Below, in pieces: positions 1 to 64,000 of a DNA stretch of 64,000 nucleotides. This DNA is from Microlunatus antarcticus. Lineage in GTDB: Bacteria; Actinomycetota; Actinomycetes; Propionibacteriales; Propionibacteriaceae. Below the pieces are notes generated by a model. The model made no database searches, was not told where the DNA came from, and saw only the letters and a program-made list of their open reading frames with translations. Position numbers and translations under genes: made by a program. Every line of letters begins with the position of its first letter. Position 1 is the first letter of the stretch. Location of the stretch: assembly GCF_014193425.1 (NCBI RefSeq), contig NZ_JACHZG010000001.1, positions 2,480,001 through 2,544,000 on the forward strand. The letters run 5' to 3'.

Positions 1-1
1 G

Positions 2-223
2 ACGCTGACCGGCAGCCTGCTGCAGCCGCGCCACGTCGACCTGCGCGTCTTCGCGTACGTCACCGGCACGGGTCCCGACGACGTCCGCCTCGGCAGCCTG
101 GGGCTGACCCGGATGGCCCCGGAGGGCTCGCTGGTGGTGAACTCCTCGCGCGGCGGCGGGGCCAAGGACACGTGGATCGTCGGGGACGTCGACCGAGACC
201 TCGACGAAGAAGGAGCCTCCTGA
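2..223 (+). CDS. C-terminal end of a circularly permuted ATP-grasp ligase (partial)
   Basis: The reading frame is open from the left edge to a TGA that overlaps the next ATG (TGATG), so the two genes are translationally coupled. The 73 visible residues contain a piece reading RHVDLRVFAYV and then GLTRMAPEGSLVVNSSRGGG followed by KDTW. This resembles the C-terminus of circularly permuted type-2 ATP-grasp proteins (DUF404/DUF407 family), which form amide bonds between a carboxylate and an amine using ATP. The N-terminus and most catalytic residues lie outside the window. Its coupling to a glutamine-dependent amidotransferase and a serine peptidase suggests a small peptide-like metabolite pathway, which is inference. 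Confidence 0.6.
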   Translation, partial: TLTGSLLQPRHVDLRVFAYVTGTGPDDVRLGSLGLTRMAPEGSLVVNSSRGGGAKDTWIVGDVDRDLDEEGAS

Positions 224-2007
224 TGTGCGGACTCGCCGGTGAGATCCGGTTCGACGGACGCGACGCGGAGGTGCAGGCCTGCTCGCGCATCACCGAGGCG
301 ATGGCGCACCGCGGCCCGGACGGCTCCGGCCTGTGGGCGCGCGGGCCGGTCGCCCTCGGGCACCGGCGGCTGTCGATCATCGACCTCAGTGCCGCCGGGG
401 GCCAGCCGATGGTCGACTCCCCGCTCGGCCTGACCGTGGCGTTCAACGGCTGCATCTACAACTACCAGGACCTGCGCGCCGAGCTCGAGGGCCACGGGCA
501 CCGCTTCTTCTCCACCTCCGACACCGAGGTGATCGGCAAGGCGTACGCGCAGTGGGGCACGGCGTGCGTCGACCACTTCCTGGGGATGTTCGCCTTCGCG
601 GTCGCCGAGCACGCGACCGGCCGGCTGGTGCTGGCCCGCGACCGGCTCGGCATCAAGCCGCTCTACCTCGACCAGACCGCCTCGCGGCTGCGCTTCGCGT
701 CGTCCCTGCCCGCGCTGCTGAAGGGCGGCGGCACGGACACGTCGCTCGACCCGGTCGCGCTGGCCTGCTACATGACGTTCCACAGCATCGTGCCGCCGCC
801 GCGGACGATCCTGAACGGGATCAAGAAGCTCCCGCCCGCGACCGTACGGGTGGTCGAGCCCGACGGGACCTGGACCGAGCGCACGTACTGGTCGCCCGCC
901 TTCACCCGCGACGCCGAGCAGGCCGGCTGGAGCGAGCGCGACTGGCAGGAGGCGCTCCTGGAGAAGCTCCGAATCGCCGTCGACCGGCGGATGGTCGCCG
1001 ACGTGCCGGTCGGGGTGCTGCTGTCGGGCGGCATCGACTCCTCGCTCGTCGTCGCCCTGCTCGCCGAGGCGGGCCAGCGCGACCTCAAGACGTTCAGCAT
1101 CGGCTTCGAGTCGAGCGGCGGGGAGCGCGGCGACGAGTTCGAGTACTCCACCCTCGTCGCGCAGCGCTTCGGCACCGACCACCACCGCATCGCGATCGAC
1201 GACTCACGCCTGCTCCCGGGCGTCGACGCGGCGATCGCGGCGATGAGCGAGCCGATGGTCAGCCACGACTGCGTGGCCTTCTTCCTCCTCAGCGAGGACG
1301 TCGCCCAGAGCGTCAAGGTCGTGCAGTCCGGGCAGGGCGCCGACGAGGTGCTGGGTGGCTACGACTGGTACCCGCCGCTGGCCGGGGTCGCGCGCGAGGA
1401 CGCGGCGGAGGCGTACGCGGGGGTGTTCTTCGACCGGCGCTGGTCGGCCATGTCCGGGCTCGTCTCGCCGGAGTGGCTGATCGACCACGACGCACCGAGC
1501 GAGTTCGTCGCCGCACGGTTCGCCGAGCCGGGGGCGGAGACCGCCGTGGACGCCGCCCTGCGCAGCGACACGACGGTGATGCTGGTCGACGACCCGGTCA
1601 AGCGCGTCGACAACATGACCATGGCCTGGGGCCTCGAGGCGCGGGTCCCGTTCCTGGACCACGAGCTGGTCGAGCTTGCCGGCCGCATCCCGCCGGCGCT
1701 CAAGCTGGCCGACGGCGGCAAGGGCGTGCTCAAGTGCGCGGCCCGCGGCATCGTGCCGGACGAGGTCATCGACCGGACCAAGGGCTACTTCCCGGTGCCG
1801 GGGATCCGGCAGCTGCAGGGCCCGATGCTGGCCAAGGTGCGCGACGCCCTGACCGATCCGGCTGCGCGGCGCCGGGGGTTGTTCTCCGATGCTGCCGTGC
1901 AGGCGCTCCTGGCCGACCCCAACCGGACGCGGACGCAGCTCGGCTCCAACGCGCTGTGGCAGCTCGGCCTGCTGGAGATGTGGCTGCAGCACCACGGGGT
2001 GGGCTGA
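223..2007 (+). CDS. Asparagine synthase-like amidotransferase, N-acetylglutaminylglutamine type
   Basis: This 594-residue protein begins MCGLAGEIRF, so after Met removal the N-terminal Cys can act as the class II glutamine amidotransferase nucleophile. The glutaminase half shows HRGPDGSG and FNGCIYNYQDLR. The synthetase half carries the pyrophosphate loop SGGIDSS at about residues 268-274. The N-terminal half is closest, from memory, to the N-acetylglutaminylglutamine (NAGGN) amidotransferases rather than to housekeeping AsnB. The family forms a terminal amide with glutamine as ammonia donor and ATP. It overlaps both neighbours by a few bases, an operon signature. In the classical NAGGN system the partners are a GNAT/ATP-grasp synthetase and an M42 peptidase; here they are a circularly permuted ATP-grasp and an S9 peptidase. 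The product is therefore uncertain. Confidence 0.8.
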   Translation: MCGLAGEIRFDGRDAEVQACSRITEAMAHRGPDGSGLWARGPVALGHRRLSIIDLSAAGGQPMVDSPLGLTVAFNGCIYNYQDLRAELEGHGHRFFSTSDTEVIGKAYAQWGTACVDHFLGMFAFAVAEHATGRLVLARDRLGIKPLYLDQTASRLRFASSLPALLKGGGTDTSLDPVALACYMTFHSIVPPPRTILNGIKKLPPATVRVVEPDGTWTERTYWSPAFTRDAEQAGWSERDWQEALLEKLRIAVDRRMVADVPVGVLLSGGIDSSLVVALLAEAGQRDLKTFSIGFESSGGERGDEFEYSTLVAQRFGTDHHRIAIDDSRLLPGVDAAIAAMSEPMVSHDCVAFFLLSEDVAQSVKVVQSGQGADEVLGGYDWYPPLAGVAREDAAEAYAGVFFDRRWSAMSGLVSPEWLIDHDAPSEFVAARFAEPGAETAVDAALRSDTTVMLVDDPVKRVDNMTMAWGLEARVPFLDHELVELAGRIPPALKLADGGKGVLKCAARGIVPDEVIDRTKGYFPVPGIRQLQGPMLAKVRDALTDPAARRRGLFSDAAVQALLADPNRTRTQLGSNALWQLGLLEMWLQHHGVG

Positions 2008-3956
2008 TGGAGGGGTTCCAGGACCTGGCCGACGTCGCCAGGCACCCCGTCGCGCCCGCCCGCCGGCCGCCCTCGCCGTCCCTGGCCGACGCCGTACGCC
2101 TGGGTGACGAGCTGACCGACGCCTGGGGCAGCTGGGCGCCGACCCTCTCGTCGGACTGCACGCAGATCGCCTTCGTGAGCGACCGCACCGGCAGCCCGCG
2201 CCTGTGGGTGCAGGACCTCCCCCCGTCCGACTCGGGCGAGAGCGCCCCGCCCGAGGCCCGGCTGGTCGAGCTCTCCGAGGACCCCGTGGTGTCGGTGAGC
2301 TGGTCGGCCGACGGCGGATGGCTCGCCGTCGCCGTCGCCACCGGTGGCGGCGTCAAGACGCAGGTCTGGGTCGTCCGCCCGGACGGAACCGACGCGCGCC
2401 GGGTCGCGGGGTCGGAGACCGTGCACGCCGAGCTCGGGCCGTGGACCCGCAGCGGGCACCGGCTCAGCCTGTCGATCCCCGCCGAGCACGCCGGCGAGCC
2501 GACGCGGGCCTACCTGGTCGACCCCGCGAACGGCGAGATGTACGCGCTGGCCAGCGGCGAGCTGATCAGCGTGCTCGACCTCTCGGAGGACGAGGACTTC
2601 GTCGTGCTCAAGGACGGCCAGCGGGGCCGGCAGTTCTGCGTCGTGGTCGACCGGGTCGCCGACGCCGACCACCCGCTGCTCCCCTACCCCGCGACCGGCT
2701 CGACCGACCGGGCGATCGTCCGGCCGGCCCCGCCCGGCGACCCGCTCCCGCCCGACCACCCCGCCGCGCTGCAGCCGCTCATCGCCTACCTGGCGACCGA
2801 CGCCGGGCTCCCCCGCCGTCAGCTCGTGGCCATTCCGCTCGGCCCGGCCGGCTGGCGCGGGCAGTCGGGCGTGCTCGCCCCGCGACCCGACGCCGAGCTC
2901 GAGGGCCTGGACGCCGACGACGCCGGGCACACGCTGCTGCTCGTCTGGAACGTGGCCGGCGGCCGGTCGGAGCTCGAGCTCGTCGACGCCTGGACCGGTC
3001 AGGCCGAGGTCGTCGACGGCGTACCCGGCTCGGTCGTCACCGGGATGCTGCTGAGCCGCGACGGTTCGACGGCGCTCATGGCCGTCGAGGGACCCGAGCG
3101 GCCGCGCGAGCTGTGGCGCCTCGACGTCGCGACGCGGACGTGGTCGCTCGCGACGGCGACCCCGCCCCGCTCGACGCACCGGCTGGTCACGCCGACGCTG
3201 GAGTTCCTGCACGGGCGCGACGGGCTGCCGCTGACCGGCTGGCTCTACCGCCCGCCGGGCTCGGTCGGCCCCGGCCCGGCGATGCTCAGCCTGCACGGCG
3301 GGCCCGAGGCCCAGGAACGTCCGACCTTCAGCCCCCAGCACCAGGCCATGGCCGCGGCCGGCATCGCCGTGTTCGCCCCGAACGTCCGCGGCTCGTCCGG
3401 CTTCGGCCGCGCGTTCGTGCACGCCGACGACGTCCGCGGCCGGCGCGACGCGTTCGACGACGTGCTCGCGTGCGAGGAGTTCCTCGTCCGGCTCGGGGTC
3501 GCCGAGCCGGGTCGCGTCGCCGTGACGGGACGCTCGTACGGCGGCTACCTCACCCTGGCCATGCTCGCCTTCGTGCCCGGGGTCTTCGCCGCCGGCGTCG
3601 ACATCTGCGGGATGTCGGACCTGCACACCTTCTACCGCGACACCGAGCCGTGGATCGCGGCCGCGGCGGTGACCAAGTACGGCGACCCGGAGCGCGACTG
3701 GGCGCTGCTGCGCGCGCTGTCGCCGATGCAGCAGGTGGCCAACATCGACGTCCCCCTGCTCGTCGCCCACGGCGAGCTCGACACCAACGTCCCGTACGGC
3801 GAGGCGACGCAGGTCGTCGCGGCGCTGCGCGAGCTCGGTCGGCCGGTCGAGCTCCTGCCGATCCCCGGCGAGGGCCACGAGTACCGGCGCGCGGACTCGC
3901 GCCGGCTGCTGCTCGGCACGATGCTGCTGTTCCTCGACGAGGCGCTCGGCCGGTAG
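2007..3956 (+). CDS. S9 family (prolyl oligopeptidase-like) serine peptidase
   Basis: A 649-residue cytosolic protein without a signal peptide. The first roughly 390 residues look like a beta-propeller (for example IAFVSDRTGSPRLWVQDL and repeated WSADG-type blades). The C-terminal alpha/beta-hydrolase domain has GRSYGGY with Ser510, GELDTN with Asp592 and GEGHEYR with His624, a full catalytic triad in the usual order. These peptidases or acylaminoacyl hydrolases cleave short peptides. The start ATG overlaps the stop of the amidotransferase gene, so it is the third gene of a coupled operon and probably processes or recycles the compound made by its neighbours. That role is inferred from context only. 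Confidence 0.85.
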   Translation: MEGFQDLADVARHPVAPARRPPSPSLADAVRLGDELTDAWGSWAPTLSSDCTQIAFVSDRTGSPRLWVQDLPPSDSGESAPPEARLVELSEDPVVSVSWSADGGWLAVAVATGGGVKTQVWVVRPDGTDARRVAGSETVHAELGPWTRSGHRLSLSIPAEHAGEPTRAYLVDPANGEMYALASGELISVLDLSEDEDFVVLKDGQRGRQFCVVVDRVADADHPLLPYPATGSTDRAIVRPAPPGDPLPPDHPAALQPLIAYLATDAGLPRRQLVAIPLGPAGWRGQSGVLAPRPDAELEGLDADDAGHTLLLVWNVAGGRSELELVDAWTGQAEVVDGVPGSVVTGMLLSRDGSTALMAVEGPERPRELWRLDVATRTWSLATATPPRSTHRLVTPTLEFLHGRDGLPLTGWLYRPPGSVGPGPAMLSLHGGPEAQERPTFSPQHQAMAAAGIAVFAPNVRGSSGFGRAFVHADDVRGRRDAFDDVLACEEFLVRLGVAEPGRVAVTGRSYGGYLTLAMLAFVPGVFAAGVDICGMSDLHTFYRDTEPWIAAAAVTKYGDPERDWALLRALSPMQQVANIDVPLLVAHGELDTNVPYGEATQVVAALRELGRPVELLPIPGEGHEYRRADSRRLLLGTMLLFLDEALGR

Positions 3957-4055
3957 GGACGGCACGGCACCGACCCCTCGTACGTGTCGCGGCGGGGGTG
4001 CGGCATCATGCCAGCAGGCGGCGGGGTGCCGCCCGTCTGACGCAGGAGGAAGCCC

Positions 4056-4430
4056 ATGAGCGTTCTAGTCGCCGTCACCGACAGCCCGGAGGGCCTCGCC
4101 GCCCTCGAGGCCGCCGCCAACGAGGCCGCCCAGCTCCACGTGCAGCTCACCGCGATCAACCTCACCGGCGCCGAGCTCGACACCTCCCGGCTCGCCGCGG
4201 GCGTCCCCGTCGAGGTCGTCGTCCCCGACGGCGCCTCCGACATCGACGAGGTCGAGCAGGTGCTGCAGGCCATCGAGGAACGTTCCGAGGTCACCCGCCT
4301 CGTCGTCGGCGTCCGCAAGCGTTCCCCCATCGGCAAGGCCGTCCTCGGCAGCATCGCCCAGCGCCTGATCCTCGAGTCGACGGTTCCGGTGCTGTCGGTG
4401 AAGACCACCGACGCGGAGACCCGCAGCTAG
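4056..4430 (+). CDS. Universal stress protein (UspA family), short form
   Basis: The 124-residue product begins MSVLVAVTDSPEGLAALEAA and ends with VVGVRKRSPIGKAVLGS plus a segment ending TVPVLSV, the layout of a single UspA domain with its C-terminal nucleotide-binding glycine stretch. It is about 20 residues shorter than typical UspA proteins. A good Shine-Dalgarno sequence (AGGAGGA) lies 5 nt before the ATG. It stands alone between the peptidase operon and a bracketed nuclease gene. The role is general stress response; the ligand is unknown. Confidence 0.8.
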   Translation: MSVLVAVTDSPEGLAALEAAANEAAQLHVQLTAINLTGAELDTSRLAAGVPVEVVVPDGASDIDEVEQVLQAIEERSEVTRLVVGVRKRSPIGKAVLGSIAQRLILESTVPVLSVKTTDAETRS

Positions 4431-4441
4431 GGTCACCCCGT

Positions 4442-4461
4442 CGAGAGTGCGCTCGCGCACC
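4442..4461. repeat. Left copy of a perfect 20-bp inverted repeat bracketing a nuclease gene
   Basis: The sequence CGAGAGTGCGCTCGCGCACC is found again, exactly reverse-complemented, at 5488-5507. It contains its own small hairpin (GTGCG-CTCG-CGCAC). The two copies enclose only the gene at 4565-5473. A second hairpin (CACCCTTC...GAAGGGGTG) follows at about 4458-4482. Confidence 0.85.
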
Positions 4462-4564
4462 CTTCGAAGCCCTGAAGGGGTGCCCAAGCGCACGCTCGCG
4501 GTTGCGGCCGAAGTTGTCCACAGGGCAAGGGCGCATGGCCGCCGACTTCGGGCAGAGTCGGTGC

Positions 4565-5473
4565 GTGCCCAAGCCGTTCACCACCTCCCAGGCCGCGAGC
4601 CCGGGCCTCGGTCGCGGACGGCTGCGTGGTCGGAGCGTGAGGCGCCAGCTCCGCGGTGCCTACCTCCTCGGTGACGAGGATCCGGGCGAGCGGGACCGTG
4701 TCGCTGCGGCCTTGCTCGTCCTGCCGTCCGGCACCGGCGCGGACGGACTGACCGCCCTCCGTCTGCAGGGTGTCGACCTCGGCGGGGCTGCCCCGCTCCG
4801 GTTCGTCACCACGCACCCCCATCCGGTACGCCGGCCCGAGGTCCGGGTAAGGCGGACCTCCACCCAACCGCAGCTGGCGACCGTCGGCGAGCTCCCGTCC
4901 CTCGGACCCGAGGACGCGTTCGTCGCCAGCGCCGTCGACCTCGATCTCGTCGAGCTGGTGGCTGCCGGGGACTGGCTCGTACGCCTCGGATGCACCACTC
5001 CGGAAGCGCTCGTCGCAGCGGCATCCATCGCGTCGGGGCGAGGGTCCCGCGTCGCACGACGAGCGGCGGCTCTCGTCCGCGCGCGGGTGGACTCGGTGCA
5101 GGAGACGCGGCTCCGGCTGGTGATCGTCCTGGCCGGACTTCCTGAGCCCGACGTGAACCCAGTCGTCCTCGCGCGCGGGCGTCCGGTCGGCCGGGTGGAC
5201 CTGCTGCTGTGGGCGTATCGCACCGTCATCGAGTACGAGGGCGATCAGCACCGCACCGACCGCACCCAGTGGAACCGCGACATCCGACGCCAGGAGCAGC
5301 TGGTGGCCGACAAGAATCGGTTGGTCCGGGTGACCGCCGAGAGGATGCGGTCCCCGCGAGCGGTCGTGCTCACCGTCTACGAGGCGATCGTCGAGGGCGG
5401 CTACCGCGGTCCTGCACCCAGCTTCGACGACGAGTGGCGGCACCTCTTCGCGACAGTGCACCTGCGCACCTGA
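4565..5473 (+). CDS. Lone Vsr/DUF559-like endonuclease-domain protein
   Basis: A 302-residue protein whose N-terminal third (VPKPFTTSQA, then GRGRLRGRSVRRQLRGAYLL) resembles the AbiEi-antitoxin-like/helix-turn-helix N-terminus common in actinobacterial genes of this kind. The C-terminus has a PD-(D/E)XK nuclease look: ETRLR, GRVDLLLW, VIEYEGDQHR, then a helix with RRQEQL. Candidate metal ligands are the Glu of ETRLR, the Asp of RVDLLL and the Glu-Gly-Asp of EYEGDQHR. GTG at 4565 is chosen because a CAGAGT -10-like box ends 6 nt before it; ATG at 4535 is an alternative. By eye its codon choice is less extreme than its neighbours. It is enclosed by perfect 20-bp inverted repeats. The function is unknown: possibly a solitary nuclease, antitoxin-like regulator or mobile unit. 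Confidence 0.7.
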   Translation: MPKPFTTSQAASPGLGRGRLRGRSVRRQLRGAYLLGDEDPGERDRVAAALLVLPSGTGADGLTALRLQGVDLGGAAPLRFVTTHPHPVRRPEVRVRRTSTQPQLATVGELPSLGPEDAFVASAVDLDLVELVAAGDWLVRLGCTTPEALVAAASIASGRGSRVARRAAALVRARVDSVQETRLRLVIVLAGLPEPDVNPVVLARGRPVGRVDLLLWAYRTVIEYEGDQHRTDRTQWNRDIRRQEQLVADKNRLVRVTAERMRSPRAVVLTVYEAIVEGGYRGPAPSFDDEWRHLFATVHLRT

Positions 5474-5487
5474 GACCGACAGATCCA

Positions 5488-5507
5488 GGTGCGCGAGCGC
5501 ACTCTCG
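5488..5507. repeat. Right copy of the 20-bp inverted repeat
   Basis: GGTGCGCGAGCGCACTCTCG is the exact reverse complement of 4442-4461. It directly abuts the gatB stop codon on the minus strand, so it could also serve as a weak terminator stem between the two convergent genes, although no T-run follows. Confidence 0.85.
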
Positions 5508-7028
5508 CTACGTCAGGCGCTCGAGGACCAGCTCGCGTACGCGGCCGGCGTCGGCCTTGCCGCCCATGGACTTCATGACCGCGCCGATGAGGGCGCCGGC
5601 GGCCTGGACCTTGCCGGCGCGGATCTTGTCGGCGACGCCCGGGTTGGCGGCGATGGCCTCGTCGACGGCCGCGCCGAGAGCGCCGTCGTCGGAGACGACC
5701 GCGAGGCCACGCTTCTCGACGACCTCGGACGGCGAGCCCTCGCCCGCGAGCACGCCCTCGAGGACCTCGCGGGCCAGCTTGTCGTTGAGCGTGCCGGCGT
5801 CGACCAGGCCCTGGAGCTGCGCCACCTCGGCCGGGCCCACGGGCAGCTGCTCGAGCTCGACGCCGTCGGCGTTCGCGCGGCGGGTCAGCTCGCCCAGCCA
5901 CCACTTGCGGGCGGCCTGCGGCGTCGTGCCGGCGTCGACGGTCGCGGCGACCAGGTCGACCGCACCCGAGGCGACGACGTCACGCAGCTCGGCCTCGCTG
6001 AAGCCCCAGGCCGAGCTGAGCCGGCGCAGCCGCTTGACCGGGGCCTCGGGCAGCGACGCTCGGAGCTCCTCGACCCACTCGCGGCTCGGCGCCACGGGGA
6101 CGAGGTCGGGGTCGGGGAAGTAGCGGTACTCCTCCGCCTGCTCCTTGCTCCGGCCGGACGAGGTCGTGCCCGGACCCTCCTGCCAGTGCCGCGTCTCCTG
6201 CTTGACCCGGCGGCCGTCGGTGAGCACGGCGGCCTGGCGGCCGATCTCGAAACGGATGGCGCGCTCGACGCTGCGCAGGGAGTTGACGTTCTTGGTCTCG
6301 GTCCGCGTGCCCAGCGGGGACTCGGGCGTCGGCCGCAGCGACACGTTGGCGTCGCAGCGCAGCGAGCCCTGCTCCATGCGTACGTCCGACACCCCGAGCG
6401 AGCGCAGGAGGTCGCGCAGCATCGCCACGTACGCCCGCGCCACGGCCGGCGCGTACTTCCCCGCACCCTCGATCGGGCGCGTGACGATCTCGATCAGCGG
6501 CACCCCGGAACGGTTGTAGTCCAGCAGCGAGTGGTCCGCGCCGTGGATGCGCCCGGTCGCGCCGCCCACGTGCAGCGACTTGCCGGTGTCCTCCTCCATG
6601 TGCGCGCGCTCGATCTCGATCCGGTACGTGCGCAGCACGCCCTCGTCGTCGGGCACCTCGACCTCGGCCCAGCCGTCGTACGCGATGGGCTCGTCGTACT
6701 GGCTGATCTGGTAGTTCTTCGGCTGGTCGGGGTAGAAGTAGTTCTTCCGCGCGAAGCGGCACCACCCCGCGATCGAGCAGTTCAGGGCGAGACCGATCCG
6801 GATCGCCGACTCGACCGCCTTGGCGTTGACGACCGGCAGCGAGCCGGGCAGGCCGAGGCAGGTCGGGCAGACCTGGGTGTTCGGCTCGGCGCCGAACACG
6901 GTCGAGCAGCCGCAGAACATCTTCGACGCGGTGTTCAGCTCGACGTGCACCTCGAGGCCGAGCGCCGGGTCGAAGCGGGCGACCGCGTCGTCGTAGTCCA
7001 GGACGAGGTCGGGGGCGGTGGTGGTCAC
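5508..7028 (-). CDS. gatB: Aspartyl/glutamyl-tRNA amidotransferase subunit B
   Basis: A 506-residue GatB. It shows [10 protein letters not shown], the zinc site CGC...CPTCLG (residues about 35-60), [16 protein letters not shown], and the C-terminal tRNA-binding Yqey-like tail ending [14 protein letters not shown]. GatB phosphorylates the misacylated Glu- or Asp-tRNA carboxylate and passes ammonia from GatA to make Gln-tRNA or Asn-tRNA. The GTG start overlaps the gatA stop (GTGA), so translation is coupled. Length and motifs are normal. Confidence 0.97.
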
Positions 7029-8557
7029 TGGGGTCCTCCTTCGACGAGCTCGGGACGCAGGACGAGCTCGGGGGCCTGGGCCAGCAACGGACCGCCCCAG
7101 CGCTCCTCGAGCGCGCGTTCGAGCGCGGAACCGACGCGGTAGAGCCGGTCGTCGGCCAGCGGCGGCGCCATCACCTGCAGACCGACCGGAAGCCCGTCCT
7201 CGGGGGCGAGGCCCACCGGGAACGACGCGCTCGCGTTGCCGGCGAGGTTGGACGGGATGGTGCAGAGGTCGTTCAGGTACATGGCCAGCGGGTCGTCGAC
7301 CTTCTCCCCGAGCCGGAACGCGGTCGTCGGCGTCGAGGGCGAGACGAGCACGTCCACCTGCGCGAACGCCGCCTCGAAGTCGCGCGTGACGAGCGTGCGG
7401 ACCTTCTGCGCCTGCCCGTAGTAGGCGTCGTAGTAGCCGCTGGAGAGCGCGTACGTGCCGAGGATGATCCGGCGCTTGACCTCGGCACCGAAGCCGGCCT
7501 CGCGGGTCAGCCCCATGACCTCCTCCGCGTCGTGGCTGCCGTCGTCGCCGGCCCGCAGGCCGAAGCGCATCCCGTCGAACTTGGCCAGGTTGGAGCTCGC
7601 CTCGCTCGGCAGGATCAGGTAGTACGCCGGCAGCGCGTAGGTGAAGCTCGGGCAGGAGACCTCGACGATCTCCGCGCCGAGGCCGGACAGGACGTCGACC
7701 GCCTCGCGGAACCGCTGCTCGACGCCGGGCGCGTAGCCCTCGCCGCCGAGCTCGCGCACGATGCCGATCTTCATCCCGCGCACGTCCCCGGAACGGGCCG
7801 CGCCCACGACGTCCGGCACGGGCGCGTCCGCCGACGTCGAGTCGAGCGGGTCGTGCCCGCCGATGACCGCGTGCAGCAGGGCCGCGTCGAGGACCGTACG
7901 CGCGCAGGGCCCGGGCTGGTCGAGGCTCGAGGCCAGGGCGACGAGGCCGTAGCGCGAGGTGCCGCCGTACGTCGGCTTGATCCCGACGGTGCCGGTGACC
8001 GAGGCCGGCTGGCGGATCGAGCCGCCGGTGTCGGTGCCGATCGCGAGCGGCGCCTCGAAGGCGGCCAGCGCGGCGGCCGAGCCGCCCCCGGAACCACCGG
8101 GGATCCGGTCGAGGTCCCACGGGTTGTGGGTGGGGCCGTAGGCGGAGTTCTCGGTCGAGGAGCCCATCGCGAACTCGTCGAGGTTGGTCTTGCCCAGGAT
8201 GACCAGCCCGGCGTCGAGCATGCGGCGCGTGACGGTGGCGTCGTACGGCGGGACCCAGCCCTGCAGGACCTTGGAGCCTGCGGTGGTCGGGGCGCCGGCG
8301 TACGTCAGCACGTCCTTGAGCGCCACGGGGACGCCAGCCAGCGGCCCGAGGGTCTCACCGGCCGCGCGGGCCCGGTCGACCTCGGCGGCGGCGGCCAGCG
8401 CACGCTCGCCGTCCACGTGCAGGAACGCGTGCACCGCGGGCTCCACGGCGGTCATCCGGTCGAGGTGCGCCTGGGTGACCTCCACCGAGCTGACGTCGCC
8501 CGAGGCGATCCGCCCGGCGAGGTCGGCGGCGGTGGCGCGGGTCAGGTCGTCGCTCAT
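7025..8557 (-). CDS. gatA: Aspartyl/glutamyl-tRNA amidotransferase subunit A
   Basis: A 510-residue amidase-signature enzyme. The Ser-cisSer-Lys triad is visible: Lys in [10 protein letters not shown], the glycine-rich [12 protein letters not shown] and [12 protein letters not shown]. It hydrolyses glutamine and supplies ammonia to GatB for transamidation of Glu-tRNAGln or Asp-tRNAAsn. Its ATG overlaps the gatC stop by 1 nt (ATGA) and its stop overlaps the gatB start, giving a tight gatC-gatA-gatB operon. Confidence 0.97.
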
Positions 8558-8853
8558 CAGGCGTCCTCCCCCAGGATCCGCGGGACGCGGAACCGGTCGT
8601 CCTCGGCCGCGGGTGCGCCCGCAAGGACCGCCTCGCGCGGCAGCGACGGGCGGACCACGTCGGCGCGGAAGACGTTCTGCAGGGGCAGCGGGTGGGAGGT
8701 CGGCGGGATGTCGGCCGCGGCGACCTCGGACACCTTGGCGACCGCCTCCAGGATCGCGTCCAGCTGCGGCGCCAGGTGGGCGAGCTCGTCCTGGGTCAGC
8801 TCGATCCGGGCCAGCCGGCCCAGCTCGGCCACGTCGTCGGGCGTCAAGGCCAC
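8557..8853 (-). CDS. gatC: Aspartyl/glutamyl-tRNA amidotransferase subunit C
   Basis: The 98-residue product begins [20 protein letters not shown] and ends with the RFRVPRIL motif near the C-terminus, typical of GatC, the small belt protein that stabilises GatA-GatB. The GTG start is preceded by AGAGGAG at a spacing of 8 nt, so unlike many neighbours this operon appears to have a leader. Confidence 0.95.
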
Positions 8854-8974
8854 GGGGCGTACTCCTCTAGATCACGTGCGCGTCTGCGCCCGCCGCTGCG
8901 CAGCGGGCGAAGTTCCATCCTAGGACCGCGGCCCGGTCGGTCTCCGAGCCGTTTCCCCCGGCGCGGGCGCGCGC

Positions 8975-10159
8975 TCAGAGGTCGAGCGGTCGCAGCACCG
9001 CCCCGGTCTTCAGCTTGGGCGTGAAGAACGTCGACTTCGGCGGCATCAGCAGGCCCTCACGGGCCGTCCGCTCGATCTCGGCCAGGCTCGGCGGCCGGAC
9101 GAGCACCGCGGCCACCGCCCTGCCCTGGGTCACGGCGTCGAGGGCGGGCTGCACCCCGGCGTGGTAGGCCACCTGCGGGTCCAGACCGTCGAGCGTCGTC
9201 TCCAGCCAGACCCCGTCGAGCGCGCGGACGCCGTCGAGGACGCCGGGTCGTGGGTCCAGCCGCCAGGCCCCGTCGGCGGTGAGGAGGACCATCGACGTGG
9301 CGTTCACCGCGGACACGGTCCCCTCGTCGCCGGCCACCTCGGTGAGGACGAAGGATCGCTCGAGCGCCGCGCGGAGCGCCGCCGGGTCCACGCCCGAGTA
9401 CAGCCGGTGGATCGGCTCCACGCTCAGCTGGTCGGCCACGAGCTCGGCGACGAAGGCGAGCGTGAGCTCGGCGGCGGTGTCGGTGCGCCCCGTGGCGGCG
9501 CGCACCTCGTCGCGGAACGTCCGGCCGACCGCGTAGCGGTGGTGCCCGTCGGCGATCAGCACGTCGTCGGAGGCCAGCAGGTCGCGGATCGCGCGGACCC
9601 GCTCCGGGTCGGTGACGCGCTCCCAGACGTGCTCGACACGGCGTCCGTAGGCGTCGTCGACCAGGCGGCCGACCAGCTCGCCCGGAGCGGCCAGGAGGTC
9701 GGCCAGACCAGCGGCCAGCGACAGCCCCCAGACCGGCGACAGGTTGGCCCGCGTCGCCCGGGTCAGCTCGAGCCGGTCGGTCGAGTCCTTCGGCGTGGTG
9801 CGTTCGTGCGGCAGCACCCCGCCCGCGCCGGCGTCCACGACCTCGAGGGCGCCGAGGACCCCGGCCACGTCGCGCGCGACCCCGTGGCCGTCGGCGAACC
9901 GGAGCCGGTAGATCGTGAAGGACGGTTCCGGGTCGAGGACCAGGACGCCGTCGGCGACCCAGCCGTCGAGCGTGGTCGCCGCGACCCCGTACCGGTCCGC
10001 TCCCCCGCGCGGCACGTCCACGCGCGTGACGTTCTGCGGCGACCGGGCCTGGAGCGCGTCGACGTCGGCGGCGTCGAGGACGTCGTACGGCGGGGCGAGC
10101 AGCGGTTCCAGGTCGGGCGCCGCGTAGCGGAGGGCGCGGAACGGCTCGAAGCGCGGCAT
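8975..10159 (-). CDS. DUF1015 family protein
   Basis: A 394-residue protein starting MPRFEPFRALRYAAPDL with LAPPYDVL and NVTRVDVPRG, then DDVLIADGHHRYAVGRTFRDE and a C-terminal LLMPPKSTFFTPKLKTGAVLR, all hallmarks of DUF1015. The HHRYA segment looks like an active or binding site, but no biochemical role is established to my knowledge. ATG at 10159 is selected because a CAACCT -10-like box lies exactly 6 nt upstream, consistent with a leaderless transcript. It is divergent from the ACT-domain gene. Confidence 0.85.
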   Translation of the reverse strand: MPRFEPFRALRYAAPDLEPLLAPPYDVLDAADVDALQARSPQNVTRVDVPRGGADRYGVAATTLDGWVADGVLVLDPEPSFTIYRLRFADGHGVARDVAGVLGALEVVDAGAGGVLPHERTTPKDSTDRLELTRATRANLSPVWGLSLAAGLADLLAAPGELVGRLVDDAYGRRVEHVWERVTDPERVRAIRDLLASDDVLIADGHHRYAVGRTFRDEVRAATGRTDTAAELTLAFVAELVADQLSVEPIHRLYSGVDPAALRAALERSFVLTEVAGDEGTVSAVNATSMVLLTADGAWRLDPRPGVLDGVRALDGVWLETTLDGLDPQVAYHAGVQPALDAVTQGRAVAAVLVRPPSLAEIERTAREGLLMPPKSTFFTPKLKTGAVLRPLDL

Positions 10160-10165
10160 GAGGAG

Positions 10166-10171
10166 AGGTTG
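10166..10171 (-). promoter_or_regulatory. -10 box of a leaderless promoter for the DUF1015 gene
   Basis: CAACCT on the minus strand is followed by 6 nt and the ATG at 10159. No Shine-Dalgarno sequence is present, so this box decides the start choice. Confidence 0.5.
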
Positions 10172-10261
10172 CCACGCAGCGCCCGTCCGGCCGGACACGG
10201 CTCACCAGGCCTCTTACGCGCTCGACATGATTCGGTAACGCCGTTCTGCGACGATGTGGCC

Positions 10262-10888
10262 GTGTTCCTCATGCGCGTGACCCTGCCTGACCGGCCCGGT
10301 TCGCTCGGCTCGGTGGCGTCCGCGATGGGTGGCGTCGGCGGTGACATCAACGCCGTCGAGATCGTGGAGAAGGGGGACGGCGTCGTCGTCGACGACTTCA
10401 TCGTCGACCTGCCGCCGAACCAGCTGCCCGAGACGCTGGTCAGCGCCTGCCAGAACCTCGAGGGCGTGCGCGTCGAGTGGATCGCCCGCTACCCCGAGGG
10501 CGGGGGCCTGCAGTCCGACCTCGAGGCGCTCGAACGGATGACCGCCGACCCGGTGCACGCGGCCGAGACCCTCGTCTCGCTCTGCCCGGTCGTGTTCCGG
10601 TCGCACTGGGCGATCCTCGTCGCCACCGGACCGGGTGGGCCCGAGATGACCTTCTCCACCACGCTCGCCCCGGACGTCGGTCCCGAGCTCGCCGGCCGGC
10701 TCGCGCCCTTCGACGTCACGCACCGGCTCGATCTCGAGAGCGGCTGGGCGCCCGGCTGGGGGGACTGCACCGTCGTCGTCACGCCCATCACGCAGGACCG
10801 GGTCATCGTCATCGGCCGTCAGGGCGGGCCCGTGTTCCTCGACTCCGAGATCGCCCGGCTCCACCACCTCGCCGCTCTCGTCACCTAG
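10262..10888 (+). CDS. ACT-domain amino acid-binding protein
   Basis: A 208-residue cytosolic protein. The first 80 residues form an ACT domain (MRVTLPDRPGSLGSVASAMG, GGDINAVEIVE); the rest (TLVSLCPVVFRSHWAILVAT, PFDVTHRLDLES) may be a second divergent ligand domain. From memory, the orthologue in mycobacteria (Rv3013) sits in the same place between gatC and ligA. It may sense an amino acid, but the ligand is unknown. GTG at 10262 is preceded by GACGAT with a 6-nt gap and no Shine-Dalgarno sequence. Confidence 0.8.
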   Translation: MFLMRVTLPDRPGSLGSVASAMGGVGGDINAVEIVEKGDGVVVDDFIVDLPPNQLPETLVSACQNLEGVRVEWIARYPEGGGLQSDLEALERMTADPVHAAETLVSLCPVVFRSHWAILVATGPGGPEMTFSTTLAPDVGPELAGRLAPFDVTHRLDLESGWAPGWGDCTVVVTPITQDRVIVIGRQGGPVFLDSEIARLHHLAALVT

Positions 10889-10966
10889 GACCCCGCCGCC
10901 GACGCTGAGCCCCCGCCGGCTGCGCGCCGCCGTCTCGCCAGGCATGATGCCGGGCAGGGGGTGGGC

Positions 10967-11476
10967 GTGGAGGGGTACGGCTGGGCGGAGCTGGGCGAGC
11001 TCGTGACGTCGTTCGGCTACGGCGTGCTCTCCGCCCTGGTGCCGCTCGTGAACGCCGAGAGCTACGTCGTCGTCTCGGGCCTCTCCTCGATCGGCCGGGC
11101 GGCGCCCGTCGTGCTCGGCGTCGCGCTGGGCCAGACCCTCGGCAAGGTGCTGCTCTTCCTCGGGGTGCGGCGCGGGAAGCAGTTCCCCTTCATCCGTCGC
11201 GAGCGGGCCCGGTTCCGGCGCGGCACGGCCGGCCCGACCCGGCGTCGGCTCAGCCGGGCGGTCGCCGCCCTGCTGCGGCTGGTGGGCGAGAAGCGCTGGG
11301 GCCTGCCGATCGTGCTCCTGGCCGCGGTGACCGGCCTCCCCCCGCTCTACGCCGTCGCCCTGCTGGCCGGGGCGACGAAGATGCGGCTGGGCTGGTTCGC
11401 CGTGGCCGTGCTCGTCGGGCGTACGGCGCGGTTCGTGCTCGTGGCCCGCGGCGTGGCCGTCCTCCACCCGGGCTGA
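10967..11476 (+). CDS. DedA/VTT-like small integral membrane protein
   Basis: About 169 residues with hydrophobic segments near residues 10-30, 40-60 and 105-125 plus a C-terminal one, separated by a basic cytoplasmic loop (RRERARFRRG). The ALGQTLGKVLLFLGVR stretch and overall layout recall the VTT/DedA-like family, but the match is weak. GTG at 10967 is chosen since GGGGG lies 5 nt before it; GTG at 10961 is equally open. Possible role: membrane lipid or small-molecule transport. Confidence 0.55.
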   Translation: MEGYGWAELGELVTSFGYGVLSALVPLVNAESYVVVSGLSSIGRAAPVVLGVALGQTLGKVLLFLGVRRGKQFPFIRRERARFRRGTAGPTRRRLSRAVAALLRLVGEKRWGLPIVLLAAVTGLPPLYAVALLAGATKMRLGWFAVAVLVGRTARFVLVARGVAVLHPG

Positions 11477-11569
11477 CCCCACGGCGCGGAGGGACGGCCT
11501 ACCTGATGCTTGGCTGTGAGCTCGTCTCGGCACCCCGGGCGTGACCTGGTGCTCGCTACCCTTGGCGCC

Positions 11570-11851
11570 ATGCGGCTGCGCGCGGCGTTCTCGGACCTCA
11601 ACCTCAACGGAGCCACCCCGCCTCGGGTGCAGCCCCGGCTGGGCGAGTGGGGTCCCGAGCTCGTCCCCAGCACGGGCCAGAAGCGGCGGATGCGCATCTG
11701 GGTCGGCCTGGTCCTGCTCGGCGCGATGCTCGCGATCTTCGGGGTGGGCTGGTACGTCTACCACGCGATGACGGGCAGCTGGGGCTTCGGGATCGGCGAC
11801 GACTCCGGCTTCTTCGCCCCGGGCGCGCTGGTCGGTCTGCTGCTCGCCTGA
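11570..11851 (+). CDS. Small two-helix membrane protein
   Basis: A 93-residue unrecognised protein: an N-terminal soluble stretch (MRLRAAFSDLNLNGA), then a strong membrane segment at about residues 45-62 (IWVGLVLLGAMLAIFGVGW) and a second, weaker one at the C-terminus (FFAPGALVGLLLA). The ATG at 11570 has TACCCT 7 nt upstream, so it is probably leaderless. It lies just before ligA on the same strand. Confidence 0.55.
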   Translation: MRLRAAFSDLNLNGATPPRVQPRLGEWGPELVPSTGQKRRMRIWVGLVLLGAMLAIFGVGWYVYHAMTGSWGFGIGDDSGFFAPGALVGLLLA

Positions 11852-11891
11852 CGCTCGGTCGTGCCCTCGGGGCCGCCGCTCGGCCCGCCCC

Positions 11892-14234
<2,343 letters not shown>

Positions 14235-14329
14235 GGGAGCGTCGAGCGCGGACGGGCCCGAGCGGAGCATTGCTCGTCCCGGTCGGGGGACGTCGGCGAC
14301 CTGACCCGGCCGGTGTCAGCGGCTCCCGT

Positions 14330-14375
14330 TAGCGTGACGCCCGCCCACCAGGACGGGACCCGCGCTCGCGGGTCC
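14330..14375 (+). promoter_or_regulatory. Promoter and 5'-UTR hairpin of the M1 peptidase gene
   Basis: TAGCGT at 14330-14335 fits a -10 box. Downstream, 14356-14375 reads GGACCCGCGCTCGCGGGTCC, 9-bp arms around CT, ending 33 nt before the ATG. A stable leader hairpin could be an RNA stabiliser or regulator; no known riboswitch is recognised. Confidence 0.45.
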
Positions 14376-14408
14376 GGCCGGCCCGGGCGTCGAACCAAGG
14401 AGCACCAG

Positions 14409-15845
14409 ATGCACCCTCCCCTCCGCCGCTGGGCGGTCACGCTCGGCTCCGGCGCCCTCGCCGTGTCGTTGCTGCCGCTCGCACCGATGGCCGCATCGGC
14501 CGCGCCGGTCGCGACCGTCGCCCCGGCCGCCGCGCCCGCACCGGTCGCCGGCGGCACGACCGTCAACGACTCCCTGTTTCCCGAGATCGGCAACACCGGC
14601 TACGACGTGCGGCACTACAAGATCGCGCTCGCGTACGCGCCCGACGGCTCCGTGAAGGCGACCACGACGATCGAGGCGAAGGCCGACAAGAAGCTGTCGT
14701 CGTTCTCCCTCGACCTCGAGGGGCTGGAGGTCGACCGGGTGCGGGTCGAGGGGCGCGACGCGACGTTCGCGCGCACCGGGACCAAGCTCGTCGTCACGCC
14801 GGCCAAGGCCGCCGGCGGGACGTTCACGGTCGTGGTCAAGTACCACGGCAAGCCCGTGACCCACATCGACCCGGACGGCGCGCAGGACGGCTGGGTCCCG
14901 AGCAAGACCGGGGCCACCGCCCTCTCCGAGCCGGTCGGTGCGCAGACCTGGTTCCCGAACAACAACACCCCGCGGGACAAGGCGACCTTCGACGTCGCCC
15001 TCACCGTCCCGAAGAAGCTCGCGGCCGCGTCCAACGGCGTCCTCCGGAGCCGCAAGACCTCCGGCGGCCGGACGACGTGGAGCTGGCGCCAGAAGCAGCC
15101 GATGGCGACCTACCTCTCGCTGGCCGCGATCGGTGACTTCGACGTCTACCGCTCGACGGTCAAGCTCCAGCACGGTCGCAAGATCACCGCGTGGAGCTTC
15201 GTCCAGCCGAGCCTGGGCAAGGCCGAGGCGCAGCGCAAGCTGCTGCCGAAGGTCCTCGCCTTCAGCGAGAAGCAGTACGGCCGCTACCCCTTCGACGGCA
15301 CCGGCATGGTCATCCAGGACCTCGGCGTGGGCTACGCGCTCGAGACCCAGACCCGGCCGTTCTTCGACGGCGTCCCCGACGACTCGACCCTGGTGCACGA
15401 GCTCGCGCACCAGTGGTTCGGCGACTCGGTCACCCCGCGGGACTGGGGCGACATCTGGCTGAACGAGGGCTTCGCCACGTACGCGGAGGCGAACTGGGCC
15501 GCCGAGCACGGTGGGCCGACCACCTGGCAGGCCTTCCAGAAGACGTACGACGGGAACGACGCGTCCTCCGACCTCTGGAAGCCCGCGCCGAACGCGCTGG
15601 AGGACCCGGCCGACCTCTTCGGCGAGCCGGTCTACACCCGCGGCGGGCTGACGCTGGAGGCCCTGCGCCACCGGATCGGCGACGCGAAGATGAAGACCCT
15701 GCTGCGCGCGTGGTCGAAGAACCAGGCCGGCCGGTCGGTGCGGACCAGCCAGTTCGTCGCGCTCGCGGAGAAGGTCAGCGACCAGGACCTGGGCTGGTTC
15801 TTCCGGAGCTGGCTCGAGGTGCCCTCGAAGCCCGCCGGCTACTAG
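14409..15845 (+). CDS. Secreted M1-family zinc metallopeptidase
   Basis: A 478-residue protein with a Sec signal peptide (basic start, then ALAVSLLPLAPMAASAAP). The peptidase domain has the zinc motif HELAH (His330, Glu331, His334) and the third ligand Glu353 in WLNEGFATYAE, the HExxH-18-E pattern of M1 aminopeptidases. It lacks a canonical GAMEN exopeptidase box; instead there is VGYALETQTRPFF. It is shorter than full-size aminopeptidase N (about 850), lacking the C-terminal helical domain, as in many actinobacterial secreted members. AAGGAG lies 8 nt before the ATG. The product likely degrades peptides outside the cell. Confidence 0.88.
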   Translation: MHPPLRRWAVTLGSGALAVSLLPLAPMAASAAPVATVAPAAAPAPVAGGTTVNDSLFPEIGNTGYDVRHYKIALAYAPDGSVKATTTIEAKADKKLSSFSLDLEGLEVDRVRVEGRDATFARTGTKLVVTPAKAAGGTFTVVVKYHGKPVTHIDPDGAQDGWVPSKTGATALSEPVGAQTWFPNNNTPRDKATFDVALTVPKKLAAASNGVLRSRKTSGGRTTWSWRQKQPMATYLSLAAIGDFDVYRSTVKLQHGRKITAWSFVQPSLGKAEAQRKLLPKVLAFSEKQYGRYPFDGTGMVIQDLGVGYALETQTRPFFDGVPDDSTLVHELAHQWFGDSVTPRDWGDIWLNEGFATYAEANWAAEHGGPTTWQAFQKTYDGNDASSDLWKPAPNALEDPADLFGEPVYTRGGLTLEALRHRIGDAKMKTLLRAWSKNQAGRSVRTSQFVALAEKVSDQDLGWFFRSWLEVPSKPAGY

Positions 15846-15861
15846 CCCGGGGGGTCGGGGC

Positions 15862-16260
15862 TCAGGCCGAGGTCGGCGCGGCCGCGGTGGTCGCGCCGGT
15901 CTCCGGCAGCCGGAGGCGCCAGGCGTACGAGCAGTAGGCCGTGATGGTGCAGAGGATCAGCACGCCGAGGAAGACGTGCGCGCCCTTGACCTCGGCGAAG
16001 CCGAGCATCATCTGGACGGCGATCGCCACGATGATCCCGACCGGCAGGAAGAGGGTCCAGCCCGGGCGACCGGAACGCCGCAGCGTCACGCCCAGCACCG
16101 CGCCGATGACGGCGAGCACGAGGACGGCGAACGCGTTCGTCAGGTGCGCGATCAGCAGCGGGGCGACCCCGTCGAGGTAGCCCGACCCCAGACCGGCCTG
16201 CGCGACGGCGAAGGCGAAGAGCAGGGTCGCGACGATGCGGAGCTGCCGGATCTGGGCCAC
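15862..16260 (-). CDS. Four-helix membrane protein (hypothetical)
   Basis: A 132-residue protein with four hydrophobic helices: about residues 8-25, 36-58, 70-88 and 95-112, with a His (HLTNAF) and a buried Glu/Lys pair (FAEVKGAHVF). This layout resembles small DoxX/cytochrome-like membrane proteins, but no family is assigned. GTG start; the nearest upstream gene on the same strand is the methionine synthase-like gene, separated by terminator-like hairpins, so it is probably transcribed separately. Confidence 0.6.
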   Translation of the reverse strand: MAQIRQLRIVATLLFAFAVAQAGLGSGYLDGVAPLLIAHLTNAFAVLVLAVIGAVLGVTLRRSGRPGWTLFLPVGIIVAIAVQMMLGFAEVKGAHVFLGVLILCTITAYCSYAWRLRLPETGATTAAAPTSA

Positions 16261-16291
16261 GCGGTCATTGTGCCGCAGCCGGTCTCGGGCA

Positions 16292-16350
16292 GGGTTCCGG
16301 GAGCGCCAGCGAGCGGAACCCCTGCGGGGGTGTGGGGGGTCGTCCCCCAC
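16292..16350 (-). terminator. Double hairpin downstream of the methionine synthase-like gene
   Basis: Two perfect stems lie side by side: GTGGGGG/CCCCCAC (16332-16350, 5-nt loop) and GGGTTCCG/CGGAACCC (16292-16321, 14-nt loop). They follow the stop at 16362 on the minus strand. There is no U-tract, so they are I-shaped terminators or REP-like stems. Confidence 0.5.
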
Positions 16351-16361
16351 GTGATACAGCG

Positions 16362-17432
16362 TCAGCCGAGCAGGCGGTCGGACAGGATGTCCGCGGCCGA
16401 GCGGAGGACCCGCAGGGCGGCGAGAGCGCCGTCGCTGTCGAAGCCGGCGAGCCCGCAGGCCGGGGTGAGCACGGTCCGCAGCCCGGCGTCGGCGTCGAGG
16501 CCCAGGTCGTCGAGCCGGGCGAGCACCCGCGTCGCCACCTGCTCCGGTCGGGCGAGCGGTGCCGTGCCCGTGGTGGGCAGCGCTCCGGCGCCGAACCACA
16601 GGCCCTCGGTCAGCCCCTCGCCGACCTCGTCCCAGGTCTCGGTGCCCATCTGGCCGAGGTCGAGCGCGACGCCGGCCACGCCCACCTCGCGCAGCAGGGA
16701 CACCGGAGCCCCGGCGGCACAGCAGTGCACGACCACGGGGACGGCCGCGGCGCCCATCGGACCCGTCGCGGCGAGGTGAGCGACGAGCTGGCTGTACGCC
16801 TCCGCCACCTCGGGCCGGTCGACCGAGCGGTGCCGCGAGAACCCGCTGGCCGTGCTCAGGCCGCCGGTCAGCACCGCCGGCAGCAGCGGCTCGTCGAGCT
16901 GCACGACCAGCGCGAGGTCGGGCAGCCGCCGGCGGAGCTCGTCGACCAGCGCGCCGATCCCCTCGGTCAGCGACTGCACCACGTCGCGGCGCGCACCGTG
17001 GTCGGCGACGACGCGGTCGCCCCGGGGACGTTCCAGGGCGGCGGCGAGGGTCCAGGGGCCGGCGACGGAGAGCTTGAACGCCCCGACAAATCCCTGCGCG
17101 ACCTCCTCGAGGTCGTCCAGGTCCTGCCGGAAGAGCGAGCGTGCCTGACGGGCGTCCCGGTTGGGCGCGTCGGCGAGGCGCCAGCCGGCGGGCTGGAGGT
17201 CGACCGCCAGCCCGGACAGGACCGACGCGCCCCGGCCGACCAGCTGGGCCGCCGGCCCGCGGGCCGGGAGCTCGGGCAGGTAGGGCAGGTCGGGGCACTC
17301 GGCGAAGGCGATCCTGACCGCGTCGCCCATGTCGGTGCCGGGCCAGGACCCGATCCCGGTCCAGAGCACCGAGGGCGGACGGCGGTCGGCCAGGCCGAGC
17401 GGCGGTGCGGTCTCGACCTCGGGCCCGCTCAC
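16362..17432 (-). CDS. Cobalamin-independent methionine synthase-like (MetE/UROD-fold) protein
   Basis: A 356-residue TIM-barrel protein beginning, after a short tail, with [10 protein letters not shown]. It contains [41 protein letters not shown] (zinc-type Cys pair) and a C-terminal TPACGLAGF. These match the catalytic-half fold of MetE, but the protein is half the length of MetE and lacks the N-terminal folate-binding half. From memory, mycobacterial Rv3015c is its counterpart next to ligA. The methyl acceptor is unknown. Its GTG overlaps the mnmA stop (GTGA). Confidence 0.75.
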
Positions 17433-18529
17433 GGGACCAGCGCCGGCCGCGGCGCCGCTACGGTGCTCGCGATGGTGGCGCTGCCCACGACGCGGGTGCC
17501 GTCGTAGCAGACGACGGCCTGCCCCGGCGCGACCCCGGACAGCGGCTCGTCGGTGTCGACGACGAGCTCGTCCCCGTCCGCGGCCGACGCCCGCACCTCG
17601 ATCGTCGCGGGCACGGGCGCGCCATGGGCGCGCACCTGGACGAGGCCACGCCACGGACCCGCGGGCGTCGTGCCGGTCCAGGTCGGGCGCACGCCGGCGA
17701 TCCGGGTCACCGCGAGCGCCTCGCGGGGTCCGACGGTGACGGTCCCGGTGACGGGCGTGACGTCGAGGACGAAGCGGGGCTTGCCGTCCGCCGCGGGCAC
17801 GCCCAGGCGCAGCCCCCGGCGCTGACCGACGGTGAAGTGGTGGGTCCCGTCGTGCTCGCCCACGGCCGTGCCGTCGACGTCGACGATCGACCCCGGTCGG
17901 GTCCCGAGCCGGGCGTCGAGGAAGCCGGCGGTGTCGCCGTCGGGGATGAAGCAGATGTCGTGGCTGTCGGGCTTCGCCGCGACCGACAGCCCGCGGGCGG
18001 CCGCCTCGGCGCGGACCTCGGTCTTGGTCGAGCCGCCCAGCGGGAACCAGCTGTGCGCGACTTGGTGCGCAGTCAGGACCCCGAGCACGTACGACTGGTC
18101 CTTGGCGTCGTCGACGGCACGGTGGAGCTCGTCCCCCACCCGCCGGGCGTAGTGCCCGGTGCAGACGGCGTCGAAGCCGAGGGCGAGGCCGCGCTCCAGC
18201 ACGGCGGAGAACTTGATCTTCTCGTTGCAGCGCAGGCACGGGTTCGGCGTCCGGCCGGCGGCGTACTCGGCCACGAAGTCGTCCACCACGTCGGCGGCGA
18301 AGCGGTCGGACAGGTCCCAGACGTAGAACGGGATGCCCAGCCGGTCGGCGGCCCGGCGGGCGTCGTGGGCGTCCTCGCGCGAGCAGCACCCGCGGGCCCC
18401 GCTGCGGAACGACTGCGGGTTCTTCGACAGGGCGAGGTGCACGCCGGTGACGTCGTGACCCGCGTCCACGGCCCGTGCCGCGGCCACGGCCGAGTCCACG
18501 CCTCCGGACATGGCGGCCAGCACCCTCAT
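17429..18529 (-). CDS. mnmA: tRNA-specific 2-thiouridylase MnmA
   Basis: A 366-residue enzyme with the PP-loop [12 protein letters not shown] at the start, the catalytic Cys in [16 protein letters not shown], the second Cys in [11 protein letters not shown] and the [12 protein letters not shown] motif. It thiolates U34 of tRNAs for Lys, Glu and Gln using persulfide sulfur. The cysteine desulfurase gene just upstream on the same strand supplies that sulfur. A TAAACT box lies about 44 nt before the ATG and GAGGGG 9 nt before it, so this gene has a leader. Confidence 0.96.
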
Positions 18530-18578
18530 CCCGACCGTCCCCTCAGCTCGTACCCGACGATCCCTGAGTTTAGTGGCG

Positions 18579-19748
18579 TCAGACGTACGCGGCCGCCGCC
18601 CGCGCCCGCGCGACGACGTCGGGCAGCACGGCGGAGACCCGCTCGAGGTCGGCCGGCGTGGTCGTGTGGCCCAGGGAGAACCGGACGACGCTGCGCGCCT
18701 CGGCCTCGGGCACGCCCAGCGCGGTGAGGACGTGGCTCGGGGCGGTGACGCCGGCCGAGCAGGCCGACCCCGTGGAGGCGTCGACGCCGGCCGCGTCGAG
18801 CAGCATCACCACGGCGTCGCCGGGAGCGCCGGGCAGACCGACGCTGAGCACGCTCGGCAGACCCGCACCGAGCCGCTCGGCGGCGGCCGCACCGTGCCGG
18901 ACGGCATCGGGCACCGCGATGCGGATCCGGGCGTACAGCTCCTCGCGCAGGGCGACCTCGCGCGTCGCCTCGGCCTCCAGGGTGGCGACGGCGACGTCGA
19001 CCGCCGCGGCGAAGCCGGCCGCGCCCACGACGTCGAGCGTCCCGGAGCGCACGTCACGCTCCTGGCCGCCGCCGTGCTGGACCGCGGCCAGCGCGGTCGT
19101 CCGCCGGGCGATCAGCGCGCCGATCCCGACCGGTCCCCCGAGCTTGTGCGCGGTCAGGGTGAGCAGGTCGAGGCCGCTGGCGGCGAAGTCGACCGGGACG
19201 TGCCCGACGGCCTGCACCGCGTCGCTGTGCACGACGGCGCCGACCGCACGGCCGGCGGCGGCCACCTCGGCGACCGGCTGCACCGTGCCGACCTCGTTGT
19301 TGGCCCACATGACGGAGACGACCGCGCTGCGGGGGCCGAGGGCCGCGGCGTACGCGTCCAGGTCGAGCCGGCCGGTCGCGTCGACGTCGAGGAGCGTGAC
19401 GTGCGCGCCCTGGGTCTGGGCCAGCCACAGCGCCGCGTCCCCGACCGCGTGGTGCTCGACCGCGCTGACCAGCACGTCGCGCCGGTCCGCGTCCCGGCGC
19501 GCCCAGTAGGCGCCCTTGACCGCCAGGTTGTCCGCCTCGGTGCCGCCGCCGGTGAAGAGGACCTCGGCGGGCTCGGCGCCCAGCCGTGCGGCGATCAGCT
19601 CACGTGCGTCCTCCACGACGCGGCGCGCGGCGCGACCGGAACCGTGCGCCGAGGACGGGTTGCCCGTCCGGGTCAGCTCCGCCGTGACCGCGGCCACGGC
19701 CTCGGCCCGCATGGGCGTGGTCGCCGCGTGGTCCAGGTAGCTCCGCAC
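18579..19748 (-). CDS. iscS: Cysteine desulfurase (IscS/NifS-like)
   Basis: A 389-residue PLP enzyme. [14 protein letters not shown] opens the protein; [20 protein letters not shown] holds the PLP lysine; [15 protein letters not shown] holds the catalytic Cys on its loop, with a class-I-type RGSACS-like spacing. It releases sulfur from cysteine for MnmA, encoded next. GTG at 19748 is preferred: GAGACT lies 6 nt upstream and the homologous region starts here. A TTG five codons upstream is the alternative. Confidence 0.92.
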
Positions 19749-19781
19749 GTCCCCAGTCTCCAACCTCGGCGAAGGGGTCCG

Positions 19782-20735
19782 TCAGGCCTGGTCGGCCTTC
19801 AGGCCGGCGACGACGGCGTCGAGGACCTCGTGCAGGTCGCCGACCACGCCGAGGTCGGCGAGGGCGAAGATCGGCGCCTCGCCGTCGGAGTTGATCGCCA
19901 CGACCGCCTTCGACGTCTGCATGCCGGCGCGGTGCTGGATCGCACCGGAGATGCCGGCGGCGACGTAGAGCTGCGGCGAGACGGTCGTCCCGGTCTGGCC
20001 GACCTGGTAGGCGTGCGGGTACCAGCCCGCGTCCACCGCCGCGCGCGAGGCGCCGACCGCGCCCCCGAGGGCGTCGGCCAGGGCCTCGACCTCGGCGAAG
20101 TCCCCGCCGGTCCCCCGCCCGCCGGACACCACGACGGTGGCCTCGGTCAGACCCGGGCGACCGCTGCCGGCCCGCGGGTCACGAGCGGTGATCCGGGCGC
20201 CGCGGGCCGCGTCGGACAGGGTGACGGCGACCGGCTCGACCGCCACCGGGCTCCAGCCCTCGACCGGCTCGGGGGTCACCGAGTTGGGCTTCACCGTGAC
20301 CACGCCGACGTCGCGGCCGCCGCGGGCCCGGGTCGTCCAGCCGCCCGCGAACACGGACTTCGTCGCCGTGCCGTCGGCGTCGAGGTCGACCGCGTCGGTC
20401 ACCAGGCTCGCGCCCAGCCGTACGGCGAGCCGGCCGGCGACCTCCTTGCCCTCGACGCTCGACGTGAGCAGCACGAGGGCCGGCCCGACCGCGTCGACGA
20501 CCTGGGTCAGCGCCTCCGACTTCGGCGCGACGAGGTAGGCGTCGAACGCCGGGTCCTGCACGCTCAGCACCCGCGTCACGCCGTGGGCGGCCAGGACGGC
20601 GGCGGCCGCCTCGGAGACCTCCTCGAGCACGACGACGACCGGGTCGCCGACGCGGCGGGCCAGCGTCAGCAGCTCGAGCGTGGCCCGGCTGGGGACGGCG
20701 TCGGCGAACGTGGCCAGGACCAGGACCGTGGGCAT
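19782..20735 (-). CDS. etfA: Electron transfer flavoprotein, alpha subunit
   Basis: A 317-residue protein. The N-terminal domain (MPTVLVLATFADAV) is followed by the C-terminal FAD domain with VVSGGRGTGG, YPHAYQVGQTGTTVSPQLYV and GAIQHRAGMQTSK plus AINSD, the signature EtfA segment. It binds FAD and accepts electrons from acyl-CoA dehydrogenases. It lies 38 nt after etfB on the same strand. Confidence 0.96.
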   Translation of the reverse strand: MPTVLVLATFADAVPSRATLELLTLARRVGDPVVVVLEEVSEAAAAVLAAHGVTRVLSVQDPAFDAYLVAPKSEALTQVVDAVGPALVLLTSSVEGKEVAGRLAVRLGASLVTDAVDLDADGTATKSVFAGGWTTRARGGRDVGVVTVKPNSVTPEPVEGWSPVAVEPVAVTLSDAARGARITARDPRAGSGRPGLTEATVVVSGGRGTGGDFAEVEALADALGGAVGASRAAVDAGWYPHAYQVGQTGTTVSPQLYVAAGISGAIQHRAGMQTSKAVVAINSDGEAPIFALADLGVVGDLHEVLDAVVAGLKADQA

Positions 20736-20773
20736 GCGTGCTCCTTCGTCAGGGTGGGCGTCGGGAGGACGCG

Positions 20774-21556
20774 TCAGGCGTAGCGGCCGGCGGCCAGGAA
20801 CTCGAGCACGGCGCCCGCCCCGGAACCGTCACGGTCCTCCACGACCTGCCCGGCGCCGCGGTCGGGACGCGGCTCTGCGCCGACCACGTGGGCCCAGGCG
20901 GCGCCCAGCCCGACGTCGGCGGGGTCGAGCCCGAGGTCGTCGAGGTCCCAGGTCTGCACCGGCTTCTTCTTCGCCGCGAGGATCCCCTTCATCGACGGGT
21001 AGCGCGCCTCGCCCGACTGGTCGGTCACGCTCACCACCGCGGGCAGGTCGACCTCGACGGTCAGCCGGGCGGTGTCGTCCTCGCGGACGATCGTGGCGTG
21101 CCCGTCGGCGACCTCGAGGCGGCCCGCGTACGTGGCGCCGGGCCATCCGAGACGCTCGGCGAGCATCGCCGGGAGCACGCCCATGGCCCCGTCGGTGGAG
21201 GACATGCCGCAGACCACGAGGTCGGCGCCGGCCTTCGTCACGGCGGCCGCGAGCACCGTGCTGGTGCCGAGCACGTCGGTCCCGTGCAGCGCGTCGTCGA
21301 GCACGTGGACCCCGGAGCCCACGCCCATCTGCAGGGCCCGCTTGATCGCCGCGGTCGCGTCGTCGGGGCCGACGGTGAGCACGACCACCTCGACGTCGTC
21401 GCCGGCCTCGGCCAGGCGCAGGGCCTGCTCGACCGCGTACTCGTCGAGCTCGGACAGGAGCCCGTCGGTGCCCTCGCGGTCGACCGTCAGGTCGTCCGCG
21501 AACACCCGGTCGGCGCTCGCGTCGGGAACATGCTTCACGCAGACCACGATCTTCAC
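20774..21556 (-). CDS. etfB: Electron transfer flavoprotein, beta subunit
   Basis: A 260-residue protein beginning MKIVVCVKHVPD (GTG start), with LSELDEYAVEQALRLAE, DGAMGVLPAMLAERLGWP and VVSVTDQSGEARYPSMKGI, the EtfB core including the AMP-binding region. It dimerises with EtfA. A perfect palindrome sits 10 nt upstream of the start, suggesting regulation together with beta-oxidation genes. Confidence 0.96.
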   Translation of the reverse strand: MKIVVCVKHVPDASADRVFADDLTVDREGTDGLLSELDEYAVEQALRLAEAGDDVEVVVLTVGPDDATAAIKRALQMGVGSGVHVLDDALHGTDVLGTSTVLAAAVTKAGADLVVCGMSSTDGAMGVLPAMLAERLGWPGATYAGRLEVADGHATIVREDDTARLTVEVDLPAVVSVTDQSGEARYPSMKGILAAKKKPVQTWDLDDLGLDPADVGLGAAWAHVVGAEPRPDRGAGQVVEDRDGSGAGAVLEFLAAGRYA

Positions 21557-21565
21557 GCGCCCGAG

Positions 21566-21581
21566 GTTACCCGTGGGTAAC
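21566..21581. promoter_or_regulatory. Palindromic operator upstream of etfBA
   Basis: GTTACCCGTGGGTAAC is a perfect palindrome with 7-bp arms around GT, ending 10 nt before the etfB start codon. Size and symmetry fit a TetR-type repressor site. Its position would block a promoter or a leader at that point. Confidence 0.6.
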
Positions 21582-21596
21582 TTGTCGCGACGCGCA

Positions 21597-21654
21597 GGAG
21601 GGCGCCGCTCGCGCGACGCCCCTCCCGATGGTGCTCGAGGGTCGGTCGACCCTC
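21597..21654 (-). terminator. Tandem hairpins after the S53 peptidase gene
   Basis: GAGGGTCG-GT-CGACCCTC (21637-21654) lies 16 nt past the stop, followed by a longer imperfect GGAGGGCGCCGC...GCGACGCCCCTCC stem (21597-21625). No T-run is seen. They separate this transcript from etfBA. Confidence 0.5.
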
Positions 21655-21669
21655 GTCAGACGGTTCCGA

Positions 21670-23640
21670 CTACCGCTTCGCCACCGCTGCGGCGGTCGGG
21701 GCGGGCGTGGTCAGCTTGAGGAACGAGGTGTTCGGGACACCGCGTCCCGTCACCTGGTCCCAGCCCTTGCTGGTCGGCAGCGAGGCGTCCTGGCCGAAGG
21801 TCCGCACGATGTAGGACAGGCCGTCGTCGGCGTTCTCGCTGTTGTTGTAGTTCACCCGGACGACGCCCCAGTCGGGCGACTTCACGGGCAGCACGTCGTC
21901 GACGAGCGACCCGCGCTTGTAGATCACCGGGTTGAGCAGACCGAAGCCCCGGCCCTGGTTGTTCTGCACCGCGAGCGCGGTCATGCCGGCCAGCAGCGGG
22001 CTGGCGAGGCTGGTGCCGCCGATGCGGTACTCCGAGTAGTACGTGCCGTCGCTGAACTTCTGGGTCTGCCCGACGAGCATGCCCGTCTGCGGGTCGGCGT
22101 CCATCGCGACGTCGGGGACGGCCCGGCCGCCCGAGAGCTGCTTGGCCACGACACCGCGCTGGTACGACGGCTGGTTGAACAGCGACGAGACGCCGCCGCC
22201 CGCGCCGTAGAGGTAGCCGCCCGGGGTCCAGGACTTGGCGTCCTTGGCCAGGGAGTACGTCCGCGTACCCCAGCCGGTGTCGAAGACGCGCTGGCCGTCG
22301 GCCCCGATGCCCGTCGCGGTGCCGCCGACGGCGGTCACGAACGGCTCGGTGGCCGGGTAGTCGGCCTGCTTGAGCCCGGTGTTCTGGAGCTCGTCGCCGT
22401 TGTCGCCGGAGGAGAACAGCACGCTGATGCCCTGGAGGGCGGCCTGCTGGAAGATCGTCTCGTACGCGGTGACCGCGTCGGACGAGGTGACCTCGCCCGC
22501 GTCGCCCCACGAGTTGGAGACGACCTGCGCGACACCCTCGTCGGCGACGCGCGCCAGGGTGTCGAGGAAGTCGTCGTCCAGGCAGCTGGACGAGGCGTAG
22601 TAGCGGATCTTCGCGCCCGGGGCCATGGCGTGGACGGCCTCGACGTCGAGGGTCTCCTCGCCGCTCCAGCCGGAGGGGTCGCAGAGGTCCTCGCTGTTGT
22701 AGCTCGCCGGCAGGTTCTCGGTCAGCTGGCCGGCGGCGTAGCTGCCGTCGCCGTGCTGCGCGGCGTACTTCTCGGCGTCGCTGGCGATGAGCTGCCAGCG
22801 GTAGGCGTCGGTGATCGCGACGGTCGTGCCCGCGCCGGTCAGGCTGGTGTCGCCCTCGTACGCGCTGCGGTACTGCGGGCCCGTGTAGCCGCACGGCGCG
22901 TAGCTGAGCGTCGTGTCCTTGAACTTCGGCAGCGCCGTCTTGAAGTCGGCCTGCTTCGAGGCCGCGACCTGGCCGTAGTACCGGCTGCAGGGCTTGGCGT
23001 TGCGGAAGCCGGCCGGCGGCTCGGTGGCCGCGTGGCGGGTCATCTTGACCTGCGTCGTGTCCAGCCCGTCGACGGTGAGGACCGCCTTCGCGACCTGGGC
23101 GGGGAGCTCGGCGGCGCTCGTCGGCGCGACGACCTTCTGGTCGAGGTGGGAGAAGGAGCGCAGCGAGACGTGGAAGGCCTGGTCGAGCTGCGCGATCGTG
23201 CCCTTCGCGGTGACGTAGCGGCGGAACGGTGCCGTCCCGCTCACCGTCAGGCCCTGGCCCGTGAGGTACGAGCGCACGGTCTGCTCGGCCGCGGCGGTCG
23301 GGGCGTAGCTCGCGTGGAACTGGTCGGCGGTGAGGAACTGGCCGTAGCTGGCCGAGCCCGGTGTGGAGACGGCCAGCGCCGCCGTCGACAGGGCGTCGGC
23401 GCCGCCCTTCGGGGCGAGGAAGACGCGGACCTCGAGGGTCTTGCCCTCGTCGACCCCGGCCGCCTTGCTGGCGATCCGGGCCTGGCTGGTCGGCAGCCAG
23501 CGCGGCAGCGTGGAGGGCAGGGCGACCAGCCCGGACGCCGGGGCGGCGTTCGCGGTCTGGACGGTCGCCAGCAGGCTGGCGGGGACGAGCAGGGTCGACG
23601 CGGCGACGAGCAGACGTGCTCGCCTCGAGCGGAGGTGCAT
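21670..23640 (-). CDS. Secreted S53 (sedolisin) serine-carboxyl peptidase
   Basis: A 656-residue preproenzyme: signal peptide (residues about 1-33, ASTLLVPASLLATVQTANA), a long propeptide (about 40-220, with YGQFLTADQFHASYAPT and the AFHVSLRSF region), then the catalytic domain. Glu328 and Asp332 in EETLDVEA, Asp380 in NSWGDAG and Ser544 in GGTSLASP form the sedolisin tetrad. The C-terminal calcium site region reads KGWDQVTGRGVPN. Sedolisins are acid-active endopeptidases that self-process on export. GGGAG lies shortly before the ATG. It is divergent from glgX. Confidence 0.93.
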   Translation of the reverse strand: MHLRSRRARLLVAASTLLVPASLLATVQTANAAPASGLVALPSTLPRWLPTSQARIASKAAGVDEGKTLEVRVFLAPKGGADALSTAALAVSTPGSASYGQFLTADQFHASYAPTAAAEQTVRSYLTGQGLTVSGTAPFRRYVTAKGTIAQLDQAFHVSLRSFSHLDQKVVAPTSAAELPAQVAKAVLTVDGLDTTQVKMTRHAATEPPAGFRNAKPCSRYYGQVAASKQADFKTALPKFKDTTLSYAPCGYTGPQYRSAYEGDTSLTGAGTTVAITDAYRWQLIASDAEKYAAQHGDGSYAAGQLTENLPASYNSEDLCDPSGWSGEETLDVEAVHAMAPGAKIRYYASSSCLDDDFLDTLARVADEGVAQVVSNSWGDAGEVTSSDAVTAYETIFQQAALQGISVLFSSGDNGDELQNTGLKQADYPATEPFVTAVGGTATGIGADGQRVFDTGWGTRTYSLAKDAKSWTPGGYLYGAGGGVSSLFNQPSYQRGVVAKQLSGGRAVPDVAMDADPQTGMLVGQTQKFSDGTYYSEYRIGGTSLASPLLAGMTALAVQNNQGRGFGLLNPVIYKRGSLVDDVLPVKSPDWGVVRVNYNNSENADDGLSYIVRTFGQDASLPTSKGWDQVTGRGVPNTSFLKLTTPAPTAAAVAKR

Positions 23641-23970
23641 GGGGCTCCCGAGAGGTGGAGGGGTGGGCACCTCGACCGTGACAACCGCACCGACGAGGCT
23701 CGGGAACCGTAAGCCTGCCGGTGGGCGCAGGTCTATAGCCGAAGAATATTGTGCGAAGCGTCTCAACACGGGCGCCCCGGTGTGGCTGCGGCCGGCCCGG
23801 GTATGGCGGTCGTCGCCCGGGCGGCCGGGTGGGCGCGACCGACTGGCACGAGCGGTCACGCGGGCGCGGCGAAACAGGCATGATGGGCGGGCCCGCGCCC
23901 CGTGACGCGCGGTGCTGCACCGGCCGATCCCTGAAGAACCGGGGGTGCGGCGTCCCTCAGGAGGCTCCCG
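23641..23970. promoter_or_regulatory. Divergent promoter region between the S53 peptidase and glgX
   Basis: This 330-bp gap holds no gene I can support. Around 23730-23770 it becomes locally A/T-rich (TATAGCCGAAGAATATTG). On the minus strand, TATAGA at 23732-23737 could be the -10 of the peptidase promoter with a leader of about 90 nt. The glgX side ends in AGGAGG 9 nt before its ATG. Confidence 0.4.
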
Positions 23971-26073
<2,103 letters not shown>

Positions 26074-26090
26074 CGGACCCGGGAGGACCC

Positions 26091-27095
26091 GTGAACCGCC
26101 GCACCCGGCTCCTGACGTCCGCCGGCCGTCGACTGCCCCGCCCGGACCCGCCGCCCGCGTCCTACCTGCGCCGGGTCCGGCGCGAGATCCCGCGCCCGGT
26201 CGCCCGGGTGGTGCTCGGGTCCGTGTCGCGCGGCATCGCGATCACCGACCACGTCCTGCCGACCACCCCGTACGCGGTGCCCGTCCGCGTCTACCGCCCA
26301 CGGCGCGCCGTCGGGCCACTCCCGCTCCTGGTCAACCTGCACGGCGGCGGGTTCGTGTTCGGCAACCTGGGCGGGGCCGACTGGCTGTGCGGCCAGCTGG
26401 CCGACCGGGTCGGCGCCGTCGTGGTGTCGGTCGACTACCGGCTCGCGCCCGAGCACCCCGCGCCGACGCCGTACGAGGACGCCTGGGCGGCCACCCGCTG
26501 GCTGCTCGAGCACGCGACGACCTGGGGCGCCGATCCCGGACGGACCGTCCTGGTCGGCGAGAGCGCGGGCGGCAACCTCGGTGCGCTCGTCACGCTGGCG
26601 CTGCGCGACCGTCAGCGCGCCGAACCCGGGGCTCCGGGACTCGTGGGCCAGGTCCTGCTCTACCCCTCGACCGACCTGACGATGACGTCCGCCTCCGCGA
26701 CCGCGATGGTGGACGCGCCCGTGCTCTCGAAGCGGGCGATCGACTGGTACGGACGCCAGTACGTCCCTCAGGGCCTGCCGCACTCGATCCTGCCCGACGA
26801 CCCCCGCGTCAGCCCGCTGCGCGCCGTCGACCACACCGACCTCCCGCCCGCGCTCGTCGTGGCCGCCGGGCTCGACCCGCTGCGAGACGACGCCCTGGCG
26901 TACGCGGCCGCGCTCCAGCGCGCGGGCGTGCCCGTCCGGACCGTGCTCTACCCCGACGCGGTGCACGGCTTCGTCTCGATCCCCCGCTTCGAGCCCGCCG
27001 CCGCCCAGGCGCTGGACGAGGCGGTCACGCACGCGGTGTCGTGCCTGCTCGCCGCGACGGTCCACCCCACCGCGGAGCCTCACCCCAAAGGGTGA
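26091..27095 (+). CDS. Alpha/beta-hydrolase (hormone-sensitive lipase type esterase)
   Basis: A 334-residue cytosolic esterase of the HSL family: the oxyanion motif HGGGF at residues 84-88, nucleophile Ser158 in GESAGG, Asp262 in GLDPLRDD and His292 in DAVHGF. It lies 17 nt after glgX with GGGAGG before the GTG, so it is co-transcribed with glgX. The substrate is unknown, probably a short-chain ester. Confidence 0.88.
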   Translation: MNRRTRLLTSAGRRLPRPDPPPASYLRRVRREIPRPVARVVLGSVSRGIAITDHVLPTTPYAVPVRVYRPRRAVGPLPLLVNLHGGGFVFGNLGGADWLCGQLADRVGAVVVSVDYRLAPEHPAPTPYEDAWAATRWLLEHATTWGADPGRTVLVGESAGGNLGALVTLALRDRQRAEPGAPGLVGQVLLYPSTDLTMTSASATAMVDAPVLSKRAIDWYGRQYVPQGLPHSILPDDPRVSPLRAVDHTDLPPALVVAAGLDPLRDDALAYAAALQRAGVPVRTVLYPDAVHGFVSIPRFEPAAAQALDEAVTHAVSCLLAATVHPTAEPHPKG

Positions 27096-27219
27096 AGATC
27101 GGCCGGCTTCGCAACCGCTGGCCGTGAGGGCACCGAAACAGTTCCGTAACCTGGCGCTGGCACCACGCGCCGGGCTCGGGGCGATGCACCAGGCAACGCC
27201 CTCCAGCCGGAGGAGCTCC

Positions 27220-28371
27220 GTGATCACCGTCGACGCCGACGTCCCTGCCCCCGCTGTCCTCCCCGCCCCGGCCCTTCCGGTCGCGGCCCCCGTCCGGGCG
27301 GACCCGCTCCTGCACGACGGTCCCGCGCCGCTGCCCTCCCCCCGGGGACCGGTCTCGGCGGCCCTGCTCGCCACCCTCCAGCGCGACGCGACCCGTTCGG
27401 TCGACCTGCGCCACTTCACCTGGGAGGCGCCGCCCGCGGACGCCTGCACCGACGACGACCTGCAGCTGGCGCTCTGGCTGAGCTACGAGCTGCACTACCG
27501 CGGGCTGGCCGGCGTGGACGAGCGGTGGGAGTGGCACCCCGAGCTCCTCTGGGCCCGGGCGCGTTGGGAGGACCAGCTGCTGGCCGGCCTCGAGGCCGCA
27601 GTTCCGCGTGGCGGCCCCGCCGGGGCGACCGACCCCTCGACCGGGGACGCGCTCGACCCCGTCGGCGACGTCGTCGCCGGGCTCACCGCCCTGGCCGAGG
27701 CCGACGGCGAGCCGTCGCTGTCCAAGTTCCTGATGCGCAGCGCGACCGCGGCGCAGTTCGCCGAGTTCCTCACCCACCGCTCGCTCTACCACCTCAAGGA
27801 GGCCGACCCGCACAGCTGGGCCATCCCGCGGCTGAGCGGCGCGGTCAAGGGCGCGCTCATCACGATCCAGGCCGACGAGTACGGCGGCGGGGTCCCCTCG
27901 GCGATGCACGCCCAGCTGTTCCGGAGCCTGATGGCCGGCTGGGGCCTCGGGACCTCGTACGGGCACTACCTCGACCGGGTGCCCGGCGTGACGCTGCTGG
28001 GCACGAACCTCATCTCGTTCTTCGGGCTGCACCGCCGTTGGCGCGGCGCGCTCGTCGGGCACCTGACGGCGTTCGAGATGTCGTCGTCGGTCCCCAACGC
28101 CCGCTACGCTCGCGGCCACCGCCGCCTCGGTGGCGGCGAGGAGACGGCCCGGTTCTTCGACGAGCACGTCGTCGCCGACGCGGTGCACGAGCAGATCGCG
28201 CTGCACGACCTCGCCGCCGGCCTCGTCCGCGCCGAGCCGGCCCTCGCCGGGGACGTCCTCTTCGGCGCGCGCTGCGCCGCGTACGCCGACACGGTCGTCG
28301 CCCAGCACGTCCTCGGCCGCTGGGAGGCCGGGCTCAGCAGCCTGCGTCCGACGGGCGAGGTGACCGCGTGA
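27220..28371 (+). CDS. Iron-containing redox enzyme family protein (haem-oxygenase-like fold)
   Basis: A 383-residue protein. A proline/alanine-rich N-terminus of about 45 residues leads into an all-helical domain with ELHYRGLAGVDERWEWHPELLW, SKFLMRSATAAQFAEFLTHRS, ADEYGGGVPSAMHAQLF, HLTAFEMSSS and FFDEHVVADAVHEQIALHD. The Glu and His residues are spaced as in haem-oxygenase-like di-iron oxidases. No substrate is known. GGAGG lies 6 nt before the GTG. The start of the CDGSH gene overlaps its stop, so the two act together. Confidence 0.8.
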   Translation: MITVDADVPAPAVLPAPALPVAAPVRADPLLHDGPAPLPSPRGPVSAALLATLQRDATRSVDLRHFTWEAPPADACTDDDLQLALWLSYELHYRGLAGVDERWEWHPELLWARARWEDQLLAGLEAAVPRGGPAGATDPSTGDALDPVGDVVAGLTALAEADGEPSLSKFLMRSATAAQFAEFLTHRSLYHLKEADPHSWAIPRLSGAVKGALITIQADEYGGGVPSAMHAQLFRSLMAGWGLGTSYGHYLDRVPGVTLLGTNLISFFGLHRRWRGALVGHLTAFEMSSSVPNARYARGHRRLGGGEETARFFDEHVVADAVHEQIALHDLAAGLVRAEPALAGDVLFGARCAAYADTVVAQHVLGRWEAGLSSLRPTGEVTA

Positions 28372-28646
28372 GCGCCGGCTCGGGCGACGACGTCACCGTC
28401 ACGATCTGCCCGGACGGGCCGCTGCTCGTCCGCGGCCCCGCTCAGCTGCGGACGGTCGACGGCCGCACCGTCGAGCACGACCGCACGGTCCTCGCCCTCT
28501 GCCGCTGCGGGCGTTCGCGTCTCAAGCCGCTCTGCGACGGCTCGCACCGGCTGAGCAAGTTCCGTGACCCGGCCACCGCCGAGCAGCTCGACCACGTCCT
28601 GACGAACGCCACCCCGCTGCCTGCGGAAGGTTCCTCGGCCGCCTGA
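28368..28646 (+). CDS. CDGSH iron-sulfur domain protein
   Basis: A 92-residue protein with LCRCGRSRLKPLCDGSHR, the Cys-X-Cys...Cys...His ligand set of a CDGSH [2Fe-2S] cluster. The preceding beta segment TICPDGPLLVRGP is typical for actinobacterial versions. GTG overlaps the upstream stop (GTGA). It is likely an electron donor or cluster partner for the di-iron-like enzyme upstream, inferred from coupling. Confidence 0.92.
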   Translation: MSAGSGDDVTVTICPDGPLLVRGPAQLRTVDGRTVEHDRTVLALCRCGRSRLKPLCDGSHRLSKFRDPATAEQLDHVLTNATPLPAEGSSAA

Positions 28647-28656
28647 CCCCTTCGCG

Positions 28657-28755
28657 AGTCCCACGAGTCCCGCGAGTCTCAGGATTTTCACGTTCACGTG
28701 AAAAACTGGTGCTGACCCCGGCAGATCTGCTGTGCTCAGCGCCAGTTTTTCGTGG
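28657..28755. repeat. Left composite hairpin element bracketing the second nuclease-like gene
   Basis: Core stem 28701-28750: AAAAACTGGTGCTGA pairs with TCAGCGCCAGTTTTT (14 of 15), with the palindrome GCAGATCTGC at its centre (28721-28730). It is flanked on the left by TTTTCACGTTCACGTGAAAA (28685-28704) and a GAGTC-rich tail. The same parts recur in mirrored order at 29861-29966. The A-stem-T shape would also work as a bidirectional terminator. Confidence 0.8.
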
Positions 28756-28841
28756 TCCGAGCGTCTGTGGACGACGGGGCATACCACCGCTGCGCCTGTG
28801 GATCAGCGGCCGAAAGGCAAGCCGATCACCATGCTCCCGGC

Positions 28842-29816
28842 GTGGACCCTCTCCTCGACCTCCGACTGCCCTACCGCGACTTCTTCACCCGGCGAGAAGC
28901 TCTCGAGCTGGGCGAGACCGACCGGTCGCTGAGCACCGCGCTCCGAGCCGGCAGGCTCGTCCGGCTCCGGCATGGCGTGTACGCGTTCGCCGAAAGACTG
29001 GTCGGCCTGCAGGACGAGGAGCGCCACCTCCTGCTCGCGCGGGCGGCGGTGGCGCAGCAACGCGGCGCGGTCGCTCTCGCCGGCCCGACCGCGGCCCTGC
29101 AGCACGGCTTCGCCGTCTTCGGCCACGACCTGCAGGTCGTCCACCTCGCGCGGCTCGACGGCGGTTCGGCTCGTCGCGAGACGGGGATCGTCCACCACCG
29201 GATCGGCGCGGCAGTCTCTGACGGGATCACGTCCCGCAACGGCCTGCTGACCGTCAGCCCCGAGGACGCCGTCTGGCAGGTGGCGCTCCTCTCCAGCCTC
29301 GAGGGCGGCGTGGTCACCGCGGACTCGGCGCTCCACCAGCTCCCCGCCCTGGTCGGCCCGCTCGCCCGGGTCGTCGGCCGTTCTCCGTTCCACCCGCACT
29401 CACGAACCGCGCGGCTCGCCCTCCGTCTGGCGCGGCGCGAGGCCGAGTCGCCGGGAGAGTCCCTGACCCGGATGGCCTGCTACCGCCACGGGATCCCGGC
29501 ACCGACCCTGCAGCACAAGGTCCACGACGAGGTCGGCCGGCTTCTCGGCGTCTCGGACCTGTACTGGGAGGGCTGTCGCTTGCTGGGCGAGTTCGACGGC
29601 CGCATCAAGTACGAGCGCCTCCGCAAAGAGGGCGAGACGGCGACCGATGTCGTGACCAGGGAGAAGACCCGGGAGGACGGGATGCGGTCCACGGGGCGCG
29701 GCATGTCGCGCTTCATCTGGTCCGAGGTGCAGCCAGGTTCGACCGCGCGACGGATGGCCAAGCTCCGCCAGGAGCTGGAGCAGTCGCGCCGTCTGTACGT
29801 CCGCGTCGCGAGCTGA
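28842..29816 (+). CDS. Lone AbiEi-antitoxin-like / Vsr-like nuclease-domain protein
   Basis: A 324-residue protein. The N-terminus has a winged-helix region (FFTRREALELGETDRSLSTA, then GRLVRLRHGVYAF) as in AbiEi-type antitoxins. The C-terminus carries a PD-(D/E)XK-like arrangement: ESPGESLTRM, VSDLYWEGCRLLGEFDGRIK. The candidate ligands are Glu (ESLTR), Asp (SDLYW) and Glu-x-Asp-Gly-x-Lys. GTG at 28842 has CATGCT 6 nt upstream (leaderless). No toxin partner gene is next to it, unlike AbiE systems. It shares its overall plan with the gene at 4565-5473 and, like it, stands between inverted hairpin elements. The function is unknown. Confidence 0.7.
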   Translation: MDPLLDLRLPYRDFFTRREALELGETDRSLSTALRAGRLVRLRHGVYAFAERLVGLQDEERHLLLARAAVAQQRGAVALAGPTAALQHGFAVFGHDLQVVHLARLDGGSARRETGIVHHRIGAAVSDGITSRNGLLTVSPEDAVWQVALLSSLEGGVVTADSALHQLPALVGPLARVVGRSPFHPHSRTARLALRLARREAESPGESLTRMACYRHGIPAPTLQHKVHDEVGRLLGVSDLYWEGCRLLGEFDGRIKYERLRKEGETATDVVTREKTREDGMRSTGRGMSRFIWSEVQPGSTARRMAKLRQELEQSRRLYVRVAS

Positions 29817-29860
29817 GTCCCTTGGGATCGCGCTCCGGCAAGGGGACCGTGCGCTCGTGC

Positions 29861-29966
29861 TCACCACGAGAAACTGCCGCTGAACACGGCATATCTGCTG
29901 TGCTCAGCGGCAGTTTTTCACGTGAACGTGAAAAAATTCGGACTGGTGAGACGCAAGGGACTAGCC
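29861..29966. repeat. Right composite hairpin element, mirror of 28657-28755
   Basis: Core stem AAACTGCCGCTGA (29871-29883) pairs perfectly with TCAGCGGCAGTTT (29904-29916); then TTTTTCACGTGAACGTGAAAAA-type flank at 29914-29935 and TGAGACGC..GGGACT tail, matching the reverse complement of the left element's tail. Against the left copy one stem pair changes G-C to C-G and one G-T wobble becomes G-C, so pairing is preserved. Confidence 0.8.
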
Positions 29967-29982
29967 CCGCGGAACGTTCCCC

Positions 29983-32559
29983 TTACGCGGACGGGGGCGA
30001 GGACAGGCCGCTCGGAACCGCGGCGAGGCCCATCTCCGCCGTGCTGACGAGCAGCGGGTGGTGCGGGACGACGCGGACCGTGTAGCCGATCGAGCCCGCG
30101 CGGCGGGCCTGGACGGTGCCCTCGTAGCGGCGCAGGCCGCCATCGACGTCAGCACCCTCCGGGAAGGGCGTGATGCGCGGCTCGCGGAGCTGGTCGTCGG
30201 AACCGACCCGGCCGGTCACGAGCTGCACCTCGACGTCGGACGGGTCGAGCGAGCCGAGCCGGACGAGCGCGCTGACGTGGATGCCGGTGCCGACCTCGAC
30301 CTGGTCGCCGTCGAGCGACTGCACGTGGTCGACGACCACGTCGCCCCAGGCGTCGCGGACCTTGCGCTTCCACTCGGCCAGGGCCTCGGGACCGCCGGTC
30401 TCGGCGGCGAGCGACCGGCTCGACGCCGCCGACGGGGTGTAGAGGTGCGTCACGTAGTCGCGGACCATGCGGGAGGCGAGGACCTTCGGCCCGAGGCCGG
30501 CCACCGTCTCGCGGATCATCTGGATCCAGCGCTTGGGGTAGCCGTGCGAGTCGCGGTCGTAGAAGCGCGGGACGATCTCGTTCTCGATGATCTCGTAGAG
30601 CGACTTGGCCTCGAGGTCGTCGCGCTGGTCGCCCTCGACGCCCTCGGCCGAGGGGATCTCCCAGCCGAACGCCGGGTCGTACCACTCGTCCCACCACCCG
30701 TCGAGGATCGACAGGTTGGCCGCGCCGTTGAGGGCGGCCTTCATGCCCGACGTGCCGCACGCCTCGTACGGGCGCAGCGGGTTGTTCATCCAGACGTCGC
30801 AGCCGGGGTAGAGCGGCTTGGCCATGCCGATGTCGTAGTCGGGCAGGAAGACGATCCGGTTGCGGACGTCGTGCTCGTCCGCGAACTGCACCATCTGCTG
30901 GATCAGCGCCTTGCCGCCCTCGTCGGCGGGGTGCGACTTGCCGGCGATGACGATCTGGATCGGGCGCTTCTTCGACGTCAGCAGCGCCTTGAGCCGCTCG
31001 GGCTCGCGCAGCATCAGGGTGAGGCGCTTGTACGACGGCACGCGCCGGGCGAAGCCGAACGTGATGGTGTCGGGGTCGAGGACGCCCGAGACCCAGTCGG
31101 TCGACAGGCCGCGGTGCGCGCTGCTCTCGGCGAGCCGCTTGCGCGTGAACGCGATCAGCTCGGTACGCATCGTGCGCTTGAGGTTCCAGATGGTCTTGTC
31201 GTCGACGTCGACGAGGCCGTTCCAGTCGTAGCCGTCGATCACGCTGTCGCTCGTGCTGCCCGTGGGGGCCTCGAGCAGGGCGAGCAGGTCGCGGTGCACC
31301 CAGGTGAGGTGGTGCACGCCGTTGGTGATCGAGGTGATCGGCACCTCGCTGGTGTCGAAGCTGCGCCACAGCCCCTGGAACATGTCGCGCGACACCTCGC
31401 CGTGCAGCAGCGAGACGCCGTTGGCGCGCTGCCCGAGCCGGAAGCCCATGACCGCCATGTTGAACACGCCGTGGTCGCCGCCGTCGTAGTCCTCCGAGCC
31501 GAGCGCCATGACGCGCTCGAGCGGCAGGCCGAAGTCGGCGAACTGGTGGCGGACCAGGTCGACCGGGAAGCGGTCGATGCCGGCAGGGACGGGGGTGTGC
31601 GTGGTGAAGACGGTGCCGGCCCGCGCGGTCTCGAGCGCGGTGTCGAAGTCGACGCCGGCGACGACCTGCTCACGGATCCGCTCCAGGCCCTGGAAGCCGG
31701 CGTGGCCCTCGTTGGTGTGGTACACCTCCGGCACCGGCGTGCCGGTGATCTTGCAGTACGCGCGGACGGCGCGGACGCCCCCGATGCCCAGCAGCGTCTC
31801 CTGCGCGAGGCGGTGCTCGGTGCCGCCGCCGTACAGCCGGTCGGTGGTCTCGCGCTCGGGTCCGGCGTTGCGCTCGACGTCGGAATCCAGCAGCAGCAGC
31901 GGGACACGGCCGACAGCCGCCAGCCAGACCTGCGCGGCCAGCACGCGGCCGCCGCCGAGGTCCACCTCGACGGTGACCGGGCTGCCGTCGTCGTTGTGCA
32001 GCAGCGTCAGGGGCAGCGCGTTCGGGTCGAGCAGCGGGTACGTCTCCTGCTGCCAGCCGGCGGCGTTCAGCGACTGGCGGAAGTAGCCCTGCCGGTAGAG
32101 CAGCCCGACGCCGATGATCGGGACGCCGAGGTCGGACGCGGTCTTGAGGTGGTCCCCGGCCAGGATCCCGAGGCCGCCGGAGTACTGCGGCAGCACCTCG
32201 GTGATGCCGAACTCCGGGGAGAAGTACGCGATGCCCGCGGGTGCCTCGGGGTGCTCGGCCGCGAAGCCCGCGTACCAGAGGTCGCCGCTGGTGTAGTCGG
32301 CGAGGTCGGCCTGGACGACGCGCAGGTTCTTGAGGAACCGCTTGTCCGAGCTCAGCGTGTCCAGCCGCTCGACGGAGACGTCGGACAGCAGCTTGACCGG
32401 GTCGTGCCCGCTCGACTCCCACAGGTCCGGGTCCACGGAGCGGAAGAGGTCCTGGGTGTCGGTGTTCCAGCACCAGCGCAGGTTGCGCGCGAGGTCGCCG
32501 AGAGGCTTGAGGACCTCGGGGAGCACGGGGCGGACGGTGAAACGTCGGATGGCACGCAC
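29983..32559 (-). CDS. glgP: Alpha-glucan phosphorylase
   Basis: An 858-residue GT35 enzyme with the N-terminal DUF3417-type domain (LGDLARNLRWCWNTDTQDLF) found in the long actinobacterial form. Central FSPEFGITEVLPQYSGGLGILAGDHLK and HTNEGHAGF are followed by the PLP segment ACGTSGMKAALNG with Lys607. It releases glucose 1-phosphate from alpha-glucan ends, or maltose-1-phosphate-derived polymer here. GTG at 32559 follows TAGGGT by 7 nt. Divergent from glgE, 119 bp apart, as in mycobacteria from memory. Confidence 0.95.
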   Translation of the reverse strand: MRAIRRFTVRPVLPEVLKPLGDLARNLRWCWNTDTQDLFRSVDPDLWESSGHDPVKLLSDVSVERLDTLSSDKRFLKNLRVVQADLADYTSGDLWYAGFAAEHPEAPAGIAYFSPEFGITEVLPQYSGGLGILAGDHLKTASDLGVPIIGVGLLYRQGYFRQSLNAAGWQQETYPLLDPNALPLTLLHNDDGSPVTVEVDLGGGRVLAAQVWLAAVGRVPLLLLDSDVERNAGPERETTDRLYGGGTEHRLAQETLLGIGGVRAVRAYCKITGTPVPEVYHTNEGHAGFQGLERIREQVVAGVDFDTALETARAGTVFTTHTPVPAGIDRFPVDLVRHQFADFGLPLERVMALGSEDYDGGDHGVFNMAVMGFRLGQRANGVSLLHGEVSRDMFQGLWRSFDTSEVPITSITNGVHHLTWVHRDLLALLEAPTGSTSDSVIDGYDWNGLVDVDDKTIWNLKRTMRTELIAFTRKRLAESSAHRGLSTDWVSGVLDPDTITFGFARRVPSYKRLTLMLREPERLKALLTSKKRPIQIVIAGKSHPADEGGKALIQQMVQFADEHDVRNRIVFLPDYDIGMAKPLYPGCDVWMNNPLRPYEACGTSGMKAALNGAANLSILDGWWDEWYDPAFGWEIPSAEGVEGDQRDDLEAKSLYEIIENEIVPRFYDRDSHGYPKRWIQMIRETVAGLGPKVLASRMVRDYVTHLYTPSAASSRSLAAETGGPEALAEWKRKVRDAWGDVVVDHVQSLDGDQVEVGTGIHVSALVRLGSLDPSDVEVQLVTGRVGSDDQLREPRITPFPEGADVDGGLRRYEGTVQARRAGSIGYTVRVVPHHPLLVSTAEMGLAAVPSGLSSPPSA

Positions 32560-32566
32560 GCGCAGC

Positions 32567-32572
32567 ACCCTA
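32567..32572 (-). promoter_or_regulatory. -10 box of a leaderless glgP promoter
   Basis: TAGGGT on the minus strand, 7 nt before the GTG at 32559; no Shine-Dalgarno sequence. Confidence 0.55.
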
Positions 32573-32666
32573 GCGGCGCCTCCGGTCGTGCGGACCGGAT
32601 CGCCACGCCTGAGACGTGGACCACATCGGTCCGCCCACCGCGCGTGGCCGGACGGCCGCCGCCCGA

Positions 32667-32672
32667 TAAGTT
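32667..32672 (+). promoter_or_regulatory. -10 box of a leaderless glgE promoter
   Basis: TAAGTT is followed by 6 nt (GACGGG) and the GTG at 32679. Faces the glgP promoter across about 95 bp. Confidence 0.55.
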
Positions 32673-32678
32673 GACGGG

Positions 32679-34820
32679 GTGAGCCAGACCGACGTGGGTC
32701 CCGACCCGTCCAACCTGACGCCCGACCCGACACCCGTGCGCCGGAGCGCTGACGGGCCGCGCCTGGGCGCGCCGGTCGGCCGCATCCCCGTGACCAAGGT
32801 GTCGCCCGTCGTCGAGTGCGGCGCCTACCCGGCCAAGGCCAGCGTCGGCGAGGCCGTGCCGATCCGGGCCACGGTGTTCCGCGAGGGCCACGACGCGGTG
32901 AACGCGACCGTCGTCCTGACCGGGCCCGACGGCACGGAACGTACCGAGCCGATGCAGCCGACGACCCCGCTCGGCTTCGACTGGTGGGCCGCGACCGTCG
33001 TCTTCGACACCGAAGGTCCCTGGACGTTCCGCGTCGAGGGCTGGAGCGACCCGTGGGAGACCTGGGTCCACACCGCCGAGATCAAGATCCCGGCCGGCAT
33101 CGACGTCGACCTCGTCTGCACCGAGGGCAAGGCGATCTTCGCCGCGGCCGCCGCCCGGGCCGACGCCGACGGGGCCCCCGGTCCCGCCGCCCGCCTCCGC
33201 GGAGCCGGTCGGGCCCTGGAGCCCGGGCAGCAGGTGGAGGACCGGCTCGCGGTCGTCCTCGCGCCCGACGTCCGGGCCGCCATGGCCACGTACGGGCCGC
33301 GCGAGCTGGTCTCCCCCAGCCCCGACTACCCCGTCTTCGTCGACCGGCGCGAGGCGCTCTTCGCGTCCTGGTACGAGTTCTTCCCGCGCTCGCAGGGGGC
33401 GACGTACGACGAGGAGAGCCAGACCTGGACCTCCGGCACGTTCGCCACCTCGTACGAGCGCCTGGAGGCAGCCGCGTCGATGGGTTTCGACGTCGTCTAC
33501 CTGCCGCCGATCCACCCGATCGGCACCGCGTTCCGCAAGGGCGCGAACAACACCTTGACCCCGGGCCCCTCCGACCCGGGCTCGCCGTGGGCGATCGGGA
33601 ACGTCGAGGGCGGCCACGACGCCATCCACCCCGACCTCGGCGACTTCGACGACTTCGACGCGTTCGTCGCCAAGGCGCGCTCGCTCGGGCTCGAGGTCGC
33701 GCTCGACCTCGCCCTGAACGCCTCGCCGGACCACCCCTGGGTGACGTCCCACCCGGAGTGGTTCGCCAAGCGGGCCGACGGCTCGATCGCCTACGCGGAG
33801 AACCCGCCGAAGAAGTACCAGGACATCTACAACTTCAACTTCGACGCCGACCGCGAGGGCATCTACGCGGCCTGGCTGGACGTCGTGAAGCTGTGGATGA
33901 GTCACGGCGTCCGGATCTTCCGGGTCGACAACCCCCACACCAAGCCCGTGAGCTTCTGGGCCTGGCTCTTCGCCGAGGTGCGCCGCACCGACCCCGACGT
34001 CCTCTTCTTCGCCGAGGCGTTCACGCGGCCGGCGATGATGCACATGCTGGGCAAGATCGGCTTCCACATGTCGTACAGCTACTTCACGTGGCGCAACGAG
34101 AAGTGGGAGCTCGAGGAGTACCTCACGGAGCTGACGACCGAGACCGACAGCTTCCTGCGGCCCAACTTCTTCGTGAACACCCCGGACATCAACCCCTTCT
34201 ACCTTCAGACCGGGGGCAAGACGGCCTTCACCATCCGGGCCGTGCTCGCCGCCACCCTGTCGCCGCTGTGGGGCGTCTACTCGGGCTTCGAGCTGTTCGA
34301 GAGCGCGCCGCTCGGGCCGGGCCGCGAGGAGTACCTGGACTCGGAGAAGTTCGAGTACCGGCCCCGCGACTGGCAGGCCGCGGCCGACAGCGGGGAGAAC
34401 CTCAACCTGCTGCTCGGCCGCCTCAACCAGATCCGGCGCGAGCACCCCGCGCTGCAGCAGCTGCGCGACCTCCACTTCCACACCGCGGCCCACGAGCAGG
34501 CGCTGGTCTTCTCGAAGCGGGCCGCCGCGGCACCGGGGACCGGCGGTACGGCTGCAGCGACGGGAGCGGCCGGCGTGGCCGGCACCGACGACGACGTCGT
34601 CATCGTGGTCTGCAGCCTCGACCCGCACGAGGTCGTCGAGACCGAGATCGTGCTCGACATGGAGGCGCTCGGGCTCTCCAGCCGCGACGTGTTCCTGGTG
34701 CACGACGAGCTGACCGGGCAGACCTGGCGCTGGGGGCAGCGGGCGTTCGTCCGGCTGACCCACGACGACCCGGCCCACATCCTCACCGTCGTCCGCTACC
34801 CCAGCCGGACCTCCGCGTGA
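32679..34820 (+). CDS. glgE: Alpha-1,4-glucan:maltose-1-phosphate maltosyltransferase GlgE
   Basis: A 713-residue GH13_3 enzyme. It has an N-terminal beta domain (PVVECGAYPAKASVGE), then the barrel with YLPPIHPIGTAFRKGANN, nucleophile Asp417 in FRVDNPHTKP, acid Glu446 in FFAEAFTRP (29 residues apart as in Streptomyces GlgE) and the C-terminal sandwich. It adds maltosyl units from maltose 1-phosphate to the growing glucan. The C-terminal domain holds a low-complexity Ala/Gly insertion (about 615-640). Its stop overlaps the maltokinase start. Confidence 0.97.
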   Translation: MSQTDVGPDPSNLTPDPTPVRRSADGPRLGAPVGRIPVTKVSPVVECGAYPAKASVGEAVPIRATVFREGHDAVNATVVLTGPDGTERTEPMQPTTPLGFDWWAATVVFDTEGPWTFRVEGWSDPWETWVHTAEIKIPAGIDVDLVCTEGKAIFAAAAARADADGAPGPAARLRGAGRALEPGQQVEDRLAVVLAPDVRAAMATYGPRELVSPSPDYPVFVDRREALFASWYEFFPRSQGATYDEESQTWTSGTFATSYERLEAAASMGFDVVYLPPIHPIGTAFRKGANNTLTPGPSDPGSPWAIGNVEGGHDAIHPDLGDFDDFDAFVAKARSLGLEVALDLALNASPDHPWVTSHPEWFAKRADGSIAYAENPPKKYQDIYNFNFDADREGIYAAWLDVVKLWMSHGVRIFRVDNPHTKPVSFWAWLFAEVRRTDPDVLFFAEAFTRPAMMHMLGKIGFHMSYSYFTWRNEKWELEEYLTELTTETDSFLRPNFFVNTPDINPFYLQTGGKTAFTIRAVLAATLSPLWGVYSGFELFESAPLGPGREEYLDSEKFEYRPRDWQAAADSGENLNLLLGRLNQIRREHPALQQLRDLHFHTAAHEQALVFSKRAAAAPGTGGTAAATGAAGVAGTDDDVVIVVCSLDPHEVVETEIVLDMEALGLSSRDVFLVHDELTGQTWRWGQRAFVRLTHDDPAHILTVVRYPSRTSA

Positions 34821-36292
34821 CGGACGCCGCGACCGGCCTGCCCCCCGAGGCGGCCGCGTCGCTGATGCGCGTGGTGACGGGATCCCGCTGGTTCGCCGGC
34901 AAGGGCCGCCGGGCGGAGCTGCGCTCGTTCACGCCGCTGCCCTGGCTCAACGACCCAGCGGCTCCGACGTCGGCGGAGGCGGGCGCCGACGAGGTGCCGC
35001 GCGTCCGGCTCGCGGTGATCGAGGTGGCCTACCCCGACGAGCACGCGGTCGAGCACTACCAGCTGGCCCTGGCGCACCGCCACGACCGGGTGCCGGACGG
35101 GGTGGCCGCCGCCGCGGCCGAGCTCTACGTCGACGAGGGGTCCGTGGTCTACGACGCGACCCAGGACGTCGCGGGCGCCCGGGTCCTGCTGCAGGCGCTG
35201 CTCGCCTCCGAGGAGGTCACCTCCGAGGTCGGGCGGGTCCGCTTCGACCTGCGGGACGCGGCGGCCATCACCCCCGACCTCGAGCCGCAGGTCTTCCGCG
35301 GCCAGCAGAGCAACACGTCGGTCATGTTCGGCGACGTGGCCATGCTCAAGCTCTTCCGCCGCCTCGAGCTCGGCCGCAACCTCGACATCCAGGTGCACGC
35401 CGCGCTCAACGACGCCGGCATGACCGACGTCGCGCGCCTCTTCGGCTCCGTCGAGGCGACCTGGACCGCGCCGGACGGCGAGGTGCTGGGCGCCGACCTG
35501 GCCATGTGCGTGGAGAAGCTGGCCGACGCGGTCGACGGCTGGGACCTCGCGCTGGCCTCGCTGGAGGCCGAGACGCGCGGCGCCGCCCGTGAGGTCCCGT
35601 CGTCGGACGACGGGTTCGCCGCGCACGCCGCCGCCCTCGGCCGGGCGCTGGCCGAGGTCCACACGGCGCTGCGGACCGCGTTCGGGACCACCGGGCAGCC
35701 CGGCTCGACCGTGGCCTCGGTCATGACGCAGCGCCTCGCGACGGCAGCGGCGATCGCCCCGGCCCTCCGCCCGTACGCCGACGGCCTCACGGAGCGCTTC
35801 GCCGCGCTCGAGGGCACCGAGCTCGACGCCCAGCGCGTGCACGGCGACTTCCACCTCGGTCAGACCCTGCACACGCCGTCGGGCTGGAAGATCATCGACT
35901 TCGAGGGCGAGCCGGCCAAGACCCTGGCCGAGCGGGTCGCCCCGGACTCGGTCTGGCGCGACGTCGCCGGGATGATGCGGTCCTTCGACTACGCCGCGGC
36001 CAGCGTGCCCGGCGACGCGGCGGGCGCCTGGCGCGACGGGTGCCGCGAGGCGTTCCTCGCGGGCTACACCGACGGACGCGGCCTCGGCGCCGACGACGCC
36101 GGGCTGCTGGCCGCGTACGAGGCGGACAAGGCGGTGTACGAGGTCGTCTACGAGACCCGCAACCGGCCGGACTGGGTGGGCATCCCGCTCGGCGCCGTCG
36201 CGGTCCTGGCCGCCGCCCCACCGGACCCGACGGGCTCGCCCGCGTCCGACCCCCGAACCAACGACGGATCAAAACCGGAGGAGCTCGCATGA
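34817..36292 (+). CDS. mak: Maltokinase (Pep2/Mak)
   Basis: A 491-residue kinase-fold protein: N-terminal cap (TGSRWFAGKGRRAELRSFTPL), the P-loop-like FRGQQSNTSVMFGDVAMLKLFRR, and catalytic HGDFHLGQ (His342-Gly-Asp344) with IIDFEGEPAK for Mg binding. It phosphorylates maltose to maltose 1-phosphate, the GlgE donor. GTG overlaps the glgE stop (GTGA), and its stop overlaps the glgB ATG. In many actinobacteria it is fused or adjacent to trehalose synthase TreS; no treS is seen in this window. Confidence 0.94.
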   Translation: MTDAATGLPPEAAASLMRVVTGSRWFAGKGRRAELRSFTPLPWLNDPAAPTSAEAGADEVPRVRLAVIEVAYPDEHAVEHYQLALAHRHDRVPDGVAAAAAELYVDEGSVVYDATQDVAGARVLLQALLASEEVTSEVGRVRFDLRDAAAITPDLEPQVFRGQQSNTSVMFGDVAMLKLFRRLELGRNLDIQVHAALNDAGMTDVARLFGSVEATWTAPDGEVLGADLAMCVEKLADAVDGWDLALASLEAETRGAAREVPSSDDGFAAHAAALGRALAEVHTALRTAFGTTGQPGSTVASVMTQRLATAAAIAPALRPYADGLTERFAALEGTELDAQRVHGDFHLGQTLHTPSGWKIIDFEGEPAKTLAERVAPDSVWRDVAGMMRSFDYAAASVPGDAAGAWRDGCREAFLAGYTDGRGLGADDAGLLAAYEADKAVYEVVYETRNRPDWVGIPLGAVAVLAAAPPDPTGSPASDPRTNDGSKPEELA

Positions 36293-38436
36293 GCCACGAC
36301 CCGAGCGGCAACCTGACCGGATGGGACCTGAGCGGCTTCCACGAGGGCCACGACACCGAGGCCTGGCGCCGGCTCGGCGCCCACGAGACCTCGGTCCACG
36401 ACGACGAGCGCGGTGACCTCGCGGGCACCCGCTTCTCGGTCTGGGCACCCAACGCGCAGACCGTGCGCCTGGTCGGCGACTTCAACCACTGGAACGGCGA
36501 GGGCCACACGATGGTCCTCGTGCCCGGTTCCGGGGTCTGGGCGCTGTTCGTCGAGGGCGTGGGCACCGGGAACCTCTACAAGTTCGAGGTGCTGGGCGCC
36601 GACGGCGTCTGGCGGCTCAAGGCCGACCCGATGGCCATGTTCGCCGAGGCCGCGCCGCACACCGCCTCCATCGTCTACAAGACCCAGTACGCCTGGGGCG
36701 ACGACGACTGGATGTGGTACCGCGGGGAGAAGAAGCAGCACCAGGAGCCGATGAGCATCTACGAGGTGCACATCGGGTCGTGGCGCAAGGGCCTGACCTA
36801 CGTGGAGCTCGCCGACCAGCTCGTCGAGTACGTGACGTGGCAGGGCTACACCCACGTCGAGTTCCTGCCCGTCGCGCAGCACCCGTTCGAGGGCTCGTGG
36901 GGCTACCACATCACCGGCTACTACGCCCCGCAGAGCAAGTTCGGGTCGCCCGACGAGTTCCGCTACCTGATCGACAAGCTGCACCAGGCCGGCGTCGGCG
37001 TGCTCGTCGACTGGGTGCCCGGGCACTTCGCCACCGACCCCTGGGCGCTGCAGCGCTTCGACGGCACCGCGCTCTACGAGCACGAGGACCCGAAGCTCGG
37101 CTGGCACCCCGACTGGGGCTCCTACATCTTCAACTTCGGCCGCAACGAGGTGAAGAGCTTTCTCGTCTCCAACGCCTACTTCTGGCTGCACGAGTACCAC
37201 ATCGACGGTCTGCGGGTCGACGCCGTCGCCTCGATGCTCTACCTGGACTACTCCCGCAAGGAGGGCCAGTGGATCCCGAACAAGTTCGGCGGGAACGAGA
37301 ACCTCGAGGCCATCGAGCTGCTGCGCGCGACGAACAAGCACGCGTACGAGCGCGAGCCCGGCACGATGATGATCGCCGAGGAGTCGACGTCGTTCCCGGG
37401 CGTCACCCGGCCGGTCGACTGGGGCGGGCTGGGCTTCGGCTTCAAGTGGAACATGGGCTGGATGAACGACTCGCTGCGCTACTACGGCCGCGAGCCGCTC
37501 CACCGGCAGTACCACCACCACGAGATGACCTTCGCGATGGCGTACGCCTACTCGGAGAACTTCATCCTGCCGATCAGCCACGACGAGGTCGTGCACGGCA
37601 AGGGCTCGATGTACGAGCGCGCGCCGCAGGACGACTGGCGCAAGTTCGCCACGATGCGCGCCTTCTACGCCTTCATGTGGTCGCACCCGGGCAAGAAGCT
37701 GCTGTTCATGGGCACCGAGTTCGGGCAGAAGCGTGAGTTCTCCGAGGCCCGCAGCATCGACTGGTGGCAGAGCGCCGAGCCGGGCCACCACGGGGTGCAG
37801 CGCCTGGTCAAGGACCTGAACGACGTCTACCGCGCGCACCCGGCGCTGTGGAAGATGGACAGCGACCCGTCCGGCTTCTCCTGGATCGACGCCGACGACT
37901 CGGGCGGCAACGTCTTCTCGTTCCTGCGCTACGACGGCGACGGCCAGATGATCGCCTGCCTGACGAACTTCTCCTCCGAGCCCCGCTCGGACTACCGCAT
38001 CGGGCTGCCCGCGGTCGGGGTGTGGAAGGAGATCCTCAACACCGACTCGAGCGTGTACGACGGCACCGGCGAGATCGGCAACCTCGGTCAGGTCGTCGCG
38101 GTCGACGTCCCGTCGCACGGCTACGACGCCTCGGCCCGGGTCACGATCCCGCCGCTGGGTGCGGTGTGGCTCAGCTTCCAGCCCGAGCCGACCGAGGAGC
38201 ACGCCGACCCGGCGGCGGTGGAGGCCGGCACCCGCGCGGCGGCAAAAGCCGTCTCCCCGGCCGCGGCGGCCGAGCCCGGTACGGCCGGCGGCGCGCTGAC
38301 CGACGCCGAGCAGAGCGGCGGTCGACGCACGGTCCGCCAGGTCGCCCCGAAGACCCCGAAGGCGCCCGCCGAGGAGATCGGGCCGGACGGCGGCCTCACG
38401 ACCTCCCTCGAGGGCCCGGACGACCCAAAGGCCTGA
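36289..38436 (+). CDS. glgB: 1,4-alpha-glucan branching enzyme GlgB
   Basis: A 715-residue GH13_9 enzyme. CBM48 (RFSVWAPNAQTVRLVGDFNHW) is followed by the barrel: EVHIGSWRKG, FLPVAQHPFEGSWGYHITGYYAP, nucleophile Asp311 in LRVDAVASM, acid Glu364 in IAEESTSFPG, ISHDEVVHGKGSM. It lacks the second N-terminal module of long GlgB proteins and has instead a disordered Ala/Pro/Glu-rich C-terminal tail of about 75 residues. It introduces alpha-1,6 branches into the GlgE product. ATG overlaps the mak stop; GGAGGAG precedes it. Confidence 0.97.
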   Translation: MSHDPSGNLTGWDLSGFHEGHDTEAWRRLGAHETSVHDDERGDLAGTRFSVWAPNAQTVRLVGDFNHWNGEGHTMVLVPGSGVWALFVEGVGTGNLYKFEVLGADGVWRLKADPMAMFAEAAPHTASIVYKTQYAWGDDDWMWYRGEKKQHQEPMSIYEVHIGSWRKGLTYVELADQLVEYVTWQGYTHVEFLPVAQHPFEGSWGYHITGYYAPQSKFGSPDEFRYLIDKLHQAGVGVLVDWVPGHFATDPWALQRFDGTALYEHEDPKLGWHPDWGSYIFNFGRNEVKSFLVSNAYFWLHEYHIDGLRVDAVASMLYLDYSRKEGQWIPNKFGGNENLEAIELLRATNKHAYEREPGTMMIAEESTSFPGVTRPVDWGGLGFGFKWNMGWMNDSLRYYGREPLHRQYHHHEMTFAMAYAYSENFILPISHDEVVHGKGSMYERAPQDDWRKFATMRAFYAFMWSHPGKKLLFMGTEFGQKREFSEARSIDWWQSAEPGHHGVQRLVKDLNDVYRAHPALWKMDSDPSGFSWIDADDSGGNVFSFLRYDGDGQMIACLTNFSSEPRSDYRIGLPAVGVWKEILNTDSSVYDGTGEIGNLGQVVAVDVPSHGYDASARVTIPPLGAVWLSFQPEPTEEHADPAAVEAGTRAAAKAVSPAAAAEPGTAGGALTDAEQSGGRRTVRQVAPKTPKAPAEEIGPDGGLTTSLEGPDDPKA

Positions 38437-38598
38437 GGAGGCGGGCACGGGCCTCGTCGTCGAGGACCGTGCCCCTTGCCCGGTAGCCGTCGAGCACGGG
38501 CGACCCCGGCGCGGATGGGCCGTGGGTCCGGACGTGGACGGCGATCGTGGCGGCGACGGTCACGGCGGCGCTGGCCACGGGTGCGTCGGAAGAACGCC

Positions 38599-39204
38599 TC
38601 AGGTCCGGGCGAGCTCGAGCCGGATCGACGCCAGGGTGATGGTCAGGAACCGGTCGGTGCACGCGACCTGGCCCTGGCCCGACAGCCCGATCACCCCGTC
38701 GACCTGCTTCATGGTCAGCCGGGTGCCGTCCCCGCCCGTGCCGTCGTCCAGCGACCCGCCGCCGGTTGCGGACGTGGGGGTGAAGGTCGCCACCGCGTCG
38801 TCGAGCGCGTAGCCGCCCTGGGACTCGCCGTCCACCGTCAGGTTGCCGGTCTGGCCGGCGAGCGTCACGACGACCGGCTCCCGGCCCGCCCCGGCGAGCG
38901 TGTAGCCGTCGCCCTCGAAGGTGAGCGTCACGTCGCCGCCCTGCCCCGTCCCGTACGTCGACCCCTGCCCGACCGCGACGAAGCGGACGAGCGCGTAGCG
39001 ACCGGTGAGGCACTGGGCGGCCGGCAGCGTGGCCAGGGCGGACGGGCTGGGCGTCGTCGCCGCTGTCGGAGCGACCGTCGACGAGGGCGCGGACTCGGCC
39101 GACGGGACGGACGAGGCCGACGGGGCGGCCGGCGCCGGACCGCCCGAGCACCCGGCGAGGGCGAGGACCGTCCCCAGCGCGGCGGCGACGACCCGCGCAC
39201 GCAT
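38599..39204 (-). CDS. Putative lipoprotein
   Basis: A 201-residue protein with a lipoprotein signal (MRARVVAAALGTVLALAGCS, lipobox LAGC, Cys19) and a Ser/Ala/Pro-rich linker of about 45 residues, then a beta-rich domain (GRYALVRFVAVG, VTLTFEGDGYTL, ATFTP) with two cysteines (AQCLTG and VACTDR) that may pair. It resembles no family I can name. It lies 13 nt downstream of the CnoX-like gene on the same strand. Confidence 0.7.
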   Translation of the reverse strand: MRARVVAAALGTVLALAGCSGGPAPAAPSASSVPSAESAPSSTVAPTAATTPSPSALATLPAAQCLTGRYALVRFVAVGQGSTYGTGQGGDVTLTFEGDGYTLAGAGREPVVVTLAGQTGNLTVDGESQGGYALDDAVATFTPTSATGGGSLDDGTGGDGTRLTMKQVDGVIGLSGQGQVACTDRFLTITLASIRLELART

Positions 39205-39217
39205 CAGCGCAGGCACC

Positions 39218-40168
39218 TCAGAAGAGGGCCGACATGAGGCCGCGGCGGGCGGCGAGCACCCGCGGGTCGGACGGGCCGACGGTCTCGAAGAGCTCGAGGA
39301 GCCGTACGCGGGCGGTGTCGCGGTCGGCACCACCCCGACGCACCACGGCGAGCAGGCGCTCGAACGCCGCCTCGACCTCGCCGCTGACCAGGTCGAGGTC
39401 GGCGGCGTCGAGCTGGGCCTGCACGTCGGTGGTGTCCGCGGCGCGGGTCAGCGTCGTCTGCGGGTCGAGCACGGACGCCCGGGCGAACAGCCCGGCCTGC
39501 GCCTTGCCCAGCGCGGCCTCGCTGTCGTTCGGGTTGGCCTTGAGGAGGAGGTCGAACTCGTCGCGCGCCCGGGCGAAGTCGCCCGCGGCGAGCGCCTCGT
39601 CGGCCGCGGCGAACCGCGGGTCGGGCTGTCCGTCGTCGACCGGGTCACCCCCGGCGGCGGCCGAGCCCGGCGCCACGGGCTGCGCCCGCCCGACCATGCC
39701 GTTGGCGAGCGCGGTCTTCAGGACCTGGTCGACGGCCTGCTGCACCTGGTCGCGCGGCAGCACGCCCTGGAACAGGGGCACGGCCTGGCCGGAGATGATC
39801 GCCAGCACCGTGGGCACGGCCTGGAGCTGGAGCGCCTGCACGATGCCGGGCGCGGTGTCCACGTCGAGGCGGACGAGCAGGAAGCGGCCCTCCGACGCGT
39901 TGGCGACCGCGGCGAGGGCCTCGGAGAGCTGGGCACCCGTCGCGACCCGCGGCGAGTAGAGCTCGACGACGACGGGGTGCTGGGTCGACGGGCGGATGGC
40001 GTCGTTCTCGAAGGTCTGCTCGCTCGACTCGAGGACGTACGACGGACCGCCGGCCGGCGCGGCCGGACCAGGCGCTCCGGGGGTCGGGCCGGCGGCGGCG
40101 GCCTTGGCGCGCGCCGCCAGCTGGGACAGGTCGATGGCTCCGGGACGACTGAAGCTGGACGAGCTCAT
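39218..40168 (-). CDS. Thioredoxin-like/TPR co-chaperone (CnoX/YbbN family)
   Basis: A 316-residue cytosolic protein: a disordered first 60 residues, a thioredoxin-fold domain (about 70-175, VVVELYSPRVATGAQLSEAL ... VPTVLAIISGQAVPLFQGVL) and C-terminal tetratricopeptide-like helices (ADEALAAGDFARARDEFDLL). The usual CxxC site is replaced by SPRV, so it is redox-inactive and probably a chaperone. The C-terminal repeats fit the YbbN/CnoX plan. ATG at 40168 has AAGACT 6 nt upstream. Confidence 0.85.
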   Translation of the reverse strand: MSSSSFSRPGAIDLSQLAARAKAAAAGPTPGAPGPAAPAGGPSYVLESSEQTFENDAIRPSTQHPVVVELYSPRVATGAQLSEALAAVANASEGRFLLVRLDVDTAPGIVQALQLQAVPTVLAIISGQAVPLFQGVLPRDQVQQAVDQVLKTALANGMVGRAQPVAPGSAAAGGDPVDDGQPDPRFAAADEALAAGDFARARDEFDLLLKANPNDSEAALGKAQAGLFARASVLDPQTTLTRAADTTDVQAQLDAADLDLVSGEVEAAFERLLAVVRRGGADRDTARVRLLELFETVGPSDPRVLAARRGLMSALF

Positions 40169-40174
40169 GACCCC

Positions 40175-40180
40175 AGTCTT
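40175..40180 (-). promoter_or_regulatory. -10 box of a leaderless promoter for the CnoX-like gene
   Basis: AAGACT on the minus strand, 6 nt before the ATG at 40168, facing the pgm promoter. Confidence 0.45.
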
Positions 40181-40246
40181 CCAGGCCCCGGCGGGGACGC
40201 CCGCCCCGTTCCGAGGACCCCTGGCCGTGACCCGGGTCCCGGTCGG

Positions 40247-40252
40247 CACAAT
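40247..40252 (+). promoter_or_regulatory. -10 box of a leaderless pgm promoter
   Basis: CACAAT is followed by 7 nt and ATG at 40260. The ATG at 40251 overlaps this box, which argues for the later start. Confidence 0.5.
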
Positions 40253-40259
40253 GACCCCC

Positions 40260-41894
<1,635 letters not shown>

Positions 41895-41935
41895 CCGGAC
41901 GCGGCCTCCAGCCGCCACCGGCCGAGCTGGACAAG

Positions 41936-41992
41936 AAACCGCTGACTCCGTACGCCCCACGTCGCCCACGAGGCGTCGGGAGTCAGCGATTT
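41936..41992. terminator. Bidirectional terminator hairpin between pgm and the response regulator
   Basis: AAACCGCTGACTCCGTACGCC pairs with GGCGTCGGGAGTCAGCGATTT with 3 mismatches around a 15-nt loop. The A-run before and T-run after the stem fit termination from both converging genes. The remaining sequence up to 42151 shows nothing I can support. Confidence 0.65.
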
Positions 41993-42151
41993 CGTCACGC
42001 CTCCGGCGGGGTCGCCGTGTCCAGGCACTGACGGCCTCGCCCGCCTGAGCACTCCTGCCCACGTCTTCAGACCACGGTCCGCAAACGCGACCCCCGCCCC
42101 AGCTCCGGCGTCACCGACCGACTAGGCGCCGGCGCGCCCGCTACGACACGG

Positions 42152-42820
42152 CTACCGCGGCTCGATCGGAGGGACGATCCCGTCCTCGATCGCGCGGCGG
42201 AGCAGGTCGACCTTGGTCGAGGCCGGGCGCTCGACCTCGGTGTACTTGGCGCGGATCCGGCGCAGGTACTCGCGCGCGCTGTTCTCGGTGACGAAGAGCT
42301 GCTGGGCGATCTGGGAGATCTCCAGCCCGGAGACGTACAGGACGAGCACCTCGCGCTCGCGCTCGCTCAGCCGGGCGCGGACGAAGTCGGTGTCGCCGTC
42401 GATCATGGCCAGGATCTCGGGTGACACGAGCGTCTGGCCCGCGGCGACCTGGCGCAGCTTGTCGACGGTGACCTGCACGGGCTCGGACTTGCGGCTCAGC
42501 CCGTGGGCCCCGGCCGCCAGCGCGCTCCGGATGAGCCGGGGGTTGTCGAGGACCGAGTAGACGAGCACCCGCGAACCGGCCGCGACCACCCGGGCCACCG
42601 TGTCGCCGGGGTCGGAGCCGTCGCCGAGCACGAGGTCGAGCACCACGACGTCGGGGGCCTGCTGCTCGACGATCGCGAGCAGGGTGGCGGCGTTCGTGGC
42701 GTGGCCCCGCAGCCGGACGGGGCGTCCGCTGCCGAGCCGGGCGGCGGCCACGAGCCCGATCCAGACCACGTCGTGGTCGTCGGCCACCACCACCGTGATC
42801 GGCGTCGCCTCACGCACCAC
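42152..42820 (-). CDS. LuxR-type two-component response regulator
   Basis: A 222-residue protein with a receiver domain (VVVADDHDVVWIGL; phospho-acceptor Asp62 in VVVLDLVLGDG; SRKSEP with the conserved Lys) and a LuxR/NarL helix-turn-helix (LSEREREVLVLYVSGLEISQ, VTENSAREYLRRIRAKY). GTG codons at 42820 and 42817 are both possible. Its start overlaps the end of the kinase gene by about 10 nt, so the pair is coupled. Target genes are unknown. Confidence 0.9.
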   Translation of the reverse strand: MVREATPITVVVADDHDVVWIGLVAAARLGSGRPVRLRGHATNAATLLAIVEQQAPDVVVLDLVLGDGSDPGDTVARVVAAGSRVLVYSVLDNPRLIRSALAAGAHGLSRKSEPVQVTVDKLRQVAAGQTLVSPEILAMIDGDTDFVRARLSEREREVLVLYVSGLEISQIAQQLFVTENSAREYLRRIRAKYTEVERPASTKVDLLRRAIEDGIVPPIEPR

Positions 42821-45104
42821 GCGTCTCCACCTCCGAGGTCGTCAGTACCCCGAACGCGTCGATGCGGACGAGGCGGGTGCCCACGGAGTCCTCCGTCAGC
42901 ACGGACGCGGCGAGCTCCCCGTCCTCCGGGGCGAGCCTCACGACGAGCCGCGCGACCGAGGAGGTCGCGAGGGAGCGCCGGACGACGTCCAGGAGCACCG
43001 TCCCGAGCCGGGGCGGGAGCGCGGTGCTCCGGCTGTCGACCAGGCGGACGTCGACCCCCCGGCGGCGGGCGTCCTCGGTGAGGACGGCCAGTTCGTCGCT
43101 CATGACGTTGCGCGCCACGAGGGACTCGCGCAGAGTCGCCTCCACGAGGAGCGCCTCCTGACGGAGCCCGACGGGGACCGGGCCGGTCCCCTCCGACAGC
43201 CGCTCGAGCACGGAGCGGGACTGCGCCCGGAGGTCGGCCATCCAGAGCGCGCGCTGGACCAGGGCGACATGCTGCCGCGCGGAGGCGTCGAGGGCGGCGT
43301 CCTCCTGGCTCCGCAGCACGACCTGGCGCCGGCTGATCGCTCGGAGCACGCGGGTGACGAGGATGACCACCGCGACGACGAGGACCTGGCCCGACCCCGC
43401 CCGCAGCAGACCGCCCCAGCCGAGCCCGCTCGTGATGCACGTCCAGGTGATCCCCGCCTCGACGGCGAGCAGTGCGCCGACCGCCCAGCCCGGCCGACCT
43501 CGGACCACCAGCACCACCATCACCAGGTCCGCCGGGAACGTGTGCCAGTGCAGGACGTCCGGCTGGTCGTAGCGCACGACGGCCTGGGTCATCAGGAGGG
43601 CCAGCGCGACCTCCAGCGCGACCACGACGACCGTGACGCCGAGCGGGAGCCGCAGGCCGTCGTACGGGGCCAGGACGAGGTAAGTGGCCAGCAGCACGAC
43701 CACCATGCCGGTCAGCACCGCCGGCGGGCTCTCGAGGCTGCCGAACGTGACGAGACCGACCCCGACGCCGACGCCGACGGCCGCCCAGACGGCGGCGACG
43801 AACTGGCCGGTCGGGAAGTCGACGGGCAGCCGGTCGTCGGCGCCCGGCGGCACCACGACGACCCGCTCGGGCGCGACCGCCGACCCGCTCCAACCGAGCT
43901 CGAACTCCGTCCCCCGCCCGGGCGCCGTGCGCAGGCGCGGCCTGACCCCCACCCGACGGCAGGCCTCCAGCATCGAGCCGCGGACGCCGAACCGGTCCGC
44001 CGCGACCGCGGTCAGGTCGAAGCCACGACCGTCGTCCACGACGCGCACGACGAGGTGGAGCGTGCCGGCCCGTAGCCCGGCCCGCAGCTCGACCTCGGTC
44101 CGCCGGGCCTGGGCGTGGTGCACGGTGTTGCGCACCGCCTCCCGCAGTGCGGTCAGGACCGACCCGGCGACGGCGCTCGGGACCGGGCTCAGTGCCGCGC
44201 CCACGTCGACCCGCTCGACGAGCACCACGTCCGGGCTCACCCGGCGGACCGTCTGCTCGACCAGCCTCGCCAGCACCGAGACGGACAGGACACCGTCCGC
44301 GGACGCCTCCGGCCGGGCGTCGATGACGGCCAGGGTATGGCGCGCGAGCAGCGCGGTGGCCCGTCCGGTGGTGGCCTCCGTGCTGTGGGCGGCCGCCGCG
44401 AGCGTGGTCATCACGTCGTCGTGGATCAGCTGGTCGAGCCGGGCGCGTTCCTCGGCGAGCGCCTTCTCGACGGCCTGGCGCAGCTCGACGGCGGAGACCT
44501 CCCGAGCGCGGGCGTCGGCGGCGACGGCCGAGTCGAGCATCCCGCGGGCGACGACGGCGATGACGATGCCGGCCACCACCCCGAACACACCCTCGGCGGC
44601 CGCGATCGTCAACCCGGTCGCACCACCCGCCGGCGTCGTGCGGGCCACCGTCCAGGCCGCGGCGAGGAGCACGCCGTAGCCCACGCCCGCCCCGATGCCG
44701 CGCCAGAGGCCGGCACAGACGACAGCCAGGCCGACCTGCCACCACAGGAAGGGCTGAGGCCCGACGAGCACCGGAGGCGCCGCCGACGGGAAGGTCGAGA
44801 CCGCCACGAGGGTGAGCACCGCGAACGCCCCCGCCCAGGGACGGAACGGACGTCGACGGGTGGCCTGGACGACCATCCCCAGCACCACGACGCCCTGCAG
44901 GACGCAGAAGGGCAGGAGCCACCACACGGCGAGACCCGGCCCCTGCATCGACAGCTGGAACAGCCCGGGCGCGAGACCGACGACGCTGGAGACCGCCAGG
45001 ACGCGGTCGATCATCGTGGTCATGTCGCGGGCGATGGGCGTGCCGGTAGGCCGAGGTACCCCTGGACCGTCCTCGGTCCGGAGCGCGCCCGGCGCTACGG
45101 TCAC
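42810..45104 (-). CDS. Double-module membrane histidine kinase
   Basis: A 764-residue protein with two similar halves. First half: about five membrane helices (residues 32-185), then a HisKA_3-like helix with RLDQLIHDDVMTTL (His228) and a HATPase with LREAVRNTVHHA and VVDDGRGFD. Second half: another group of about five helices (from about residue 440, e.g. VAAVWAAVGVGVGVGLVTF), then a kinase-like cytoplasmic part whose dimerisation helix lacks a phosphorylatable His (ALWMADLRAQSRSV) and whose ATPase motifs are degraded. GTG at 45104 follows GGAGGAGG by 3 nt. The second module may be a sensory or allosteric copy. Confidence 0.8.
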   Translation of the reverse strand: MTVAPGALRTEDGPGVPRPTGTPIARDMTTMIDRVLAVSSVVGLAPGLFQLSMQGPGLAVWWLLPFCVLQGVVVLGMVVQATRRRPFRPWAGAFAVLTLVAVSTFPSAAPPVLVGPQPFLWWQVGLAVVCAGLWRGIGAGVGYGVLLAAAWTVARTTPAGGATGLTIAAAEGVFGVVAGIVIAVVARGMLDSAVAADARAREVSAVELRQAVEKALAEERARLDQLIHDDVMTTLAAAAHSTEATTGRATALLARHTLAVIDARPEASADGVLSVSVLARLVEQTVRRVSPDVVLVERVDVGAALSPVPSAVAGSVLTALREAVRNTVHHAQARRTEVELRAGLRAGTLHLVVRVVDDGRGFDLTAVAADRFGVRGSMLEACRRVGVRPRLRTAPGRGTEFELGWSGSAVAPERVVVVPPGADDRLPVDFPTGQFVAAVWAAVGVGVGVGLVTFGSLESPPAVLTGMVVVLLATYLVLAPYDGLRLPLGVTVVVVALEVALALLMTQAVVRYDQPDVLHWHTFPADLVMVVLVVRGRPGWAVGALLAVEAGITWTCITSGLGWGGLLRAGSGQVLVVAVVILVTRVLRAISRRQVVLRSQEDAALDASARQHVALVQRALWMADLRAQSRSVLERLSEGTGPVPVGLRQEALLVEATLRESLVARNVMSDELAVLTEDARRRGVDVRLVDSRSTALPPRLGTVLLDVVRRSLATSSVARLVVRLAPEDGELAASVLTEDSVGTRLVRIDAFGVLTTSEVETRGA

Positions 45105-45387
45105 GTGCCTCCTCCGGTCCGCGGCCTGCCCCTGGGTCGGTTCGGCCCCCGACGAGGGCACGCCACGACCCGGAGGCGGGCGCGCCCTGTCGAGGGCCGG
45201 CCTCCCGCCCCCCGGGATCCGGTGACCGCGCGCACATCCCCCGATCGCGCCGTGATCACCGGAGTCACACGACTATCCTGGAAATATCGGTTGATCAAGT
45301 AATTGCACCGCAAATCATCTGGCTTGTCCCCCGTACGAGGGACGTCCTGCCGTTTTCTTCTCTTTCGGTCTCGAGGCTCCCCCGAAC
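45105..45387. promoter_or_regulatory. Divergent intergenic region with an A/T-rich core
   Basis: No gene is seen here. Around 45270-45320 the DNA is unusually A/T-rich (GGAAATATCGGTTGATCAAG, then AATTGCACCGCAAATCATCT), a likely promoter core. It is followed by an imperfect palindrome GTCCCCCGTACGAGGGAC (45326-45343) and a T/C-rich run (GCCGTTTTCTTCTCTTTCGG) leading into the photolyase-like gene, which could form an attenuator-like leader. Confidence 0.4.
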
Positions 45388-46572
45388 GTGTCGCCCGCTC
45401 TGATCCCGCTCGAGCCAATCTCCGACGAGCCCGTCTCCGACGAGCCGCACTCCGACCAGCCCGGTCCCGACGAGCCCACGCGCGACGGCCACGGCCGCGT
45501 CCGCCGCTGGCTCCCCCGTCGCGTGCTGGTGATGAAGGCCGCCGCCGACCTCCCGCACACCGCCGAGGTCCTCCGCCGCGTGACCGCGGCCGGGGTGGAC
45601 GACGTCGAGGTCGTCGGCCGGGTCTCCGCCCCGCGTGGTGCCACCGAGCGCGAGACGTACGCCTGGGCGAAGTCGACGCTGGCCCTCGTGGTCGCACCGC
45701 CCAGCGCGCGGACGCCCCAGCCCATCCCGCCGAGCGCGGACTGGCGCATCGACCTCGCCCGGGGCTGCCCGGCGCACTGCCAGTACTGCTACCTCGCCGG
45801 CTCGCTCACCGGTCCGCCGGTGACCCGGGTCTTCGCGAACCTCGACGAGGTCCTCGCCCCCATCGCCGAGCTGGCCGGCCAGGGCACCGTGACCAGCGGC
45901 ACCGCCGCCCGGGGTCACGAGGGGACCACCTTCGAGCTCTCCTGCTACACCGACCCCCTGGGCATCGAGCACGTGACCGGCTCGCTCGCGACCGCGATCC
46001 AGCGCGTCGGCACCGGCCGCTACGGCGACGAGGCCAGCCTGCGGTTCACCACGAAGTTCGACGACGTGGAGGAGCTGGCCGCGCTCGACCACGGCGGCCG
46101 TACGCGGGCCCGGTTCTCCGTCAACGCGGCCGAGGTCGCCGCCCGGTTCGACGGCGGCACGGCGCCGATGCCCGGCCGGCTGCGGGCGTTGGCCACCCTC
46201 GCCGCCGCGGGCTACCCGGTCGGGCTGACCGTCGCCCCCGTGATGCCGGTCGAGGGCTGGCGCGAGGCGTACGGGCAGCTCCTCGACGACGTCCGCGCGG
46301 CCCTGGCCCCCGTCGCCGCCGCCGGACGTCCCGTCGACCTCACGGTCGAGGTGATCACGCACCGCTTCACCCCGGGCAGCCGCGACGTGCTGCTCTCCTG
46401 GTACCCGAAGACCAAGCTCGAGATGGACGAGTCGGCGCGCAGCCAGAAGCGTTCGAAGTTCGGCGGGGTCAAGTACGTCTACCCCCGCGACACCATGCGC
46501 GAGCTGCGGGCCTGGTTCGAGTCCGAGGTGCCCGCGCGGCTGCCCGGCACCCCCCTGCTCTACCTCACGTAG
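45388..46572 (+). CDS. Spore photoproduct lyase family radical SAM protein
   Basis: A 394-residue protein with the radical SAM cluster motif in ARGCPAHCQYCYLAG (Cys127, Cys131, Cys134), followed by TTFELSCYTDPLGIEHVTGS and the C-terminal SKFGGVKYVYPRDTMRELR. This arrangement matches the SPL-like family. True spore photoproduct lyase repairs a thymine dimer in spore DNA, but homologues occur in non-sporulating actinobacteria and may act on other DNA damage. An acidic, proline-rich N-terminus of about 35 residues is poorly conserved. GTG at 45388 is tentative; no strong ribosome-binding site. Confidence 0.8.
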   Translation: MSPALIPLEPISDEPVSDEPHSDQPGPDEPTRDGHGRVRRWLPRRVLVMKAAADLPHTAEVLRRVTAAGVDDVEVVGRVSAPRGATERETYAWAKSTLALVVAPPSARTPQPIPPSADWRIDLARGCPAHCQYCYLAGSLTGPPVTRVFANLDEVLAPIAELAGQGTVTSGTAARGHEGTTFELSCYTDPLGIEHVTGSLATAIQRVGTGRYGDEASLRFTTKFDDVEELAALDHGGRTRARFSVNAAEVAARFDGGTAPMPGRLRALATLAAAGYPVGLTVAPVMPVEGWREAYGQLLDDVRAALAPVAAAGRPVDLTVEVITHRFTPGSRDVLLSWYPKTKLEMDESARSQKRSKFGGVKYVYPRDTMRELRAWFESEVPARLPGTPLLYLT

Positions 46573-46636
46573 GGCGCACGGCAGGGCCTCCGGGGCCTCG
46601 TTCGGGGTCGCCCGATGTCCGGTGTCAGCCGTGGAG

Positions 46637-46652
46637 GTGAACACTGCGTGAA
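46637..46652 (-). promoter_or_regulatory. Putative PhoP-binding (PHO) box upstream of pit
   Basis: On the minus strand TTCAC occurs twice exactly 11 nt apart (GATTCACGCAG then TGTTCACC), the direct-repeat layout of actinobacterial PHO boxes. It lies about 60 bp before the pit start. Confidence 0.45.
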
Positions 46653-46713
46653 TCATCCTCCGCCGACCCGTTCGGGGTAGATATCCATAGCCTCCGAACC
46701 CCACGATCGACCC

Positions 46714-47916
46714 GTGACTGAAGCTCTCTTCATCCTCGGGATCGTCGTGATCACGGCCTTGGCGTTCGACTTCACCAACGGCTTCCACGACACCGCCAAC
46801 GCCATGGCCACGTCCATCGCGACCGGAGCCCTCAAGCCCAAGACGGCCGTCCTCCTCGCCGCCACCCTCAACCTCGTCGGGGCGTTCCTCAGCATCCAGG
46901 TCGCCCTGACGGTCAGCAACAAGATCATCCACATCCAGGGCGCCAACGGGGCCCCGGTCCCCGAGCTCATGGGGGTGCCGATCCTGACGATCATCTTCGC
47001 CGGGCTCGTCGGCGGGATCCTCTGGAACATCGCGACCTGGCTGCTCGGCCTGCCGTCGTCCTCCTCGCACGCGCTCTTCGGCGGCCTGATCGGGTCGGCC
47101 ATCGCCGCGCTGGGTCTCGACGGGGTGAAGTGGGACGGCGTGGTGTCCTCGGTGATCCTCCCGGCCTTCTTCTCCCCCGTCGTCGCTGGCCTCGTGGCCG
47201 CGCTCGGGACCTTCGTCGTCTTCAAGATCACCGCGGCGGTCGCCACCGGCCCGCGCGAGAAGGGCTTCCGCTGGGGCCAGATCGGGTCGGCCTCGCTGGT
47301 CGCCCTCGCGCACGGCACCAACGATGCGCAGAAGACGATGGGCGTGATCACGCTCGCCCTGATCGCGTACGGCAGCTGGACCGCGGGCGAGGGCATCCCG
47401 CTGTGGGTGAAGATCGCCTGCGCCGTGGCCATCGCCTCCGGCACCTACATCGGTGGCTGGCGCGTCATCCGCACGCTCGGCAAGGGTCTCGTCGAGATCA
47501 GCTCGCCGCAGGGCATGGCGGCCGAGTTCGCCTCCGCCGCGGTCATCCTGTCCTCGAGCCACCTCGGCATGGCGCTCTCCACCACGCACGTCGCCACCGG
47601 GTCGATCCTCGGCTCGGGCGTCGGCCGCCCGGGTGCGACCGTCCGCTGGGGCGTCGCCGGCCGCATGGCCATCGCCTGGGTCATCACCCTCCCGGCCGCG
47701 GCCGTCGTCGGGGCCATCTGCTGGGCCATCGCCCACGGCGTCGGCGGGGCGCTCGGCACCGGGCTCGTCTTCGCGATCCTGGTCGTCGTGGCCGGGCTGA
47801 TGTTCCGGCACTCGCGCAAGACCAAGATCGACCCGAACAACGTCAACGAGGACTGGGACGGGGGCCTCCACCCCAAGAGCGCCCCGGCCGAGTCCAAGAC
47901 CCCCGTCAACGTCTGA
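46714..47916 (+). CDS. pitA: Pit-type inorganic phosphate transporter
   Basis: A 400-residue integral membrane protein of the PiT family with the duplicated signature: DFTNGFHDTANAMATSIATG near the N-terminus and AHGTNDAQKTMGVI in the second half, about ten helices in total. It imports metal-phosphate with protons. The GTG has CACGAT 6 nt upstream. It heads an operon with a small membrane protein and two DUF3349 proteins, the same order (from memory) as pitA-Rv0544c-Rv0543c in M. tuberculosis. Confidence 0.95.
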   Translation: MTEALFILGIVVITALAFDFTNGFHDTANAMATSIATGALKPKTAVLLAATLNLVGAFLSIQVALTVSNKIIHIQGANGAPVPELMGVPILTIIFAGLVGGILWNIATWLLGLPSSSSHALFGGLIGSAIAALGLDGVKWDGVVSSVILPAFFSPVVAGLVAALGTFVVFKITAAVATGPREKGFRWGQIGSASLVALAHGTNDAQKTMGVITLALIAYGSWTAGEGIPLWVKIACAVAIASGTYIGGWRVIRTLGKGLVEISSPQGMAAEFASAAVILSSSHLGMALSTTHVATGSILGSGVGRPGATVRWGVAGRMAIAWVITLPAAAVVGAICWAIAHGVGGALGTGLVFAILVVVAGLMFRHSRKTKIDPNNVNEDWDGGLHPKSAPAESKTPVNV

Positions 47917-47941
47917 CCGCCGGAAAGGCGACGAGAACATC

Positions 47942-48220
47942 ATGGGCGAGATCTTCCTGAAGGCGTTCGAGGCTCTGTGGCAGGTCCTGGTGGCCGGCAT
48001 CATCCTCGGCGCCGGCCTGCCGGCCGTCTTCGCGCTCGGCATCAAGGCGCTCGGCACCGGGCGTACGCTCGCGGCCGACGGCGCCACCTACACCACCCCG
48101 CCCACCGGAGCGGGCCGCGCGGGTTCGACGGTCCTCTTCGCGGTCTGCGTCGCGGCCATCCTCTTCGGGATCTTCCTCGTCGTGGCCAGCGGCTTCGGGC
48201 TCAAGATCTTCGGGAGCTGA
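47942..48220 (+). CDS. Small two-helix membrane protein of the pit operon
   Basis: A 92-residue protein with membrane helices at about residues 10-35 (LWQVLVAGIILGAGLPAVFAL) and 62-86 (STVLFAVCVAAILFGIFLVV). It lies 26 nt after pitA with a GGAAAGG-type site before the ATG. Conserved position in actinobacterial pit operons suggests an accessory role for the transporter, which is untested as far as I know. Confidence 0.75.
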   Translation: MGEIFLKAFEALWQVLVAGIILGAGLPAVFALGIKALGTGRTLAADGATYTTPPTGAGRAGSTVLFAVCVAAILFGIFLVVASGFGLKIFGS

Positions 48221-48224
48221 TCAC

Positions 48225-48560
48225 GTGACCACCACCGAGAGCACCGACCAGCCGAACATCGCGGTGCGGGTCCTCAACTGGCTGGAGGCCGGCTACCCCG
48301 AGGGCGTCCCGCCCCAGGACCGGTTCCCGCTGATCGCGCTCCTGCAGCGTCGGCTGACCGACGACCAGACGCGGCAGATCGTGCACGACCTCACCTCCTC
48401 CGAGGCGCAGCAGAGCCGGGGCGAGGACGAGATCACGCAGGACGAGATCGAGGAGCTGATCCAGCGCCACCTGCGCGAGTCGCCCTCGTCCGACGACGTG
48501 ACGCGCGTGTCCGCCCGTCTCGCGGCCGCCGGCTGGCCGCTGGCGGACGCGCCGGAGTGA
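48225..48560 (+). CDS. DUF3349 family protein (first copy)
   Basis: A 111-residue helical protein: VLNWLEAGYPEGVPPQDRFPLIALLQRRLTD-type start and DVTRVSARLAAAGWPLAD near the end, matching DUF3349. The structurally known mycobacterial member (Rv0543c, from memory) is a small five-helix fold. It starts 5 nt after the small membrane gene. A charged insert (SRGEDEITQDEIEEL) precedes the last helices. Function unknown. Confidence 0.85.
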   Translation: MTTTESTDQPNIAVRVLNWLEAGYPEGVPPQDRFPLIALLQRRLTDDQTRQIVHDLTSSEAQQSRGEDEITQDEIEELIQRHLRESPSSDDVTRVSARLAAAGWPLADAPE

Positions 48561-48561
48561 C

Positions 48562-48870
48562 GTGGTGAGCCTGACGGGCTGGGTCACCTCCGTCGTCGGC
48601 TGGCTGAAGGCCGGCTACCCGAACGGGGTGCCCCAGGCCGACTACGTCCCGCTGCTCGCGGTGCTGACCCGCCGGCTCAGCAGCGACGAGGTGCTCGCCG
48701 TCGCCACGCAGCTGATGCGTGACGGCCAGCTGCCGGTGGACGACATCGACATCGGCACGATGATCACCAAGGTCAGCGACGAGCTGCCCCGCGAAGAGGA
48801 CATCAGCCGGGTCCGCAACCGGCTGGCCCTCGGCGGGTGGCCGCTGGCCGACCCGCACACCACGAGCTGA
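48562..48870 (+). CDS. DUF3349 family protein (second copy)
   Basis: A 102-residue paralogue of the preceding gene: WLKAGYPNGVPQADYVPLLA, LTRRLSSDEVLAVATQLM and DISRVRNRLALGGWPLADP. Both carry the GYPxGVP...PLxAxLxRRL and GGWPLADP-type ends. GTG at 48562 or 48565. The two copies may form a heterodimer. Confidence 0.85.
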   Translation: MVSLTGWVTSVVGWLKAGYPNGVPQADYVPLLAVLTRRLSSDEVLAVATQLMRDGQLPVDDIDIGTMITKVSDELPREEDISRVRNRLALGGWPLADPHTTS

Positions 48871-48884
48871 GCCGTACGCGTCGG

Positions 48885-49067
48885 GCACACCCTGCTCGCG
48901 GCGGCATCACTTGCTCGCGTCGAGCCTGCTCGCGTCCGCACACCCTGCTCTCCAGGGCACACCCTGCTCGCGTCGGCACACCCTGCAGGGTGTGCCGATG
49001 GGTGCAGGGTGTGCCCCTGAAGACCAGGTGTGCCGCTGTGGGCAGGGTGTGCCGGGGCAGGGTGTGC
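48885..49067. repeat. Two-sided array of 19-bp repeats around a 22-bp palindrome
   Basis: GCACACCCTGCTCGCGTCG-type units begin at 48885, about 48904, 48922, 48938, 48957 and 48976 (mostly 19-bp spacing, some degenerate). From 48985 the inverse unit GCAGGGTGTGC occurs at 48985, 49004, about 49025, 49042 and 49057. The halves meet in a perfect 22-bp palindrome at 48975-48996. The array fills the gap between two converging genes. It has no A/T-rich core or spacer structure. Confidence 0.85.
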
Positions 49068-49111
49068 CGGGGCAAAGTCCGCCCGCGCGTCCGGCCGAGG
49101 CCGGGACTGCG

Positions 49112-49630
49112 TCAGACCTCGAAGTCGCCGGCCGCCTTGCGCGGCGGGGTGAGCAGCTCGGTGAGGTCGTCGCACTGCTCGTCGCTCAGGGAGCCCAGGC
49201 CGAAGCGGGCGCCCATCACGACCTCGGTCGCGCGCTCGACGAGCTCGCGGCCCGCCGGGGTGATCGAGGCCAGGATCGCGCGGCCGTCCTCGGGGTGCGG
49301 CGTACGGCGGATCAGCTCGGCGGCCTCGAGCCGCTTGACCAGCGGGGTGACGGACGTGGCGTGCACCTGCAGCCGCTCGCCGATCTTGCCCAGCGGCAGG
49401 GCGCCCCGGCGCGAGAACGACAGCAGCACCAGGACCTCGTAACGCGCGAAGGTGAGCCCGAGCGGCCGCAGCCGTTCGTCGAGCTCGGTCAGCACGAGCT
49501 GGTGGACGCGCATGAGCGAGGTGACGGCGCGCATCCGAGGCACGTCGCCCCAGTGCTGCGACCACTGCCCGGCCGCCGCCTCGATGGGGTCGAAGGGCAG
49601 GCTCGGCCGGCGCGGCTGCTGGGGGCTCAC
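49112..49630 (-). CDS. MarR-family transcriptional regulator
   Basis: A 172-residue winged-helix protein: LTFARYEVLVLLSFSRRGALPLGKIGERLQVHATSVTPLVKRLEA forms the recognition helix region and RRTPHPEDGRAILASITPAG the wing, standard MarR. GTG overlaps the stop of the PH-domain gene (GTGA), so it is co-transcribed with it. Ligand and targets unknown. Confidence 0.9.
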   Translation of the reverse strand: MSPQQPRRPSLPFDPIEAAAGQWSQHWGDVPRMRAVTSLMRVHQLVLTELDERLRPLGLTFARYEVLVLLSFSRRGALPLGKIGERLQVHATSVTPLVKRLEAAELIRRTPHPEDGRAILASITPAGRELVERATEVVMGARFGLGSLSDEQCDDLTELLTPPRKAAGDFEV

Positions 49631-50157
49631 GTCCCGTCGTCCTGGGCCGGGGCGGTCGCCCGCAGGCCGGCGCGCTGCATGGTGTCCTGCAGGACCACGT
49701 CGCGCCCGTCGATGTCGGCGACGAAGCGGATCTCGCTGATGCCCTGCACCTGGGCGGCGGACTCGAACACGAAGTGACCGTAGTTGAGCATCCGACCGAG
49801 CAGCGGCTTCTTGACCGTGATGTCGAGGATCCGCCCCAGCGGGACGCTCGCGCGCTGGGTGCTGAACGTGCCGTGCACCCGGAACACGCGCATGTTGGTG
49901 ATGACGAAGCGGTCCCGGAACTCGTCCAGCACCCGGAACAGGGCCTGCCCGCCGAGCACGAGCCCCCCGATCAGCAGGACCCAGCGGAGCGGGCCCGCGT
50001 ACGCGAAGGCGCTCACCACGACGGGCACCGACACGACGAAGCGCGCCCAGGCGAGCACGCTCGCGACCCAGTGCTTGTGCACCTCGCGCACCACGTACTC
50101 GCCCTGGTCGCTCAGGAGGTACTGGTCCACGTGCGGGTCCAGCCAGGCGGCGATCAC
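49627..50157 (-). CDS. PH-domain (bPH/DUF304) membrane protein
   Basis: A 176-residue protein: a short N-terminus (VDQYLLSDQGEYVVREVHKHW), two membrane helices at about residues 31-52 and 58-73, and a bPH_2 domain (DRFVITNMRVFRVHGTFSTQRASVPL, ILDITVKKPLLGRMLNYGHF, FVFESAAQVQGISEIRFV). GTG start. It precedes the MarR gene and lies 15 nt after a 55-residue membrane peptide gene, forming a three-gene minus-strand operon. Confidence 0.85.
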   Translation of the reverse strand: MIAAWLDPHVDQYLLSDQGEYVVREVHKHWVASVLAWARFVVSVPVVVSAFAYAGPLRWVLLIGGLVLGGQALFRVLDEFRDRFVITNMRVFRVHGTFSTQRASVPLGRILDITVKKPLLGRMLNYGHFVFESAAQVQGISEIRFVADIDGRDVVLQDTMQRAGLRATAPAQDDGT

Positions 50158-50172
50158 GGCGGGCCGGTCGCC

Positions 50173-50340
50173 CTAGGAGGCGAGGCTGGTGAAGAAGGTG
50201 ATGATCGAGCCGAACGCCTTGCCCACGGCCAGGAACGCCGTCCGCACCGCGGCGGCGGCGCCCTCGGGCTGGTTGACGACGTAGAACAGGCAGAACCCGA
50301 CGACGAGCACGAAGACGAAGCGCTTCACCCACTTGGTCAC
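50173..50340 (-). CDS. Small single-helix membrane protein
   Basis: A 55-residue product reading VTKWVKRFVFVLVVGFCLFY, then VVNQPEGAAAAVRTAFLAVG and KAFGSIITFFTSLAS. It has one clear membrane helix (residues 8-22) followed by a hydrophobic amphipathic helix. Codons end almost uniformly in G or C, as in neighbouring genes, which supports translation. It starts with GTG and lies just upstream of the PH-domain gene on the same strand. No function is known; small proteins like this recur in actinobacteria. Confidence 0.7.
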   Translation of the reverse strand: MTKWVKRFVFVLVVGFCLFYVVNQPEGAAAAVRTAFLAVGKAFGSIITFFTSLAS

Positions 50341-50482
50341 GCGTTGCCCCCTGCCGGTCGTGCCTGCGGTCCTGCCACGTCGGCGTCGCCGAGTGCCGGG
50401 CCGCTCACGGGCCCGCGCACAGTTCTACCGAACGCAGCACCCGAACCCGGACTGCCACGCCGTCGGGCGCGCCGGGCTCACG

Positions 50483-51427
50483 TCAGCGGGCGAGCAGGTC
50501 ACGGGCCGCGGCGTACGGGTCGAGCCGACCGGCGGCGACCTCGGCCGCGAGGCGGTCCAGCTCGCCGGCCCCGCCGGGTGCGCTCGCGCGGACCTGCGCG
50601 AGCACGAGCTGCTCGACCTCACCGCGGGCCCGGGCCGTACGCCGGACGTCCCAGCCGCCGGTCCGGCGCTGGTGCTCGGCGAAGTCCGCGACCGCGGCGA
50701 GGACGTCGTCCACGCCGGTCCCCTCGACGCTCGAGAGCGCCACCACGGGCGGCACCCAGTCCCCCGGCTCCCGGTGCCCGTGGGCCACCATCGCCCGCAG
50801 CTCCCGGGCCAGCCCGGAGGCACCGTCCCGGTCGGCCTTGGTCACGACCAGCACGTCGGCGACCTCGAGCACGCCCGCCTTGGCCAGCTGGACACCGTCG
50901 CCGGCGCCCGGGGCCAGCAGCACGAGCGTGACGTCGGCCGTGGCCGCCACCGCGACCTCCGACTGGCCGACCCCGACCGTCTCCACGAGCGTCGTGGCGC
51001 ACCCCGCGGCGTCCAGCACGCGCAGCGCGGCGGGGACGGCGGCGGCGAGGCCGCCCAGCTCGCCGCGGGTGGCCATGGAACGGATGTGCACGCCCGCGTC
51101 GAGGGCGTGCTCCTGCATGCGGACCCGGTCGCCGAGGACGGCCCCGCCGGAGAAGGGGGAGGTGGGGTCGACGGCGAGCACGCCGACGCGTTCCCCGCGT
51201 TCGCGCAGGCGGGCGACCAGCGCGCCGACCGCGCTCGACTTGCCGACGCCGGGCGACCCGGTGAGCCCGACGACCAGCGCGTGGCCCGTGTCCGCGGCCA
51301 GGTCGGCGACCAGGCCGGGCACCAGCGGCGACCCGCTCTCGACCAGGCTGATCAGTCGGCCGATCGCGCGCGGGCGGCCGGCCCGGACACCGGCGACCAG
51401 CGCGGCCGGGTCCACGGTCGTCACCAC
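50483..51427 (-). CDS. meaB: Methylmalonyl-CoA mutase-associated GTPase MeaB
   Basis: A 314-residue G3E GTPase: Walker A GLTGSPGVGKSSAVGALV, AVDPTSPFSGGAVLGDRVRM, TVGVGQSE and VTKADRDG, and ALSSVEGTGVDDVL. It protects and repairs B12-dependent methylmalonyl-CoA mutase. The GTG at 51427 has GAGGAT 6 nt upstream. It is divergent from the methylmalonyl-CoA epimerase gene with only 34 bp between start codons. Confidence 0.95.
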   Translation of the reverse strand: MVTTVDPAALVAGVRAGRPRAIGRLISLVESGSPLVPGLVADLAADTGHALVVGLTGSPGVGKSSAVGALVARLRERGERVGVLAVDPTSPFSGGAVLGDRVRMQEHALDAGVHIRSMATRGELGGLAAAVPAALRVLDAAGCATTLVETVGVGQSEVAVAATADVTLVLLAPGAGDGVQLAKAGVLEVADVLVVTKADRDGASGLARELRAMVAHGHREPGDWVPPVVALSSVEGTGVDDVLAAVADFAEHQRRTGGWDVRRTARARGEVEQLVLAQVRASAPGGAGELDRLAAEVAAGRLDPYAAARDLLAR

Positions 51428-51433
51428 CCGGTC

Positions 51434-51439
51434 ATCCTC
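51434..51439 (-). promoter_or_regulatory. -10 box of a leaderless meaB promoter
   Basis: GAGGAT on the minus strand, 6 nt before the GTG at 51427. It lies within 20 bp of the opposing epimerase -10 box. Confidence 0.4.
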
Positions 51440-51449
51440 GCAGGGCCTC

Positions 51450-51455
51450 TACGGT
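51450..51455 (+). promoter_or_regulatory. -10 box of a leaderless epimerase promoter
   Basis: TACGGT is followed by 6 nt and the GTG at 51462; no ribosome-binding site is present. Confidence 0.55.
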
Positions 51456-51461
51456 GGGGAC

Positions 51462-51968
51462 GTGGTCGACCACGAGCCCGACGGCAGTCCCTCCGCGACG
51501 ACGAGCGGCGGACTCGGCGACGCTGGCCTGCTGGGCGACCTCGGGATCCTGGCGGTCGACCACGTCGGGCTCGCGGTGCCCGACCTCGACGCCGCCATCG
51601 CCTTCCACACGGACGTGCTCGGGCTCGTCCTGGTCCACCGCGAGGTGAACGAGCGCCAGGGCGTCGCGGAGGCGATGCTCGCGGCCCGGGGTGCTCCGGA
51701 CGGGGCCGCCGAGGTGCAGCTCCTCGCGCCGCTCGACGCGAGCTCGACGCTGACCCGGTTCCTGGAGCGGTCCGGACCGGGGCTGCAGCAGCTCGCCTAC
51801 CGGGTCGCCGACCTCGACGCGGCGTGCGCCGTACTCCGCTCCCGGGGCGTCCGCCTGCTCTACACTCGGCCCGAGACGGGCACGCGTGGGTCGAGGATCA
51901 ACTTCGTCCATCCGAAGGACGCCGGTGGTGTCCTCGTCGAGCTGGTGGAGACCTCCGGTCCACACTGA
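51462..51968 (+). CDS. mce: Methylmalonyl-CoA epimerase
   Basis: A 168-residue vicinal-oxygen-chelate protein: LAVDHVGLAVPDLDAAIAFH, a Glu-rich metal site (AAEVQLLAPLD), QQLAYRVADLDAAC and the C-terminal RINFVHPKDAGGVLVELVE. Metal ligands of the His-Gln/His-Glu type are placed as in the family. It converts between (R)- and (S)-methylmalonyl-CoA in propionate metabolism. The N-terminus carries about 25 extra residues. Confidence 0.93.
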   Translation: MVDHEPDGSPSATTSGGLGDAGLLGDLGILAVDHVGLAVPDLDAAIAFHTDVLGLVLVHREVNERQGVAEAMLAARGAPDGAAEVQLLAPLDASSTLTRFLERSGPGLQQLAYRVADLDAACAVLRSRGVRLLYTRPETGTRGSRINFVHPKDAGGVLVELVETSGPH

Positions 51969-52059
51969 GCCGATCGATTGCGGCCGCGTCGCGCACGACC
52001 CGGCGGGGGCGCGGGTCGACGGGGGTGGAGCCCCTGACCTTCGAGGAGGAACGTCACAC

Positions 52060-53541
52060 ATGGCCCGTTCGGAGAACGCCGGTCTCGGTCTGTTCGAGGA
52101 CACCGCGAGCGCGGCGGGGAACTTCCCCGGTGCGCTGCGCGGCTACGACCGCCAGGCGGTCGACGAGTACGTCCGCACGCTCGAGGCGAGCGTCGTGCAG
52201 TCGCGCAGCCACGCCGCGGAGCTGGAGAAGCAGGTCACCGGCCTGCAGGACTCGCTGCAGGAGAGCAAGCTGCGCGAGACCGACCCCGACGACGTCGACT
52301 ACGCGGGCCTCGGCGGGCGGGCGAACGAGATCCTCCGCCTCGCCCAGGAGCAGGCCCACGACCTCACCACCGCGGCGACCCTCGAGGGCGAGCGCATCCG
52401 CGAGGAGGCGCGCCGCGACGCCGCCACCCAGCGCGAGCAGGCCGAGCGCGACAGCGGCGAGCTGCGGACGGGTGGGCTGAGCGAGATCAGCGAGCTGCGG
52501 ACGCGGCTGCAGGACGAGGTCGCCGGGCAGGTCGCCCGCGCCCAGGCCGAGTCCTCCGCCCTGCTCGACGCCGCCCGGCGCGAGGGCGAGTCGCTGCGGC
52601 TGCAGGCCGCCCACGACGCCGCCGCGCTGCGGAACGAGGCGCAGCTGGAGACCGACGGCCTGCGCCGCGAGGTCGAGCGCGAGGTGGCCGACGCCCACGC
52701 CGAGCTGGCCCGCGAGCGCGAGGAGAGCGTCGCCCGCGCCCGCGGCGAGCACGAGGAGCTGACCGAGCAGACCCGGGCGATGCTGGCCGAGGCCGCCCAG
52801 CACCACACCGAGTCCACCGGGCGGCTGGAGAGCGACATCGCCGAGTCGGCCCGGATCCGGGCCGAGGCGGTCAGCGAGGCCGAGCAGGTCCGCGGCAACG
52901 CGATCGCCGAGGCGGAGAACCGCATCGCCACCGCCCGCAAGCAGGCCGCCGCCATCACGGCCCGTACGCAGCAGGAGTTCTCCTGGCGCAAGCAGCAGCT
53001 GCGCCGCGAGACCGAGCTGCTGCAGCAGCGCAAGCAGGCGGTGCTCAGCCAGCTGGCCAGCCTGTCCGACCTGGCGCAGCAGACTGCGTCGTCGTTCCCG
53101 GACCTCGACGAGGACCAGGACCAGGACACGTCGAACGCCACGGGCCAGGGCTCGGGGTCCGAGGCGTCCGAGCAGGCCGGCCCGGCCGCGCAGAGCGCCC
53201 ACGAGGGCTCGGACGTCGACGAGATCCCCGAGGACGGCACCGACCGCACGGTGCTGAAGAGCTACGCCGCCCCGACGCTGCCGCCGGCCGAGCGCGAGGC
53301 CGACGGCGGTGAGCCGGAGACCGTCGAAGACCCGGCGACCGGGTCGTCGAGCGAGGCCGAGACCGAGACCAGGACCGAGGACCGGAGCGGGGAGTCGGGC
53401 AGCGGGACGACCACGGAGCCCGGCACGCCCGACGACGACGAGCCCGACGTCCCGATGGACGGGGAGCCGACCCTGCTCGCCGCCCCGGGCCGGCTGCCCG
53501 CCACCGAGAGCACCCAGCGCCGTGGTGGCCCGCTGCGCTGA
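52060..53541 (+). CDS. DivIVA-like coiled-coil protein (first of two paralogues)
   Basis: A 493-residue protein. The N-terminus (FPGALRGYDRQAVDEYVRTLEASV) resembles the DivIVA lipid-binding motif. Residues about 60-345 are continuous coiled coil rich in Glu, Arg and Ala, with the YAGLGGRANEILRLAQEQAHDL motif. The C-terminal 145 residues are acidic and disordered. It resembles cytoskeletal coiled-coil proteins of polar growth and division in actinobacteria (Scy/DivIVA-like). A GAGGAGG site precedes the ATG. Its twin follows directly. Confidence 0.75.
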   Translation: MARSENAGLGLFEDTASAAGNFPGALRGYDRQAVDEYVRTLEASVVQSRSHAAELEKQVTGLQDSLQESKLRETDPDDVDYAGLGGRANEILRLAQEQAHDLTTAATLEGERIREEARRDAATQREQAERDSGELRTGGLSEISELRTRLQDEVAGQVARAQAESSALLDAARREGESLRLQAAHDAAALRNEAQLETDGLRREVEREVADAHAELAREREESVARARGEHEELTEQTRAMLAEAAQHHTESTGRLESDIAESARIRAEAVSEAEQVRGNAIAEAENRIATARKQAAAITARTQQEFSWRKQQLRRETELLQQRKQAVLSQLASLSDLAQQTASSFPDLDEDQDQDTSNATGQGSGSEASEQAGPAAQSAHEGSDVDEIPEDGTDRTVLKSYAAPTLPPAEREADGGEPETVEDPATGSSSEAETETRTEDRSGESGSGTTTEPGTPDDDEPDVPMDGEPTLLAAPGRLPATESTQRRGGPLR

Positions 53542-53660
53542 CCCGTGCGTCGGACCCGGCGGTTCGCAGCCAGGACCGCCGGGGCCGACCCGCTAACCTG
53601 GCGCCTGGTACGGGATCCCCCGCCGTCCAGGGGACCCCGGCGTTGTCCAGGGGGGCCGAC

Positions 53661-54848
53661 ATGAGCACAGTTCGTCACGCAGAGGGAGACCCGGCCACGG
53701 GTTTCTTCGCCAGCGCGCGCAAGGGGTACGACCGTGCCGCGGTCGACCGCTTCGTCGAGGACACCCAGAGCCAGATCGCGGGGCTGAGCCGCGAGGTCGA
53801 GAGCCTGGCTGCCCAGAACCGGGCCATGGCCGCCAAGCAGGCCATGACGACCGACTACTCCAGCCTCGGCGGTCGGGCGCAGGAGATCCTGCGCATCGCC
53901 GAGGAGCAGGCGCGCGAGACGACGCAGCGTGCGACCACCGCCGCCGACGACCTCGTCGCCGGGGCCGAGCGCGACGCCGACCGGATGCGCGACGACACCG
54001 TGCACGAGCTGGCCGGGCTGCGCGAGCACCGGCTGGCCGAGCTCGACGTGCTGCGGCGCCGGACGGAGGACGACAGCACCCTCGCGGTCGAGCGCGCTCA
54101 CGCGTCCGCCCAGCAGCTGCTGGCCGCCGCCCGGCTCGAGGCCGAGGCCGTACGGACCGAGGCCCAGGCCCGCGCGCACGACCTGGTGCAGGCCGCCGTC
54201 TACGAGGCCGAGCAGCAGCGCGCCGCCGCGCAGCGCGAGGCCGCCGCGGTCGCCGCGGACGTCGCCGCCCACCGCGAGACCACCTACGCCGAGCTGCAGC
54301 GGGCGCAGGAGGAGGCCGCCGCGCACGTCGAGGCGATGCTCGCCGAGGCGACCCGGCAGCAGACGACCACCGCGGCGCACCTGGCCGCCGAGACCGAGCA
54401 GGCCGTCGCCCTGCGCGCCGAGGCCCTCGCCGACGCGGAGCGCGTCCGCACGACCGCCGACGCCGACGCCGCGGACGCCGTGGCCCGGGCGCAGCAGCAG
54501 GCCGCGACCATCGACGAGCGTGCGCGGCAGGAGTACGCGTGGCGCCGGCGCCAGATGCGCCAGGAGCAGGCGCTGCTCGACCAGCGACGTTCCGCGATCC
54601 TGGGCCAGCTGACCTCGCTGAGCGCCCTGGCGGCCGAGACCGCGGGCAACCTGCCCGAGGTGCCCGAGATCCTCTTCAGCGACTTCGAGTCGGTGTCGTC
54701 GGGCTCGACCGACGCCCGCACCGACGCCCGCACCGCCGCGCCGACCTCCGCGGACGAGCGGGCCGACGACCGGGGCCACGACCAGGCGGACGAGCACCAG
54801 GACGAGGACGCCACGACGGTCCGCTACCTCGATTCCCGCTCCGCCTGA
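53661..54848 (+). CDS. DivIVA-like coiled-coil protein (second paralogue)
   Basis: A 395-residue relative of the preceding gene. It shares the DivIVA-like start (FFASARKGYDRAAVDRFVED), the YSSLGGRAQEILRIAEEQAR motif and the EYAWRRRQMRQEQALLDQRR segment with the upstream gene's FSWRKQQLRRETELLQQRK. The coiled coil spans about residues 30-330; the tail is acidic and shorter. A TAACCT -10-like box lies about 65 nt before the ATG, so it may have its own promoter. Confidence 0.75.
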   Translation: MSTVRHAEGDPATGFFASARKGYDRAAVDRFVEDTQSQIAGLSREVESLAAQNRAMAAKQAMTTDYSSLGGRAQEILRIAEEQARETTQRATTAADDLVAGAERDADRMRDDTVHELAGLREHRLAELDVLRRRTEDDSTLAVERAHASAQQLLAAARLEAEAVRTEAQARAHDLVQAAVYEAEQQRAAAQREAAAVAADVAAHRETTYAELQRAQEEAAAHVEAMLAEATRQQTTTAAHLAAETEQAVALRAEALADAERVRTTADADAADAVARAQQQAATIDERARQEYAWRRRQMRQEQALLDQRRSAILGQLTSLSALAAETAGNLPEVPEILFSDFESVSSGSTDARTDARTAAPTSADERADDRGHDQADEHQDEDATTVRYLDSRSA

Positions 54849-54866
54849 CCTCGCGGGCCGTCCGCC

Positions 54867-55583
54867 TCAGAACAGGCGCGAACCCGGGTCGTCCAGGCCG
54901 CGCAGGACGTCGTAGTCCACGAGGACGCAGGTCAGGCCGCGGTCCTCGGCCAGCGTGCGCGCCTGCTTGGTGATGCTCTGCGCGGCGAAGATGCCGCGGA
55001 CCGGGGCGAGCAGGGCGTCGCGGTTGAGCAGCTCGCGGTAGCGGGTGAGCTGCTCGACGCCGTCGATCTCGCCCTTGCGCTTGATCTCGACGATCACGTA
55101 CGCGTCGTCCGCGTCGCGGCAGAGCAGGTCGACCGGCCCCACGGGCGTGGGGTGCTCGCGCCGGACCAGGGACAGGCCGGGCGCGATGGTGGCCGGGTGC
55201 TCGGCGAGCAGCGCCTGCAGGTGGGCCTCGACGCCGTCCTTGACCAGACCGGGGTCGACCCCGAGCTCGTGGCTGGAGTCGCTCAGCACCTCGCCGATCG
55301 AGATCTGCAGCGTGTCCCCGTCGCGCCCGCGCACCTCCCACACCGCGGTCAGCGGCTCGGCGACGACGGCCGACCCCGGCAGCGGGTCGGGTACGGGCGG
55401 GGCCGGGCGCTCGGTGAGCGTGCAGGGCGGGCTCATCCAGTTGAGCGGCTTGAACGCGCGGTCGTCGGCGTGGATGGACACGGAGCCGTCGGCCTTGACC
55501 AGGATGAGGCGCGTGGCCATCGGCAGGTGGGCCGTGAGCCGTCCCGCGTAGTCGACCTGGCACCGAGCGATGAGCAGACGCAC
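54867..55583 (-). CDS. nucS: Mismatch-specific endonuclease NucS
   Basis: A 238-residue NucS/EndoMS: N-terminal DNA-binding part ([19 protein letters not shown]) and C-terminal RecB-like nuclease with GPVDLLCRD (Asp) and [13 protein letters not shown] (Glu, Lys). NucS replaces MutS-MutL mismatch repair in many actinobacteria. The GTG has TAGGGT 6 nt upstream. It ends 18 nt from the convergent DivIVA-like gene. Confidence 0.95.
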
Positions 55584-55589
55584 CGCGCC

Positions 55590-55595
55590 ACCCTA
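55590..55595 (-). promoter_or_regulatory. -10 box of a leaderless nucS promoter
   Basis: TAGGGT on the minus strand, 6 nt before the GTG at 55583. Confidence 0.55.
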
Positions 55596-55649
55596 GTGGT
55601 CGTGCGCGGACCGGCCGGACGCTTCGCCGTGCCCTGACAGACTGGGGAC

Positions 55650-55922
55650 GTGGCGCGTCGTCCGAGCAAGCACCTGCGCCCCGCGCGCCCCCTGGCCGGC
55701 GGCCACGCGTCCTCCGAGACCAAGGCCGACGGCGTGTGGGTCGTCCGGAGCATCCCGGGCGCACGGGCGGAGAAGACGTACCGGTGCCCGGGGTGCCAGC
55801 AGGTCGTGACGCCGGCGACCCCGCACGTCGTCGTCTGGCCGGCCGAGCCGTCCTGGCAGACCGCGAGCCCCGTCGAGGAACGTCGCCACTGGCACACCGG
55901 CTGCTGGCAGCGCCGACCGTGA
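55650..55922 (+). CDS. Small zinc-ribbon-like protein
   Basis: A 90-residue protein with a single metal-binding-like site: YRCPGC (Cys pair), then PHVVVWP and HWHTGCW (His and Cys), suggesting zinc. The first 25 residues are basic and disordered. Such genes near nucS are common in actinobacteria; function unknown. GTG at 55650 has CAGACT 6 nt upstream. The hydrolase start overlaps its stop. Confidence 0.75.
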   Translation: MARRPSKHLRPARPLAGGHASSETKADGVWVVRSIPGARAEKTYRCPGCQQVVTPATPHVVVWPAEPSWQTASPVEERRHWHTGCWQRRP

Positions 55923-56710
55923 GCCTGGCCTCCACGACCTACGGCGACCACGGCCCGCGGGTCGTCCTGCTGCACGGCCTGTTCGGGCAGGGCCGGAACT
56001 TCACCGGCGTGGCCCGGGCGCTGGCCGACGAGGCCCGGGTGACGATCGTCGACCTGCCCGACCACGGCCGCTCGTCCTGGTCCGACGACTTCTCCTACCC
56101 CGCGATGGCCGACCGGGTGGCCGGGTTCCTCGCCGCGTCGGCGCCCGGCGAGCGCTGGACGGTCGTCGGCCACTCCATGGGCGGCAAGGTCGCCATGCTC
56201 GTCGCGCTGCGGCACCCCGGGCTCGTGGAACGGTTGTGCGTCGTCGACGTGGCCCCGGCCACGTCGCAGGCGGTCAGCAGCTTCGGCACCTACGTCGAGG
56301 CGATGCGCGCCGTCGACCTGGCCACGCTGCCGGACCGGGGCACGGCCGACGCGGTCGTGGCCGCGCGGGTCCCGGACCGGTCCGTGCGCGGCTTCCTCCT
56401 GCAGAACCTCCGCCGCGACGGCAGCGGCGAGCAGGCCCGCTGGCACTGGCAGATGAACCTCGCGCTGCTGGGCGACCGGCTGCCCGAGATCGGGAGCTGG
56501 CCGTCCGGACCGCTGGGCTCGTACGACGGTCCCGTGCTCTGGCTCGCCGGGTCCGACTCCGCCTACGTGACGTCGGCCGACGCCCCCGTCATGCGCGCCC
56601 TCTTCCCCCGGGTGCTGCTGCTGCGGGTCAAGCACGCCGGGCACTGGGTGCACGCCGACCAGCCCGAGGTGTTCGTGGCGTCGGTGCGCCGCTTCCTGAG
56701 CGCGACGTGA
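55919..56710 (+). CDS. Alpha/beta-fold hydrolase
   Basis: A 263-residue esterase-like protein: LLHGLFGQGRNFTGVA (oxyanion), nucleophile Ser in VVGHSMGGKVAM (about residue 87), acid in LAGSDSAYV and catalytic His in KHAGHWVHADQP. This fits the YbfF/BioH-type branch of small alpha/beta hydrolases. GTG overlaps the zinc-ribbon stop (GTGA). The substrate is unknown. Confidence 0.85.
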   Translation: MSLASTTYGDHGPRVVLLHGLFGQGRNFTGVARALADEARVTIVDLPDHGRSSWSDDFSYPAMADRVAGFLAASAPGERWTVVGHSMGGKVAMLVALRHPGLVERLCVVDVAPATSQAVSSFGTYVEAMRAVDLATLPDRGTADAVVAARVPDRSVRGFLLQNLRRDGSGEQARWHWQMNLALLGDRLPEIGSWPSGPLGSYDGPVLWLAGSDSAYVTSADAPVMRALFPRVLLLRVKHAGHWVHADQPEVFVASVRRFLSAT

Positions 56711-56801
56711 CGACGCCCACCGCAACCGTGGTGCGTGCCGGCGTGGAACCCTGGTGCGGTGCCGTCACCGGCACCGCACACCCCAGCCCGAGGAGGCACG
56801 G

Positions 56802-57032
56802 TTGCACGACCTGCTCGTCACCCTGCTGACCCTGCTGCCGCTCGACGCGACCCCGCTCCCCACCGTGCAGAACCCGGTGTCCCCGAGCGGGCAGGGCAAC
56901 GGCTTCGCCGCGTCGATCCTCGGCGGCTTCTTCGCCCTCGGCCTGATCATCCTGGCCGCGGTGCTCATCTGCCTCAAGCCCAAGCGGCACGACCCCCGCG
57001 ACACCCCGCCGCCGCGGCCTCGCCCGCGATGA
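56802..57032 (+). CDS. Small membrane protein with TTG start
   Basis: A 76-residue product LHDLLVTLLTLLPLDATPLP followed by a linker and the helix AASILGGFFALGLIILAAVL, then a basic proline-rich tail (KPKRHDPRDTPPPRPRPR). The start codon TTG at 56802 is chosen because AGGAGG lies 5 nt upstream and the codons upstream look non-coding. Function unknown. Confidence 0.6.
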   Translation: MHDLLVTLLTLLPLDATPLPTVQNPVSPSGQGNGFAASILGGFFALGLIILAAVLICLKPKRHDPRDTPPPRPRPR

Positions 57033-57062
57033 GCCGGGCGGCGCCCCCGTCCTGACGAGGTG

Positions 57063-57821
57063 TCAGGACACCTTGGCGATGCTCTTGACCTTCGCCGGGC
57101 TGTTGGGCGTGCCACCGCCGCTGGAGCCGGAGCTGCCGTCCTGCCCCTGCGAGGCGATGCCGGCGACGACCTCCCGCGACTTCTCGTCGAACGAGCCGAA
57201 GACGGTGTAGCTCGGCGGCAGCGGGGACTCGTCGTAGACGAGGAAGAACTGGGAGCCGTTCGTGTTCGGGCCGCTGTTGGCCATCGCGAGCGTGCCCCGC
57301 CCGTACGTCTCGGTGCCGTCGAGCTCGTCGGGGAACGTGTAGCCCGGGCCCCCGGTGCCCTTGGCCGTCGGGTCGCCGCACTGGAGCACGAAGATGCCCG
57401 AGTCGACGAGGCGGTGGCAGCGGGTGTCGTCGAAGTACTTCTGGGCCACCAGCGACTCGAACGAGTGCACCGTGCAGGGCGCCTTCGCCCGGTCCAGCCG
57501 GAGCGTCACGTCGCCCTCGGTCAGGTGCATCACGTAGCTCACGGTGCCGCTGCTCGAGATGTCGGTCGTGGTGGGCGGCTGCACCGGCCGGGCCGGCGTC
57601 CCGGTCGTCGTGTACTCGCAGGCGCCGTCGGACGGGCCGCTCTGGTCCGGCTCGACGGAGGAGGACGCCCCCGGGGTGGCCGCGGCGGAGGGCGCACCCG
57701 CGGACGGGGTCGGCACGGTGCCGCAGGCGCTCAGCAGCACCACGGGCAGGCCGGCCAGGCCCAGCAGGAGGCGGCCACGCGCACGGGCGCCGGAACGGTC
57801 GGGACGGTCGAGGCTCAGCAC
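57063..57821 (-). CDS. Cyclophilin-type peptidyl-prolyl isomerase lipoprotein
   Basis: A 252-residue protein with a lipobox (VVLLSACGT, Cys33), a Ser/Ala/Pro linker and a cyclophilin domain (TVHSFESLVAQKYFDDTRCHRLVDSGIFVLQCGDP; GYTFPDEL; GTLAMANSGPNTNGSQFFLVY; YTVFGSF). Some catalytic residues of canonical cyclophilins (Arg of the FHR motif becomes CHR) remain recognisable. It likely folds proteins at the outer face of the membrane. A CACCCT box lies 6 nt before the GTG. Confidence 0.9.
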   Translation of the reverse strand: MLSLDRPDRSGARARGRLLLGLAGLPVVLLSACGTVPTPSAGAPSAAATPGASSSVEPDQSGPSDGACEYTTTGTPARPVQPPTTTDISSSGTVSYVMHLTEGDVTLRLDRAKAPCTVHSFESLVAQKYFDDTRCHRLVDSGIFVLQCGDPTAKGTGGPGYTFPDELDGTETYGRGTLAMANSGPNTNGSQFFLVYDESPLPPSYTVFGSFDEKSREVVAGIASQGQDGSSGSSGGGTPNSPAKVKSIAKVS

Positions 57822-57892
57822 CGGGAAAGGGTGCCACGTCCGGACCAGCGGACCGGCGCGACGAGCCGCACTCCCCCGTAGGTCGCTCTGCG

Positions 57893-57898
57893 TAGGGT
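57893..57898 (+). promoter_or_regulatory. -10 box of a leaderless pduO promoter
   Basis: TAGGGT is followed by 6 nt (GACCCC, counting the G) and the ATG at 57905. Confidence 0.55.
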
Positions 57899-57904
57899 GA
57901 CCCC

Positions 57905-58522
57905 ATGGTCGTGCTCTCGAAGATCTACACCAAGACCGGCGACGGCGGCCGTACGCGGCTCGCCGACATGACCGAGGTCAGCAAGAACGACCTCCGCGTG
58001 GAGGCGTACGGCGACGTCGACGAGGCGAACGCCGCGATCGGCGTGGCGCTGGCCGCCGGCGGGCTCCCCGACGAGGTGAGCGCCGTGCTGTCCACGATCT
58101 CCAACGAGATGTTCGACGTGGGCGCGGACCTGTCCAACCCCCTCCGGCCGCTGGCCGAGGGCGCGCGGGAGCCGCTGCGGGTCACGCAGGCCTACGTGGA
58201 CCGGCTCGAGGCGTGGTGCGACCGCTTCGGCGAGGAGCTGGCGCCGCTGCGGTCGTTCATCCTGCCGGGCGGCTCGGTCGCCGCCGCCGAGCTGCACGTC
58301 GCCCGGACGGTGACGCGCCGTGCCGAGCGGGCCGGCTGGTCGGCCGTCGCGGCGTACGGCACGGACCCGGCCGCCGAGGACGAGGGCGAGGGCGGCGTGA
58401 ACGTGCTCGCCCTGCTCTACCTCAACCGGCTCTCGGACCTGCTCTTCATCCTCATCCGCGTGGCCAACGGACCCGAGGGCGACATCCTCTGGGTCCCCGG
58501 CGGCGACCGCCTGCACGGCTGA
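57905..58522 (+). CDS. pduO: Cob(I)alamin adenosyltransferase (PduO type)
   Basis: A 205-residue trimeric ATR: KIYTKTGDGGRTRLADMTEV (ATP site), LRVEAYGDVDEANAAIG, FILPGGSVAAAELHVARTVTRRAER and LNRLSDLLFILIRVAN. It attaches the adenosyl group to cobalamin, the cofactor of methylmalonyl-CoA mutase, so it belongs functionally with meaB and mce. An acidic insert (AAEDEGEGGVN) precedes the last helices. Confidence 0.95.
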   Translation: MVVLSKIYTKTGDGGRTRLADMTEVSKNDLRVEAYGDVDEANAAIGVALAAGGLPDEVSAVLSTISNEMFDVGADLSNPLRPLAEGAREPLRVTQAYVDRLEAWCDRFGEELAPLRSFILPGGSVAAAELHVARTVTRRAERAGWSAVAAYGTDPAAEDEGEGGVNVLALLYLNRLSDLLFILIRVANGPEGDILWVPGGDRLHG

Positions 58523-58565
58523 GCCCGCCCCCGCCGGACCACGACCGGTCCGGCGGGTCGGTGCG

Positions 58566-59096
58566 TCAGCCCGTCTCCTCCACGGCCAGCACGCTGATCT
58601 CCACGCTGCCCGGCACGAAGCCGTGGGCGGCGACCAGCTCCCGCAGCATGCGGTGGAGCTCGATGACCGACGCGCGCGCCTGGTGGCTGGCCCGCGTCGA
58701 CACGTTGACGTCGAGGTCGACGACCCGCCCGTGCACGTCCAGCTGGATGCCGTCCAGGCTGCCGCCCTGACGCAGGCTGTGCAGCGCGCCGAGCAGCGTG
58801 GGCTCCATCCGGAGCACCCCGGGGTGGGCCACGACCAGCTGGGCGACCTGCACCCGGAGCGCCTCCGCGGGGTCCTCGAAGGTCCCCGGCGCCGGGAGGA
58901 CGCTCAGCGAGGCGGTGCCCGTCCGGCTCGTCGACCCGGCGGCGGCCTCGACGGCACCGGGTTCACCCGCCACCGGCGGCACCTCGGACAGCTCTGACAT
59001 CTCCTGCACCCTTCTCTCGACGGCCGCGGGGGACCCCGTCGGCTCCTGTTCCCGAGACACTCGTGCGCCCGCCGGGCGGTCTGGCCCCTCAGGCAT
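58566..59096 (-). CDS. Small Asp23-like protein (module A)
   Basis: A 176-residue protein. After about 90 disordered residues the C-terminal domain reads HPGVLRMEPTLLGALHSLRQ, DGIQLDVHGRVVDLDVNVST and PGSVEISVLAVE. It aligns by eye with the product of 60716-61099 and recalls the beta-alpha Asp23/Gls24 core. The ATG at 59096 overlaps the upstream stop by 8 nt; ATG at 59000 is an alternative shorter start. Third gene of module A. Confidence 0.6.
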   Translation of the reverse strand: MPEGPDRPAGARVSREQEPTGSPAAVERRVQEMSELSEVPPVAGEPGAVEAAAGSTSRTGTASLSVLPAPGTFEDPAEALRVQVAQLVVAHPGVLRMEPTLLGALHSLRQGGSLDGIQLDVHGRVVDLDVNVSTRASHQARASVIELHRMLRELVAAHGFVPGSVEISVLAVEETG

Positions 59097-59712
59097 CGTG
59101 GACGTCCTCCACCGCGACGTCGACGCCCACGACGTTGATCCCCACCTCGCGGTCCACGACCTCCATCACGGCGGCCCGGAGCTCACGCGTCAGCAGCGGG
59201 ATGGCGACGTCGCTCCGGACGCTGACCCGCAGCGTCACCCGGACGTCGGAGGGCACCCCGGACTCCGGGACCTCCTCGTCGTCCGGACCGGGCCCGTCCA
59301 CCGCCGGCGCCGCCGTCACGAGGTCGATGCTGCAGCGACGGACCTGCAGACCGCCGTGACGGTCCCCGGTCCGCCGGACGACCGCGGCGACCGCCTGCTC
59401 GCTCACGGTCAGCTCGTCGCTCACCTGGCCCGGCCGGGGCTTGCTCAGCGGCAGCCGACGGCTGCGCCGGGCCTCCGAGCGCGCGACCTCGAGGATCCGG
59501 GCGATGACCTGGGGGCCGGCCTGCAGCTGCGGGTCCTCGTCGTCGGCGGAACGCAGCGCCGCCGTCGCCCGTTCGAGCTCGTGCAGGCTGTCGCGCGCCG
59601 CGCCGCAGAACGGGCAGGTCAGCTCGTGGGGCGTGGGCGGCGCGTCGATGTTCGCCCACACCTCGTCGATGTCGCGTCCGCAGCCGAGCCGGGTCGAGCT
59701 GCTCACCGCCAT
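59089..59712 (-). CDS. Anti-sigma-like zinc motif fused to Asp23/Gls24-like domain (module A)
   Basis: A 207-residue protein. The N-terminal 40 residues hold Cys11, His29, Cys33 and Cys36 (LGCGRDIDEVW then HELTCPFC), the HxxxCxxC pattern of zinc anti-sigma factors. A charged helix links to an Asp23-type domain (LTVSEQAVAAVVRR; DVRVTLRVSV; VVDREVGINVVGVDVAVEDV). There is no membrane helix, so it would be a cytosolic anti-sigma. Its ATG overlaps the end of the ECF sigma gene by 10 nt. Regulation of that sigma is inferred from coupling and motif. Confidence 0.7.
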   Translation of the reverse strand: MAVSSSTRLGCGRDIDEVWANIDAPPTPHELTCPFCGAARDSLHELERATAALRSADDEDPQLQAGPQVIARILEVARSEARRSRRLPLSKPRPGQVSDELTVSEQAVAAVVRRTGDRHGGLQVRRCSIDLVTAAPAVDGPGPDDEEVPESGVPSDVRVTLRVSVRSDVAIPLLTRELRAAVMEVVDREVGINVVGVDVAVEDVHDA

Positions 59713-60407
59713 GAGCTCATTCCCTTCGTGAGGTTCTGGCGTGCCCGGGCGAGACGGCCCCGGACGGTGGAGACGGGCAGGTTCATCGCGTAGGCGATCT
59801 CGGGGTACGTGAGGTCGTGCAGCTCCCTGAGCACCCAGCATGCGCGCTGCTCGTCGGGCAGCCCGCGCAGGAACGTGTCCAGGCCCTCGACCTGGGCGAG
59901 GTGCTGGGCCATCGCGGCCGGGTCGGACGACGCGTCGAGGGGGAGGTCGCGCTCCAGCTCGTCCGTCTCGGTCGCGTCGGTCCGACGCCGGGAACGGGTC
60001 CGCAGCACGCTGAGGCAGCGGCGCGTGGCGAGCTGGTAGATCCACCGGTGGAACGCCTGGGCGTCGGTGAGGCTGGGGAGCTTGCGCCAGACCAGCACGA
60101 GGCAGTCCTGGACGACGTCCTCGGCCTCGCCGCGGTCGCCCAGCATGCGGTAGGCGAGCCGGAACACGGGCCCCTGGTAGCGGTGCACGATCATCTCGAA
60201 CGCCTCGAGGTCGCCCTCCTGCGCCCGGCCCACGACGGTGGCCTCGGCCATCCCGCCCGGGTACGGCACCGCGTTGGCCGGACCCTGGTGCTGCCCGCCG
60301 TCCACGCCGTCGGCGGGGTGCGCGCCGTCCGGCGACGCCGCCGGACGCTCGCGGTCCTCGATCTCCACACCCCTCCGTCCCTCGTCCGCGACCCGCGCGG
60401 TCGTCAT
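59703..60407 (-). CDS. ECF-type RNA polymerase sigma factor (module A)
   Basis: The sigma-70 region 2 is FEMIVHRYQGPVFRLAYRML, GEAEDVVQDCLVLVWRKL and FHRWIYQLATRRCLSVLR; region 4 is LPDEQRACWVLRELHDLTYPEIAYAMNLPVSTVRGRLARAR. The start is uncertain: ATG at 60407 adds a coding-like but unstructured 52-residue N-terminus; ATG at 60251 gives a standard 182-residue ECF. It is followed by its putative anti-sigma and a small Asp23-like gene. Confidence 0.88.
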   Translation of the reverse strand: MTTARVADEGRRGVEIEDRERPAASPDGAHPADGVDGGQHQGPANAVPYPGGMAEATVVGRAQEGDLEAFEMIVHRYQGPVFRLAYRMLGDRGEAEDVVQDCLVLVWRKLPSLTDAQAFHRWIYQLATRRCLSVLRTRSRRRTDATETDELERDLPLDASSDPAAMAQHLAQVEGLDTFLRGLPDEQRACWVLRELHDLTYPEIAYAMNLPVSTVRGRLARARQNLTKGMSSWR

Positions 60408-60715
60408 CCCCTGCACACCCACGGAGCAGGAACGTCCGCGGCGGCCGCCGGGTGCCCGTCGGCGCCGCCTTTCCGGCCCGCTGCCGGTCCGAGGACGCGG
60501 ATCACGTTCTCACGGAACCCGCGTCCCGGGTCGTCGAGCGGTCCCGACCGACCGTCCGGCGTCCCCCCGCCGGGGGACGTCGGCGTGCCACGTACGGGGC
60601 CGTTCTCGTACAGCGCACTTCAGGTCAGGACGCCACGTGCGGGCTCACCGTCACGCCGTCCGCGGAACTTTTTCCGCGCTCCGGTCACGCCAGGCGGTGC
60701 TCCCCCGGACCAGCC
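60408..60715. promoter_or_regulatory. Intergenic region between the two sigma modules
   Basis: About 300 bp lie between the start of module A and the end of module B, both on the minus strand. No gene is supported. It contains G+C-rich hairpin potential (CCCCCCGCCGGGGG-like at about 60564-60577) and an A/T-richer GGAACTTTTTCCGCG at about 60664-60678. A module A promoter probably lies here, but I cannot assign its boxes. Confidence 0.35.
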
Positions 60716-61099
60716 TCAGCGCTCGACGCTCAGCACGGCCACGGTGACGCTGCCGGCCCGCAGCCGGCGGGTGGCGAGCTCGTCGACCAGCGCCCGACGG
60801 ACGTCACGGGCGATCGCGGCGGCCGACCGGGTCGGGTCGGTCACCACGTCGACGTGCACGTCGACGACGTCGGCGCGTCGGTGCAGCTCGATGCCGTCGG
60901 CGGCCGAGCGGGCGCCCTTGCCGTTGAGGAGCACCGTCGAGCCGACGTGCAGGCGCCGGAGCGCGTTGCGGAGGGTCGGCTCGAGCCGGACGACGCCGCT
61001 GATGGCCTCGGCAGCGCCGGCGAGACCGTCGCGCAGCTCGTCGGTCGCCGCGCGCAGCTCGGCCGCCGTCGCCGGACCCGGCACCTCCGGGGTGCTCAC
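60716..61099 (-). CDS. Small Asp23-like protein (module B)
   Basis: A 127-residue protein: an N-terminal helix (AELRAATDELRDGLAGAAE) and then GVVRLEPTLRNALRRLH, DGIELHRRADVVDVHVDVVT and AGSVTVAVLSVE, matching the module A counterpart position by position. GTG overlaps the upstream stop (GTGA). It lacks the long disordered N-terminus of its paralogue. Confidence 0.65.
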   Translation of the reverse strand: MSTPEVPGPATAAELRAATDELRDGLAGAAEAISGVVRLEPTLRNALRRLHVGSTVLLNGKGARSAADGIELHRRADVVDVHVDVVTDPTRSAAAIARDVRRALVDELATRRLRAGSVTVAVLSVER

Positions 61100-61656
61100 A
61101 GGACGTCCTCGACGACGAGGTCCACCCGGCGGACCCGCAGCCCGGCCTCGGCGTCCACGAGGGCGGCGACACGGGTCCGCAGCTGCTCGGTGGTGGCCTG
61201 CAACGGGGTCCCGGGTGCGACCGCCAGCGCCAGGTCGACGTCCACGTCGGTGGGCCCGGTCGACCCGGGGTCACGGTCGACGAGGCGCACCCGGCAGCGG
61301 CGGGCCCGGACGCCGGGCACGGCGTCCGCGGCGGCCCAGACCAGGCTGACCACCGCCTGCTCGCTGATCGTCAGGCCGGGGTCCTCGTCCACGTCGAGCG
61401 GGAGCGCCTGACCGCGACGCACCTCGGCCCGGACCAGGCTCATGACGGAGGCCGTGAAGTCCGGCTCCGGCTGGAGCGCGGGGTCCGCGGCCTCCGCGGT
61501 CCGCAGGTCCGTGGTCGCGTCGGAGAGCCGCAGCAGCCGGGCCCGCGCCTCCAGGCAGTAGGGGCAGCCGCGCTCGTGCTCGTCCGGCGCTCCGCCGACG
61601 TGGCTCCACACGTCGTCGATGGAGCGCCCACAGCTCAGTCGCGTGTCGTCTGCCAT
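61096..61656 (-). CDS. Anti-sigma-like zinc motif fused to Asp23/Gls24-like domain (module B)
   Basis: A 186-residue protein with Cys9, His27, Cys31 and Cys34 (LSCGRSIDDVW then HERGCPYC), exactly the spacing of the module A protein. The Asp23-type part reads LTISEQAVVSLVWAAAD, VDVDLALAVAPGTPL and EAGLRVRRVDLVVEDV. It overlaps the end of the module B sigma gene by 22 nt. Two copies with identical metal-ligand spacing suggest a maintained duplication. Confidence 0.7.
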   Translation of the reverse strand: MADDTRLSCGRSIDDVWSHVGGAPDEHERGCPYCLEARARLLRLSDATTDLRTAEAADPALQPEPDFTASVMSLVRAEVRRGQALPLDVDEDPGLTISEQAVVSLVWAAADAVPGVRARRCRVRLVDRDPGSTGPTDVDVDLALAVAPGTPLQATTEQLRTRVAALVDAEAGLRVRRVDLVVEDVL

Positions 61657-62234
61657 GCGCCCATCCTCTCGGCCAGCTCGTGCCGGGCCCGCGCGATCCG
61701 ACCCCGCACGGTGCTCACGGGCAGGTCCAGGGCCGTCGCGATCTCGTCGTACGACAGCTCATCGATCTCCCGCAGGGACCAGGCCGCCCGTGGCCCCACG
61801 GGCAGCGTCTGGAGCGCGGCCGCGAGGTCCTGGAGCTGCTCGCGCTGCTCGAGGCGGGTCTCCGGCCCGGCCCCCGACGCGACCGGCTCGGCCACCGTAC
61901 CGAGGTCCAGGCTCTCCTCGGGCCGTCGGCCCCGGACGACGTCGAGGCAACGACGTGTCGTGATCTGGTAGAGCCAGCTGCGGAACGCCTCGGCGCGGTC
62001 GAGGGTCGGCAGCCGTCGCCAGGCGGTCAGGAACGCCTCCTGCACGACGTCCTCCGCGGCGCGCCGGTCCTGCGTCAGCCGCCAGGCGTGGCGGTAGAGC
62101 GGAGCCTGGTAGCGGCGGACGAGGACGGCGAAGGCCTGGTCGTCGCCGCTGACGCTGCGCCCGACCAGGCTGGCGTCGTCCCAGTCCTCGGGTGAGTCGT
62201 CAGCGTGGTCCAGAGCGAAGAGATGAGCGCTGAT
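61635..62234 (-). CDS. ECF-type sigma factor (module B) without canonical start codon
   Basis: Region 2 reads LVRRYQAPLYRHAWRLTQ, AAEDVVQEAFLTAWRRL and FRSWLYQITTRRCLDVVR; region 4 is LPVGPRAAWSLREIDELSYDEIATALDLPVSTVRGRIARAR. Regions 2 and 4 are complete only if translation begins well upstream of the first in-frame GTG (62045). Between the in-frame stop at 62247-62249 and that GTG no ATG, GTG or TTG is present in frame. The best candidate is ATC at 62232-62234, which follows GAGGAG by 6 nt and gives 199 residues; CTG at 62211-62213 is another option. Confidence 0.75.
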   Translation of the reverse strand: MSAHLFALDHADDSPEDWDDASLVGRSVSGDDQAFAVLVRRYQAPLYRHAWRLTQDRRAAEDVVQEAFLTAWRRLPTLDRAEAFRSWLYQITTRRCLDVVRGRRPEESLDLGTVAEPVASGAGPETRLEQREQLQDLAAALQTLPVGPRAAWSLREIDELSYDEIATALDLPVSTVRGRIARARHELAERMGAWQTTRD

Positions 62235-62361
62235 CGAGTGCTCCTCTCAGTCCCTCTTCAGAAAAACCGGGTCCCGAACAATCTTTGCCATTTCGCGTGA
62301 CGAATGCTCGCTGGGCCCGTCTTACGAGGTGAAGGCCCACACCACCGAACAAGGAGACACC
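62235..62361. promoter_or_regulatory. Divergent promoter region between sigma module B and the Asp23 operon
   Basis: A 127-bp gap, A/T-richer than its surroundings (CAGAAAAACCGGGTCCCGAA, then CAATCTTTGCCATTTCGCGT). It contains an ECF-like element GAAC with TGACGA about 18 nt on, facing the Asp23 operon. Ribosome sites AAGGAG (plus) and GAGAGGAG (minus) bound it. Confidence 0.4.
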
Positions 62362-62871
62362 ATGTCCCAGAGCATCATCCCCCAGACCGCCGAGGAGCGG
62401 GACGCCGCCAACGCCAAGGCCGCCGCGGACGCCAAGGCGAACGCCCCCAAGCAGCTCGACGCCCTGCACACCGAGCACGGCGACACCACCATCGCCGACA
62501 CGGTCGTCGCGAAGATCGCCGGCATGGCGGCCCGCGAGGTCCCCGGCGTGTACGCCATGGGCAACGCCGCGCGTCGTGCGATCAGCGGCATCACCAACCG
62601 CGTCAGCGGCGGCACCGGCCAGGCCAGCGTCTCCAACGGCGTGAGCGTCGAGAAGGGCGAGAGCCAGTCCACCGTCGACGTCTCCGTCGTCGTCGAGTAC
62701 GGCGCCTCGATCGTGACCGTGAGCGACCAGATCCGCGAGAACGTCATCCGCGCCGTCGAGTTCGGCACCGGCCTCGAGGTCGTGTCCGTCGACGTCAACG
62801 TGACCGACGTGCACCTGCCCGACGAGGACGACGAGTCGACCGACTCCGCCTCCAGCGCCTCGCTCCGCTGA
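62362..62871 (+). CDS. Asp23/Gls24 family envelope stress protein (first copy)
   Basis: A 169-residue protein. A charged Ala/Lys-rich N-terminus precedes the domain: ADTVVAKIAGMAAREVPGVYAMG, VSVEKGESQSTVDVSVVVEYG and VSDQIRENVIRAVEFGTGLEV plus VSVDVNVTDVHLP, a full Asp23 domain; the C-terminal tail is acidic and serine-rich. In Staphylococcus, Asp23 forms membrane-associated filaments anchored by AmaP. AAGGAG lies 7 nt before the ATG. First gene of the divergent operon. Confidence 0.92.
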   Translation: MSQSIIPQTAEERDAANAKAAADAKANAPKQLDALHTEHGDTTIADTVVAKIAGMAAREVPGVYAMGNAARRAISGITNRVSGGTGQASVSNGVSVEKGESQSTVDVSVVVEYGASIVTVSDQIRENVIRAVEFGTGLEVVSVDVNVTDVHLPDEDDESTDSASSASLR

Positions 62872-62914
62872 CCCTCGCCCCACCTGCGGCCCGGCCCCGG
62901 CCGGCGCCGCACCC

Positions 62915-62947
62915 CGCCGGGACGGACCCTCGAGGTCCGTCCCGGCG
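62915..62947 (+). terminator. Perfect 14-bp stem hairpin inside the Asp23 operon
   Basis: CGCCGGGACGGACC pairs fully with GGTCCGTCCCGGCG around the loop CTCGA, 43 nt past the Asp23 stop. There is no T-run. It may terminate part of the transcripts so that Asp23 is made in excess, or protect the 3' end. Confidence 0.6.
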
Positions 62948-63013
62948 CGCACGACCCGCACCGCACCAACTCGGGGCCCCCGTCGGGCCCTGCTCCCGGA
63001 AGGAACCCGCGCC

Positions 63014-63196
63014 ATGTCGCGCAGCACCACCGCCCTCTTCGTCGGCCTGATCCTCGGCCTGACCGCCGCCTTCGGCACGTTCGGCGCCTTCGTCATCGTG
63101 CTCCTCTTCGGCGCGATCGGCCTCGTCGTCGGTCTCGTCCTCGAGGGCAAGCTCGACCTCGCCGCCCTGGCCGGACGGGCCACGGCCAAGCGATGA
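63014..63196 (+). CDS. Small membrane protein of the Asp23 locus (DUF2273-like)
   Basis: A 60-residue protein with two hydrophobic segments (ALFVGLILGLTAAFGTFGAF and VIVLLFGAIGLVVGLVLEGK) and a basic tail, matching the small DUF2273-type protein found in Asp23 loci. GGAAGGA precedes the ATG. Its stop overlaps the next start. Confidence 0.8.
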   Translation: MSRSTTALFVGLILGLTAAFGTFGAFVIVLLFGAIGLVVGLVLEGKLDLAALAGRATAKR

Positions 63197-63597
63197 GCGC
63201 GGTCGCCACCACCCCCGCCGAGCGGGGCGGGCGCGCCGACCCGCGCCGTCGCGGCCGGCTCGTCCTGGCCGACCGGGTCGTCGAGAAGATCGCCGGCCAG
63301 GCAGCCGCTGAGGTCGCCGCCACCGCGGGCCGCTCCGGCGGGTTCCTGGGGATCGGGTCCGACGCCGACACCACCGCCCGTCCGAAGGTCGACGTCACCC
63401 TGTCGTCCGAGTCCGCCGACCTCGCGGTCGCCGTCGGCATCGCCTACCCGGGCTCGATCCGGCGCGCGACGCAGGAGCTGCGCGACCACGTGACCGAGCG
63501 GGTGGAGACCCTGACCGGGGTCGACGTCCGCCGCGTGGACATCGACGTCACGTTCCTGGCCCTCGCCGACGGCCCCGCCAAGGGAGCCCTCCGATGA
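63193..63597 (+). CDS. Asp23/Gls24 family protein (second copy)
   Basis: A 134-residue Asp23-like protein: LVLADRVVEKIAGQAAAEVA, VDVTLSSESADLAVAVGIAYPGSI and HVTERVETLTGVDVRRVDIDVTFL. It is shorter than the first copy, with an Arg-rich N-terminus. Its ATG overlaps the membrane gene stop and its stop overlaps the next ATG, so translation is coupled. Confidence 0.9.
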   Translation: MSAVATTPAERGGRADPRRRGRLVLADRVVEKIAGQAAAEVAATAGRSGGFLGIGSDADTTARPKVDVTLSSESADLAVAVGIAYPGSIRRATQELRDHVTERVETLTGVDVRRVDIDVTFLALADGPAKGALR

Positions 63598-64000
63598 GCC
63601 GCGCCGACGGCCGTTCGCGCCGCCTGCGTCGCCGCCCGAGCCGTACGGTCCCCGCGACGATCGTCGCCGTGGTCCTGCTGGCCCTCGGCGTGCTCACCGC
63701 GATCGCCGCCGTCAGCCGCCTCGTGAACGGCAGCTGGGACACCCTGGTCACCGGGCCCGCGAGCTCTGTGGCCGGGCAGACCCTGGGCTCGGCCGCCGTG
63801 CTCGTCGCCGCGATCGTGGCCCTGGTCCTCGGCCTCGTGCTCCTCGTCGCCGGGCTCAAGCCGGGGTCGTTCCGCTCGGCCCAGCTCCGCGGCCCGTCGG
63901 GCCAGGGCATCGAGCAGACCGACTACGTCATCACCAACGGCGCGATCGCCCGCCTCGCGGCGGGTCGGGCCGACCTCGTCGACGGCGTCGACAAGGTCTC
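63594..64000 (+). CDS. DUF6286/AmaP-like membrane protein (partial)
   Basis: The 135 visible residues (the gene runs off the right edge) show a basic cytoplasmic start (RRLRRRPSRTVP), a membrane helix (ATIVAVVLLALGVLTAIAAV), an external loop with WDTLVTGP, a second helix (AVLVAAIVALVLGLVLLVAG) and the beginning of a cytosolic domain. This matches the AmaP-like membrane anchor of Asp23 operons (DUF6286 type). It is expected to recruit Asp23 proteins to the membrane. Confidence 0.75.
   Translation, partial: MSRADGRSRRLRRRPSRTVPATIVAVVLLALGVLTAIAAVSRLVNGSWDTLVTGPASSVAGQTLGSAAVLVAAIVALVLGLVLLVAGLKPGSFRSAQLRGPSGQGIEQTDYVITNGAIARLAAGRADLVDGVDKV

Follow-up and report, generated by a model that had tools for sequence, protein, structure and literature searches.

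What holds two ECF sigma factors encoded next to an Asp23 operon, what frees them and what they transcribe are the questions raised by one end of the stretch of Microlunatus antarcticus DNA analysed here (64 000 nt; referred to as the window). The best explanation overall, which is given an even chance on the basis of sequence comparison, is that anti-sigma factors with an Asp23 domain act on a sigma factor driving the Asp23 operon, an arrangement that would place the envelope scaffold under homeostatic feedback.

Genes of the locus and identity of their products

Two modules lie in tandem on the minus strand. Module B comprises an ECF sigma factor (61635..62234), a fusion of a CHCC zinc anti-sigma-like part with an Asp23 domain (61096..61656, 22 nt overlap with sigma B) and a small Asp23-like protein (60716..61099, 4 nt overlap with fusion B). 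Module A consists of sigma A (59703..60251, alternative in-frame start at 60422), fusion A of the same CHCC zinc anti-sigma-like and Asp23 composition (59089..59712, 10 nt shared with sigma A) and small protein A (58566..59096, 8 nt shared with fusion A); small protein A might instead start at an inner ATG near 59000, in which case its gene would no longer overlap that of the fusion. Sigma regions 2 and 4 were matched by both sigma factors in Pfam (E 3e-18 to 2e-12; for sigma B, Sigma70_r2 E 3e-18 and Sigma70_r4_2 E 2e-12). The start of sigma B is uncertain: no ATG, GTG or TTG was found ahead of its conserved part, and position 62234 has ATC, preceded by a good Shine–Dalgarno sequence (GAGAGGAG). 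All six genes reported in an earlier note on this DNA, with shared gene order and overlaps, were confirmed in order and strand. The order sigma–fusion–small with overlaps also recurs in relatives, and the presence of this architecture beside Asp23 operons in several families argues against chance. The description of the modules as duplicated holds in so far as they are paralogous. A recent tandem duplication was rejected, because sigma A clusters with counterparts in genomes G003, G017 and G018 and sigma B with counterparts in G003 and G017; by this grouping the modules are old paralogues that predate those species.

The divergent operon, on the plus strand, encodes Asp23 protein 1 (62362..62871, Pfam Asp23 E 1e-26), a likely membrane protein of 60 aa (63014..63196), Asp23 protein 2 (63193..63597, Pfam Asp23 E 6e-12) and an AmaP-like membrane anchor with a DUF6286 tail (63594..64000, 190 aa and continuing beyond the window end; tail E 2e-23). 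Two transmembrane stretches were recognised by eye in the anchor, whose match to the NCBIfam AmaP model was weak (16.3 bits, cut-off 55). Asp23 and a membrane anchor are found together in one operon beside the modules, as had been proposed.

Naming the fusions and the small proteins after Asp23 required profile comparison, since the Asp23 part of the window fusions, with 25.4 and 20.1 bits, fell short of the Pfam PF03780 cut-off of 28 and small proteins A and B matched no relevant Pfam family. In the profile comparison the relationship to Asp23 was clear, both for the fusion (97% probability, E 1.4e-11) and for the small protein (93% probability, E 4.5e-7), and the names zinc anti-sigma–Asp23 fusion and small Asp23-like protein were retained. 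With E allowed up to 1, PF03780 was matched by 22 of 23 fusions.

Both window fusions carry Cys-x17-His-x3-Cys-x2-Cys at the N terminus and, within it, the Hx3Cx2C signature of zinc class I (ZAS) anti-sigma factors (PMC7406223). The CHCC motif was present in 22/23 fusions of the first alignment; across the 63 modules collected among relatives, the zinc ligands were kept in 50 and lost in 13, the Asp23 half being retained. In a sister sigma subfamily, the full zinc motif is missing from 11 of the 12 partner ORFs found. Because these 13 modules and most of the sister-subfamily partner ORFs are without zinc ligands, the Asp23 domain is, by sequence, the half of the presumed anti-sigma factor that is kept more consistently. 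The N-terminal half of the fusion is helical in the predicted structure model; the structure search covered residues 96–186. No transmembrane segment was recognised by eye in fusion B. The NCBIfam model “anti-sigma factor” was matched weakly by five of the 23 aligned fusions (best E 4e-6), and the three matches that were located (residues 26–111, 22–135 and 27–109) all lay far under the curated cut-off.

Linkage to Asp23 among relatives

Asp23 was present in 157 of the 394 sampled genomes of the class. The module is widespread: at least 39 of the 394 gave a match spanning the two halves of the fusion, all within the 157 having Asp23; these 39 were counted by hand from rows in which the match began at profile position ≤15, and some are without zinc ligands. 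The 63 module loci were chosen by the fusion, not by Asp23, and 57 of them lie no more than 3 kb from an Asp23 gene (35 divergent), which upholds the proposed association of the module with the Asp23–AmaP operon. For the other six, no Asp23 gene was found in the stretch searched, two of these stretches being at contig ends (L057, L125). Left out of the 63 were L056 (contig shared with L039), L103 (removed by the distance filter; its Asp23 gene is divergent), L128 (one-chain fusion) and three sigma matches without fusion (in L052, L053 and L055). The small gene was found by profile in 34/63 modules. A sigma factor of module type was not nearby in 30 of 51 control Asp23 regions. In genome G219, sigma factor and Asp23-like protein form one chain adjoining an Asp23 operon, the zinc motif being absent by eye; in some sigma-less loci, fusion-type and small-type Asp23 domains occur in a single ORF (the second domain was compared for L148).

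A predicted promoter of the Asp23 operon

Classical GGAAC-type ECF promoters before the sigma genes were rejected after showing no useful enrichment. An open dyad search singled out the shared intergenic region, where inspection of the sequence gave GTGAC-N16/17-CG(T/A)C. In the window, an ECF promoter of the Asp23 operon is predicted by pattern match at 62297..62323 on the plus strand (GTGACG-N15-CGTCTT). Another (GTGACG-N16-CGTCCT) is predicted at 60627..60654 on the minus strand, between small protein B and sigma A and about 375 nt upstream of the sigma A ATG; the equivalent site in G003 and G017 lies before a second Asp23 operon.

The strict pattern P3, GTGACG-N15/16-CG(T/A)C(C/T)T, precedes the main Asp23 gene (asp1) in 15/64 regions, against a mean of 0.01 and a maximum of 1 in shuffled sequences; patterns P1–P5 had been defined on the same regions as were counted. 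P3 was found before none of the 63 sigma genes and in none of 51 Asp23 regions without a strong module; these control operons were not used to define P3, are mostly from genomes without a strong fusion, and include L135 and L136, second Asp23 operons of genomes with a module elsewhere. The looser pattern Q1, widened after the divergent-sigma group had been seen, occurred in 26/61 module-linked, 9/21 divergent-sigma-linked and 2/30 sigma-less regions (Fisher p 2e-4, kinship ignored); before the sigma gene, the position bearing on autoregulation, it stood in 7/63 (shuffle mean 0.8, maximum 3). As the strict promoter is absent from 49/64 regions and Q1 from 35/61 module-linked ones, the promoter is not universal in its present form. 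Genome-wide, GTGACGN{15,16}CGTCYT gave 16 matches against three for the backward-read pattern. Ten of the 16 lie inside likely coding ORFs and six outside, three of these being accounted for by both Asp23 operons plus the site ahead of sigma A; for the other three, no downstream gene was called by the ORF rule used. A conserved promoter-like site is, on pattern evidence, present ahead of Asp23 in some relatives. What is new is this predicted ECF-type promoter preceding the main Asp23 gene, which makes the scaffold a likely target as well as a likely input.

Proposed circuit, alternatives and known systems

Each module would constitute an ECF sigma/soluble anti-sigma switch. The N-terminal helical domain of the fusion, zinc-bound here, would hold the co-translated sigma factor; that the fusion binds its own sigma is considered highly probable, and reading of the GTGACG-N15/16-CGTC promoter by the module sigma is considered likely. 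The C-terminal Asp23 domain would be the input, binding Asp23-family proteins, namely the small Asp23-like protein and the membrane-lining Asp23/AmaP scaffold; its function as sensor is an evenly balanced proposition. Loss or disturbance of the scaffold, or its recruitment to the membrane, would free sigma, and the Asp23 operon would be transcribed from this promoter until the scaffold was restored. Given the rest, a homeostatic rather than self-amplifying sign of the response is mildly favoured. The most far-reaching formulation, put forward tentatively, is that a membrane-lining Asp23 polymer is read directly by transcription: the anti-sigma factors would carry the polymer's own subunit as sensor, and the amount or assembly of the scaffold would set the activity of the scaffold-making sigma, with the paralogous pair of switches tuning two Asp23 operons. 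No published experiment on such a scaffold-reading sigma switch was found.

The sign proposed in the earlier note, release of sigma by binding to the network, was not supported as it stood. Binding to the assembled membrane Asp23 network would pull the fusion off sigma, so that, with the Asp23 operon as target, more network would mean more sigma activity in a self-amplifying, positive feedback. The domains and the linkage are identical to those of the homeostatic explanation, and the switch would be bistable if the Asp23 operon is the target. In S. aureus, however, the cell wall stress response is switched on when Asp23 or AmaP is lost (PMC6954212); this is the opposite sign, though conveyed by other regulators, and because the homeostatic direction fits these data better, self-amplification is regarded as rather unlikely. 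A redox or metal switch, in which the CHCC zinc site would be the sensor and the Asp23 domain would only dimerise or stabilise, is improbable. The zinc site does act as sensor in anti-sigma factors of the RsrA/ChrR type. Soluble zinc anti-sigma factors are often redox sensors (PMC7406223, PMC8999054), and CHCC is found in both window fusions. Its frequency of 50/63 modules, rather than the initial 22/23, lowered this reading; 11 of the 13 modules without CHCC belong to one family (f39), where five still have the strict promoter, the full motif is missing from 11 of the 12 sister-subfamily partner ORFs, and none is seen by eye in the one-chain sigma–Asp23 protein. Less likely again is that the small Asp23-like protein takes the place of the membrane scaffold as regulator, acting on the fusion as free anti-anti-sigma factor or as co-inhibitor. 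Its gene overlaps that of the fusion in both modules, and the two types of Asp23 domain share one ORF in some sigma-less loci, but its recovery from only 34/63 modules implies that it is dispensable or too divergent for the profile.

The earlier statement that no characterised example of such a circuit is known agrees with a 2022 review (PMC8999054), but the pairing of an ECF sigma with an Asp23-family protein is already known as a prediction from the same source. In groups ECF286 and ECF292 (classification of Casas-Pastor et al., 2021), the ECF sigma gene adjoins that of a soluble Asp23-family protein, the predicted anti-sigma factor, as in the modules; the passage describing these groups names no zinc domain, third gene, Asp23–AmaP operon or promoter. 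With the ZAS anti-sigma factors (RsrA, ChrR, RshA) the fusions share solubility, a gene position with an ECF sigma and an N-terminal Hx3Cx2C; they differ in the upstream ligand (in the window fusions a Cys 17 residues before the His), in the C-terminal Asp23 domain and in the loss of zinc ligands in some relatives. In S. aureus, asp23 is a SigB target. Asp23 and its membrane anchor are likewise encoded there in one operon with an envelope link, and the molecular function of Asp23 was termed unclear in a 2020 paper (PMC6954212); the window operon differs in adjoining ECF sigma/anti-sigma genes. A self-referential anti-sigma factor, if true, would open a genetic route to the signals sensed by Asp23 scaffolds. 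Control by soluble anti-sigma factors would then reach beyond redox signals to a structural one associated with the envelope; through its predicted promoter, the circuit is accessible to a simple reporter. Sigma factor and fusion, the latter with no anti-sigma role in its annotation, are also annotated on plasmids of Streptomyces, Arthrobacter and Microbacterium.

Composition of the locus and identity of its proteins

The two three-gene modules and the divergent Asp23-AmaP operon that the earlier note had claimed were all present in the last 6 kb of the window. Module B (62234–60716, minus strand) and module A (60251–58566, minus strand) each consist of an ECF sigma gene, a gene for a fusion protein regarded as the presumed anti-sigma factor, and a gene for a small Asp23-like protein, with gene overlaps of 22 and 4 nt in module B and of 10 and 8 nt in module A. 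Both fusions (approximately 190–210 aa) carry Cys-x17-His-x3-Cys-x2-Cys (CHCC) at the N-terminus. Of the genes of the divergent operon (plus strand), asp1 (62362–62871) codes for an Asp23 protein; next come those for a probable membrane protein of 60 aa, another Asp23 protein and a 190-aa AmaP-like protein whose tail is DUF6286. No ATG, GTG or TTG was seen ahead of the conserved part of sigma B (62234, minus strand); an ATC lies 6 nt past GAGAGGAG, at a position where, by eye, the relatives G003 and G017 seemingly have GTG and ATG. This ATC may serve as a near-cognate start, or it may stem from a point change or a sequencing error.

With Pfam, the window fusions scored against Asp23 partially and under the cut-off, and nothing relevant was returned for either small protein. 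The Asp23 naming of both, as used in the earlier note, was settled by profile comparison: 23 fusions were aligned with 19 Asp23 proteins over approximately 100 columns (probability 97%, E 1.4e-11), and 19 small proteins matched Asp23 with a probability of 93% (E 4.5e-7). AlphaFold models, each built from a shallow alignment, gave alpha-beta-beta-alpha-beta for the C-terminal half of the fusion (7 sequences, mean pLDDT 80) and a similar element order plus extras for the small protein (6 sequences, mean pLDDT 83). The NCBIfam entry "anti-sigma factor" was matched weakly, far under its cut-off, by 5 of the 23 fusions. A structure search with the fusion covered its Asp23 half.

Spread of the module and constancy of its domains

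The module is real, widespread and coherent. A match across both halves of the fusion was counted by hand in at least 39 of the 394 genomes sampled from the class, all of them among the 157 with Asp23 at E 1e-10 or better, both counts being inflated by kinship. From the fetched loci, 63 sigma-fusion modules were taken, with the fusion, rather than Asp23, as the selection criterion; an Asp23 gene lies within 3 kb in 57 of these (upstream in 35 divergent and 17 same-strand cases, downstream in 5), and a small gene was detected by profile in 34. Three plasmid records in the collection have a fusion match, annotated as "Asp23/Gls24 family", each with a sigma gene directly ahead of it; an Asp23 operon adjoins the module on the Streptomyces and Arthrobacter plasmids, and none is annotated near it in the gene table, known to be incomplete, of the Microbacterium plasmid. 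Further sigma-like ORFs were seen a few kb off the module at four loci (L109, L052, L053, L055).

CHCC is present in 50 of the 63 modules and absent in 13, namely L059, L127 and 11 modules of family f39 (L100, L101, L104, L105, L113, L118–L121, L124, L126). Judged from these sequences, f39 apparently lost the zinc ligands in steps and kept the N-terminal helix around them and the Asp23 domain. A more divergent ECF sigma of the same kind was found at 21 of the 51 Asp23 regions that have no strong fusion. Twelve partner ORFs were recovered there by script, full CHCC being missing in all except L161 (one of these partners, in L169, shows Hx3Cx2C by eye and matches the N-terminal half only); at the other nine loci, no partner ORF was recognised. 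By sequence, the Asp23 domain is a more constant part of the presumed anti-sigma factor than the zinc site, and it is mainly for this reason that the sensor is placed there.

Natural fusions point to joint action of the proteins that are otherwise separate. In genome G219 (L128:5100–6080, minus strand), a single 326-aa protein contains sigma regions 2 and 4 followed by a DUF6286/Asp23-like domain, with no zinc motif by eye, and its gene adjoins the Asp23 operon in the same direction. In loci of family f22, probably Streptomycetaceae, that have no sigma gene in the stretch, a fusion-type Asp23 domain and an apparent small-type domain are combined in the protein encoded beside the Asp23 operon; six such ORFs were read (L130, L132, L134, L137, L148, L150), and the second domain of the one compared (L148) matched the small type with a probability of 93%.

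Predicted promoter and proposed direction of control

An open dyad search and inspection of the intergenic sequences led to GTGAC-N16/17-CG(T/A)C, a predicted −35/−10 pair of ECF type. The strict form GTGACG-N15/16-CG(T/A)C(C/T)T was found ahead of asp1 in 15 of the 64 regions, against a mean of 0.01 and a maximum of 1 over 100 shuffles; it occurred in none of the 51 control Asp23 regions and ahead of none of the 63 sigma genes; five of the f39 modules without CHCC have it (L113, L118, L119, L120, L126). A looser form occurred in 26 of the 61 regions linked to a module, 9 of the 21 linked to a divergent sigma and 2 of the 30 without a sigma (Fisher p 2e-4) and ahead of 7 of 63 sigma genes (shuffle mean 0.8, maximum 3), all these statistics ignoring kinship and the patterns having been shaped on part of the same data. 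In the window, the predicted promoter of the Asp23 operon lies at 62297–62323 (plus strand), 38 nt ahead of the Asp23 start codon, and another at 60654–60627 (minus strand), between small B and sigma A. The position equivalent to the latter is occupied by a second Asp23 operon in G003 and G017; in the window's genome, a second Asp23 operon with its own promoter copy lies approximately 200 kb away (G000:C1:2.33 Mb, 2328700–2332300). It apparently moved there and left behind the promoter copy found today ahead of sigma A.

The fusion is the likely partner of the co-encoded sigma because of the overlapping genes and the one-chain relatives, and would bind it; the Asp23 operon is the likely target because of the predicted promoter in front of it; and the Asp23 proteins are the natural input because their domain is common to fusion and scaffold. 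The earlier note had envisaged that binding of the fusion to the membrane Asp23 network releases sigma, which would be self-amplifying. In Staphylococcus aureus, however, where AmaP tethers Asp23 to the membrane and Asp23 forms filaments, the cell wall stress response is switched on when Asp23 or AmaP is lost (PMC6954212). By this analogy, homeostatic feedback is preferred to a self-amplifying switch: sigma would be freed when the Asp23 scaffold is lost or disturbed, and would then have the Asp23 operon transcribed.

The earlier note knew of no characterised example. As regards experiments, the literature found agrees with this: the relevant part of a 2022 review (PMC8999054) gives no experimental data on the activation of ECF286 and ECF292, and no experimental test of an ECF sigma/Asp23-family anti-sigma pair appeared among the papers listed in the literature searches. 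The pairing itself, however, is already known as a prediction, since the same review describes both groups as encoded beside soluble Asp23-family proteins that are predicted anti-sigma factors. The zinc domain, the link to the AmaP operon, the third gene, the promoter and the one-chain forms were unmentioned in the literature found; the ECF classification paper or its supplements may contain some of them. The module is worth a bench test.

Further elements near the promoter

CRP-like palindromes (TGTGA-N6-TCACA) were seen near the ECF promoter in sigma/asp1 intergenic regions (e.g., L111, L108, L102, L129, L050), and occur in 12 of the 61 regions tied to a module, 8 of the 21 tied to a divergent sigma and 2 of the 30 that have no sigma (mean over shuffles below 0.1 in each group); a cAMP-receptor-type regulator may share control of this region. 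A GGAAAAA-GTTC stretch was noticed by eye shortly 5′ of the −35 element, both ahead of asp1 (G003, G017, G002) and ahead of the window's sigma A; recurrent in the genus, it could be an UP-like element or the site of another factor.
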